Source: an uncultured Bacteroidales bacterium (GTDB lineage: Bacteria > Bacteroidota > Bacteroidia > Bacteroidales > F082). From it: 49,762 nt of DNA. A program made the translations under genes and the position numbers. The stretch is taken from assembly GCA_947303625.1 (NCBI GenBank), contig CAMYYV010000007.1:1-49762 (forward strand), written 5' to 3'. Below the pieces are notes generated by a model. It had not been told where the DNA came from and did no database searches. It worked only from the letters and a program-made list of their open reading frames with translations. Positions 1-49,762 of this stretch are shown here, piece by piece (positions within the stretch are counted from its first letter, which is position 1; every line of letters starts with the position of its first letter).

Positions 1-4
1 CCGC

Positions 5-679
5 ATGTCGGCCTACCAGAGCCTCAATTACCTCTACCAGTTTGCCGGCGACTACCAAAAAGCCCTCGAATGTCACGAGCTCTTCAACGAGAACATGATG
101 CTGTCAGACCAAGAGAACCGCAGCGAGCAAGTGCAGCGCATCAAGGCGGAATACGACTTGCAGATGCAGAAAAACAGCCTACAAGCCGAGCAGAAGCTGA
201 AGAGCCTCTATCTCTACCTCATCGTAGGCGGCTTATTATTGGCCTTGGCTGTCGTGCTACTGCTGTTGCGGCAGAAAACGCTCAGCGCCAAACTGAAAGT
301 CGAGGAGATGAAGAACCAGCTGGAGACAGAGCTGAAGAAAAACAAGGTGTACGTCACCGCCCTCGCCCTCACCGAGCAAATCACGGCCTCCACCTTGGAT
401 TTCGACTTGAAAGAAAACGAATGGGACGACTTCGTGGAACTGATCGACAAAGTCTATGGTGGCTTCATCAAAAGGCTGATGGAGAACTACCCCACCCTCA
501 CCAAGAGCGACCTTCAGATCTGTTGCCTCACCAAGCAAGGCTTCAGCAACCAGGTCATCTCCATCCTGATGAACCTGCAAACCAACAGCTACGCCCGCCG
601 CAAGTCGCGCATCAAGCAGGAGAAGATGAACGGCTTGGAGGACGAACGTTCGTTTGAGGAGATAATTAATGAACTATGA
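5..679 (+). CDS. C-terminal part of a TPR/transmembrane regulatory protein with C-terminal HTH-like region (5' end outside window)
   Basis: TPR-like start, single TM segment (LYLYLIVGGLLLALAVVLLLL), coiled coil, C-terminal helical region LTKSDLQICCLTKQGFSNQVISILMN typical of Bacteroidales TPR regulators. Confidence 0.7.
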   Translation: MSAYQSLNYLYQFAGDYQKALECHELFNENMMLSDQENRSEQVQRIKAEYDLQMQKNSLQAEQKLKSLYLYLIVGGLLLALAVVLLLLRQKTLSAKLKVEEMKNQLETELKKNKVYVTALALTEQITASTLDFDLKENEWDDFVELIDKVYGGFIKRLMENYPTLTKSDLQICCLTKQGFSNQVISILMNLQTNSYARRKSRIKQEKMNGLEDERSFEEIINEL

Positions 680-733
680 CTATGGCTTATGGCTCGCCTT
701 TACGTAGCGGCCGGCCATAGGCCATAGTCATAG
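674..733. repeat. Imperfect palindrome with arms made of 7-bp units (CTATGAC-TATGGCT-TATGGCT / inverted CTATGAC-TATGGCC-TATGGCC)
   Basis: 20-bp arms 674-693 and 714-733 with one G:U-type difference; left arm contains the stop codon of the upstream CDS; convergent gap. Confidence 0.85.
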
Positions 734-744
734 CCATCAGTCAA

Positions 745-1242
745 TTACGCCCAAGGATCTTGCGACACCGGTTTCCTGATGCCCACCAAAATGGCCTGGT
801 CCCAAAGGAACCACTCGCCCGTGGAGGGCTTCAGACGCAACGTAATCTGACGCGGGGTGTCGGCACCGCCGCTACGGATGTCGAGACGTTTGTAGCCTTC
901 TTCGGCGATAGGTGCCACGTTGTCGGTGAACTCAAGGACATAAGGCACATCGGGCGTGTAGTTATTGGCCGGCGTGGCGCCCTTGAAATACGACTTCACC
1001 AAATAGTCGCCGTTGTCCATGAAACGGTCTCTGATGAATTGTTTCTCAAAGTTCGACAAGGGACGCGGACCCCTCAGGAAGTCCAACATACGGTAGCATT
1101 CCTCACGATTGGTCGTGTACACAGTCAAAGCGGCCACGGCCAAAGCCGCGGTGCCTTCGGGGGTTTTTAGGTCGGCCTGAGGAAGGGCCTGCAATTCTTC
1201 CAAGGTTTTCGGAAGCTCATTCCATGTGATCTTGTAACTCAT
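745..1242 (-). CDS. Conserved hypothetical protein (DUF6935-like)
   Basis: Complete 165-aa ORF, coherent soluble protein; family name tentative. Confidence 0.7.
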   Translation of the reverse strand: MSYKITWNELPKTLEELQALPQADLKTPEGTAALAVAALTVYTTNREECYRMLDFLRGPRPLSNFEKQFIRDRFMDNGDYLVKSYFKGATPANNYTPDVPYVLEFTDNVAPIAEEGYKRLDIRSGGADTPRQITLRLKPSTGEWFLWDQAILVGIRKPVSQDPWA

Positions 1243-1286
1243 AGCTTTTTCGTTTTATAATGTTATACTTGGCATGTGTTTCTATG

Positions 1287-4200
1287 TTACCTCACGTTCG
1301 ACTTCAAACGGTCGGCGATCTTTTTCTTCAGATCGAAATACATTTGCTCCGTGTCGTTGCGTCTGTTGGGCTTGTAAAGATTGGGATATTTGCAGCCTTC
1401 GAGCTTGTATTCCAGGTTGTTCAAAGGACCCGAGATTTTCAGTCCGAGACGCACGGGCAGCGGCGACTGCGTCACCGAGAGGTGATATTCGCCATTTTTG
1501 TCGAGCTTCATGCGACCGTCCACCGTCACCTTGTACTTACCGATGGCAATCTGCGAAGGCCACAGGTCGATTTCGTCCTTGAAGACGGTGAGCTGCACGT
1601 CGAGGCTGTCGACGCGGTATTGACCGTTGGTGCTAATGTCCAGCATGTCGGTGATCTTCGTGAAGGTGAATTTGTCATTGACCGTCAAATTCTTGCCTTC
1701 GATGTCAGCGGCAGCGCGCAGGGTCGAGATCTTGGGTTGGTAGGTCGACGTGAGGTTGGTCTCGGCCCCGATGTGGAACTCAGCCTGACCATCGAAGGTC
1801 TTCAGCATAGGCACCAAGGTGTCGATGTAAGGAATCATCGTCAGCAGGTCGTTGATCTGCACCCGCAACAGGTGGAAGTCCATGGCGAGGAGGAGGTTGT
1901 TCTTGCGCGGCGACTGGTAGAGCGCCGTCAGCTGCATCTCAGCGGCCTTGTTGGTGAAGCCGATTTCCCGCAAGATGAGCGTGCCATCTTTCACCGTCAT
2001 GGTGCCGTTGAGGTCGTTCAGGTCGAAGTTGTCGTACAATGCCTTCTTCGTGTTGAGGACAAAGTTGAAGTCGATACCCTCAGGCACCATGAAGGGGTCG
2101 ACTTCCTCCCCACCCTTGCTTGCTGAGGTCCCTGCTTCCTCGGCCGCTGAGCCTGTCGAAGCGTCCGTTCGTCCCAGCCCACTGGTCAAATCCAAAATCT
2201 CGTTGATGTCTACATAATTCGAAGTGGCCTGTAACTCGCCCTTCATCAGGTTCTTGTGGTCCTCGATCCAATCTTTGATGCCGACAATACTGCCTTGCAG
2301 GCTCATGTCAGACTTGCCGATACGGAAGGTGCTCTTCTTGAAGTCGAGCTCATGCGAGTTGAACAGGAAGTCGATATTGCTGATCTTGATGTCTTCGTCG
2401 ATGCCGTCCACCTGCACCACGGCATTACCTAAGGTAAAGTCTGCCGAGGGATTCCAACGGTTCAGGAAATCGGTCTTGTTTTTGTTCTCGTCCACCGAAG
2501 CGTTCACCTTCAGGGTCGTGCTGTTGAGTGAATAGTCATTACCCATCTTGGCCACAATGTCCTTACCGTCCAAGGTAACGCGGGCTTTGAGACGCTTTGC
2601 GTTCTTGTCGGGCGTGGTCACAAAGGTGAGGGCAGGTGCGTCGATATGGGCTGTGACGTCATCGTAAACCATATCCAACTTGCTGAAATTCAATGCGGCA
2701 TCAACGAGCATCTTCTCAAAACCACCCTTAAAGTTATCTGCTGACAGTTTGATGTCGGGATCCTTCAAGTCGGCCTGGACGCCCTTCCCAGCTTTGGCTT
2801 GTAACGTTTGCGAGGCCAAGGTGACATAGGCACCCTTGCGGTTCTTTCCTTTGGCCGAGGCGGGTAGTGTCAAGCCGACATTGAGCAAAGGCGAGGTAAC
2901 ATGGATGGTGTCCATATCGAAGGCAAAATCCTTGATTTTCAAGGTGCCGTTGGCTTTCAGACGGTTGAGATTGTAGTCGTCCAACGACTTTTTCAGCTGC
3001 TCGACGGTGAAGTTGGTGGTCAGGTTGAGGCTGGTACGCCCATTGAGTTTCATCTTCTTGGGCAAGAAGCTCTTGAGGTCGGTCAGCGGTACGTCGCCTT
3101 TCACTTTGAGTTTCAGCCCGATGTCACCTAAGAGGTCGTCGACCACACCGTCGGCAGTGAAGCTGCTGCGATTGAATTTGGCACTCACACTGTTAACTGT
3201 CAAGTAGTTGGTATCAGAATTGAGGTCCAAATCCAGGTGGCCGTCCAAGTTGACCTCGGTGAAAGGATAGGGAAGCTCCTTGACGTTGACGCTCAGGTTA
3301 TTGGCCAGAACGTTTGCCGAAATCAAAGGCATAATGCTGTCATTGAGTGTGCCTTTCACCTTGACGTCGGAGAGGGTCGCCTGGCCTTTATATTCGATAC
3401 TGCTAAGTTTCTGTTGCAATTTCTCGGGTAGATAGGTCAACACGTCTTCTATGACTAATGCATTGGTTTTCAATACTAAGTCAAGGTTAACATCGTTGTT
3501 TTCAGTTATCTCCACATCGCCATCTACGTCAATCAGGTAACGGTTCAGCCCGATTTGTGCCTTGTCGAGATGGCCTTTCATGTCGTTGAGGCTGAACTGC
3601 ACCGGCAGAAGGAGGTTTAAAGTGTCGTTTTCGAGATAGGGCTCGTTGAGGTTGAGGCTGATGTCGGGTGTGGCCAGTTTCACAACACCGTCAATTTTGT
3701 CCATGTTGGTGATATCCCCGTCGAAATCAAGGTCCAACGACTTGGCCGCCAGCTGTATGGCCTTCATCTTTAGGAACAAGTCAGCAGCATTCAACGACAG
3801 GTCGGCATCGATGTCCTTGTCCTGCATCTTGCCTTTCAAGTCTAAGTTGAGACTCTGAGCCTGGGCTGTCATCTGATTGCGGTCATCGGTATAGATCAGC
3901 GTTGAGTTTTTCAACTTTACCTCTTCTATATCAACGAGATAATCGAAAGTGCTGGTCGTGTCGCTCGTCTCTTTGGTCTTAAAGACGTCGAAGTTGTTGT
4001 TGCCAATCGAATCAGTATACAAATTCACAAAAGCGTCTTCGAGGATACACTTCCTGACGACGATCTCTTTCTCTTTCAGCAGTTTCTTGAGGTCGAGCAC
4101 CACCGTCAAGTCATCGATGTTGGCCAGCGTGTCGGACGGCGAGCCTGCCATCGGGTTGATAAGGGCCACATTCTCGATGTCAATGCCCACGTTTGGGAAG

Positions 4201-4391
4201 GTCTTGAACAGGGTGAGGTCGGCCTTGCCCAACTCCATCTCGCAGGTGATGAACTCGGGAGCGTATTTCTTGACTTGTTTCGTCAGCCAACCCGACGAGG
4301 TGACCAAAATGGAGGCAACGACCGCCACGATGAGCACTACCCCCACGAGGGATGCCAAGACGATACCGGTGATTTTCAGTGCTTTTTTCAT
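1287..4391 (-). CDS. AsmA-like C-terminal-region family protein
   Basis: N-terminal TM helix followed by long beta-rich repeats typical of AsmA/TamB-like proteins; 1034 aa. Confidence 0.85.
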   Translation of the reverse strand: MKKALKITGIVLASLVGVVLIVAVVASILVTSSGWLTKQVKKYAPEFITCEMELGKADLTLFKTFPNVGIDIENVALINPMAGSPSDTLANIDDLTVVLDLKKLLKEKEIVVRKCILEDAFVNLYTDSIGNNNFDVFKTKETSDTTSTFDYLVDIEEVKLKNSTLIYTDDRNQMTAQAQSLNLDLKGKMQDKDIDADLSLNAADLFLKMKAIQLAAKSLDLDFDGDITNMDKIDGVVKLATPDISLNLNEPYLENDTLNLLLPVQFSLNDMKGHLDKAQIGLNRYLIDVDGDVEITENNDVNLDLVLKTNALVIEDVLTYLPEKLQQKLSSIEYKGQATLSDVKVKGTLNDSIMPLISANVLANNLSVNVKELPYPFTEVNLDGHLDLDLNSDTNYLTVNSVSAKFNRSSFTADGVVDDLLGDIGLKLKVKGDVPLTDLKSFLPKKMKLNGRTSLNLTTNFTVEQLKKSLDDYNLNRLKANGTLKIKDFAFDMDTIHVTSPLLNVGLTLPASAKGKNRKGAYVTLASQTLQAKAGKGVQADLKDPDIKLSADNFKGGFEKMLVDAALNFSKLDMVYDDVTAHIDAPALTFVTTPDKNAKRLKARVTLDGKDIVAKMGNDYSLNSTTLKVNASVDENKNKTDFLNRWNPSADFTLGNAVVQVDGIDEDIKISNIDFLFNSHELDFKKSTFRIGKSDMSLQGSIVGIKDWIEDHKNLMKGELQATSNYVDINEILDLTSGLGRTDASTGSAAEEAGTSASKGGEEVDPFMVPEGIDFNFVLNTKKALYDNFDLNDLNGTMTVKDGTLILREIGFTNKAAEMQLTALYQSPRKNNLLLAMDFHLLRVQINDLLTMIPYIDTLVPMLKTFDGQAEFHIGAETNLTSTYQPKISTLRAAADIEGKNLTVNDKFTFTKITDMLDISTNGQYRVDSLDVQLTVFKDEIDLWPSQIAIGKYKVTVDGRMKLDKNGEYHLSVTQSPLPVRLGLKISGPLNNLEYKLEGCKYPNLYKPNRRNDTEQMYFDLKKKIADRLKSNVR
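2145..2163 (-). repeat. Partial copy of the 24-bp element inside the AsmA-like gene (encodes ASTGSA)
   Basis: cgctgagcctgtcgaagcg in a low-complexity linker. Confidence 0.75.
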
Positions 4392-4393
4392 GA

Positions 4394-4798
4394 CTAATCA
4401 ACCTTGATATAAAAATGCTTCACTCCATAATCATCATTATAAACCAACTCGTGGGCATCGAGTGTGGTAACCGTATACAATTTTGGCACAGTGATGAATG
4501 AGCCTAAATGTTCCTGTTTCAAGGTGGAACCTGTCAGTGTCCAGATGAACAGCTGCCCCTCGGCCTCGTTGATGTCGTCGGCCACGTCCCAAGTAACGCC
4601 ATTGGCCTGCACCGTGTCGCCAGTGGGAAGTATGCGCTCAAAAACGGTATCGTAGTAACGTTCAAAAACAGAACCTTCCTGCCACTTGCCAATCAGCATA
4701 GACTTGTCGAAATTGTTGTCGTGAGGTTTGACACCGTGACAAGCGCTGAAGCCCAAGGTAAGGGCCAAGCCAAGAAACAGAAAGATCAGCTTTTTCAT
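4394..4798 (-). CDS. Small lipoprotein, lipocalin-like
   Basis: Lipoprotein signal (MKKLIFLFLGLALTLGFSAC), GKWQEGS.. lipocalin-like start. Confidence 0.65.
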   Translation of the reverse strand: MKKLIFLFLGLALTLGFSACHGVKPHDNNFDKSMLIGKWQEGSVFERYYDTVFERILPTGDTVQANGVTWDVADDINEAEGQLFIWTLTGSTLKQEHLGSFITVPKLYTVTTLDAHELVYNDDYGVKHFYIKVD

Positions 4799-4817
4799 TG
4801 TTAATGTCTCTATTTTT

Positions 4818-5267
4818 CTATTCAGTCAACATGTTTTTCACTTCGTCGTTCGACAAGGCTTTCTGGATGATCAACTCGTGGTCGAAAGCTAAGCTCGGCA
4901 GGTTGTCGATGGCAAACCACTGCGCCTTGGCTGCGTCGTCGCTACCTTTAGCCTGTTGGTCCGTTTCGTCAAAGCCCCAAAAGGCGATGCTGATGGTGCG
5001 GTGACGTGGGTCGCGGTGAGGCGCGCCGAAGGCATAGAGCTGGTGCAAACTGATGCCCGTTAGTCCAGTCTCTTCCTGCAATTCTCGTGCCGCACAGGTC
5101 TCCAAGTCCTCGTCCATCTCCAAAAAACCGCCTGGCAAGGCCCAGCAGCCTTGGTAGGGTTCGTTGGCACGTTCGATGAAGAGCAAACTCCATTTTGAAT
5201 CTATCTTCTTAAAAATCAAGCAATCTGTTGTCACGCAAGGACGCGGATAATCATAGGTGTAACTCAT
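4818..5267 (-). CDS. NUDIX hydrolase
   Basis: Nudix box GGFLEMDEDLETCAARELQEETGL. Confidence 0.93.
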   Translation of the reverse strand: MSYTYDYPRPCVTTDCLIFKKIDSKWSLLFIERANEPYQGCWALPGGFLEMDEDLETCAARELQEETGLTGISLHQLYAFGAPHRDPRHRTISIAFWGFDETDQQAKGSDDAAKAQWFAIDNLPSLAFDHELIIQKALSNDEVKNMLTE

Positions 5268-5306
5268 AGTGAACTTATTTTTTCGGCAAAAATAACAATC
5301 TTTTTC

Positions 5307-5314
5307 TATTTTTG
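5307..5314 (+). promoter_or_regulatory. Bacteroidota-type -7 box TATTTTTG
   Basis: TAnnTTTG consensus upstream of the nitrilase-family CDS. Confidence 0.5.
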
Positions 5315-5345
5315 CGAAAAAATAAGGCTCAGAACTACCAAATCA

Positions 5346-5368
5346 GGTCACTGAGCCCGTCGAATGAC
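5346..5368. repeat. Degenerate intergenic copy of the GGTCCCTGAGCCTGTCGAAGGGCC-type element
   Basis: ggtcactgagcccgtcgaatgac, close to ggtccctgagcctgtcgaagggcc. Confidence 0.55.
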
Positions 5369-5376
5369 TGATTCTT

Positions 5377-6171
5377 ATGCAAAACCTCAACCTCGCCTAC
5401 ATCCAAGCCGACCTGAAATGGGAGGATAAAGAAGCCAATCTGGAGCATTTCGGCCAGTTGCTGCAACAAGTACAATCTGACACCGACCTCATCCTCCTGC
5501 CTGAGACCTTCACCACGGCTTTCCCCGTCGACCCGAAAAAGTTTGCCGAAACGGAAGACGGCCCCACGATGCAATGGCTGCGCGAAAAAGCCCAAGCCAA
5601 AAACACCGTTATCGCCACCACCTTCCCTATAGAAAAGGATGGGCATTACTTTAACAGCCTCGTCTGGATGCGACCCGACGGCACTTATGAGCTATATTTC
5701 AAACGCCACACCTTCACCATGGGCGGCGAGGACAAGCTGGTGGAACGCGGTGAACAGCAGCTGATTGTGGAACTCAACGGCTGGCGCATCAAGCCGATGG
5801 TGTGCTACGACATCCGCTTCCCCGTATGGGCGCGCAACCGCTACAAGGACGGACAGTACGAATACGACCTGGCCTTCTATCTCGCCAACTTCCCCGACTC
5901 GAGGATGGTGGTGTGGCGCACGCTCCTCGTGGCCCGGGCCATTGAGAACCAAGCCTATTGGATTGGCGTGAACCGCGTCGGCATCGACGACTACGGTCTG
6001 CATTACAGCGGCGAGTCGCAGGTGATCAACGCCCGCGGCGAAGTCATCTCGAAGGCCGAGCCTTACCAAGAAGCCGTACTGCACTGCACCTTGGATTACG
6101 AGAAGCTGCAACACTTCCGCGAGAAGTTCCCTCTGGGACCGGACTGGGATGAATTCAACATTAAATCATAA
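5377..6171 (+). CDS. Nitrilase/omega-amidase (YafV-like) carbon-nitrogen hydrolase
   Basis: Nitrilase motifs LPETFTTAF and MVCYDIRFPVWARN (catalytic Cys). Confidence 0.9.
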   Translation: MQNLNLAYIQADLKWEDKEANLEHFGQLLQQVQSDTDLILLPETFTTAFPVDPKKFAETEDGPTMQWLREKAQAKNTVIATTFPIEKDGHYFNSLVWMRPDGTYELYFKRHTFTMGGEDKLVERGEQQLIVELNGWRIKPMVCYDIRFPVWARNRYKDGQYEYDLAFYLANFPDSRMVVWRTLLVARAIENQAYWIGVNRVGIDDYGLHYSGESQVINARGEVISKAEPYQEAVLHCTLDYEKLQHFREKFPLGPDWDEFNIKS

Positions 6172-6320
6172 TTATCACAAAACTTGCAAAACTTACAAAA
6201 CCTAAAAACGATGGCGGCTGCACAACCGTGTCGCCGCCAGAAAGCTGCCGGTTGGCGAGTTTTCCCACAATTAAAAAAAGTTTTACTGGTTTTGATTGTT
6301 TTGTGACAAAAACGAACAAT

Positions 6321-6764
6321 ATGACTCTTTCTGTTTTCTCCGACGAATACTATATGAAACAGGCCTACCAAGAGGCCCAGCAGGCCCTAAAGGCCGACGA
6401 AATCCCCATCGGCGCCGTGGTGGTGTGCAACAACAAAATCATCGCCCGTGCCCACAACCAGACCGAGACCCTCAACGACGTGACCGCCCATGCCGAAATG
6501 TTGGCCATCACCGCCGCCGCCAATTCCTTAGGTGCCAAATATTTGGACGAATGTACGCTGTATGTCACCCTCGAGCCCTGCCCCATGTGCGCTGGAGCCC
6601 TCTGCCATGCCCACATCGGCAAGGTGGTCTGGGCCGCTGACGATCCCAAGAACGGCTTCTCACGCTTCGGCAACATGCTACATCCCAAGACGAAGACCGA
6701 GACGGGGGTGATGCATGACGAGTGTCTGGAATTGTTGACGGGGTTTTTTAAACAGAAACGGTAG
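6321..6764 (+). CDS. tadA: Nucleoside/tRNA adenosine deaminase (TadA-like)
   Basis: HAEM and PCPMCAGAL zinc motifs; start taken as ATG 6321 rather than the longer track ORF. Confidence 0.88.
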   Translation: MTLSVFSDEYYMKQAYQEAQQALKADEIPIGAVVVCNNKIIARAHNQTETLNDVTAHAEMLAITAAANSLGAKYLDECTLYVTLEPCPMCAGALCHAHIGKVVWAADDPKNGFSRFGNMLHPKTKTETGVMHDECLELLTGFFKQKR

Positions 6765-6767
6765 GCT

Positions 6768-6835
6768 TGTAGGGTTGTCACATTGTGGCAGCCGCATGGA
6801 ATATTCAGCGGCTGCCGTAGTACGACAGCCCTACA
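6768..6835. repeat. Long imperfect palindrome, copy 1 of a dispersed ~70-bp element
   Basis: tgtagggttgtcacattgtggcagccgc...gcggctgccgtagtacgacagccctaca; second copy at 47859-47933. Confidence 0.85.
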
Positions 6836-6838
6836 AAC

Positions 6839-8671
6839 CTAATCCTCGGAGATCTCGCTCATCATATTTCGGTACGCCGAGAACACATTGGCACGCGAAA
6901 TATAGCCTAAATACTTCCCATCCTGGATGACAGGAATGTTGTATTTGCCCGACTTTTGGAACTTTTGCACGATCTCTTCCATCGACTCATCGGGGTGGAT
7001 GACATAGTCGGGCAAGACGGCGAAGTTCTGTATCGACTGGTCGTAATAGCTGTCATCGAAGAGGATGCCACGCACATCGTCGAACAACACATGACCGCAG
7101 AAAACGCCATGCTTGTCGACCACTGGGAAGATGTTGCGCTTCGACGACGACACCAATGGCAATAGATCGCGGAAGAGACAATCGGGGTCGACGGGGCTGA
7201 AGTTGGTCTCTATCAACTGATTGATAGCCATCATATTAAGGATACTCTTATCCTTGTTATGCGTCACCTCCACGCCTTGCTCGGCAACGGCATTGGTATA
7301 GATGGAGTGCTTGAAGAACAATCTGTTGATAGCATAGGCCAACGCCGAGACAATCATCAGAGGCACAATGAGGGCGTAGCCGTTGGTGATTTCAGCGATG
7401 AGGAAGATGCCTGTCAAAGGTGCATGAAGCATGCCCGCCACGAGGCCACTCATGCCCACAAGGGCAAATTTAGCCGGATCCAAGTCGCCGATACCCAGAT
7501 AGTTGACCGTAGTGGCAAAAAACAATCCCGTAAACGCTCCTATAAACAATGCTGGGGCGAAAGTACCGCCCACGCCGCCCGCACCAAAGGTGAAGGCGGT
7601 GGCAAAGGCTTTCAGCAAGATCATGCCCGCAAAGAGGATGATGACCACCAGGTCGTAGTCCTTAAGCTGCGCAAACCACGCATTGCCAAACACGGGGCTG
7701 TAGTCGCCTTTCAACGCTGAGTTGATGGCCTCGTAACCCTCGCCGTAAAGAGCAGGGAATAAGAAAATCAAGATGCCGAGGAAAGTGCCGCCCACGAGGA
7801 ACCGAACCCAAGGCGACTTCACCTTCTTGAAGCTCTTCTCGACGCTGAAGGTCACCTTTAGAAAATAAGCCGACACCAAGCCAGCAAAGAGACCTAAACC
7901 AATGTAATACAAAGCATTACTTGGAACAAAGCCTTCCGTGATGACAGCGGTATATTCCACCGTCTGTCCAAGGAACCAGTAAGCCGTCAGGATGGCGACG
8001 AAAGAAGAACAAATGATGGGCACCAGGGCGTTGAGTGACAAGTCGATCATAAACACCTCAAGGGCAAACAGGATGCCAGTGATGGGTGCTTGAAAGATGG
8101 CCGCCAAAGCCGCAGCGCCACCCATACCGATGAGCTGGATGGTGTGCTTATAGTCGAGTTTCAAGGCCTGAGCGATGTTGGAGCCTATGCTGCCGCCCGT
8201 TGACACGCTGGGACCTTCCAATCCCACCGAGCCGCCGAAGCCGACCGTCAGGGCGCTGGTGACGATGCTCGACCAACTGCTGCTACGGCTCACCTTGCCC
8301 TTGTTTTTCGAGATGGCGTAAAGGATGCCCGGGATGCCATGACCGACGTCTTTCTTCAGGATATACTTACAGAATAGGATGGTCAGCAGGATACCGATAG
8401 CAGGGCAGATGAAATACAGCAGGAAGGAGTACTGGAACTGCGCGTTGATGACCAAGTCGCGGATGCCGTGGGCCAGCTTTTTGATGATGACAGCGGCAGC
8501 ACCAGCGAAAAAACCCGTCGGGATGCTGAGTATCAGCATGAAACGACGGTCACTCAAATGCGTCGTACGCCACGCGTTGAACCGGTCGATCCATCTTTTG
8601 ATCTTGTCTCTTACTTTGCCCACGGATTTGCTTTGTTTTCGGCCGCTAAAATAGAAAAAAGTAACGCGCAA
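6839..8671 (-). CDS. ClC-family chloride channel with C-terminal CBS domains
   Basis: GSVGLEGPS, GGVGGTFAPALFIGA motifs, many TM helices, CBS-like C-terminus; start codon uncertain. Confidence 0.92.
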   Translation of the reverse strand: MRVTFFYFSGRKQSKSVGKVRDKIKRWIDRFNAWRTTHLSDRRFMLILSIPTGFFAGAAAVIIKKLAHGIRDLVINAQFQYSFLLYFICPAIGILLTILFCKYILKKDVGHGIPGILYAISKNKGKVSRSSSWSSIVTSALTVGFGGSVGLEGPSVSTGGSIGSNIAQALKLDYKHTIQLIGMGGAAALAAIFQAPITGILFALEVFMIDLSLNALVPIICSSFVAILTAYWFLGQTVEYTAVITEGFVPSNALYYIGLGLFAGLVSAYFLKVTFSVEKSFKKVKSPWVRFLVGGTFLGILIFLFPALYGEGYEAINSALKGDYSPVFGNAWFAQLKDYDLVVIILFAGMILLKAFATAFTFGAGGVGGTFAPALFIGAFTGLFFATTVNYLGIGDLDPAKFALVGMSGLVAGMLHAPLTGIFLIAEITNGYALIVPLMIVSALAYAINRLFFKHSIYTNAVAEQGVEVTHNKDKSILNMMAINQLIETNFSPVDPDCLFRDLLPLVSSSKRNIFPVVDKHGVFCGHVLFDDVRGILFDDSYYDQSIQNFAVLPDYVIHPDESMEEIVQKFQKSGKYNIPVIQDGKYLGYISRANVFSAYRNMMSEISED

Positions 8672-8876
8672 CGAAAAAAGAAATGAGATTTTCCCTATTT
8701 TCGCAGTCTATTATTATTGTGATTGCTTCGTAAGAAATCTATCAAAATCAACATGAAAAAATCTATCAAAATCAAAGGAAGAGTAATAAACGACAATTAT
8801 ATAGATTTTATAAGATTTTGAAAAACAGATTTTTGAACGATTTCTACACGAAGTGTATCCCATAACAATAAGTACC

Positions 8877-9638
8877 ATGAAAATCGTCAGCTACAACGTG
8901 AACGGCATCCGCGCGGCCATCAACAAAGGCCTGCTGCAATGGATCAACGACTACCAACCCGATGTGCTCTGCTTCCAGGAGCTGAAGGCCACCCCCGACC
9001 AAATCCCCCTAATGGACTTCGAGATGATGGGCTACCACCACTATTGGTTCCCCGCCCAGAAGAAAGGCTACAGCGGCGTGGGCCTCATCACTAAGCAGGA
9101 GCCCGACAACGTGGTCTACGGCATGAACGAGCCCTTGTATGACAACGAGGGGCGCTTCCTCCGTGCCGACTTCGGCGACCTGTCGGTGGTGAGCGTCTAC
9201 CACCCCTCGGGCACCACGGGCGACGAGCGCCAGGCCTTCAAGATGGTGTGGCTCGACTTCTTCCGCAACTACGTCAACGCGTTGAGGAAAGAACGTCCTA
9301 ACCTCGTGCTTTCGGGCGACTACAACATCTGCCACGAGGACATCGACATCAACAACCCGCGCAAGCACGACACGGCCTCGGGCTTCTTGCCTGAGGAGCG
9401 CCAGTGGATGACCGACTTCCTCGGAGACGGCTACATCGACACCTTCCGTCATTTAGTGAAGGAGCCCAACCGCTACAGCTGGTGGAGCTTCCGCGCCGGG
9501 GCAAGACAAAAGAACCTCGGCTGGCGCATCGACTACCACATCGTGACCGACAATCTGAAAGACCGCATCGCCGCCGTCGACATCCTCCCCGACGTGATGC
9601 AGTCGGACCACTGCCCTATTGTTCTGGAATTGAAATAA
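8877..9638 (+). CDS. xth: Exodeoxyribonuclease III
   Basis: MKIVSYNVNGIRAAINKG, CFQELKA, SGDYNICHEDIDI, DYHIV, SDHCPI motifs. Confidence 0.94.
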   Translation: MKIVSYNVNGIRAAINKGLLQWINDYQPDVLCFQELKATPDQIPLMDFEMMGYHHYWFPAQKKGYSGVGLITKQEPDNVVYGMNEPLYDNEGRFLRADFGDLSVVSVYHPSGTTGDERQAFKMVWLDFFRNYVNALRKERPNLVLSGDYNICHEDIDINNPRKHDTASGFLPEERQWMTDFLGDGYIDTFRHLVKEPNRYSWWSFRAGARQKNLGWRIDYHIVTDNLKDRIAAVDILPDVMQSDHCPIVLELK

Positions 9639-9660
9639 AGACCACCCCTTACAGAACTCT

Positions 9661-9693
9661 AATAATGGATTTTTTTGTCCATTATTGAGTTTT
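9661..9693 (+). terminator. Rho-independent-like terminator after exoIII gene
   Basis: aataatgga-ttttttg-tccattatt hairpin followed by T-run. Confidence 0.7.
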
Positions 9694-9727
9694 TTTCGTC
9701 ATATGTCTTTCATATACAAAGTTTTTC

Positions 9728-9735
9728 TATTTTTG
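9728..9735 (+). promoter_or_regulatory. Bacteroidota-type -7 box TATTTTTG
   Basis: TAnnTTTG about 25 nt upstream of the ATG at 9762. Confidence 0.55.
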
Positions 9736-9761
9736 CATAGTTCCACTAAAACAACACCATT

Positions 9762-10127
9762 ATGAAAAAACTGAAATACATGTTTGTGGCGGCAATGGTA
9801 ATTGCCGCTATAGCTGCGACTATCTTCATCGGTTGCAAGAAAGAAAAAGACGAATCCCAGGCACAACTCGAAAATACTGAGACACAAGACCTACGAGCCC
9901 AAATCGAAGCATTCCAATCGTTGCGTGAATCTGTTCGCTCTGGCAATAAGGCGGATGGCGTTATGACTGTAGAAGAAATGCGGCACTACCTTGACATTAC
10001 CGTTAACTATGAACACAGCCAACACATGGTTACTTTGGTAGATACTAAATACGTTAAAGTTCATACAGCGCATGTCATATATTGTGATGTCCAATGGTAT
10101 AATATCCCCACTCCTCCTGTAGATTAA
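9762..10127 (+). CDS. Small hypothetical lipoprotein
   Basis: Lipoprotein signal ...AATIFIGCKKEKDE; 121 aa, probably cotranscribed with the next CDS. Confidence 0.65.
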   Translation: MKKLKYMFVAAMVIAAIAATIFIGCKKEKDESQAQLENTETQDLRAQIEAFQSLRESVRSGNKADGVMTVEEMRHYLDITVNYEHSQHMVTLVDTKYVKVHTAHVIYCDVQWYNIPTPPVD

Positions 10128-10139
10128 ATTTAAATTACA

Positions 10140-11834
10140 ATGAAAAAATGTGTAATCGTTTTGCTATTATTGGCATTATTCAGCAGTTCTCTTGCCAAAG
10201 CGCAACAATGGGAGTATGTGGTAGAGTTATCCGATAACAACAGCCCATATATTCGAGAAACGGTTTTGTTGGATAACGGAGATATTGCAGCACCATACGG
10301 GTTCATAAATCCAGATGCAAATCGCGAGTTTTGTTCTGGGCAACCGGGTCTCTTGTTGCTCTCGGCAGATGGAGAAGAACTGGAACGAAAAACCTACGTC
10401 AAGCCTGCATTTTGGGGTTATCCCCCTCGCTTGCTTTGGGACGAGGATGGGGAAATGTACATGATTTTGAATTACAGCCCCGACCACGATACCACGTCGG
10501 CCAATTATTTCCTGAATTTCGACAATCCGCCCGATTATTCCATCTTGGGCTTGTATAAACTGGACGATAACTTCGACATCGTTGAAAGCCATGAACACCA
10601 GATACCCATAGATACCTTTATGTGCCCAAGAGCCCCCGCTGGTTGGAATGCCTCTAACAGCATATATTGTGGCAGCATCTGTGTTTTTACGACCTTAGTC
10701 GATGAAAACACCATAGTGGGCGGTTACATGAAAAAACCCACAGCGGACTACTACAACCCCCGAGGCCACGACAGTGTTTTCTTCTTCAGGATGGGCTTTG
10801 ATGGCACGATGATCGACAGGAAAGGCTATGACATAGATTATGGGAATTACGGTTTTGGCGGCTTTATAGAATGGGGGTATGTATACATGGGCAGCACTCA
10901 TATCTTCAAGACAGATGATGGTTTTGCCTTCTTTACCGCTCTTTCTTATCCCATCGATTTTGGGGCTAAAGATAGGTATGGGACTCCTGGTTATGCCTAC
11001 TTCTTGGACAATGAGTTCAACCTGATTGAAACGAAACTGTTTAACCAGCGGCCGGGGCTTGAGGATCAAGGCTACCAATATCCCACGTTTGTAGCCAGTG
11101 ACCACAACTCCATATATCTTTCCACATGTTTCATGAAGAATGGAGGCTATGGACGTACAGGCTGTGCCTTGTATGAATACGACCTTGGCTCCGGCAAGAC
11201 GAGCGAACTTCCTATCTTGCGCTATATAGAGAGGGCAAGCAGTGGCAGATTTGACTTTACCGCTCTACTGCGAGGCGCCTGTATCGATGCCGACAACAAC
11301 ATATACTTCGCATATTGCTTGAGAAGCGGAGAGGGCGGAATGACCATAGAACATCTGCATCCTGATTTTGACACGATTGCGACCCTTCAATATGATTTGA
11401 GGCCGAACGGGCAGGTTTGCAGGCATACAATCTATTCTATCAATGTGGATAGAAACGGAGATGTGCTCTTGACATTCAATTCGATTAATGTTGGAATGAG
11501 CGGAAGGAAATGGTCCTCTGTAGTCAAATTTTCCGACAAAACCTTTGTTGGTGTTGGGGAAAAACAAGGGGATGGTACGAAAAATGTTATCGCCTATCCC
11601 AATCCCGGGGAGGACGTGCTTAACATCAGCACAGAATTGAAAGATGCCTATGTGGAGGTGTATGACGTGAACGGAAAATTGGTTCATAGCCAAACCATGA
11701 AAGAATCCGCCACATCCATCAGTGCCGAAAACTGGCCCGCTGGGACGTATCTTTGGAAAGTGTATGCCACCGCTTCGTCGTCTTCAGCCGGCTCTGGAAC
11801 TTTGGTCGAATGTGGAAAATGGGTTAAGGAATAG
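10140..11834 (+). CDS. Secreted protein with T9SS type A sorting domain
   Basis: Signal peptide; C-terminal IAYPNPGEDVLNIST...VEVYDVNGKLV...PAGTYLWKVY...GKWVKE. Confidence 0.85.
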   Translation: MKKCVIVLLLLALFSSSLAKAQQWEYVVELSDNNSPYIRETVLLDNGDIAAPYGFINPDANREFCSGQPGLLLLSADGEELERKTYVKPAFWGYPPRLLWDEDGEMYMILNYSPDHDTTSANYFLNFDNPPDYSILGLYKLDDNFDIVESHEHQIPIDTFMCPRAPAGWNASNSIYCGSICVFTTLVDENTIVGGYMKKPTADYYNPRGHDSVFFFRMGFDGTMIDRKGYDIDYGNYGFGGFIEWGYVYMGSTHIFKTDDGFAFFTALSYPIDFGAKDRYGTPGYAYFLDNEFNLIETKLFNQRPGLEDQGYQYPTFVASDHNSIYLSTCFMKNGGYGRTGCALYEYDLGSGKTSELPILRYIERASSGRFDFTALLRGACIDADNNIYFAYCLRSGEGGMTIEHLHPDFDTIATLQYDLRPNGQVCRHTIYSINVDRNGDVLLTFNSINVGMSGRKWSSVVKFSDKTFVGVGEKQGDGTKNVIAYPNPGEDVLNISTELKDAYVEVYDVNGKLVHSQTMKESATSISAENWPAGTYLWKVYATASSSSAGSGTLVECGKWVKE

Positions 11835-11946
11835 CAAGGTCAAAGTGCTTGTTTGAAAAAGCAATGCTTGCCGTTGCGGTTGATTTCATTATTGCACTTA
11901 TTGTACGAAACCAAAATATAGTTTTCTTCGGTTTCAAAAAAATATG

Positions 11947-11954
11947 TACCTTTG
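11947..11954 (+). promoter_or_regulatory. Bacteroidota-type -7 box TACCTTTG before tRNA-Arg
   Basis: TAnnTTTG 17 nt upstream of tRNA 5' end. Confidence 0.6.
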
Positions 11955-11971
11955 CAGCGGTTTTCACCGAT

Positions 11972-12043
11972 GGCCTAATAGTTCAAGGGATAGAACGGAA
12001 GTTTCCTAAACTTTAAATCTAGGTTCGAGTCCTAGTTGGGCTA
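11972..12043 (+). tRNA. tRNA-Arg (anticodon CCT)
   Basis: Cloverleaf folded by hand: acceptor ggcctaa/ttgggct, D stem gttc/gaac, anticodon stem gaagt/acttt with loop ttCCTaa, T stem ctagg/cctag with loop ttcgagt; CCA not encoded. Confidence 0.95.
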
Positions 12044-12053
12044 CAAAATCAAC

Positions 12054-12088
12054 AAGCAAACAATTGACAATCAGTTGTTTGCTTTTTT
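12054..12088 (+). terminator. Rho-independent terminator after tRNA-Arg
   Basis: agcaaacaattga-caa-tcagttgtttgct stem followed by TTTTT. Confidence 0.85.
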
Positions 12089-12175
12089 ATTGGCGAGAAC
12101 TAATAACACAATAATACCCAATTCTTTCCGTTATTATCCCATAAATTCGTATTTTTACCGCCCAAATATTGTATT

Positions 12176-14503
12176 ATGAAGTACTCGAAGTTCTTTACCC
12201 TCTTCATAGCCGTGTGGCTCGTCCCCATGTTTTCGTTTGCCCAAGACGGCGTCTCCATCGGCAACTGGCGCACCCACCTGCCCTACCAGAAGGTGATCGA
12301 CGTGGAACCTATAGGCAACAAGATCTACGCTGCCACACCCTTTGAGCTGTTTTACTACGACACCCAAGACAACTCCATCCATATCCTCAACAAAATCAAC
12401 GGGCTGTCCGACATCGGCATCAGCTGCATCGGCTACAACGAGAGCCAACGCAAACTGTTGGTGGCCTACACCAATGCCAACGTCGACCTCATCTGCAACG
12501 ACGGCAGCGTCCACAACATGAGCGACATCAAGGACAAGAACATCGTGGGCAGCAAAAACATCAACAATGTCTTCTTCAATGGCGACCTCGCCTATATCGC
12601 CTGCGGCTTCGGCATCGTCGTCTTCGACTTGAAGAAAGAGGAGGTGAAAGATACTTATTATATTGGCAACCAAGGCGATGCGGTGAACGTCACCGACGTG
12701 GCCATCTTTAACAACCGCCTCTATGCCTCCACCGACGACGGCCTGTATTATGCCGACGTCAACGCCACCAACCTGGCCAACTATGCCGCTTGGCATTTCG
12801 ACACCAGCCTCATCCATCCCCACCTCGCCTACAATGAGATGGAGGTCTTCGGCAACCAGCTCTTAGTCAACTACGACGGCGGTTTCAACGCCGATACGCT
12901 CTTCGTCTTCACCAACGGACATTGGGGCTATTTCGACAAGACCGACGTGACGCAAAAGATGGAACTCCGCGCCTACCCCAACCGCCTCATCACCACCAAT
13001 CGCTATGGTGTCAGGTTGTTTGACATGAACAACAGTCTCGTGCTCAACATTTACTCGCCAGGAGGCAATATCGAGCCTCTCTCGGCAGCCTCCGACAACA
13101 ATGGCCGCTATTGGATCGGCGACCTGCGCCGCGGCCTTGTGATGACCACCGACAGTTGGAACAACGAGGACATCAAACCCAACGGACCTGCCTCTCAGAA
13201 TGTGTTTGAGCTGCAAGCCTGCGGCGACCAGGTTTGGATTGCCACAGGAGGCCACGCCTCCAACTGGGGCAAACGCTACATGAAGGAGGGTGTCGCCCGC
13301 TTCGATGGCTCATGGACCATCCTCAACGCCAACACCCTGCACGACTTCAGCGGTTACTCCGACTTCGTATGCACCGCCACCGACCCCAAGGATCCATCTG
13401 TCACCTATGTGGGCACCTGGGGCAGCGGCATCCTGAAATTCAAGGGCAACGAACTGGTTGAGGTGTACAACGACAGCAACTCCACCCTACAGCCTTGGGT
13501 GCAAGATCCCAGTCTCATCAATGTCAGCGGCCTCGCCTTCGACAGCAAGGGCAACCTGTGGGTGGCCAACACCGGTGCCCCATCGCTCCTCTCGGTGATG
13601 GAACGCAACGGCACATGGCATACGTTCAGCCTGGGCGGCAGCTTAAGTGGCATCGACATCGGCACGCTGCTCATCGACGACAACGACTACAAGTGGATCA
13701 TCCGTCGCGGTGGCGAGCTCATCGTCTTCAACGACAACAAGACCTTCGACAATCCTAACGACGACCAGACCGTCACCCTCAACACCGCTACGGGCAGCGG
13801 CCATTTGGCGGGAGCCGTCAACTGCCTCGCCGTCGACAACGAAGGCGCCGTGTGGGCGGGCACCGACCTCGGCCCCTGCCTCTTTGACGACACCCGCGCC
13901 CTCTTCAATGGCTCGGGCAACTACGACGCCACACAAAAGAGAGTGCCACGTAACGACGGCACTGACCAATATGACTATCTGTTTGCCAACACCAACGTGC
14001 TCTCGATGGCCGCCGTCGAAGGCACCGACCAGATCTGGTTTGGCCTCGAGTCGGGTGTCTACCTCATGTCATTCGACGGCCGGCCCACCGAGATCCACAA
14101 CTTCACCGTCGATAACAGCCCATTGCTTGACAACGCTGTCACCACCATGGCCATCGACAAGAGCGGCGAGGTGTTCTTCGGCACCGCTAACGGCGTGATC
14201 TCCTATCGCGGCGAAGCCGCCTCCCCCGAGCCTTACGTCAGCGACGTGGTGGCCTACCCCAACCCCGTCAGGATGGGATTCAACGGCTTTGTAGGCATCA
14301 AGGGACTGGTGTCAAACTCGTTGGTGAGAATCACCACCGTCGACGGCGCCTTTGTCACCCAGCTGATCTCGGAAGGCGGACAGGCGGTCTGGGACCTCAC
14401 CAACATCAACGGCGAACGCGTCGAGCCAGGCGTCTATTTCATCTTTGTCAGCACCAAGCAAGGCACCGACAAATTCGCTACCAAGATCCTGATCATGAAC
14501 TGA
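12176..14503 (+). CDS. porZ: PorZ-like T9SS beta-propeller protein with C-terminal sorting domain
   Basis: GVSIGNWRTHLPYQKVIDV..., repeated two-component-propeller-like repeats, CTD AYPNPVR...PGVYFIFVSTKQGTDKFATKILI; next to recO. Confidence 0.85.
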   Translation: MKYSKFFTLFIAVWLVPMFSFAQDGVSIGNWRTHLPYQKVIDVEPIGNKIYAATPFELFYYDTQDNSIHILNKINGLSDIGISCIGYNESQRKLLVAYTNANVDLICNDGSVHNMSDIKDKNIVGSKNINNVFFNGDLAYIACGFGIVVFDLKKEEVKDTYYIGNQGDAVNVTDVAIFNNRLYASTDDGLYYADVNATNLANYAAWHFDTSLIHPHLAYNEMEVFGNQLLVNYDGGFNADTLFVFTNGHWGYFDKTDVTQKMELRAYPNRLITTNRYGVRLFDMNNSLVLNIYSPGGNIEPLSAASDNNGRYWIGDLRRGLVMTTDSWNNEDIKPNGPASQNVFELQACGDQVWIATGGHASNWGKRYMKEGVARFDGSWTILNANTLHDFSGYSDFVCTATDPKDPSVTYVGTWGSGILKFKGNELVEVYNDSNSTLQPWVQDPSLINVSGLAFDSKGNLWVANTGAPSLLSVMERNGTWHTFSLGGSLSGIDIGTLLIDDNDYKWIIRRGGELIVFNDNKTFDNPNDDQTVTLNTATGSGHLAGAVNCLAVDNEGAVWAGTDLGPCLFDDTRALFNGSGNYDATQKRVPRNDGTDQYDYLFANTNVLSMAAVEGTDQIWFGLESGVYLMSFDGRPTEIHNFTVDNSPLLDNAVTTMAIDKSGEVFFGTANGVISYRGEAASPEPYVSDVVAYPNPVRMGFNGFVGIKGLVSNSLVRITTVDGAFVTQLISEGGQAVWDLTNINGERVEPGVYFIFVSTKQGTDKFATKILIMN

Positions 14504-15228
14504 TGGACGACAAGATACAAGGCGTTGTCCTGCAATCCATCCGCTATGGCGACACCAGCCTGATCGTGAAGGTGTTTACCCGCCAACACGGTCTAAGATC
14601 GTATATGGTGAAAGGCGCCTATAACCGTGGCTCGGGCAACCGGGCCGCCTTGTTCCAAAACCTGCATTTCATCCAATATGTCGAGGCGGGCAAGCCCAAC
14701 AAAGGCAGCCTGCACTACATGAAAGACGTGCAGCTCTCGCTGGTCTACCAGAGCATCCCCTTGACAATGAACAAAAGCGCCATCCTGATGTATGTCAGCG
14801 AGTTGCTATCGAAGACCTTGACGGAAGAGGCGCCCAACACCGCTTTGTTCGACTTCATCCACCGTTCGATGCAGTGGCTTGACTTGGTCGAGGAAGGCTA
14901 TGCCAACTTCCCCTTGTTTTTCACCCTTGAGCTGACGCGCCAACTGGGTTTCTATCCCAAGGCCAACCATCAGCAGGGATGGTGTTTTGACATGATGGAA
15001 GGCCTGTTTGCGCACGACTATCCGCTGCATCCCTATTACCTTGATGCCACCGATGCTGCAAAGCTTGCTGCCTTGCTCGACTTAGGCATTGACGAGGCCT
15101 GCCACCTGCCCCTGACCAACCTCCAACGCCGTGCTATGCTCGACAGCTTGATCACCTTCATGCGCCTTCATGCTCCCGTGATGAACGACTTCCATTCGCA
15201 CGAAGTGCTACAAGCCGTGCTGCAATAA
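14503..15228 (+). CDS. recO: DNA repair protein RecO
   Basis: GVVLQSIRYGDTSLIVKVFTRQHGLRSYMVKGA; ATG overlaps porZ stop (tgATG). Confidence 0.93.
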   Translation: MDDKIQGVVLQSIRYGDTSLIVKVFTRQHGLRSYMVKGAYNRGSGNRAALFQNLHFIQYVEAGKPNKGSLHYMKDVQLSLVYQSIPLTMNKSAILMYVSELLSKTLTEEAPNTALFDFIHRSMQWLDLVEEGYANFPLFFTLELTRQLGFYPKANHQQGWCFDMMEGLFAHDYPLHPYYLDATDAAKLAALLDLGIDEACHLPLTNLQRRAMLDSLITFMRLHAPVMNDFHSHEVLQAVLQ

Positions 15229-15230
15229 AG

Positions 15231-15254
15231 AAAGCCAACCCGAAGGCTGGCTTT
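15231..15254. terminator. Hairpin between convergent genes, probable bidirectional terminator
   Basis: aaagccaacc-cgaa-ggctggcttt. Confidence 0.75.
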
Positions 15255-15299
15255 ACAAACAATCAAAATGAATGAAAAAACAATACTAATCTTTTCAGA

Positions 15300-16214
15300 C
15301 TATTTCAAGGTCACCGTGGTCTGACCCACCACCTTGCCGCCTTCTTCATAGACGTCGATGAAATAGGTGCCAGGACGCATTTCAAAGTTGGTGGGTTTGC
15401 TGTAATAGGCTCTCACTGCTGTCTCGGTGCCGTCGTAGTTGACACGCACCTTCTCGGTGAACTGCAGGGTCTCGCCATTGGCCTTGAATGAATACTCGTC
15501 ACCCGTGCCCTTACTGATGATGGCCTTGGTGGGGTCAGCAATACGCACGTAGAACAGTTTGGTACCCGGCTCCACGAGGTCGTTGGCTGCCACCGTGAAG
15601 TCGACACGGATGCGCTCGGCACGGTCGGCACGGTCGGTGGTGGTTTCTTTGCCTCCACCCTTGAAACGCACGGCGCTGGCACTATAGTTATAGAGCTTCA
15701 GTGTAGCCGCTTGGTTCACCTTGTTGGCCAGCTCTTCCTTCTGACGGGTGAGGCTGGTGTTCTGACGACGCTCGGCTTGGTACTCCTCGCGGATGCGCTC
15801 GTTCTCAGCCACCAGTTCGCGGTTAACGGTATAGAGCGAGTCCATCTGACGCACATAGCGTTGCGATATCTCTTGCAACTGTGTGACTTTCTTCTTCACG
15901 CGGTTATAGTCCCATTGCGAATCAAGGAGTTTCTTGATCTCAACGGCATCAGCTTGGATGATGCTATCTTTCTCGGCCAGCTCTAGGCTCAACTCACCAT
16001 AGCTGTCCTTTAACTCGTTGTGGACTCTCAGCAGACTGTCAACTTCGGCTTGGAAGTCAAGACGTTGCATCTCCTTCTCAGCTTCGAGTTCCTTCAAGTC
16101 GCTTTTCATATTGATGTTGCGCACGATGAAAAACACCAAGCCAATAACCAAGAGGCCAAGGATGGCATAGAGCCATATTGGCTGATTAGACTTTTTCTTG
16201 TTTTCTGAATCCAT
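15300..16214 (-). CDS. Membrane-anchored coiled-coil protein of unknown function
   Basis: MDSENKKKSNQPIWLYAILGLLVIGLVFFIV TM, long coiled coil, C-terminal beta domain; start taken as 16214. Confidence 0.75.
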   Translation of the reverse strand: MDSENKKKSNQPIWLYAILGLLVIGLVFFIVRNINMKSDLKELEAEKEMQRLDFQAEVDSLLRVHNELKDSYGELSLELAEKDSIIQADAVEIKKLLDSQWDYNRVKKKVTQLQEISQRYVRQMDSLYTVNRELVAENERIREEYQAERRQNTSLTRQKEELANKVNQAATLKLYNYSASAVRFKGGGKETTTDRADRAERIRVDFTVAANDLVEPGTKLFYVRIADPTKAIISKGTGDEYSFKANGETLQFTEKVRVNYDGTETAVRAYYSKPTNFEMRPGTYFIDVYEEGGKVVGQTTVTLK

Positions 16215-16287
16215 GACTTTTAGTTTTATAATTTTCTGCAAATATAGAAATATTCTTTTAATGGCCACTCTTTTTCATCCCACTTCT

Positions 16288-16821
16288 TCAAACCGGCTCT
16301 ACCTTGGCCCTTGGAATATGCACGGGGATGCATTGACCCACCACATCGATGTAGACAATGAGATGGCGCTTGTTGCGTATGGTGTCGAGCCGTCCCGTGA
16401 GACCCTTCATCGGCCCGTTGATAATCCTGACCTTCTGTCCCACCTTTAAGTCTTCATCGTTGTGCATTTTGTATTCTTCGCCGTTTTCGAATTCTCTGAC
16501 GAATTTCTTGATGGCAAGGATCTGGTTCTCTGGCACAACGACGGCTTCCTTCTCGAAACAAACGAACTTCACAACGCCATACACGTTGAGTATCGGGATG
16601 TATTGCTTGTCGTTGGAATAGACAAACACATACGACTTGAACAGTGGCTCTTCCACTTTCTTGCGGCGATCGCTCCACTGCCTGACCACTGTAATCATTG
16701 GGAGATAAGCTTGAACGCCCATATCCTCAAGTTGCGACAGCACTTTCTTCTCGGAGCGCGACCTGACGTAAAGGGCATGCCAATGTTTCTCGTTATGACT
16801 GTCCGTGTTATCAGAACCCAT
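16288..16821 (-). CDS. NusG-like/UpxY-family transcription antiterminator
   Basis: HWHALYVRSRSEKKVLSQLEDMGVQAYLPM, KVGQKVRIINGPMKGLTGRL KOW motif. Confidence 0.9.
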   Translation of the reverse strand: MGSDNTDSHNEKHWHALYVRSRSEKKVLSQLEDMGVQAYLPMITVVRQWSDRRKKVEEPLFKSYVFVYSNDKQYIPILNVYGVVKFVCFEKEAVVVPENQILAIKKFVREFENGEEYKMHNDEDLKVGQKVRIINGPMKGLTGRLDTIRNKRHLIVYIDVVGQCIPVHIPRAKVEPV

Positions 16822-16829
16822 GCTTAACT

Positions 16830-19295
16830 CTATTTGTTTTTCTTATGATGCCTTTTCCCTCCGTCCTCGCTCTCGCCGTAATAGTCGCTGCCATAGCCGT
16901 AACCGTAGCCGTATCCATAGCCGTATCCATAGCCATAGCCGTACTTCTTACCACCATAGCCCTTTTCGGGTTTGAGACCATTGATGACGATGGAGAACTG
17001 CATGTCGCGGTTTTCAAGGTCCTTAATGATGCTGGCGAAGGCGTTCTTGTTGGTCACGCCCTGACGCACGATGAAGAGGTTGGCGTCGGAATAGCGCATG
17101 AGTAGCAAGGCGTCGGTGACCAAGCCGATGGGTGGCGTGTCGATGACGATATATTCGTAGCGCTGCTTGAGTTCCTCAAATAGCTCGTTGCACTTTTCGG
17201 AGGCAATCAACTCAGAGGGGTTAGGTGGAATGGGGCCACTGGTGATGAGATCGAGCGTCGGAATCTTGCCCGATGTCTGGATGATGTTGTCGAAGGGCTC
17301 CTTATTGCTCAGATAGCTACTCAAACCTACGTTGTTGTTGAGGCCGAACTCCTGGAAGAGCTTGGGCTTACGCATGTCGAAGCCGAGCAGCACCGTCTTC
17401 TTGCCGTAGAGGGCATAGATTGACGCGATGTTAATGCTGTTGAAGGTCTTGCCGATGCTCTGATCATCGCCAGTGACGAGCACGGTGCAAGGCAACTTGC
17501 TCTGCGTGATGAACTCGATGTTGGTACGTATCGAGCGGAACGACTCAGCCACGGGCGACTTGGGATTGTTGACGACCAGCAGCGGGTCTTTCGAATTGGT
17601 CTGTGCCACCTGTCCAACGATGGGATAACGAGTCAACTTCTCCACCTCGCTACGGTCGCTGATGGTCGACTTGAAGAAGTTCTTCAGGAAGAGGAACAAT
17701 GCCGGTATCAGGAGGCCGATGAGGATGGCGATGAGATAGTTCATCGCGGTGCGCGGAGCAATCCTGCCCGTATGGTCGAGTCGAGCCTCGTCAAGAATCT
17801 CATTGTCGGGCGTGCTGGAGGCACGCAGAATCTGGGCCTCGGCACGACGCTGCATGAGGTATTTGTAAGTGTCATCAGTGAAGTCAAAGTTACGCTGGTA
17901 GTTGATGAGTTGCTGTTGCTTGCTGGGCAGCTGACGCGACTCCAACTCCAACGAGCTGATGCGGCGGTCTATCTCGTTGATACCCATCTGGGCGTTGTCG
18001 ACGAGATTGTTGATGGTCTCAAGCAGAGCCTTCTTCGTGGTGACGATCTGTTCGTTGAGCTTCACTATCTGCGGGTGCTGTTCCGTTTGGGTGAGCAGCT
18101 GCGAGGCCTTAGATTGCGACAAGGTGACCAGATCGTTGACCAACTTGTTGAGCAAGGGGTCGTTGATGCCCATCGTGCTGGGGGCGGCCAGGTTCTCGGG
18201 GTCGTCGATCTGCACCTTGATGTAATTCTGCATGCGTTTGTAGATCTTTAGGTTGATCGACATCTCGGCGCGTTCCTTTTCCAAAGTGCGCAGGTTGGTG
18301 TAGACCTGGCTGGCTTGCAGGTCGAGGTTCATGAGGTCGTTTTGCTGACGGAAGTCCTTCAACTCAGTCTCGGCCTTGCTCAAGGTATCCCTGATACCTA
18401 TCAACTCGTTGTCGATGAACTCGATGGTGTTTTCCGATACCTGGTTTTTCTTCTCCAAACCGCGAGTGACGTATTCATTCATCAGCATGTTGACGAACTC
18501 CACAATCTTTCTCCTGTCGGTGCCTTTCATCACGACGGCAACCACCGAAGACTCCTTGCTGATGGGGCTCACGCTGAAACTGCTCATCTGCCCGACGAGG
18601 GAAGAGTAGCTGTTAAGCCAAAAATACAACTTACGGCCACTCAATGATTTAGGATCAACGTTTTCATTCAGGGTGATGCGGATGCGGTTGTAGCCGTTAT
18701 CGATCCACTCGCCTTGTTTGAAAGTGCCGTCAAAGTCAATGTCCGCCAGGTCGTTTTCGGTGGTTTCACACAGGATGAAGTCGTATTTGCGATAGCTCTC
18801 ACTCACAGCGTGAAGATGGAAAGTGCCATCGTCCAAGAAAGAAATGTCGTAGGTGAGGCCGACGGCCTGCGGCACGCTGCGTTCAAACTCCACGTGGAAT
18901 GGCGAACTCTTGTAGAGCTCGGTGCTTCCAATGCGGCCTTTGTCCATATAAGTTACCTCGATGCCCATCTTCTTCACAACGCGCTCGGTGAGCGTATACG
19001 ACTTAAGGATGGCTATCTCATTATCGACATTCTGGATGTCGCCAAAAGCCATCGAAGTCATGATGGCCGTGGCATCGTAGCTGCTTCGGGCGTCCTTGAT
19101 GAGGACGGTGCCCGAGGTCTGGTAGACCTTGGTGGAATAACGGTTGACGACGAAGCCGATAATCAAGGCAATCGCCACACAGATAACGAACAGATACCAA
19201 TGATTCAAAGCGATGAAAATCAACTGCTTGATATCGACACTCTGCTCCTCATTGGATTGCTGCTGAGGGATGTATGCTTGCTTCTCTTTTGCCAT
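16830..19295 (-). CDS. Wzc-like polysaccharide co-polymerase/tyrosine autokinase
   Basis: Wzz domain, kinase region SIGKTFNSINIASIYALYGKKTVLLGFDMRKP, YIVIDTPP, Tyr-rich C-terminus. Confidence 0.93.
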   Translation of the reverse strand: MAKEKQAYIPQQQSNEEQSVDIKQLIFIALNHWYLFVICVAIALIIGFVVNRYSTKVYQTSGTVLIKDARSSYDATAIMTSMAFGDIQNVDNEIAILKSYTLTERVVKKMGIEVTYMDKGRIGSTELYKSSPFHVEFERSVPQAVGLTYDISFLDDGTFHLHAVSESYRKYDFILCETTENDLADIDFDGTFKQGEWIDNGYNRIRITLNENVDPKSLSGRKLYFWLNSYSSLVGQMSSFSVSPISKESSVVAVVMKGTDRRKIVEFVNMLMNEYVTRGLEKKNQVSENTIEFIDNELIGIRDTLSKAETELKDFRQQNDLMNLDLQASQVYTNLRTLEKERAEMSINLKIYKRMQNYIKVQIDDPENLAAPSTMGINDPLLNKLVNDLVTLSQSKASQLLTQTEQHPQIVKLNEQIVTTKKALLETINNLVDNAQMGINEIDRRISSLELESRQLPSKQQQLINYQRNFDFTDDTYKYLMQRRAEAQILRASSTPDNEILDEARLDHTGRIAPRTAMNYLIAILIGLLIPALFLFLKNFFKSTISDRSEVEKLTRYPIVGQVAQTNSKDPLLVVNNPKSPVAESFRSIRTNIEFITQSKLPCTVLVTGDDQSIGKTFNSINIASIYALYGKKTVLLGFDMRKPKLFQEFGLNNNVGLSSYLSNKEPFDNIIQTSGKIPTLDLITSGPIPPNPSELIASEKCNELFEELKQRYEYIVIDTPPIGLVTDALLLMRYSDANLFIVRQGVTNKNAFASIIKDLENRDMQFSIVINGLKPEKGYGGKKYGYGYGYGYGYGYGYGYGSDYYGESEDGGKRHHKKNK
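16891..16943 (-). repeat. 6-bp-periodic tandem repeat encoding the (GY)n Tyr-rich tail of Wzc
   Basis: ccatagccgtaaccgtagccgtatccatagccgtatccatagccatagccgta. Confidence 0.85.
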
Positions 19296-19306
19296 GATTT
19301 ATGTGA

Positions 19307-20101
19307 CTATTTCTTGAATGCCAAATATAAAGTAACTGCGAGCGAGACCACGGAAAGCACCGTCGAATAGGGGAAGGTGGTGAAGCCCCATTGCTTGATC
19401 TTGAGTGGTTCCACATAGATGATGTCGTTGGGTTTCAGATAGTAGTATGGTGACGAGAGGATGTCGGCTGCGCCCAAGTTGACGGTAACGATCTCGGAGC
19501 CGTCATCGGTTTGACGGACGATTTTAACTTCCTCGTTCTTGGCAAAGTTGGTCATGTTGCCAGCCAAGGCGATGGCCTCAAACAGGTTGATGTGCGTCTG
19601 GTAGACGTTGTATTTGCCAGGCCTGTTCACCTCGCCGAGGATGGTGAGGTTGAAATTCGACAGCTTGACGATGAGGGTAGTCTGGTTGACAAACTTGGAG
19701 ACCTCTTCTTGCAGCTTGTCCTTGGCTTGGTCTATCGTCAGGTTTTTCAGATAAATCTTTCCAGTGAGGGGTAGCTCGATGCAGCCATCCTCGTCGAGGG
19801 TGTACGACTGGAGATAGATACTGGCTTCGCTCGACAGTTGCATCGTGCGATTGCCTTCGCCTGCCATCGCGGCGGCACTGCGTTCGTCGACGGTGTTGAG
19901 GAAACGGATATAGAGGTTGTCGCCCGGCTGCAGCTTGTAGTTGACCGAGCGTTCGTTCACATAGTTGATGGATTTGTCATCGGCAACCATCTGTGCCTCT
20001 TTCAGAAGGATCATCTTCTTTTGGGGGACACACGAGGCGAAAGTCATCGCCAACAGCACTGCCGCCATCATAAACTTGAATGAATTACGTATGCTTTTCA
20101 T
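19307..20101 (-). CDS. Wza-like polysaccharide export lipoprotein (SLBB)
   Basis: Lipoprotein signal ...ASCVPQKK, YKLQPGDNLYIRFLN, ILGEVNRPGKYNVY, PNDIIYVEPLK. Confidence 0.92.
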   Translation of the reverse strand: MKSIRNSFKFMMAAVLLAMTFASCVPQKKMILLKEAQMVADDKSINYVNERSVNYKLQPGDNLYIRFLNTVDERSAAAMAGEGNRTMQLSSEASIYLQSYTLDEDGCIELPLTGKIYLKNLTIDQAKDKLQEEVSKFVNQTTLIVKLSNFNLTILGEVNRPGKYNVYQTHINLFEAIALAGNMTNFAKNEEVKIVRQTDDGSEIVTVNLGAADILSSPYYYLKPNDIIYVEPLKIKQWGFTTFPYSTVLSVVSLAVTLYLAFKK

Positions 20102-20117
20102 TTTTCTTGATTGTTTC

Positions 20118-20579
20118 TCAGTTGTTGATAAGTGTTATCTCCTTAACTCCAACAATCGGGGTAATGGGCATCTTCTGTTCAAGATGGAAGCGATAGGTGC
20201 CCGGATCGCTAATTTGCAGGTCTTTGTTGATCGGGATGTCGAAAGTATAGCATCCATCAACGAGTTCGGCACTCCAATTGCCGTCGGCATCTTTGAGCTT
20301 GGGGATGTATTCCTTGCCTCTGTAACGCTCGCCATCGCTGGTGAACACAACAAAAACGAGGTCGATATAGTCGTAAGGATAGTCTTCGGTGAAACTGATT
20401 TTCAGGCTCAGGTTATACGTAGTCGGCTTGGTAATCTCGATAGTCTTGTCTACATAGTCGAATCGTTCCCACACGGTATTGAAGAAACTGCGCTGGATCA
20501 GCTCACGATTCTTTTCCTGACGGCCACATCCGAGGAGACCGCAGCATAAGACCAAAAACACCAAGGTGATTCTCTTCAT
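20118..20579 (-). CDS. gldH: GldH-like gliding motility/T9SS-associated lipoprotein
   Basis: MKRITLVFLVLCCGLLGCG lipoprotein signal; YNLSLKISFTEDYPYDYIDLVFVV...GTYRFHLEQKMPITPIVGVKEI resembles GldH; start taken as 20579. Confidence 0.7.
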   Translation of the reverse strand: MKRITLVFLVLCCGLLGCGRQEKNRELIQRSFFNTVWERFDYVDKTIEITKPTTYNLSLKISFTEDYPYDYIDLVFVVFTSDGERYRGKEYIPKLKDADGNWSAELVDGCYTFDIPINKDLQISDPGTYRFHLEQKMPITPIVGVKEITLINN

Positions 20580-20602
20580 TTTTCCATGCATAAAAAACCG
20601 CG

Positions 20603-20610
20603 CAAATGTA
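20603..20610 (-). promoter_or_regulatory. Bacteroidota-type -7 box (TACATTTG on minus strand)
   Basis: caaatgta on plus strand, about 24 nt upstream of gldH ATG. Confidence 0.5.
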
Positions 20611-20713
20611 CGAAAAAAAGTCAAGCGACCCCCATTCTCTGCCGTTTTTTAGAGAAAAGATTTTTTTTTCAAAAAAACACCGAAAACCCATATCCGATAC
20701 CAAGAAAAACTTA

Positions 20714-20721
20714 TACCTTTG
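20714..20721 (+). promoter_or_regulatory. Bacteroidota-type -7 box TACCTTTG
   Basis: TAnnTTTG upstream of mrdA ATG at 20740. Confidence 0.55.
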
Positions 20722-20739
20722 TCAACCAATATAAAGACT

Positions 20740-22608
20740 ATGAGAACGAAGAATAACAACTTGTCAACCAGAAAGTTACTAATAATTGGCATCTTCATAG
20801 CGGTAGGAGTGGCCTTCGTGATGAAATTGTTTGCACTCCAGGTCGTTGACCGCGATTATAAGGAGAAAGCCGACAACAATGCTTTGCGTTTTGTCACACA
20901 ATATCCCGCCCGAGGCAAGGTTTTTGACCGTAACGGCGAGCTTTTGGTGTTCAACGAGGCGGTTTATGACTTGATGGTCGTCCCAAAGCAACTCAGCGAC
21001 GCCATCCGGAAAGACACCTTAAACCCTTTCGACACGCTGATGTTTTGTCGTCTCTTGGAGATCGACAAGGAATCGTTCATCGAACGGATGAACAAAGCCA
21101 AAAACGAGTCGATGCTGAAGCCTTCCCCCTTCATGACGCAGGTGTCGAAGGAAAACTATGCCCACATCGCTGAGGTACTCTACCGTTTCCCGGGCTTCTA
21201 TTTCCAGACCCGCACAGTGCGACATTACCCCAATTCAATCGCTGCCCACACCTTGGGCGACATCGGCGAGATCAGTAAGACCGAATTGGACAAAGACAAG
21301 GAGGGTGAAGGCTACTACCGCCAAGGCGACTACATCGGCAAGTCGGGCATCGAGAAGTCGTACGAGAAAGAACTGCGCGGCGTGAAAGGCCTGAAGGTGA
21401 TGATGGTCGACGTGCACAACCGTGAAATGGGCAGTTACATGGACGGAGCGCTTGACAAGGAACCCGTGGCGGGCAAGGACATCTACCTTGGTATGGACGC
21501 CGAGTTGCAGGCCTACGGCGAGCGGCTGATGGTGGGCAAGATTGGCTCCATCGTTGCCGTCGAGCCGTCGACGGGACAAATTTTGGCCTTCGTCACCAGC
21601 CCCACTTACGATCCCAACCTCCTCGTGGGCCGCGAACGCGGCAAACACTACCAAGAGCTGAAGGACGACCCTATGAAGCCTCTCATCAACCGTGCCATCA
21701 GCGGCACATACCCTCCTGGTTCCACCTTCAAGACCGTGGTAGGCCTCATCGCCATGCAGAGCGGCAGCATCACACCGGCCACCTGCTTCCACTGCTCCGG
21801 ACAGGGTTCCTTGCCTATCAAGTGCACCCACAGCCACGGCAGCAGCCCCGACTTCGCCAACGCCATCATGAACTCGTGTAACCCCTATTTCTACGAGTCG
21901 TTCAAGGCCACCATTAACAACCCGAAATTCGGTGGTATCAAGGAAGGTTATCAATACTGGAAGGACATGACTTACAAGATGGGCCTCGGCCACAAGTTCG
22001 ACACCGACATCCCTGCCGAACGCTCGGGCAACATCCCATCGCGCGAATACTACGACAAGATGTACGGCGGCCAGTGGAACTCTGTGACCATCCGCTCGTT
22101 GGGCATTGGCCAAGGCGAAGTTTTGGTGACACCGCTGCAACTCGCCAACATCGCGGCCATCATCGCCAACGAAGGCTACTACTATCCACCCCACCTCATC
22201 AAATGCTTCGGCGACACCACTGCCATCCCCGAGGTGATGACCACCAAGATGGACCCAGGCATTGACCCGAAACACGTCCGCGTGATGAAGCGCGGCCTGC
22301 GCACTGTGTTCAGCGGCCCTCACGGTACAGCACGTCGCTACGAGTTGAAGGACATCCCACAGTGTGGAAAGACAGGTACCGCACAAAACCCGCACGGCAA
22401 CTACCACTCCAACTTCATCGCCTTTGCCCCTGAAGAAAACCCAAAAATCGCCATCGCCGTCATCATCGAAAACGGCGGCTACGGTGCCACCTGGGCTGCG
22501 CCCATCGCCAGCCTCATGATCGAAAAATACATACGAGGCTATACGGTACGCGAAGACCTGGAAAAACGCATCATGGAAGGCAGAATCTCATATAAGAACG
22601 AACGATGA
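20740..22608 (+). CDS. mrdA: Penicillin-binding protein 2
   Basis: PARGKVFDRNGELLVFNEAVYDL, SGTYPPGSTFKTVVG, GKTGTAQNPHG; start ATG 20740 preferred over track TTG. Confidence 0.94.
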   Translation: MRTKNNNLSTRKLLIIGIFIAVGVAFVMKLFALQVVDRDYKEKADNNALRFVTQYPARGKVFDRNGELLVFNEAVYDLMVVPKQLSDAIRKDTLNPFDTLMFCRLLEIDKESFIERMNKAKNESMLKPSPFMTQVSKENYAHIAEVLYRFPGFYFQTRTVRHYPNSIAAHTLGDIGEISKTELDKDKEGEGYYRQGDYIGKSGIEKSYEKELRGVKGLKVMMVDVHNREMGSYMDGALDKEPVAGKDIYLGMDAELQAYGERLMVGKIGSIVAVEPSTGQILAFVTSPTYDPNLLVGRERGKHYQELKDDPMKPLINRAISGTYPPGSTFKTVVGLIAMQSGSITPATCFHCSGQGSLPIKCTHSHGSSPDFANAIMNSCNPYFYESFKATINNPKFGGIKEGYQYWKDMTYKMGLGHKFDTDIPAERSGNIPSREYYDKMYGGQWNSVTIRSLGIGQGEVLVTPLQLANIAAIIANEGYYYPPHLIKCFGDTTAIPEVMTTKMDPGIDPKHVRVMKRGLRTVFSGPHGTARRYELKDIPQCGKTGTAQNPHGNYHSNFIAFAPEENPKIAIAVIIENGGYGATWAAPIASLMIEKYIRGYTVREDLEKRIMEGRISYKNER

Positions 22609-23873
22609 GCGAAAGAAACAGCATCATAGGAAAAATCGACTGGGTGACGGTGCTCATCTACCTCGCATTGGTCATCATCGGCTGGTTCAGCATCTTCTCA
22701 GCTAAATACGACGAGATGCACCCCAGCATCTTCGACCTATCGCAAGTGTATGGCAAACAGCTGATTTGGATCGGTGCCTCACTACTCATCGGCTTTGTCA
22801 TCCTCCTTATCGATGCCAAGTTCTTCAATGCCTTCTCTTTATGGTTTTACATCTTTTTCCTCGTCGCCCTACTCGCGGTGTTGGTTTACGGCAAGGCCAC
22901 CAAAGGCGCCACCTCGTGGATTGAATTTGGACCCATCAAATTCCAGCCCTCCGAATTCGCCAAAATGGCCACAGCCCTGGCTCTCGCAGGTTACCTCGAC
23001 CGCCTCGACGTGGACCTGCAAAAACGCAAGGACCAGATTGTCGCCGCTGTTCTCATCCTCATCCCCATGGCCTTGGTGCTATTGCAAAACGATACGGGAT
23101 CTGCCATCGTCTTCGTCTCGTTCATCTTCGTGCTTTACCGCGAGGGCTTCCCTGGCGCAGGCTGGGCGATGACGGCGGGCGCCACTGCCATCCTTTTGTT
23201 TGTCTGCACTTTACTTTGGAGCCAAAAAGTGATGTATATCATCTTGGGCAGCTTGCTTGTCCTCTCTGTGGTGTATTACATTGTGACCAAAAAGAAAGGC
23301 ATTGTCAAGATGCTGGCTGTGTTCGCCTTCATGTTTGTCTTCGTCTTCTCAGTAGACTATGCTTTTCACAAGGTGCTGCAACAGCACCAGCAAAACCGCA
23401 TCCTCGTCATGCTGGGCAAACTCGACGATCCTCAAGGCGTAGGTTATAACGTGCACCAATCAAAGATTGCCATCGGCTCGGGCGGCTTCACCGGCAAAGG
23501 TTTCCTGCAAGGCACGCAGACCAAATACGACTTCGTGCCTGAGCAACACACCGACTTCATCTTCTGCACCGTGGGTGAGGAAGGCGGCTTCGTAGGCACG
23601 GCCGTCGTAGTACTGCTCTATGTGGCCCTACTGGTGCGCATCATCATCCTTGCCGAACGACAACGATCCACTTTCAGCCGTGTGTATGGCTATGCCATCG
23701 CAGGCATCTTGTTTGTCCACGTGGCCATCAATATCGGCATGACCATCGGTTTGGTGCCTGTGATCGGCATCCCCCTGCCCTTCCTGAGCTATGGCGGAAG
23801 CAGCATGTTGGCCTTCACCATGATGTTGGCCATCTTCGTGAAACAGGATGCTAACCGATTAAACATTTTGTAA
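22605..23873 (+). CDS. rodA: Rod-shape-determining protein RodA (SEDS)
   Basis: FQPSEFAK, LLQNDTGSAIVF, FVPEQHTDFIF, PLPFLSYGGSS; ATGA overlap with mrdA. Confidence 0.94.
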   Translation: MSERNSIIGKIDWVTVLIYLALVIIGWFSIFSAKYDEMHPSIFDLSQVYGKQLIWIGASLLIGFVILLIDAKFFNAFSLWFYIFFLVALLAVLVYGKATKGATSWIEFGPIKFQPSEFAKMATALALAGYLDRLDVDLQKRKDQIVAAVLILIPMALVLLQNDTGSAIVFVSFIFVLYREGFPGAGWAMTAGATAILLFVCTLLWSQKVMYIILGSLLVLSVVYYIVTKKKGIVKMLAVFAFMFVFVFSVDYAFHKVLQQHQQNRILVMLGKLDDPQGVGYNVHQSKIAIGSGGFTGKGFLQGTQTKYDFVPEQHTDFIFCTVGEEGGFVGTAVVVLLYVALLVRIIILAERQRSTFSRVYGYAIAGILFVHVAINIGMTIGLVPVIGIPLPFLSYGGSSMLAFTMMLAIFVKQDANRLNIL

Positions 23874-23879
23874 AATCTA

Positions 23880-23993
23880 TCACCCTACGGGGTTCCGCCT
23901 AGTCCCGTAGGGACGACGGACGATAAGCAGGGGTGAAATGCAATGCAACCCCTGCTGAAAAACGCAATGAATCCTCTGACCCCGTAGGGGTGA
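23880..23993. repeat. Nested inverted-repeat element filling the rodA/ade convergent gap
   Basis: Outer tcaccctacggggt/accccgtaggggtga; inner ccctacggg/cccgtaggg and agcaggggt/acccctgct. Confidence 0.8.
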
Positions 23994-23998
23994 CAGGA

Positions 23999-25633
23999 CT
24001 ACTCCTCAAAAATCGACGTAATCCCAAATTTTGTGACATCAAACAGCCCTCGGTCGCTGAGCTTCAACTCAGGGATGACGAGCAAGGCCATAAATGCCAA
24101 TGTCATGAAAGGCGCAAACAGCGTCGACCCTAATCGTTTGGCCAAAGCGTCAGCATTCTTATAGGCCTGAGCCACCTCGTAGCCATCCTCATTGCTCATC
24201 AGTCCGGCCACGGGCAGGGGCACCGCCACCATTTCAGTGCCGCAGTAAGCCGTCACGCCACCTGTGTGCTCAATGAGCAGGTTGACGGCATGGAGAATGT
24301 CGTTGTCGGTGGCGCCCACCGCCACAATATTGTGGCTATCGTGCGCCACACTCGACGCCAAGGCACCGCGTTTCAGCCCGAAGCCCTTGATAAAAGCCAC
24401 GGCAGGTTTATTAGGTTGATAGCGATTGACTACCACCATCTTTAGGATGTCGCGATCCACATCGCTGACAATGCCGCCATCGACCACCTTGGGCTCGGCA
24501 ATGCCACACTTGGTGATAAGCTGCCCGTCAAAACACTCTATCACCTTGATTTTCTTTCCTTTGTCGGGAACAAAGAGGTCTTGGGCATACAAATAGGGAC
24601 GCTCAAAGATGTTCGGTGTAGCGGTCTCCTTATACTTGAAGTTCGGGACTCCTTTTTCGGCCACCAACTCACCTTTAATATAGGTCTGCTTGGCGACGGG
24701 GCGACGTATGTCGTCGACCACGATGAAATCAGCATCATCACCCTGTTGCAACATGCCGACTGACAGGTTGTAATGCCGCACAGCGTTGAGCGAGGCAGCT
24801 TTCAGAACGTCCATCACATCGTAACCCAGCTCGATGGCCCGACGCACCAACACATCGATATGACCTTCGTACAACTCGTCGGGATGCTTGTCGTCGGAGC
24901 AGAACATCAGCTTATCCGGATGGGTGGCCATGAGCGGGATGAGGGCCTCAAAGTTGCGGGCGGCGCTGCCCTCGCGGATGAGAATCTTCATGCCAAGGCC
25001 AATCTTTTCCAAGGCACCAGATATGCTGAAGCACTCGTGGTCGGTAGTGATGCCGACGCCAACGTATTTCTGCAAGTCGTCGCCTGTCACTGCCGGTGCG
25101 TGCCCGTCGATGGGCTTGCCATGGCGCTTCGCCGCTGCAATCTTGCGCATCATCTCGGGGTTGCCATTGATGACGGCCGGGTAGTTCATCACCTCCGAGA
25201 GGTAACAGATGTCGGGCGAAGCCATCAACTCTTCGATGTCGTCAGCGTCGAGGATGAAACCCGACGTCTCGAATGCCGTGGCTGGCACACAGCTCGGTGC
25301 ACCAAAGAAGAACTTGAACGGCACCTTCTTGCCATTCTCGACCATATAACGGACGCCTTCCTTGCCGAGTACATTGCCAATTTCGTGCGGGTCACTGACA
25401 GTGGCCACGGTGCCGTGGCAGACCGCCAAGCGGGCAAACTCCGAAGGCACCAGCATCGAGCTTTCGACATGCACATGCGCATCGACGAAGCCCGGCATGA
25501 TGTATTGTGTGTTGCCCACGGGTTGCTCTTCAATCTTAACAATCTTGCCGTCTTCGACGACGACCACACCCGAAAAGATCCTAGAGTTGACGAGGTCGAC
25601 AATCTGGCCTCCGATGGTGAAACTGTTGTTCAT
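23999..25633 (-). CDS. ade: Adenine deaminase
   Basis: PGFVDAHVHVESSM, GHAPAVTGDDLQKYVGVGITTDHE, SVAHDSHNIVAVG. Confidence 0.93.
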   Translation of the reverse strand: MNNSFTIGGQIVDLVNSRIFSGVVVVEDGKIVKIEEQPVGNTQYIMPGFVDAHVHVESSMLVPSEFARLAVCHGTVATVSDPHEIGNVLGKEGVRYMVENGKKVPFKFFFGAPSCVPATAFETSGFILDADDIEELMASPDICYLSEVMNYPAVINGNPEMMRKIAAAKRHGKPIDGHAPAVTGDDLQKYVGVGITTDHECFSISGALEKIGLGMKILIREGSAARNFEALIPLMATHPDKLMFCSDDKHPDELYEGHIDVLVRRAIELGYDVMDVLKAASLNAVRHYNLSVGMLQQGDDADFIVVDDIRRPVAKQTYIKGELVAEKGVPNFKYKETATPNIFERPYLYAQDLFVPDKGKKIKVIECFDGQLITKCGIAEPKVVDGGIVSDVDRDILKMVVVNRYQPNKPAVAFIKGFGLKRGALASSVAHDSHNIVAVGATDNDILHAVNLLIEHTGGVTAYCGTEMVAVPLPVAGLMSNEDGYEVAQAYKNADALAKRLGSTLFAPFMTLAFMALLVIPELKLSDRGLFDVTKFGITSIFEE

Positions 25634-25663
25634 AGATGCTGGTTATTTAAGGATAAAGCTCGC

Positions 25664-26125
25664 TTAAGAACGGACGAACTTCCTTGCCAGCAAGTCGAAA
25701 CTGTTGGCCAGACGGTCGGCAGGCGAAAGGTCTTCTTCGCCCATCACATCATAATTCAGCGTCTTGACCGCAGCCTTCGTCTCGCTGTCGATGACCATCA
25801 GCACGCCTTCAACCTCAACTTTGATCCGAGGTGGGATGCGCATCACCGACACTCTCCTCGTAAGGTTGTTCACCTTGACCACGACATAATACTTTTCGTT
25901 ACCATAACTGTCGGACATGGTCATGTCTTTGCAACTCTTGTTGAAAGCATTGATGAATGCATTCTTCGATATCTGAATCCTCTCTTCGTAAGTGTCGCCG
26001 CAGAAGGTCTGGAACGACTCCTTGACTTGCCAAGTGGCACTAGAGAAATCCATCTCTACCCTGATGACAGGGTTCTCTTTCAGGTTCTCCCTGAGGAAAG
26101 CCATGATGTTTCTGTTGTCTCCCAT
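25664..26125 (-). CDS. Conserved hypothetical protein
   Basis: ORF with MGDNRNIMAF start; CAAAGATA (minus-strand TATCTTTG) box at 26169-26176 upstream. Confidence 0.65.
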   Translation of the reverse strand: MGDNRNIMAFLRENLKENPVIRVEMDFSSATWQVKESFQTFCGDTYEERIQISKNAFINAFNKSCKDMTMSDSYGNEKYYVVVKVNNLTRRVSVMRIPPRIKVEVEGVLMVIDSETKAAVKTLNYDVMGEEDLSPADRLANSFDLLARKFVRS

Positions 26126-26236
26126 ATTGATAAAGTATTTGTTCTTGAAATGAAAAGAATTACCGCTACAAAGATACAAAAAATCCCATATCAGACAAAT
26201 GTTTTCTTTCCTTATGAAAACAAAGAGAACACTGGT

Positions 26237-27007
26237 TCACCGCTTCTCAAAATGCTGGTAGTCCTTCGAGTTGCGCCAGTCGCCACCCCATCTGAAGCCA
26301 TAGGAGGAAAAGGTCTTCTTGCAATAGTCATCCTTGTCGATCTTATGTTCGAAATTCTTCGTCCTGTCCACATAATCCTTCGCTGTCGCTGGACGAACGC
26401 GTTCTCCCCTGACAAAAGGATTTTGCAAGGGGTTGACATCCACAGCCATGCCGAAAGCGTGGCGCGAGAGCCTGCTGGTGCCTGGCACCGTGCGATAGTT
26501 GAAGCACGAGGTGTTGTTGGCTTGCATCGAAGCCTCGTCGGAGGCATCGAAATCGTCCACCAACCGAATACTATTGATGGGATAGGATTCAGCAAACAAA
26601 TCCCTGAAAACACAGAGCAGGTCATGGGCGATAGCTCGGTTGCACACCAACTCTCCCCGTTGGATGTGACCTTCAAAATCGTAGTGGTAAACAGTGAGAT
26701 AGCGAAGCTCGTCATAACCGATGCGGGCCTCATCCTTCATCGACTTGCCCTGCATCCTCGCCTTCACCGTCTCAGGCACTGACTGCGAGAAAAAGACATA
26801 CTCCTTAAATTGCACCGTATCGATGTTTTCGCCCTCTATCCCATCGACGGATACCGTCAGAGATGGGTCAACCTGTTCTTCCACGACGGTTTCGCCCGAG
26901 GACCGCTCCTCTTTTTCTGTCGCTTTGTTTTCAGCTTGGTTGACGCACGAAGCCATCATGCCCAAAACAAGTGCGAAACACAAGGGTAAAAAGAGGGTCT
27001 TCAACAT
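26237..27007 (-). CDS. M15-family D-Ala-D-Ala carboxypeptidase-like lipoprotein
   Basis: Lipoprotein signal, SRHAFGMAVDVNP, GFRWGGDWRNSKDYQHFE. Confidence 0.88.
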   Translation of the reverse strand: MLKTLFLPLCFALVLGMMASCVNQAENKATEKEERSSGETVVEEQVDPSLTVSVDGIEGENIDTVQFKEYVFFSQSVPETVKARMQGKSMKDEARIGYDELRYLTVYHYDFEGHIQRGELVCNRAIAHDLLCVFRDLFAESYPINSIRLVDDFDASDEASMQANNTSCFNYRTVPGTSRLSRHAFGMAVDVNPLQNPFVRGERVRPATAKDYVDRTKNFEHKIDKDDYCKKTFSSYGFRWGGDWRNSKDYQHFEKR

Positions 27008-27080
27008 AAATCTTTGATTTTTAGGCCGCAAAAATACGAAGTTTTGCCTTACTCTGTGTCGCCGAAACTGAAGTTTTCCC

Positions 27081-27088
27081 TATCTTTG
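27081..27088 (+). promoter_or_regulatory. Bacteroidota-type -7 box TATCTTTG
   Basis: TAnnTTTG just upstream of 27102 CDS. Confidence 0.6.
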
Positions 27089-27101
27089 CGCCATATTAAG
27101 A

Positions 27102-28313
27102 ATGACTATGCCACAAAACCCACTCTATCCCGTCATACGCCTCTACCCGGGTAAGGACGACGCCCTGCGACGTTTCCACCCTTGGGTGTTCTCAGGCGCC
27201 ATCCATGATGCCGCCGAAGGCCTTCAGGCTGGCGACACGGTCACCGTCACCGACTACGACGGCAACATCCTTGGCACAGGCTTTTGCGAGTCGGAGAGCA
27301 TCGCTGTGAAGATGCTCTGCTTCGACAACCGCAAAATCGACGAATGGTTTTTCTTAGACCGCCTCAACCAAGCCTACGAAGTCAGAAAAACCATGGGTCT
27401 CACCCTTAACGCCCACACCAACTGTTTCCGTCTCGTCCACTCGGAGGGTGACGGCTTGGCAGGCCTCATCGTCGATGTATACGGCCACACCGCCGTGGTG
27501 CAGGCCCAAACAGAGGGCATGGCGCTTCACCTCAAGGAGATTGTCCGCGCCCTCAAGCTCATGCCCGACCTCGGGCTGCAAGCCATCTACAACAAGAGCG
27601 CCGACGCCATGCAACGCATGGGCAAGGAAGATGCCATCACCGAAGACGGCTATCTCTTCGGCAGCCAATTAGATGAAGTAATCTTGGAAAACGACAGCCG
27701 CTTCCTGCCCAACTGGGAGGAAGGCCAGAAGACGGGCTTCTTCTTAGACCAGCGCGAAAACCGCGAGCTGGTGCGCCGCTTCGCGCAGGGCAAGACCGTC
27801 CTCAATGCCTTCGGCTACACAGGCGGCTTTTCCGTGACGGCACTCAAGGGAGGTGCTCGACGGGCCGTCACCGTCGACGCATCGAAGAAAGCCATGACCA
27901 TGGCTGAGGCCAATATCGAGCTCAACGGCTATTCAAAGGAAGAAAACCCTTGCCGTGTAGCCGACATGAAGGAATACATCACCGAGATGCGCGAGGGCGC
28001 CTTCGATCTCATCATCCTCGACCCTCCAGCCTTCGCCAAGCGGCACCAGGACCGTCACCGCGGATTGGGTGGATACAAATATCTCAACGCCGAGGCCATC
28101 AAACGCATTGCCAAGGGTGGTATGCTGTTCACCTTCAGCTGCTCGCAAGCCGTCGACAAGGCTACTTTCCAAGGCATCGTCACCGCCGCCGCCATCGAAG
28201 CCAAACGTAACGTGAGGATCGTCGAACAGCTATCGCAGCCTGCCGACCATCCCATCAACATCTTCCATCCCGAGGGGGCGTATTTAAAAGGATTAATGCT
28301 TATTGTGGAATAA
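27102..28313 (+). CDS. Class I SAM-dependent rRNA methyltransferase, RlmI-like
   Basis: PUA-like N-terminus, GFFLDQRENR, NAFGYTGGFSVTALKGGA, ILDPPAFAK. Confidence 0.92.
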   Translation: MTMPQNPLYPVIRLYPGKDDALRRFHPWVFSGAIHDAAEGLQAGDTVTVTDYDGNILGTGFCESESIAVKMLCFDNRKIDEWFFLDRLNQAYEVRKTMGLTLNAHTNCFRLVHSEGDGLAGLIVDVYGHTAVVQAQTEGMALHLKEIVRALKLMPDLGLQAIYNKSADAMQRMGKEDAITEDGYLFGSQLDEVILENDSRFLPNWEEGQKTGFFLDQRENRELVRRFAQGKTVLNAFGYTGGFSVTALKGGARRAVTVDASKKAMTMAEANIELNGYSKEENPCRVADMKEYITEMREGAFDLIILDPPAFAKRHQDRHRGLGGYKYLNAEAIKRIAKGGMLFTFSCSQAVDKATFQGIVTAAAIEAKRNVRIVEQLSQPADHPINIFHPEGAYLKGLMLIVE

Positions 28314-28315
28314 AA

Positions 28316-28398
28316 AATGCGGAATGATGAATAATGAATGCGGAATGAGCCTACCCAAAGGCAATCATTCCGCATTCCTAATTTTTAATTCCGCATTG
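28316..28398. repeat. Palindromic element with arms of 7-bp AATnnnn units
   Basis: Left arm AATGCGG AATGATG AATAATG AATGCGG AATGAGC; inverted right arm AATGCGG AATTAAA AATTAGG AATGCGG; 13-bp perfect inner stem 28336-28348/28365-28377. Confidence 0.9.
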
Positions 28399-28402
28399 CT
28401 AG

Positions 28403-28999
28403 TTATCTGCCACCCAAGAGAGCACCCGGCTTATGCGGACGCTTCATCGCCTGTCTACCCGCCGACTTTGATGTCGTCTTGCTGAGACGTTTCAGATAGG
28501 CTTTCTCCATGTAGTCGACATTGTATTCGTTTTCATAGATGAACGAGTCGCCGTCCCAACCGGAAATCTTCATCATGAACGTGCGTGAATAGACGTAAGG
28601 ATAAGAATACTTCATGTTCATGTAAAGCGTCGATTCTTCTTCGACATAAGAATAGGTGAAAGTGGTCACCAAGGTCGTGTCGGGGTTGTAGATATACGAC
28701 TCATACTCCTGCGTCTCGCTGTTCCAGTCAGTCCAGACGGTATCGACGTCACTGTCTAACATCTCGCCCGTTTTGTCTTCCCTGAAAATCAGCTTGATGC
28801 AGTTGTCGGGATCGTCCAAATCGTAGTCAACATATTGCATCGAGGCCGCAATCGGGTTGCCCGCATAGTCGATGTTGTAGTATTCAATTCGCTCGACACC
28901 CCAGGTACCGACAAAGGATTTGTAATCGATTTTGTTGTTGCATGAGGCAAACAACAAGGCCGTCAAGGCCAAAGTCATAATAAAAGTCAGTTTTTTCAT
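28403..28999 (-). CDS. Hypothetical lipoprotein
   Basis: Lipoprotein signal MKKLTFIMTLALTALLFASCNNK. Confidence 0.75.
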   Translation of the reverse strand: MKKLTFIMTLALTALLFASCNNKIDYKSFVGTWGVERIEYYNIDYAGNPIAASMQYVDYDLDDPDNCIKLIFREDKTGEMLDSDVDTVWTDWNSETQEYESYIYNPDTTLVTTFTYSYVEEESTLYMNMKYSYPYVYSRTFMMKISGWDGDSFIYENEYNVDYMEKAYLKRLSKTTSKSAGRQAMKRPHKPGALLGGR

Positions 29000-29016
29000 C
29001 TTTTTATATTTTACTG

Positions 29017-29517
29017 TTAATCAATTCGTTTCAAGAAAAATTTCTCAAAAAAAGGAATGGTCTCGGAGACATGATTGGTCCACGAGGCCACCAAGATAGT
29101 GTCGTTCAGTGTTTCCACGTCGAAAGCGGCGGTTTTCTCGTTGTGAAGCAGCGAGCCATAGATACCTAACAGCCATGAGCTGCTTTCGATACGGATGCGC
29201 TGCTCAACAGAGTCGTAGACATAGTCGCATTTGAACTCCTTGATATAGGCAGGGCTGTTGTTGAGTTTCAGCAAGCCCTTACCTGTGGCGTAGAAGAACA
29301 CCTCATAGTCTATGGTGTCTGCGTGGGGATCATAGCAAATTGTGTCCCAACGGTCGACACCGGCAGCGGTATCCACGCGATGGCTGACATATTGCTCACA
29401 AGCCCAATGTCCCACGACGGGTGTATCAAACAACAATTCATCTTCTTTGTGACACGAAGCCAGCATCACAAGGGCCACCAAGGCCATGAATCCTATTTGA
29501 ATCAGCTTTTTCATCAT
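29017..29517 (-). CDS. Hypothetical lipoprotein
   Basis: Lipoprotein signal ...VMLASCHKED; CAAAAATA box at 29529-29536. Confidence 0.75.
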   Translation of the reverse strand: MMKKLIQIGFMALVALVMLASCHKEDELLFDTPVVGHWACEQYVSHRVDTAAGVDRWDTICYDPHADTIDYEVFFYATGKGLLKLNNSPAYIKEFKCDYVYDSVEQRIRIESSSWLLGIYGSLLHNEKTAAFDVETLNDTILVASWTNHVSETIPFFEKFFLKRID

Positions 29518-29646
29518 TAAATACGTTGCAAAAATAGGAAAACTATTGTTTCGGCGATAAAAAGTGAGCCAAATCTTCGATTCGACGGAGTCAATAACTC
29601 AAATATCGCGCCAAAATTTCTATTTTTGCTGCACAAAAACACCGCT

Positions 29647-30948
29647 ATGCGTCCCAAAAACTACCTATTAATATTATTATTGCTCGCGCTGACCGTCTTT
29701 TCCGCTAACGCACAAGACGTGCTCACCGTGATGCAGTACAACTTGTTGGAATACGGCAATTATCAAAGCGGCTTTGCCGACTGTTATGAGACCAACAACA
29801 ACACCCAACGCAAAGACGAATGCATTCGCACCCTGTTGGATTATGTGAAGCCCGACATCTTCACCGTATGCGAGTTTGGCGCCACACAAGCCCTGCTCAA
29901 CGACTTCGTGCGACACAACCTCAACATCAACGGGGCCAACTACTGGAAGACCGACAACATCATCAACTACGCGGGCAGCAACATCATCAACCACATCTTT
30001 TACGACTCCCGCAAGATGGAACTCAAGAAACACGTGGCACTGCGCACCAACCCACGCGACACAGACATCTACGAACTCTACCTGAAGACGCCCAACCTGG
30101 CCGCCGGCGACACTGTCAAACTCATTTGCATCGTGGCCCATCCCAAGGCGGGACAAGGCTACGAGGCCGCGCGCCGCGCCCAAATGCAAATCGCCATGGA
30201 CTATATAAACCAATATTACCCCAAAGATAACGTGTTGATTATGGGCGACTTCAACATGTATAGTGCCAGCGAGAGCGGCTACAAACTGCTCACCCAGACC
30301 TACAGCAACCCTGAGATTTGTTTTATGGACCCCTTAGCATACATTGGTGGCGTGGGCGAATGGAGCAACAACAACTCTTTTACCGCCTTCCACACACAAT
30401 CGACCCGCTCCTATTCCGAGGAATGTTTCTCGGGCGGCGGGTTGGACGACCGCTTCGACTTCATCCTAATGGCCGACGAAATCGCCTTCAGCTACAACCA
30501 CATGCGCTATGTGCAAGGCTCCTATAAGGCCATCGGCAACGACGGGCACCATTTCAATATGAGTATCAACCAAAGCAACACGTCGGTGCCTGCCGACGTC
30601 GCCGAAGCCCTCTTTGACGGCTCCGACCACCTCCCCGTGACGATGAAGATTGCGGTGGATGTACATCTCGGTGTCGACGACACCGAGGCTGAGAGCCTGC
30701 AAGCCTCTGTTGCACCCAATCCGGCTTCCGACAAAACCGTGGTACACTTTTTCAACCCCACGCAGGGACAAGTGGAATTCGGTTTGTATTCGCTGCAAGG
30801 GCAATTGATGGCCAAGGAATCCAACCATTTCGATAACGGCTCACAACAACACGAATTATCGTTGGAAGGACTGACGAAGGGATTTTATTTGCTGCAAATG
30901 AAGCATGATAATGGCTGGCATCAAACGGTAAAAGTTGTTATTAAGTAA
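29647..30948 (+). CDS. Secreted endonuclease/exonuclease/phosphatase-family protein with T9SS sorting domain
   Basis: Signal peptide, NVLIMGDFNMYS, GSDHLPVTM, C-terminal VAPNPASDKTVVHF...KGFYLLQMKHDNG; start ATG 29647. Confidence 0.87.
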   Translation: MRPKNYLLILLLLALTVFSANAQDVLTVMQYNLLEYGNYQSGFADCYETNNNTQRKDECIRTLLDYVKPDIFTVCEFGATQALLNDFVRHNLNINGANYWKTDNIINYAGSNIINHIFYDSRKMELKKHVALRTNPRDTDIYELYLKTPNLAAGDTVKLICIVAHPKAGQGYEAARRAQMQIAMDYINQYYPKDNVLIMGDFNMYSASESGYKLLTQTYSNPEICFMDPLAYIGGVGEWSNNNSFTAFHTQSTRSYSEECFSGGGLDDRFDFILMADEIAFSYNHMRYVQGSYKAIGNDGHHFNMSINQSNTSVPADVAEALFDGSDHLPVTMKIAVDVHLGVDDTEAESLQASVAPNPASDKTVVHFFNPTQGQVEFGLYSLQGQLMAKESNHFDNGSQQHELSLEGLTKGFYLLQMKHDNGWHQTVKVVIK

Positions 30949-30953
30949 AAACA

Positions 30954-31023
30954 GGCCTCAACAGGTATGTCATCCCTACGGGGGCTGGTGGGCAAAGGCA
31001 TGGGATCTATAGCTGTTGAGGCC
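30954..31023. repeat. Hairpin element copy 1 (ggcctcaacag/ctgttgaggcc outer stem)
   Basis: Core tgtcatccctacg...ggcatgggatctat. Confidence 0.85.
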
Positions 31024-31081
31024 GTCATTATAAGACTTTTACCTCTTATTAACCGCTTTCCAAAGATTCTTATCCTACAAT

Positions 31082-31142
31082 CCCGCTGCCCATAGATTCC
31101 ATGCCTACACACTACCTCTGCAGGAATGACATGAGCAGCGGG
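31082..31142. repeat. Hairpin element copy 2, inverted (cccgctgc/gcagcggg outer stem)
   Basis: Core on minus strand tgtcattcctgc...ggcatggaatctat. Confidence 0.8.
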
Positions 31143-31171
31143 GCTTTGACATGGGAGACTGGTATTTTCAG

Positions 31172-31237
31172 GCTTTAGAAAGCATGTCATCCCTACGCTG
31201 AACCGAGCGGTGGCATGGGATCTATGCTTCCTAAAGC
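31172..31237. repeat. Hairpin element copy 3 (gctttagaaagca/tgcttcctaaagc outer stem)
   Basis: Core tgtcatccctacg...ggcatgggatctat. Confidence 0.85.
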
Positions 31238-31243
31238 TATTTT

Positions 31244-34200
31244 TTACTCTCCTACAACAATCCTCATTCCATCCGAATACGCACTAAACTCCGGCGCATA
31301 CTGGCACTGGATCAAGGCGTAGCCATTGTTGAGGTGGCCTTCCTTGGTGACGAACATGCTGTACTCCAGCTGGTGCGTGCCCTTGGGCAGGAACTCGATG
31401 AAGAACTCCATGTCGGTGTCGGTGTTGCTCTGGTAGTAGCTCATGCGGTCGTTGTACTCGTAGCGCGAGATTTGCTCTATCGGTTCGAAGCCTGCTGCGC
31501 GGAGGTCTTTTACGAAGACATAGCTCATATCCTGCTGGCTGGTGAAGGTGATCTTCACGGTTATTTTATCTCCTACTTTTAAGGTCGGCCCTTCGACAAA
31601 CTCAGGGACCTTAGATCCTACAGGAACCAAAACCTTGCCCTTGTCGGTCACCGTCTCCACAAACAGCTCACGCTTGATGGTGAAGCCTGATTCATCACTC
31701 TTCACTTCGTCAATCGGGACGAAATACTGGCGGAATAGGCCACCCCATACCAAGTGCGGGGTCGGGTTGTTGACGGTGAGCTGTCGCATCTCCTGCGTCA
31801 CCTCGTTGGCGTTCCAACGGCGCTGGATGAAACCCGTGCCAGCCACTCCACCTTCTGTACTAATAGGCGTGTTGCCGAAGCGCAGGGTGACTTCCTTGCC
31901 TTCCTCGAACCAGTCGCTACCGCGCATCAACAGAGCATAGATGGCGTCGGCAGTGGAAGCCGAATTCTCCCAACTGTTGGTCTGCTTTTGGGTGAGCAGC
32001 CACACACGCAACTCATCAAGCATCTCTTGATTCTGGTCGATTTCAGCAAAGGCCGCCATGATGTTGGCATGGGTGGCAATGTGCGACTCGAACGAGAAGT
32101 ACTTCTTCGGCCAATACATACCGATTTGTTCGTTCTTCTGGGCACATTCCTTGAAGCTCTGAATCATCAGTTTGGCGGTCTTCTCGTTGCCGTTACGGTA
32201 GAGCACCAAGGCACCTTTCGAGCGTTGGTTGAAGTTGAATGAGGTCCACTCCTTATCGAAGCTCTTGAGGTAGTAGTCTTTCGCCTTGGCGAAATCCTTG
32301 TCGGAGTTCTGCACGTCGAAGAAACTCAAAGCATAGAGCTCGGCCAAGGTGTTGGAGCCGATGGGCCAGTCCTTGCCTTTGCTGTGCTTCTTCATGTAGC
32401 GGTAGGTCTCGGCCACATCGTATTCGAGATAACGTACGGCCTTGTCGCAGATGCGGTGGGCCGTGTTTTGGTCGGCCCTGCTCAACGAACTCAAGGCACC
32501 CATCTTCTGCAGTTTACCCATGCCGCTGAGGATGTAGGTGGTGATGTAGGCACTCTCAGGCATGCCGTCCATCCAAGGCCAGCCTCCATTGTATTTCTGC
32601 TTCTGTTCAATGAGATTCAGGGCGTTGGTCTGCTGACTGCGGAGCGTGTTCACCTCGAAGAGCGTGGCGATGCGGCTACGCTGTTCGGTCTCGCTCTTGG
32701 CCTCCAGCACCCAGGGCGTCTCTTGCAGCATGATGGCCTTCAAGTCTTGGTCTTTCTCGAGTTGCGAGAGCAAGGCATCGGGCGTCTCGATCTGCCACTT
32801 CTTGATGTAGTTCAAGAGGTTCGGAATGTGGTCGGCGATGTAGGACGACAGCGTGTTGGCGTAGAACACGTAGAAAGCTGTCTCGGCGCGGTCGGTCTTA
32901 ACGTTGGCCAGGTAAGGCAGGGCCTGCACGGCATACCATACGGGGTTGGTGCTGAAGTTAAGTGTCAGGCTGTAGTCGCGCTCGTGGCTGTCGGGGTTGG
33001 CGATAGCCTCGAAGTCGAAGACCTGTTCGGTCTCAGCTTTCACGGTGATGGGCAGGGTCTGTGTCATGAATATCTCGCTGCTCAGCACGGGAAGTAGGTG
33101 CTGCTCAGCGTCGCTGAACTGCCCCGCGTAGGCCGTGAAACGGAAGGCCAAGAGGCTGAGGTCGTATTGTCCCGCCACCTTCCAGCGCACTTCCTTGCTG
33201 CGACCAGGTTGGATGGTCTCCATCGAAATAGTAGAGGTCCCTGAGCCTGTCGAAGGGCCGGTCTCAACAATCATGTCAATCGGCTGCATCGAGCCTGCAT
33301 CGAAGATTTCAAGTTTCGCCTTGGGCGTGACAGGCTCGTCACCCGTGTTGATGACGTTGGCCACGAACCACAATGTGTCGTTGTCGTACATGTAGCGCGG
33401 CATGTCGGCCATGATCATCATAGGCTTGGAAGAGGTGAAGGTGTAGTCCTTGCGGCCCGTCTTGCGGTCCTTGGTGTAGGCCAGCAACATCAGACGCCAA
33501 CGCGTGAGGGCGTCGGGCATGGTAAAGCTGAAGGTAGCACTGCCATCCTTGTTGGTGCGCAACTGCGGGAAGAAGAATGCCGTCTCGTTGAAGTTCTCAC
33601 GGAGGGCAGGTTCGGCTTTTTCGCCTTTGCCACCCGAAGAATTGGGAGTTTCCTGTTTTGCTATTTCTTCCATATCCTCCTCTACCTCAGCCGATTCAAC
33701 ATAGGCATTGACCATCTCGTACTTTTGCACTACACTTCCTGCCATGGGCGCGTCTAATTCCTCCAGTACCATCTCGTCGTACACCGCTCTTCCTAAACCA
33801 CCGGCACGGCTTTTATTATAACGGTAGACACGGATGTAATCGAAGAACGGCGCATCGGAAGGCAGACTGAAGTTGAACAATTCCGCAAAATAGTAGTATT
33901 CCAAGCCTGTGTAAGAAGAGGTGAAGCCGTGGGCATCGGTACCGAAGCTGCGGCTGCTGACACTTGAAGGCGACATGCTGAACCACCAATAATGGCTCGT
34001 GAATTCGTCCAATGAGGCATCGTACATCCCTGCCAGCAAACCGGCTTCCAAAGGCTTGTCCTTGAAGTCGCGGACGGTCACCTCCCAAGTCTCCTCGGCG
34101 CCAGGACTAAGCTTATCACGCATCGTGGCCAGTTTTACATCCAAATCATAGTTGTCGAAGGGCACAGAGACCCCTATATGACCCGTGTTGAAGCTACTTT

Positions 34201-37200
34201 CCTTCACGAAGGCATAACGCCAGCAGAGTCCGCCACGGTCTTGCTCCGTCACCTTATAAGAAAGAGTCTGCACGCCGTTGCTGATGCTGATTTTCTTGTC
34301 CAAGCGAATCTCGTCGCCATGGAGCAGCTGCACCCAAATGTCGACATCTTTGGCCGCACTGCCGATGCTGAGTTGAATCTCGTCGCCGGGATGTGCCGTC
34401 GACTTGTCCTGATGCGCCCATTCCATCGTGGTGTAGGGAAGTTTTTTGGAGTCCTTCTCAAAGACAGTGAACTGCTGAGAAATCTTGGCCAAGGTGTCGT
34501 CAAGGCTTGTGAGCTCCACGACATATTTTCCGGGTGCCAAAGCCTTGCCTTCATAAAGCTTGGCCTTGTCGTCCACCATGATTTCAGATTCAAAGACCAA
34601 GGTCCCTAAGCCTGTCGAAGGGCCGGCTTGCTTATCATAGAAACTATATGCAGGGAACAACCTCTCCAGTTCAGCATCGCTCAGCAGCTGCCTGTCCAGT
34701 TTATCTGAACGTCCCATCGCCTCAAAATAATTGATTTTGGCGACATCCTCATAGCGATAAATCTTGCGCGCGATGCGGCTCTTGGCAGGCTGCCAGCTGA
34801 GGTTGCTCACATTGATCTGATACTTACCGATGTCGGATTTCTCTACCACGGCAGGCAGGTCTGTGCTGATGGCTATTTCGTTGTAGCCCGCGCGGATGCT
34901 ATAGGTGTCGGCATGGGTCTCGCCCTGTTTGCTTGTGGCTGTCACCTCGATTTCGTAAGTGAACACAGGCTGTTTCTCAGGTGCAATGCTCAGCGAAGGC
35001 TTGAGGTTGAAGGTGACGGCAAACTTACCGTCGGCGTCGGTACGAGCCTTGCCGTAGGTGATCTGCTCGTCTTCGACAGTCGGGTACCACCACCACCAGC
35101 AACGCCAAGGGAAGGAGGTCTTGCGGATGACCCGGTAGCTGTATTCCACATCGTCCAAGCCGAAGCCGGCATAGGCCTTCACATCGCCACGCACCGTCAC
35201 TTCCTGGTTGAGTTTGTATTGCTCTTTCGGGCGCTCGAAGCTCACCTCGAAGGTCGGGCGCTTGTATTCTTCTACGCGAATGCTGGCACTGCCTTCTTTG
35301 GCATTGAGGCGGAACACACCGTTCAACCGGTCGGTGGGGATGACAAATGAGCCGCTGAACGTGCCGTATTCGTCGGTGGTGAAGTCGGCCCTGGTAATCT
35401 CCTGCCAATTGGTATCGCGGAACGAAACATATTCTGAATAGCCGTTGACGAGGCTCACCTCACCACCCTGGCTACGCGTCACGATGCCCTGGAAGTAGAC
35501 GGTTTGGCCGGGACGGTAGATGGCGCGGTCAGTGTAGAGCCTCGTGGTGTAGTCTTCCCTGGTGGTCTGGTAACGTTCACTGAGACGGAAATTGTTGTCC
35601 GACAGCAGGATGTCATCGCCCTTACGCAGGTTGATGCTGAAGGAGTTGTCGCTCGTTTTTTTCACTTCAGCTTTGCCATTGCGGTCGGTTTTCGGAGTGT
35701 CAACGATGATGGTCTTGTACTCACGGGCTTTATAGTCCCACTCGCGACGGTAGAGTTCCACGGTGACGCCTTCCACGGTTTTCCCCGTTTTGCGGTCCAC
35801 AGTCACTACGGTCATCTCATTGTCCTTTTGGTCGGTGATGAAGCCAAGGCTCGACACCTGGAAGGAAAGCACAAGGGTCTTGTCTTCATTGCTGATGCCT
35901 TTTTGTGTGGTGGCGGTCAGGAAGTAGATGCCGCGCTCCAAAGAGGGAAGAGCTATCAAAGTGCTGTGCTGGCGGTAGTCAGTCTCGGTAACCAAACTGA
36001 GCTCCTGTTCCGCAATAGCTTTTTTCTTGTTCAGTGCCTTGAGTCTGTCTTCACTGTCCATCTCTTTCAGTTTCTGCAGCTCGTTTTCGCTCACCTTGAC
36101 AATCCTATAATAGGGTGCGGTGGTGTTGCGGTATTCCAACACGGCAGGGATAGCTTCGTTAGGCAGCTGCACTGAATTAAGGGAGATGTGGATTTGTGGC
36201 TCTTCGATGCGTTTGACGAGATTTTGGCAGCTCTTCGCGCCCTTCGATTTCGGGAACTTGGCAATGGACTGCTCGCACATCGCCTTGGCTTTTTTGTAGT
36301 TGTCGAAATAGGCGCTATTACCGCTGTTGCTTTCCTGCTGATCGATCAGGTTGCGTGCCACCAGTGCGGTAATCTCGGCCGAAAGCGGGTTGTCGTTGTG
36401 CTGTTCCTTCAAGCTTTCCATTGCGGCTTGGTATTGCGCGTCCTTATCCAAGATGGAGTTGACAAATCCAAAACGCTTGAAGTCGTTGTAAATCAGCACA
36501 TCCTCATTGTCTTTTTTGAGGTTGTAGGCAATCAGTTCTTGGTAGATTTTGAGACATAGGGTGAGTGGATTGTCGGCCTCGCCCAAGTCGGCTTTCACGA
36601 AGTCCTTGGCGGGCAGCCACCACGCATCGGTCTCGCCTTCCACATCGTCGGCATTAGCTTGTTCCTTATAGTAATTTGCCACGCGGTGAAACATGAACTC
36701 AAACAGCGATGCCTCGTATTCGAGATATTCCGAATGGTTATCATTGTTTTCATAGAGTTCCATGAAATCCAACGTCTTTGCCTCTTTCAACGCCTCGACG
36801 GGTTTCAGCGCCTCGGCATAATGCTCGTTGATGCGGATGCGGAAACTCTCCTTGTCCCAATATTTCATCTCCACTTTCGATAGGTCGCCGTCGATAGCCA
36901 GGTTGTCGTTGATGGTCCACTCGTTGTTGTCGAGGTATTCGGCATAAGCGCGTGCGATTTCCTCATGCAACAAGGCATCGTGCACAGCGTCGAGTTGTCC
37001 GACTTTGCTCTCGATATACTGGATAAAGGCCTGTTCGGGGTCTTCCTCTACGGTAAATTCATAGATTTTCTGCCTGAAGAGCCAAGTCTTCAGCAGTTGG
37101 GTCTGGTTTTTGTCCTTCGAGGCCTTCGCCTCGATGGCATTAAGCTCTTTCTCTGCCGACTCTGGCAGGTCTTTTTCGAGGTTCTCCTTTACTTTTTTCC

Positions 37201-37333
37201 ACATAGTCTCATAGTTGTTTTTCGGGGTTTGGGGATTGTCGGATTGGTTGGGGTTCTTGCCTGGCATGGCAAAAGCCAACACGCCGATAGCCACTAAGGC
37301 AACAGTGGCAATGATGATTCCGGTGCGCTTCAT
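31244..37333 (-). CDS. Bacterial alpha-2-macroglobulin family protein (MG2/A2M)
   Basis: 2029 aa; YTDRAIYRPGQTVYFQGIV, FFPQLRTNKDGSATFSFTMPDALTRWRLMLLAYT, YNGGWPWMDG. Confidence 0.93.
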   Translation of the reverse strand: MKRTGIIIATVALVAIGVLAFAMPGKNPNQSDNPQTPKNNYETMWKKVKENLEKDLPESAEKELNAIEAKASKDKNQTQLLKTWLFRQKIYEFTVEEDPEQAFIQYIESKVGQLDAVHDALLHEEIARAYAEYLDNNEWTINDNLAIDGDLSKVEMKYWDKESFRIRINEHYAEALKPVEALKEAKTLDFMELYENNDNHSEYLEYEASLFEFMFHRVANYYKEQANADDVEGETDAWWLPAKDFVKADLGEADNPLTLCLKIYQELIAYNLKKDNEDVLIYNDFKRFGFVNSILDKDAQYQAAMESLKEQHNDNPLSAEITALVARNLIDQQESNSGNSAYFDNYKKAKAMCEQSIAKFPKSKGAKSCQNLVKRIEEPQIHISLNSVQLPNEAIPAVLEYRNTTAPYYRIVKVSENELQKLKEMDSEDRLKALNKKKAIAEQELSLVTETDYRQHSTLIALPSLERGIYFLTATTQKGISNEDKTLVLSFQVSSLGFITDQKDNEMTVVTVDRKTGKTVEGVTVELYRREWDYKAREYKTIIVDTPKTDRNGKAEVKKTSDNSFSINLRKGDDILLSDNNFRLSERYQTTREDYTTRLYTDRAIYRPGQTVYFQGIVTRSQGGEVSLVNGYSEYVSFRDTNWQEITRADFTTDEYGTFSGSFVIPTDRLNGVFRLNAKEGSASIRVEEYKRPTFEVSFERPKEQYKLNQEVTVRGDVKAYAGFGLDDVEYSYRVIRKTSFPWRCWWWWYPTVEDEQITYGKARTDADGKFAVTFNLKPSLSIAPEKQPVFTYEIEVTATSKQGETHADTYSIRAGYNEIAISTDLPAVVEKSDIGKYQINVSNLSWQPAKSRIARKIYRYEDVAKINYFEAMGRSDKLDRQLLSDAELERLFPAYSFYDKQAGPSTGLGTLVFESEIMVDDKAKLYEGKALAPGKYVVELTSLDDTLAKISQQFTVFEKDSKKLPYTTMEWAHQDKSTAHPGDEIQLSIGSAAKDVDIWVQLLHGDEIRLDKKISISNGVQTLSYKVTEQDRGGLCWRYAFVKESSFNTGHIGVSVPFDNYDLDVKLATMRDKLSPGAEETWEVTVRDFKDKPLEAGLLAGMYDASLDEFTSHYWWFSMSPSSVSSRSFGTDAHGFTSSYTGLEYYYFAELFNFSLPSDAPFFDYIRVYRYNKSRAGGLGRAVYDEMVLEELDAPMAGSVVQKYEMVNAYVESAEVEEDMEEIAKQETPNSSGGKGEKAEPALRENFNETAFFFPQLRTNKDGSATFSFTMPDALTRWRLMLLAYTKDRKTGRKDYTFTSSKPMMIMADMPRYMYDNDTLWFVANVINTGDEPVTPKAKLEIFDAGSMQPIDMIVETGPSTGSGTSTISMETIQPGRSKEVRWKVAGQYDLSLLAFRFTAYAGQFSDAEQHLLPVLSSEIFMTQTLPITVKAETEQVFDFEAIANPDSHERDYSLTLNFSTNPVWYAVQALPYLANVKTDRAETAFYVFYANTLSSYIADHIPNLLNYIKKWQIETPDALLSQLEKDQDLKAIMLQETPWVLEAKSETEQRSRIATLFEVNTLRSQQTNALNLIEQKQKYNGGWPWMDGMPESAYITTYILSGMGKLQKMGALSSLSRADQNTAHRICDKAVRYLEYDVAETYRYMKKHSKGKDWPIGSNTLAELYALSFFDVQNSDKDFAKAKDYYLKSFDKEWTSFNFNQRSKGALVLYRNGNEKTAKLMIQSFKECAQKNEQIGMYWPKKYFSFESHIATHANIMAAFAEIDQNQEMLDELRVWLLTQKQTNSWENSASTADAIYALLMRGSDWFEEGKEVTLRFGNTPISTEGGVAGTGFIQRRWNANEVTQEMRQLTVNNPTPHLVWGGLFRQYFVPIDEVKSDESGFTIKRELFVETVTDKGKVLVPVGSKVPEFVEGPTLKVGDKITVKITFTSQQDMSYVFVKDLRAAGFEPIEQISRYEYNDRMSYYQSNTDTDMEFFIEFLPKGTHQLEYSMFVTKEGHLNNGYALIQCQYAPEFSAYSDGMRIVVGE
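31587..31610 (+). repeat. 24-bp element copy, in frame in A2M gene (encodes VPEFVEGP)
   Basis: ggcccttcgacaaactcagggacc. Confidence 0.85.
33236..33259 (-). repeat. 24-bp element copy, opposite orientation, in frame in A2M gene (encodes GPSTGSGT)
   Basis: ggtccctgagcctgtcgaagggcc. Confidence 0.9.
34601..34624 (-). repeat. 24-bp element copy in frame in A2M gene (encodes GPSTGLGT)
   Basis: ggtccctaagcctgtcgaagggcc. Confidence 0.9.
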
Positions 37334-37388
37334 GGTTCAAGAGTTTTTGATAATAACGCAAATTTAGCAAATTTCGTGCAAAAAAACT

Positions 37389-37396
37389 TATCTTTG
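37389..37396 (+). promoter_or_regulatory. Bacteroidota-type -7 box TATCTTTG
   Basis: Ends 4 nt before the GTG start at 37401. Confidence 0.6.
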
Positions 37397-37400
37397 CAGC

Positions 37401-38222
37401 GTGAAAAAACTAAATGACATCATTTCGCCCATCAGCAACGAGTTGCAGCAGTTTGAAGCCTTCTTCGATCAAACCATGAAGGCCGAGACCGAACCTATGG
37501 ACAGCATCATGCGTTATGTGCGCGAAACGCGAGGCAAACGTCTGCGGCCCATTCTGGTATTGCTCAGCGCGAAACTCTTCGGCGAGATCAACCAACAAAC
37601 CTTCAGCGGCGCCACCATCGTGGAGATGATCCATTCGGCCACACTCATCCACGACGACGTGGTCGACGACGACGACATCCGTCGGGGACAAAGCTCGGTG
37701 AAAGCCCGCTGGGACAACTCCACCGCCGTACTTGCCGGCGACTATCTCCTGGCCAAGGCCATGCTGATGCTTGTCCAACTCGGCGACTTCGGAATCATGC
37801 AAGAGATGCTGCACACCGCCGCTTCCATGAGCGAAGGCGAGCTATTGCAGAATCAGGTGATTGAAAACATTGATGCTATCGCTCTACAGGCACAGCACAA
37901 CCTTCCCACAGACATCAACCAGTATCTCGACATCATCACCCGCAAAACCGCCATGCTCATGCGCTCGTGCTGCGCCGTGGGTGCACTCTCGACGAACGCC
38001 TCAAGCAAACAAGTGAAGGAGATCTCTGATTTCGGTCTCAATTTCGGACTCCTCTTCCAGCTCCGCGACGACATTCTGGACAACGAGAACGTCGAAATGG
38101 CCCAAGCCTTGCTGCCCTCCTATTATGAAAAGACCCTGAAGGCCCTGGAAGGCTTCGCTCCTTCGGAAATTACCACAGCACTGAGGGATTTGACCGTGTT
38201 TTGTGCGGAACGGGAAGGTTAA
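37401..38222 (+). CDS. Polyprenyl synthetase family protein, short variant
   Basis: GKRLRPILVLLSAKLFG, LIHDDVVDDDDIRRG, FQLRDDILD; lacks the region normally after the second DDxxD. Confidence 0.85.
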   Translation: MKKLNDIISPISNELQQFEAFFDQTMKAETEPMDSIMRYVRETRGKRLRPILVLLSAKLFGEINQQTFSGATIVEMIHSATLIHDDVVDDDDIRRGQSSVKARWDNSTAVLAGDYLLAKAMLMLVQLGDFGIMQEMLHTAASMSEGELLQNQVIENIDAIALQAQHNLPTDINQYLDIITRKTAMLMRSCCAVGALSTNASSKQVKEISDFGLNFGLLFQLRDDILDNENVEMAQALLPSYYEKTLKALEGFAPSEITTALRDLTVFCAEREG

Positions 38223-38258
38223 CATCACACAGATAGAATACTACACTCGAACCATACC

Positions 38259-38338
38259 CCTCATGGCGGAAGAATATCCGCCATCTATTAAAAGTGTTCC
38301 TATCACTCAAGAGATGGCGGGTCAAGCCCACCATGAGG
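38259..38338. repeat. Nested inverted repeat
   Basis: cctcatgg/ccatgagg outer and ccgccatct/agatggcgg inner. Confidence 0.75.
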
Positions 38339-38411
38339 CCAGGGGAATATGGATGAGGCTAGAAGTATGTATTATTCGCTGCTTTATCTGTAACGGAAAC
38401 AAAATATTTCG

Positions 38412-38419
38412 TATCTTTG
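38412..38419 (+). promoter_or_regulatory. Bacteroidota-type -7 box TATCTTTG
   Basis: TAnnTTTG upstream of ileS. Confidence 0.6.
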
Positions 38420-38444
38420 CACGCTAAATTAGGAAGTATAGTAT

Positions 38445-41400
38445 ATGAGCAACAACTACAAGGAATATAAGCAGCTGAATCTCACGGAGACAGCCGACAC
38501 AATCCGTAAGTATTGGGAAGAGAATGACACCTTCCAAAAGAGCCTCGACAACCGCGACAAGGCCAACGCCTTCGTGTTCTTCGAAGGCCCGCCGAGCGCC
38601 AACGGTGTGCCGGGTATCCACCATGTGATGGCTCGCTCCATCAAAGATGTGGTATGCCGTTATCAGACCCTGAAAGGCAAACATGTCGTCCGTAAGGCTG
38701 GCTGGGACACCCACGGCTTGCCTGTCGAACTCGGCGTGGAGAAGAAACTCGGTATCACCAAGGAAGACATCGGCAAGAAGATCAGCGTCGACGAATACAA
38801 CCGCGCTTGCCGCGAGGAGGTGATGAAATACAAGGACCTGTGGGACGACCTCACCCGCAAAATGGGCTATTGGGTCAACCTCGACGACCCCTACATCACC
38901 TTTACCAATGACTACATCGAGACCCTGTGGTTCCTGCTCAAAGACCTCTACAACAAAGGTCTGCTCTATAAAGGCTACACCATTCAGCCCTACTCGCCCG
39001 CTGCCGGCACTGGCCTCAGCTCCCACGAACTGAACATGCCCGGCTGCTACCGCGACGTGAAAGACCTCACCTGCGTGGCGCTCTTCAAGCTGAAACCATC
39101 GCAATTCGAGCAAGGAACGGATGGCTTCAACAGCGAAATCCCAACCTTTGCGATAGCTTGGACGACCACCCCATGGACCTTGCCGAGCAACACGGCCCTT
39201 TGCGTCGGTCCCAACATCGACTACGTCCTTTTGAAGACCACGCATCCCTACACCGAAGAACCTTGCCAGATTCTCATGGCCAAAGCCTTGGTGGAGACCA
39301 TGTTCAAGGAAGCTCCTGAAGTCATCAAGGAATACAAAGGCATAGAACTGATTGGCCTCGAGTATGAACAGCTGATTCCTTGGGTCAACCCGGGTGAAGG
39401 CGCCTTCCGCATCATTGGCGGCGATTATGTCACGACAGAAGATGGTACGGGCATCGTCCACATCGCCCCGACCTTCGGCGCCGATGACAAGCGCGTGGCC
39501 GCTGCCGCGGGCATCCCACCTCTGCAGATGATTGACAAGGACGGCAAAGCCCAGCCTATGGTCGACCGCACAGGTAAGTTCTGGCTGATCGAAGACCTCG
39601 ACCCCGACTTCGTCAAGAATTGCATGGATGTGGAGGCCTACCATCCCTATGCCGGACAGTTTGTGAAGAATGCCTACGACCCCAACAAGACCGAGAAAGA
39701 CAAGTCGTTGGACGTCGACATCGTGGTCATGCTGAAAGAAGAAGGCAAGCTCTTCAAGAGCGAGAAACATACGCACAACTACCCGCACTGCTGGCGCACC
39801 GACAAACCCGTGCTCTACTATCCCCTCGACAGCTGGTTCATCAAGACCACGGCCCTGAAAGACCGCATGATCGAACTCAACAAGACCATCAACTGGAAAC
39901 CCGAAGCCACCGGTAGCGGCCGCTTCGGCAACTGGTTAGAGAACCTCGTCGACTGGAACCTGTCGCGTTCGCGCTACTGGGGCACGCCGCTGCCCATTTG
40001 GCGCACCGAGGACGGCAGGGAAGAGATCTGCATCGGCAGCGTCGAAGAACTTCGAAACGAAATCGAAAAATCCATCAAGGCGGGCTTCATGAAAGAAAAC
40101 CCCTACGCCTCCGAAGACTATACCAAGTTCGACCTGCACCGTCCTTATATCGACGGTGTCATCCTCTGCTCACCTACCGGCAAGAAGATGATGCGCGAAC
40201 CCGACCTCATCGACGTGTGGTTCGACAGCGGCGCCATGCCGTATGCCCAATACCACTATATGGGTAAAAAGACAGAGGACGGAAGACTTAAGACTGAGGG
40301 ACAGACGCTCCCCTTCCCTGCCGACTTTATCGCTGAGGGCGTCGACCAGACCCGCGGCTGGTTCTTCACCTTGCATGCCATTGCCACGATGTGCTTCGAC
40401 AGTGTGGCCTACAAGAACGTCATCTCCAACGGCCTGGTTTTAGACAAGAACGGCAACAAGATGTCGAAACGTCTGGGCAACGCCGTCGACCCATTCGGGG
40501 CCATCCAGAACTACGGCGCCGATGCCGTGCGTTGGTACATGATCACCAACTCGCAACCTTGGGATAACCTGAAATTCAACGAGGAAGACATCAGCGAAGT
40601 AGTCAACAAGTACTTCATCACCTTGTTCAACACCTACAAGTTCTTCGCCATGTATGCCAATATCGACGACTTCCGTTATCAGGAGGCTGACATCGCGTTG
40701 GCACAGCGTCCTGAAATTGACCGCTGGATCCTCTCGGAGCTCAACACCTTGATCCTCAACGTCGACGAGGCCTACCAGAGCTATGAGCCCACCCGTGCCG
40801 GTCGAGCTATCCAATCGTTTGTGGATATCCTCAGCAACTGGTTCGTACGCCTCTCGCGCCGCCGTTTCTGGAAGAGTGACGACAACGACGACAAACTGTC
40901 GGCCTACCAAACCCTCTACACCTGCCTCGAGACCGTGGCCATCCTCAGCTCACCCATCGCGCCGTTCTTCAGCGAACAGCTCTACCGCGACCTCAACAAC
41001 GTCACGGGACGCAACAAAGCCGAATCGGTGCACCTCACCGACTTCCCCGTGGCCGACAAGTCGTACATCGACAAGGCCTTGGAGGAGCGCATGGAGGCCG
41101 CCCAGGTCATCTCGTCGATGGTGCTCTCGCTGCGTAAGAAGACCAACCTGCGCGTGCGCCAGCCCCTGTCGAAGATCATGATCCCCGTCAAAGACGAGGC
41201 CATGAAGACACAGCTTGAGAAGGTATCGCACCTCATCATGAGCGAGACCAATATCAAGGAAATCGAGTTCCTCTCGGCCGACAACAACATCCTGGTGAAG
41301 AACGTGAAGCCCAACTTCAAGACCTTAGGCAAGAAGTACGGCAAACAAATGAAGCAGATCCAGGCCTACTTTGCCAATATGAGCCAGGAAGAGATCCATG

Positions 41401-41819
41401 CCTATGAGAAGAACGGCGGCACCCACCTTAACGTGGATGGCATCGACGTCGAGCTGACCCTCGAAGACGCCCTGATCTCGACGCAGGACATCCCCGGCTG
41501 GGCCGTCACCACCCAAGACGACCTCACCGTGGCCTTGGACATCACCCTCACCGACGCCCTCGTACAGGAAGGCCTCGCCCGCGAGATCGTCAACCGCGTG
41601 CAGAACCTCCGCAAGACGGGTGGCTTCGAGGTCACTGACCGCATCGTCCTCACCATTGAGAATAACGACAAGACCGATGCTGCCGTGGAGCAGTTCGGCG
41701 AATACATCTGCAACGAGACCCTCGCCACCATCGAAAAGGTCGACACCTTAGAGGGGGTGGAACCTGAAGAACTCGTGGAAGGAATAAACGTGAAATTGAT
41801 GATAAAGAAGAAACAATAA
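38445..41819 (+). CDS. ileS: Isoleucine--tRNA ligase
   Basis: FFEGPPSANGVPGIHHVMAR, GWDTHGLPVE, DKNGNKMSKRLGN. Confidence 0.97.
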   Translation: MSNNYKEYKQLNLTETADTIRKYWEENDTFQKSLDNRDKANAFVFFEGPPSANGVPGIHHVMARSIKDVVCRYQTLKGKHVVRKAGWDTHGLPVELGVEKKLGITKEDIGKKISVDEYNRACREEVMKYKDLWDDLTRKMGYWVNLDDPYITFTNDYIETLWFLLKDLYNKGLLYKGYTIQPYSPAAGTGLSSHELNMPGCYRDVKDLTCVALFKLKPSQFEQGTDGFNSEIPTFAIAWTTTPWTLPSNTALCVGPNIDYVLLKTTHPYTEEPCQILMAKALVETMFKEAPEVIKEYKGIELIGLEYEQLIPWVNPGEGAFRIIGGDYVTTEDGTGIVHIAPTFGADDKRVAAAAGIPPLQMIDKDGKAQPMVDRTGKFWLIEDLDPDFVKNCMDVEAYHPYAGQFVKNAYDPNKTEKDKSLDVDIVVMLKEEGKLFKSEKHTHNYPHCWRTDKPVLYYPLDSWFIKTTALKDRMIELNKTINWKPEATGSGRFGNWLENLVDWNLSRSRYWGTPLPIWRTEDGREEICIGSVEELRNEIEKSIKAGFMKENPYASEDYTKFDLHRPYIDGVILCSPTGKKMMREPDLIDVWFDSGAMPYAQYHYMGKKTEDGRLKTEGQTLPFPADFIAEGVDQTRGWFFTLHAIATMCFDSVAYKNVISNGLVLDKNGNKMSKRLGNAVDPFGAIQNYGADAVRWYMITNSQPWDNLKFNEEDISEVVNKYFITLFNTYKFFAMYANIDDFRYQEADIALAQRPEIDRWILSELNTLILNVDEAYQSYEPTRAGRAIQSFVDILSNWFVRLSRRRFWKSDDNDDKLSAYQTLYTCLETVAILSSPIAPFFSEQLYRDLNNVTGRNKAESVHLTDFPVADKSYIDKALEERMEAAQVISSMVLSLRKKTNLRVRQPLSKIMIPVKDEAMKTQLEKVSHLIMSETNIKEIEFLSADNNILVKNVKPNFKTLGKKYGKQMKQIQAYFANMSQEEIHAYEKNGGTHLNVDGIDVELTLEDALISTQDIPGWAVTTQDDLTVALDITLTDALVQEGLAREIVNRVQNLRKTGGFEVTDRIVLTIENNDKTDAAVEQFGEYICNETLATIEKVDTLEGVEPEELVEGINVKLMIKKKQ
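40269..40296 (+). repeat. Degenerate 7-bp tandem array in frame in ileS
   Basis: AAGACAG AGGACGG AAGACTT AAGACTG, encoding part of KKTEDGRLKTEG. Confidence 0.8.
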
Positions 41820-41821
41820 TA

Positions 41822-41905
41822 AATGCTGAATTAGGAATGCTGAATTTCGCGATGCGACGCTGGGCTTTGCCCTCATTCCGCATTCATCATTCCGCATTCC
41901 GAATT
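41822..41905. repeat. Palindromic element with arms of 7-bp AATnnnn units
   Basis: Left AATGCTG AATTAGG AATGCTG AATTTCG; right cattccg cattcat cattccg cattccg aatt. Confidence 0.9.
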
Positions 41906-41919
41906 AAAAGATATACACT

Positions 41920-42303
41920 ATGGAAAAGAAAGAACCCCAGGTGCGCTACTCCGACGAAGACCTTGAGGAATTCAAGGCCTTGATCCTCGAGAAGCTCGAA
42001 CAGGCGAAAGCCAACCTCGAGACCCTGCAAGCCAACCTCTCGGGTGGAGAGCACAGCACCGACGACACTGCCCCCACCTTCAAAGTGCTTGAAGACGGCT
42101 ATGCCGTGGCACAGAAAGAAGAGAACGCTAAACTCGTGGCACGTCAGGAGAAATACATCCACAACCTCGAGCTTGCCCTGATGCGCATCGAGAACAAGAC
42201 CTACGGCATCTGCTGCGAGACGGGTCGCCTCATCCCTAAGGAGCGCCTGCGCTGCGTGCCCATCACCACCCGTTGCCTCGACGCTAAACTGAAGAAGAAG
42301 TGA
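41920..42303 (+). CDS. DksA/TraR-type C4 zinc finger protein
   Basis: ALMRIENKTYGICCETGRLIPKERLRCVPITTRCLDAKLKKK. Confidence 0.9.
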   Translation: MEKKEPQVRYSDEDLEEFKALILEKLEQAKANLETLQANLSGGEHSTDDTAPTFKVLEDGYAVAQKEENAKLVARQEKYIHNLELALMRIENKTYGICCETGRLIPKERLRCVPITTRCLDAKLKKK

Positions 42304-42941
42304 AAAAGCAAGGCAGCCACGGCCTGTTATGGTCGTTTGTGGTCATCTTCGTCGTCTTGCTGCTCGACCAAATCCTCAAGATTTGGGTCAAGACGAATAT
42401 GTCTCTCGGTCAGGAGATTCCCGTCCTTGGAGGCTGGTTCAAGCTGCTGTTTGTCGAGAACAACGGCATGGCTTTTGGTTTGTTAGGCAGCGGCGGCTGG
42501 TGGAAGCTGGCGCTCAGCCTCTTCAGGATAGTGGCCATTGTCGCCTTGTTCTGGGTGTTGGTGCGCCTGTCAAAGAAGGAGACCAAATTCGGTGTGCTGT
42601 TCGGCATCGCCCTCATCACCGCAGGAGCCATGGGCAACATTCTTGACAGCTTGTTCTACGGCCGCATCTTCAGCGAGAGCACCTTCACCCAGGTAGCCTC
42701 CCTCTTCCCCGACGGTGGCGGCTATGCTGGCTGGTTGCATGGGCGCGTGGTCGACATGCTATATTTCCCCATCATCGACGTGGCCCGCGAAAACGCCACT
42801 TGGCTGCCCGAGTTCTTCTTTGGCGCTGACGGTCGCTTTATCTTCTTCCGACCCATCTTCAACCTCGCCGATGCCGCCATCACCATCGGGGTATTCTACA
42901 TGCTCCTCTTCCAATGGAAGTGGCTGAAGACGTTGAAATAG
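42300..42941 (+). CDS. lspA: Lipoprotein signal peptidase
   Basis: VVLLLDQILKIWVK, VENNGMAFG, GAMGNILDSLFYG, FNLADAAITIG; GTG start overlapping previous stop. Confidence 0.93.
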   Translation: MKKQGSHGLLWSFVVIFVVLLLDQILKIWVKTNMSLGQEIPVLGGWFKLLFVENNGMAFGLLGSGGWWKLALSLFRIVAIVALFWVLVRLSKKETKFGVLFGIALITAGAMGNILDSLFYGRIFSESTFTQVASLFPDGGGYAGWLHGRVVDMLYFPIIDVARENATWLPEFFFGADGRFIFFRPIFNLADAAITIGVFYMLLFQWKWLKTLK

Positions 42942-42999
42942 ACACTTTTCTTTTGCATTTCTTTTGTTTTTTTGAATTTCGACTCTTCAATAAGGATAG

Positions 43000-43089
43000 A
43001 TCAATAATGACACATTCTCCATGTTCGTCGCTCACGACATAACAACAAGTCTGGCAAGGGTTGAATATCCATTTTTGTACTTTCATCAT
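43000..43089 (-). pseudogene. N-terminal remnant of an MBL-fold metallo-hydrolase
   Basis: MMKVQKWIFNPCQTCCYVVSDEHGECVIID resembles the conserved N-terminus of Bacteroidales MBL-fold hydrolases, then loses similarity and lacks HxHxDH. Confidence 0.6.
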
Positions 43090-43123
43090 GGTGAAGTGGA
43101 GGGACTATTGAATTGCAGTATTA

Positions 43124-44476
43124 TTACTTTTTGGTTTTCCTCATGGCCGCCTCAATCTCTTCAACTTCCACAGGAAGATCCTTGAACAGATTGATGGGTT
43201 TGCCTTTGGTGATGAGCAGATCGTTTTCAATTCGAATGCCGATGTTCTCTTCGGGGATGTAGATGCCAGGCTCAAGCGTGAGTATCATGCCAGGCTCGAA
43301 TGGGATGAAGGCATCCAGGTTGTCGTGCGTATCAAGGCCAATATGGTGCACCACACCGTGCGGAAGAAATTTCTTGACAAGCGGATGGTCGGGGTCCTGG
43401 TTCTTGACATCTTCGGCGGTAAACAGCCCCAACCCAATCATTTCCTGTTCCATCAACCGGCGAGTGGCCGCATTGATGTCGTTGATGGTATTGCCTGGGA
43501 CATAGAGTTCCTCCACCTTCTTCATCACGCGCAAGACAGCCTCGTAGCACTCGCGCTGGCGTGGCGTGAACTTACCGTTGATAGGAATGGTGCGGCTCAA
43601 GTCGGAAGAGTAGTTCTTGTATTCACAGCCCACATCAAAAAGAAGCAAGTCACCGTCTTTGAGCTGTGCCTGGTTCTTGGAGTAATGCAGGCTACAGGCG
43701 TTTTTGCCCGAAGCGATGATGGGCGCAAAGGCGTTTCCGTTGGCATTGTTGTACTTGAAGATGTATTCCAACTCAGCCTGCATCTGGTACTCGTACAAGC
43801 CTGGCTTCACAGTGGCCATGCAATGGCGAAAGGCCTCTGCGGTGATGTTGCAAGCATGTCGAGTGATCTCTATCTCCTCTTCCGACTTCACCAAACGCAT
43901 AGCGTTTAGAATAGGAGCGGTACGACCATAATGGTGCAAGGGATAACGCTCTTTGATGTCCTTGTTGAACCGCTGCTGTATGGTCTCCACGTGGCATTCG
44001 TAATAGGGATACTCATAGGTGTTGAGGTAAATGGTCTCGCAATAGCCCGAATAGGCCATGGCGTCAAGGATGGAATAGAGCGCCTCACTGCCCATCACGG
44101 TTTTGATGCCTGAGATGGCAGTAGCGCCTTCATTATCCAACATCGCGCCTTCATAAATGGCCTTTCTCTCATTGTAAGGCTCGATGAAAAGGATTTCGCG
44201 GCTGCTTTCGTCGGGAAAATCGGGGGCGATGAGCAGGTAGGCGTTCTCCACTTCGATGCCGGTCAGATAGTAGAAGTCTGACTGCTGTCGGAAGGGATAA
44301 AACTCATCGCCATTGCGCGGCATCGACTCGTTGGCCGTGAAGAGGGCGATAGACTTCGGCGGCAACTGTGCCGCAAGGTTGGCGCGATTACGGCTGAACA
44401 TTTGATTTGAGGTTTGTGCTGATGTTGTCATGCAAGTCATAACAATTATTGTATAGATGAGACATATTCTTTTCAT
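43124..44476 (-). CDS. Aminopeptidase P family (Xaa-Pro aminopeptidase)
   Basis: Signal peptide; LLFDVGCEYKNYSSDLSRT, HGVVHHIGLDTHD, LTLEPGIYIPEENIGIRIENDLLIT. Confidence 0.92.
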   Translation of the reverse strand: MKRICLIYTIIVMTCMTTSAQTSNQMFSRNRANLAAQLPPKSIALFTANESMPRNGDEFYPFRQQSDFYYLTGIEVENAYLLIAPDFPDESSREILFIEPYNERKAIYEGAMLDNEGATAISGIKTVMGSEALYSILDAMAYSGYCETIYLNTYEYPYYECHVETIQQRFNKDIKERYPLHHYGRTAPILNAMRLVKSEEEIEITRHACNITAEAFRHCMATVKPGLYEYQMQAELEYIFKYNNANGNAFAPIIASGKNACSLHYSKNQAQLKDGDLLLFDVGCEYKNYSSDLSRTIPINGKFTPRQRECYEAVLRVMKKVEELYVPGNTINDINAATRRLMEQEMIGLGLFTAEDVKNQDPDHPLVKKFLPHGVVHHIGLDTHDNLDAFIPFEPGMILTLEPGIYIPEENIGIRIENDLLITKGKPINLFKDLPVEVEEIEAAMRKTKK

Positions 44477-44495
44477 TGCTGTAGTATTTAAGTGA

Positions 44496-45044
44496 TTATT
44501 CAAGGGCCTGGATTAAATCATTACGCAAACAGTGACTCTCTAAGTCTTTTAGGACAACCAGGATAGCATTCAAGGTTTCCGTCTGCTGTGTTTGGGACGC
44601 AGGCACCGAGATTTGCAGTTGCATTGTATTATGTACTTTGTAGTTGATATTGATGTAAAAGCCTCTATGGTCATCACAGCCAAACAAAATACGATCCTTG
44701 ATTTCGTCTTTTGACATAGCAAGCCTCTCTTGGAGATTGTCTTCTATGACAAGATAGGGCGAGTTGTGATAGCATAAAACAGAGACCGTCTTCGACAACT
44801 TGTAACTAAACCCCTTCTCGGAAGTCACGATATCGTTAAGCATGGCCTCGTTGTTCATGGCTTTGACAATCTTAAAGAATCTCTTCCTTGCTTCAATGAC
44901 GGAACTATCTGGAGTCCAGGTATTTGCCAGATTATAATTCACCTGAGACAATCTATTGAGATCCTGCTTTTTTTGCTGATGATGGTATACCGCCTCGCCT
45001 ATTAAGCCTGGCACCACAAATGATAATACTGTTGATAATAACAT
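44496..45044 (-). CDS. Hypothetical protein
   Basis: 182-aa ORF with N-terminal hydrophobic segment; CAAAAATA (minus TATTTTTG) at 45164-45171. Confidence 0.6.
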   Translation of the reverse strand: MLLSTVLSFVVPGLIGEAVYHHQQKKQDLNRLSQVNYNLANTWTPDSSVIEARKRFFKIVKAMNNEAMLNDIVTSEKGFSYKLSKTVSVLCYHNSPYLVIEDNLQERLAMSKDEIKDRILFGCDDHRGFYININYKVHNTMQLQISVPASQTQQTETLNAILVVLKDLESHCLRNDLIQALE

Positions 45045-45222
45045 GGCGTGTGTGTTTTATTGGGTTCGTTTACTCTGAATACGGAAAAACAAATACGTAT
45101 CTATCACTTGTCGAGAATAATTTTCATCAGTTGCTTTGTCAGTTGGTTTTGTTAGTAATACTGCAAAAATAGTAATTATCAACAATAATGAAAATGTATC
45201 TTTGGTTTTTCGCATCATGAAC

Positions 45223-45256
45223 CTTGTTGGGCAAGATTTCTCTCGCCCAACAAGGC
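45223..45256 (-). terminator. Perfect 11-bp hairpin
   Basis: ccttgttgggc-aagatttctctc-gcccaacaagg, just downstream of the peptidase remnant. Confidence 0.65.
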
Positions 45257-45267
45257 AGGTTTGTAGT

Positions 45268-45380
45268 CATTCCAATAGGCTCACTTCCGTTACGATATTA
45301 CGTGTGAGCGTGACGATGTCCAGCATCTCTTCGAGGCAGCACCATTCGTAGACACTATGTGCGGCCAGCACAAACCACGA
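45268..45380 (-). pseudogene. C-terminal remnant of a peptidase-like gene (possibly M20-type)
   Basis: Minus-strand frame ends VLAAHSVYEWCCLEEMLDIVTLTRNIVTEVSLLE*; no coherent upstream portion. Confidence 0.45.
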
Positions 45381-45386
45381 GAATGA

Positions 45387-46727
45387 GGTAACCAAAAACA
45401 ACATTACAAATACAATGAAAAAGGATTAACTACCGAAATAAGTTATGATTACATCTTCGATGGTCATGAATCCCGTGCCGCCAGTGTAGAAACATGTAAA
45501 TATGATTATAACGATTTTGGGGAATTGCTAGAAGAATCATATTATAACAAACAAGGAAATCTGGTGTGGAATCCGATAACTAGTATATGTAGAAAAGAGT
45601 ATCAATATGATGGCCATAGAAATGTAATTTCCGAGAAGTACTATTCTCCAAAAGGTGATCTTACTGTGCATGCTGGTTGGGCAATTATCAAGAGGAAATA
45701 TGATGAACAATCTAGAGTAACTGAAATTCGTTATTTTGACGAAAAAGAACAACCTCAAGGTGGTCAATTCCAATTTCCTATTGAAAAATATAAGTATGAT
45801 ATAGATTTTATGAAAGTGTCCTTTTATTTGGATGATTCTACTTTGGTCACGCATATAAATATTTTCTATGAGAAAGGGAATATCAAGAAAATGACATTTA
45901 CTGATAAAAATGACAAGTTGAACATGAAGTTAATACAAGGAATAAATGAATGTCCATGTGCGATTGTACTTTATGAATACGATGAAAAGGAGCTTAAAAC
46001 AAAAATGGCTTTTTATGATGATAAAGGTGAACTCTATGACACAGAGGCTGGTTGTGCCTATAGGGAATATAAGTATAATAAAAGAGGCCAGATGACGGTA
46101 TTGGAATCCTTTGATAAATTGGGCAATCTGTCAAATGAACTTCCAAGCAATTCTGCAATGGTTATTCGAGATTACGATATTTATGGTAATTTGATAGAAC
46201 AATCTTATTATGATAAATACGGAAATTTAGCAAATACCCCTTGGACATGGAGCAGAATGCTTAGAGAATGGGACGATCGAGGACGTTTGATAAAAGATGT
46301 TTATATTAGGCCTGATGGAACAATGGATGAGGCTCCCCAGCATGACGACGGAACGGTATCTTATTATAGGAATGACAATCAAGAATTACCTTATCAAGAC
46401 AGGTATCTTGTTATACTTAGTGTTGAGTCATATGGGCAAATGTATGAGGCTGGTTTTAGAGGCGTATATGTGATACTTGAATGGAATGATTGGGATGCAT
46501 ATGGAAGTTTAGAAGAGTTTCAAGATGCTTTTATGGAAAGTAGGGGAAAAGAAAAACATCTTGTACTATTGCCAGTTGGTGACAAAATTGGCGAAAAAGA
46601 TATAATAGAGTATACTTTTAGTGATAAATCATTGAATGCACGAATCATGGATAGTGACGATGGAACTGGAGAGAATCGTAGAATTACATTGGAGAAATAC
46701 GAAGAATGGAAATATGAAAATAGATGA
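45387..46727 (+). pseudogene. 5'-truncated YD/RHS-like repeat protein with PDZ-like C-terminus
   Basis: Frame open from 45387 without ATG; YKYNEKGLTTEISYDYIF... repeats; SVESYGQMYEAGFRGVYVILEWNDWDAYG...KHLVLLPV looks PDZ-like. Confidence 0.6.
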
Positions 46728-46877
46728 ATGTGGTTAACGCATAGTTACTGAAATAAGTTTATTCATAGAAAGTATTGTCATAAAAGTGTTATAGAAAAGC
46801 CTTTTGATCTATACGATTTTACAAAGAGCAACATACACAAAATTCTTTAAAAACAAACGTTTGCTACTCAAAGAAAA

Positions 46878-46902
46878 AATCCCGCCATCGCTGACGGGAT
46901 TA
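46878..46902. terminator. Hairpin between convergent genes
   Basis: aatcccg-ccatcgctga-cgggatt. Confidence 0.65.
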
Positions 46903-46948
46903 TTCGTAGTTTTCGCTATAAATACGTAACTGCTGTGTTACCACACAA

Positions 46949-47779
46949 TCATTGCATCCAATCCTTGAAATCAGGCAGGCCGTCTGTGTCGATGGGAGGG
47001 GTGTGGAACGTATTCTGGTCCGGTGCGGGCTGACTGGTACCTTCTTTCTTATTACTCTCTTCAATAAAGTTTTTCACCTCCTCTTCAGTCACTCCCATCA
47101 ATTCCATGTTTTTGGAATTCTCCCAACGGAGATATGCCGCCAGATAGTGATAATACTCCGCCTGAATGTGAATATGGGTAAGTAAGTCACGGTATTCCTT
47201 GTCGCGTAATACTTTGGATACAATGGTGTTGCCTGGGTAGGCATCAGGGTCCTGCAACAAGCGTTGTCTAATGCGGTCGGATGTGTTATAGAACTCATTG
47301 TATATCTCTTCCATGCTGTTCATGGCGGCGAAACAGTTACCTACATTCTCAATGAACTCGAAGTTGCCAAGATTCTTCCACGTATCAATCGAGTTGGAGA
47401 ATATGCTTTCTGTTGTTTTGTCGTGACTCAGATTTTGAAACGCAGTAACATTATTGACACCAAACAAGAGCATCTGAAAATCCATATGGTCAAGCGAGTC
47501 TTGGGGAATAGCGAGCAGATAGGTGGCCAAGGTGTCGTTCCATTTCATGTAATCGGCATTTTGGTCCAACTGTTGAGCGAAACTCTCAATGTTACCCATC
47601 ACCATCATAGCAGTCATCTTGCGGTCTTTGGCCTTGCGGTGCTGCTGGATAAGGGCAGTAGTGCCAAAGGTGAGAATGATTGAGATACTGGTGCCAAGGA
47701 TGGTGCGAAGCATGTTCTTCCAGAACTTCTTGCTCTCTCCTACGGTCTGAGCATTGGGGATGCTGGGCAGATCTTCCAT
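46949..47779 (-). CDS. Hypothetical protein with N-terminal TM segment
   Basis: MLRTILGTSISIILTFGTTALI TM; 276 aa. Confidence 0.7.
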   Translation of the reverse strand: MEDLPSIPNAQTVGESKKFWKNMLRTILGTSISIILTFGTTALIQQHRKAKDRKMTAMMVMGNIESFAQQLDQNADYMKWNDTLATYLLAIPQDSLDHMDFQMLLFGVNNVTAFQNLSHDKTTESIFSNSIDTWKNLGNFEFIENVGNCFAAMNSMEEIYNEFYNTSDRIRQRLLQDPDAYPGNTIVSKVLRDKEYRDLLTHIHIQAEYYHYLAAYLRWENSKNMELMGVTEEEVKNFIEESNKKEGTSQPAPDQNTFHTPPIDTDGLPDFKDWMQ

Positions 47780-47821
47780 ATTCGGTTTTTTGTTTTATTA
47801 TTATTATTTATACGATATCAA

Positions 47822-47859
47822 AACGAGAAATCCCGCCTTTGTTGACGGGATTTCTCGTT
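47822..47859. terminator. Perfect 14-bp hairpin
   Basis: aacgagaaatcccg-cctttgttga-cgggatttctcgtt. Confidence 0.75.
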
Positions 47860-47933
47860 GTAGGGCTGTCGTACCACGGCAGCCGCTGTCCACGAAACGA
47901 TTACAGCGGCTGCCACAATGTGACAGCCCTACA
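47859..47933. repeat. Long imperfect palindrome, copy 2 (inverted relative to 6768-6835)
   Basis: tgtagggctgtcgtaccacggcagccgc...gcggctgccacaatgtgacagccctaca. Confidence 0.85.
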
Positions 47934-47936
47934 ATA

Positions 47937-49762
47937 TCATTGTTTTCTAGCCTCAATCAGCAGATCCAGCATCTTGATGGCCGAATCGCTGATGACCGTG
48001 CCAGGACCGAAGATGGCCACAGCGCCGGCATCGTAGAGGAACTGGTAGTCCTGCGCAGGAATCACGCCACCCACGACCACCATGATGTCGGGACGACCGA
48101 GCTTTTCCAGTTCTTCGATAACCTGAGGCACTAAGGTCTTGTGGCCAGCCGCAAGGGAACTCACACCCATCACATGGACATCGTTCTCCACAGCTTGCTT
48201 GGCAGCTTCGGCGGGCGTTTGGAACAGCGGCCCCACGTCGACGTCGAAACCGATGTCGGCATAACCCGTAGCCACCACTTTGGCACCACGGTCGTGACCG
48301 TCCTGACCCATCTTGGCAATCATGATACGAGGACGGCGGCCTTCCAACTTGGCGAACTCGTTGGCTTTGGCCACGGCTTCCTCGAATCTTGCATCGTTTT
48401 TCGTTTCCATAGAATACACTCCTGAGATTGAACGGATTACTGCTTTGTAACGACCCGCGACCTTCTCGCAAGCCATCGAAATCTCACCCAGCGAAGCGCG
48501 GCACTTGGCGGCTTCGACGGCCAAGGCCAGCAGGTTGCCCTCGCCCGTCTCGGCGCACTTGGTGATGGCCTCCAGGCAACGTTGCACGTCGGCTTCGTTG
48601 CGGTTGGCGCGGAGTTCCTTCAAGCGCTTGATCTGCGACTCACGCACAGCGGTGTTGTCGACCTCAAGGGTCTCGATAGGATCCTCGTGGTCGAGGCGGT
48701 ACTTGTTGATGCCGACGATGGTCTCGCGGCCCGAGTCAATCTTGGCCTGCTTGCGGGCAGCGGCCTCTTCGATACGCATTTTCGGCAGACCCGTCTCAAT
48801 GGCCTTGGCCATGCCACCCATGGCTTCCACCTCCTGGATGTGACCCCAAGCGCGGTGGGCCAGCTCGTGGGTGAGGCTCTCCACATAATAGGAACCTGCC
48901 CACGGGTCGACGACACGGCAGACGTTGGTCTCTTCCTGGATGTAGATCTGGGTGTTACGGGCGATACGGGCGCTGAAGTCGGTGGGCAAGGCGATGGCCT
49001 CGTCCAAGGCGTTGGTGTGCAGCGACTGGGTGTGACCCAGGGCGGCGCCCATAGCCTCGATGCAGGTACGGGCCACGTTGTTGAACGGGTCTTGCTCGGT
49101 GAGCGACCAGCCCGAGGTCTGCGTGTGGGTACGCAGGGCCAGCGACTTGGTGTTCTTCGGGTTGAAGGTGCTCACGATCTTGGCCCACAGCATACGGGCG
49201 GCACGCATCTTGGCAATCTCCATGAAGTGGTTCATGCCCGAGCACCAGAAGAAGGACAGACGCGGTGCGAAGGCGTCGATGTCCAAGCCAGCCTTGACAC
49301 CGGTGCGGAGGTAGTCCCAACCGTCGGCCAAGGTGTAAGCCATCTCGATGTCGGAGGTGGCACCGGCTTCCTGCATGTGGTAACCCGAGATGGAGATGCT
49401 GTTGAACTTCGGCATGTTCTGCGAGGTGAACTCGAAGATGTCGGCGATGATGCGCATCGAGAACTCAGGCGGATAGATATAAGTGTTACGCACCATGAAC
49501 TCCTTCAGGATGTCGTTTTGGATGGTGCCTTGCAGCTCTTCGTACTTGGCACCCTGCTCCAAAGCGGCGACGATGTAAAAGGCCAGGATCGGCAACACGG
49601 CGCCGTTCATGGTCATGGAGACGGACATCTTGTTCAGCGGGATCTGGTCGAACAGGACCTTCATGTCCTCGACAGAGCAGATGCTCACGCCAGCTTTACC
49701 CACGTCGCCCATGACGCGTTCGTGGTCGGCGTCGTAGCCACGGTGGGTGGCCAAGTCGAAGG
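47937..49762 (-). CDS. Methylmalonyl-CoA mutase large subunit (5' end outside window)
   Basis: [37 protein letters not shown]12-binding [29 protein letters not shown]. Confidence 0.95.

Follow-up and report, generated by a model that had tools for sequence, protein, structure and literature searches.

The window, by which we mean the whole 49,762-nucleotide stretch of Bacteroidales DNA that was analyzed, contains an intergenic gap of 295 bp (30949-31243) between 2 convergent genes, one for a secreted nuclease-like protein, which matches Pfam PF18962 and TIGR04183 and has a PF03372 match just under the cut-off, and one for a bacterial alpha-2-macroglobulin (A2M), which matches Pfam PF00207, PF01835, and PF17973. 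The first-pass annotation had described this gap as filled by 3 hairpins, the middle one inverted; the gap and all 3 copies are confirmed, and we add a probable remnant arm of a fourth hairpin (Table 1).

Table 1. Features of the hairpin cluster and its flanking genes (positions in the window)
Feature	Positions	Strand	Description
Flanking gene, outside the element	29626..30948	+	Secreted endonuclease/exonuclease/phosphatase-family protein, T9SS sorting domain
Hairpin copy 1	30954..31023	+	Type A stem GGCCTCAACAGGTA/TAGCTGTTGAGGCC; core 30968-31010
Spacer	31024..31050	+	Kept in other type-A copies, where the partner hairpin in inverse orientation normally comes next
Probable remnant arm	31051..31069	not assigned	AACCGCTTTCCAAAGATTC; arm of the partner (type B) hairpin, the rest lost
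Hairpin copy 2, inverted	31082..31142	-	Stem CCCGCTGC/GCAGCGGG; core 31092-31131
Hairpin copy 3	31172..31237	+	Type A stem GGCTTTAGAAAGCA/TGCTTCCTAAAGC; core 31185-31225
Flanking gene, outside the element	31244..37333	-	Bacterial alpha-2-macroglobulin (A2M), convergent with the nuclease gene

All 3 copies share TGTCATNCC...GGNATCTA, enclosed in outer stems that are unrelated in sequence yet self-pairing, as had been claimed, with a single mismatch each. The arms are GGCCTCAACAG(g)TA and TA(g)CTGTTGAGGCC in copy 1 (G.G mismatch), CCCGCTGC(t)CA and TG(g)GCAGCGGG on the minus strand in copy 2 (T.G mismatch), and GGCTTTAGaAAGCA and TGCTTcCTAAAGC in copy 3 (A.C mismatch); on the plus strand, copy 3 is followed by a T run that reaches the A2M stop codon. 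Folded as single-stranded DNA of the TGTC strand, every copy outperforms all of its shuffles (z = -5.05, -4.40, and -3.33 for copies 1 to 3). A covariance model built with 2 of the 3 window copies, copy 1 being left out, recovers the three at E values of 4e-16, 5e-16, and 2e-14 in a search of the window.

A 95% identical counterpart of copy 1 lies at G000 contig C1:22416-22490; the match covers 75 bp, taking in the outer stem but hardly anything more, and ends near the same outer-stem boundaries. Positions 30952-31068 match 6 further loci (L121, L042, L142, L146, L141, and L116) at 73% to 85%. Because related copies run on into a complete partner hairpin at the position of the AACCGCTTTCCAAAGATTC segment (ACCGCTTTCCATAGATTCC...GGAATGACATGGAAGGCT in G007), this segment is probably what remains of a fourth hairpin. 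The gap as a whole is a repeat hotspot, since its orthologue in G002, G003, G017, and G022 carries other hairpin repeats (GTGTCTCCGACACGC type) and that in G007 carries several copies of the same element as the window. A second short repeat type lies in frame within the A2M gene itself (minus strand; 31580-31614, 33236-33259, and 34613-34624), where it encodes the peptides SKVPEFVEGPT, ETGPSTGSGTST, and QAGPSTGLGT and resembles GGCCCTTCGACAAACTCAGGGACC at the DNA level. Its copy at 31580-31614 has approximately 80% to 97% matches in many genomes of the same genus, hairpin-free ones included, and a similar peptide repeat is present in the FAD-linked oxidase described below.

Distribution and stem covariation of the hairpin family

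A strict pattern for the core matched 25 times in this genome and not once when read backwards. The covariance model, for which 40 divergent copies were aligned, identified 37 copies in the draft genome studied here (2.1 Mb) and at least 635 matches spread over 16 of the 37 genomes available for the genus, whereas no copies were detected in 24 genomes from other genera of the order. At most 87 candidates were scored in each genome, so that the largest counts may be underestimates; the comparison genomes are drafts, one per species. Within the genus, the distribution is patchy, with 0 to 68 strict-pattern copies per genome. A simpler relative of the core, TGTCATTCCGAGCGAAGTCGAGGAATCTA and its variants, occurs in G036, G048, and G060, and the copies of this type that we inspected (L037, L048, and L055) have flanks without pairing of the genus type. 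The element matched nothing in plasmid and phage collections, a covariance-model scan against 4227 Rfam families gave no match at E values up to 10, and we found no description of the family in open-licence papers. Adjacent copies are arranged tag-outward in 20 of 31 pairs, most of them 48 to 54 bp apart, and inverted pairs have approximately 51 bp between cores. One locus, L090 (G034 contig C21:16196-16790), holds 8 hairpins in mixed orientation within approximately 600 bp, with near-identical units repeated.

The unit is organized as an outer stem, a TGTC/CTA internal loop, an inner stem (ATNCC/GGNAT), and a variable loop. The inner stem is 5 bp long and the loop approximately 20 nt in most copies; the core measures mostly 36 to 42 nt, with a minority of 20 to 22 nt, and since most copies were collected with a search pattern in which the core is fixed, core variation is under-sampled. 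TGTC is present in 40 of 40 aligned copies but was required by the search pattern, which also imposed the CTA of the 3' tail (the consensus of CGTC-tagged REPs being CCA) and the AT of the inner stem. The tag sits inside the folded unit, where pairing of TG with TA is possible, TC/C forms the internal loop, and the outer stem carries on below. The middle pair of the inner stem was left free, and over 212 distinct copies it is T-A in 140, C-G in 49, G-C in 16, and another combination in 7, so the change from ATCCC/GGGAT to ATTCC/GGAAT noticed between the window copies is real and general.

The outer stem is usually at least 7 bp long and reaches 19 bp. Among 96 non-redundant stems, chosen so that no 8-nt arm is common to any two, 71 have at most one unpaired position out of 8, compared with a mean of 2.2 and a maximum of 8 over 1000 shuffles of the 3' arms. 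All 4 Watson-Crick pairs are used at most outer positions in this set, and the signal is lost when one arm is slid against the other. The 40-copy model set has a covariation score of 0.607, as against 0.167 when shuffled and at most 0.158 when slid; this set was picked for pairing, which inflates its 92% of paired cells, but the score is not due to that choice alone because the unselected 96-stem set gives the same signal. The structural proposal was to fall if a search turned up no more compensated copies; with at least 635 matches in 16 genomes and the scores just given, that outcome did not occur. Certain outer-stem types (GGCYTCARMARGYA, AGCCTCCCA, GCAGCCA, and TCGCCCA) recur among dispersed copies, and the outer stem therefore travels with the element.

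Insertions into genes and at terminators

Twenty-eight of 148 copies lie within reading frames that stay open for 300 nt or more to either side of the hairpin. These copies, whose cores mostly measure 36 or 39 nt, are inserted in both orientations relative to the host genes. In a FAD-linked oxidase, the hairpin adds approximately 20 amino acids in frame in G000, G020, G022, G030, G032, and G034, whereas the protein is uninterrupted in G002, G012, G017, and G025, as is the DNA also in G019 and G029. In BirA, G034, G003, and G025 carry an insertion and 7 other genomes have an empty site; PrmC is occupied in G000, G030, G002, G022, G032, G017, and G031, in the first of these directly before the SAM-binding motif, and empty in G025, G019, G023, G012, and G034. 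AroA of G034 carries 2 insertions. Copies are also nested, one within the loop of another, in BirA of G025 and G003 and in PrmC of G030, with a similar arrangement in PrmC of G000. No matching palindrome is present at the empty sites of the oxidase, PrmC, and BirA genes. At a glycosyltransferase gene site (L280, L282, L289, and L295), an unrelated palindromic insert (GTCATTGCGAGCGAAGCGAAGCAATCC type) occupies the position where some species carry the hairpin; 2 kinds of insert at a single site suggest a tolerant insertion loop in the protein.

A different setting is found 3' of one gene (the L018 site), where approximately 9 species carry an A-tract, a stem, the core, the other arm of the stem, and a T-tract; the stems differ between species but pair, the core is inverted in some species, and it is reduced to a minimal 21 to 22 nt in some. 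G010 and G030 have ordinary terminators without the core at this site. Runs of 4 or more T residues lie just outside 9 of 18 non-redundant short-core stems and 13 of 78 long-core stems, the latter to be compared with 12 of 96 further out. Short-core copies are thus often terminator-like and long-core copies mostly not.

The terminator-site copies, with plain terminators taking their place in 2 genomes, the T runs at short-core stems, and the convergent genes flanking the window gap, are what one would expect if the family consisted of intrinsic bidirectional terminators with a special loop cap, whose stems covary since terminator stems need only pair. We consider this quite improbable for the family at large, because T runs at long-core stems are little more frequent than further out and in-frame copies are unlikely to terminate their host genes. 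The same sites, and the report that some REP families lie within palindromes (Di Nocera et al. 2013, PMC3733652), could also mean that the core alone is mobile and enters the apex of existing palindromes, the outer stems belonging to the target. Such a scenario is unlikely: the same outer stem is dispersed, as in the 95% identity over 75 bp that takes in the outer stem of copy 1, certain stem types, GCAGCCA among them, turn up at sites that have no relation to each other, and the empty oxidase, PrmC, and BirA sites contain no palindrome, which disfavors it at coding sites in particular.

An RNA role needs separate consideration. The strong covariation and the invariant internal loop would suit a structured RNA, either a small RNA or a 3'-UTR element, that is selected for its fold and binds a protein through the TGTC/CTA loop while the outer stem is neutral, and mismatches on the TGTC strand lean toward G.T over A.C (44 versus 27). 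This excess is weak, however, with A.G mismatches as common as T.G, and the occurrence in both orientations, the in-frame hits to unrelated coding sequences, the nested copies, the patchiness among close species, and the lack of an Rfam match all make a selected RNA improbable. In-frame gene insertion, nesting, both orientations, and empty orthologous sites argue for mobile DNA instead of a locus-bound regulatory RNA, and a regulatory RNA specific to the window locus is unlikely. Accordingly, where the first-pass annotation had named RNA and a DNA hairpin substrate as its two options, we retain the DNA option; a locus-specific RNA does not accord with a repeat that is dispersed, patchy, present in both orientations, and in frame in unrelated genes.

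Mobilization, stem pairing, and relation to known repeats

The reading that we favor as probable is that of a REP-like mobile DNA palindrome, dispersed and non-coding, related to the CGTC-tagged REPs, in which stem pairing is kept mainly by hairpin-primed template switching, perhaps together with selection. The constant inner part, comprising the 5' TGTC tag, the ATNCC/GGNAT stem, and the 3' CTA, looks like a protein-recognition site, and the outer stem is nearly free in sequence while remaining complementary. Units enter gaps between genes, terminators, reading frames, and each other as inserted DNA, and by analogy with REPs they may move as a single-stranded hairpin that an HUH-type enzyme cuts at the tag. 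A lead for this enzyme is subclass 2.6 of TnpA-Y1, which is Bacteroidetes-specific and flanked by atypical structures (PMC6006769), though we found no mobilizing enzyme: just 2 of the 149 element loci contain a Y1 transposase gene, and these two are in the same genome, Y1 presence across genomes does not track copy number, and among the 30 best Y1 loci from the genus and the order none has such a core nearby, save for chance-like matches in two.

A RAYT gene (L128:3226-3933; G022 contig C15:51228-51932) is flanked by 2 hairpins in direct orientation, within a long intergenic region rich in repeats. We rejected a link between RAYT and the element, as an 83% relative (L126) has a hairpin flank on a single side, 78% to 87% relatives in G030 and G031 lack hairpins in their vicinity, and the hairpin-rich genomes G000 and G032 lack this RAYT. 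An integron-like attC array, considered for the direct-orientation runs of G022 (L128 and L137), was likewise discarded, because the intervals consist of mixed repeats, the RAYT gene, and a RhuM-family gene and form no cassette series.

Compensatory change had originally been read as evidence of selection on structure. The covariation is a direct observation and stands, but it does not prove selection, because template switching can also keep the arms complementary: during replication it creates and maintains perfect hairpins, with homogenization of the arms and inversion of the spacer (PMC8794818, PMC8604942). In the hairpins described here, copying of one arm onto the other by hairpin-primed template switching would be the main reason why the outer stem stays paired, perhaps aided by selection that keeps the substrate foldable or, at certain sites, preserves terminator function.

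At the oxidase site, the 3' arm reads GTCGGTTTCCC, an inverse copy of the gene's native sequence, and pairs with GGGAAACCGAC in G000; in G020, GGAAAACGAC pairs with GTCGTTTTCC, so that the arm follows a species-specific change, and the inverse copy GTCGGTTTCCC is absent from the empty sites. Pairing that extends into the coding sequence in this way points to template switching. Two features speak against template switching as the only cause: the arms also contain scattered single mismatches, which fit ordinary substitution and selection as well as they fit template switching, and in G034 the pairing is not extended there. The inversion of the core between species at the L018 site points in the same direction, although independent insertion in opposite orientation could also produce it; we used only the flips of this site, as a count over all orthologous pairs is contaminated by dimer partners. 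We conclude that template switching is the likely, though not proven, keeper of stem pairing.

It is tempting to go further and propose that the host supplies a portion of the outer stem, so that on or after insertion a replication fold-back would write out the neighboring host sequence in inverse, coding sequence included, giving each site a matched stem and a core able to flip. We regard this as doubtful: a clear inverse copy of the native flank is found at one site only, that of the oxidase, and the stems in BirA and PrmC resemble dispersed type A or type B stems, which suggests that the stem probably arrived with the element. In BirA, one apparent case of host sequence copied in inverse was set aside, as the stem there resembles a dispersed type A stem.

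Base-pair covariation is usually taken as proof of a selected RNA structure, and here hundreds of copies covary in a mobile DNA repeat, those within coding sequences included. The family is thus a natural test bed for apportioning covariation between template switching and selection, and it is also relevant to how CGTC-type REPs, which have no known transposase, are mobilized.

The closest known relatives, the CGTC-tagged REPs, have a CGTC or TGTC tag, an AT-first stem of 8 to 9 bp, loops mostly of 4 to 5 nt, and a short tail; they form head-to-head dimers, have no known transposase, are reported in Bacteroidetes, and include intragenic copies such as RPE-4 and RPE-6 of Rickettsia (Di Nocera et al. 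2013, PMC3733652). Our family shares the CGTC/TGTC tag at the 5' foot, the AT-first stem, the predominance of tag-outward dimers, the intragenic copies, and perhaps the short 3' tail, and no dedicated transposase was found for it either. The inner stem here is only 5 bp and the loop mostly approximately 20 nt, however, and the tag, unpaired and terminal in the CGTC-tagged REPs (PMC3733652), lies inside the hairpin, surrounded by a second, hypervariable outer stem; because of these differences in stem and loop length and in the tag, we call the family a related variant and not a member. The REP dimers reported inside palindromes are the nearest hint of such an outer stem that we found in the open-licence literature. 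As with RPE-4 and RPE-6, palindromes are found between genes and in frame in apparently functional genes, with in-frame insertions absent from orthologues (FAD-linked oxidase, BirA, and PrmC), which extends this Rickettsia-type habit to Bacteroidales, members of a different phylum; the outer stem covaries systematically here, whereas the text consulted describes no such covariation for the Rickettsia elements. REPINs and GTAG REPs associated with RAYT (TnpA-REP) are likewise short dispersed palindromes in inverted pairs with tags outward, but the tag here is TGTC and there is no consistent neighboring Y1 transposase. Finally, the homogenized arms and inverted spacers resemble those of template-switch (quasipalindrome) hotspots (PMC8604942, PMC8794818), which can affect any inverted repeat, whereas the same process would here operate in a mobile repeat whose core is conserved.
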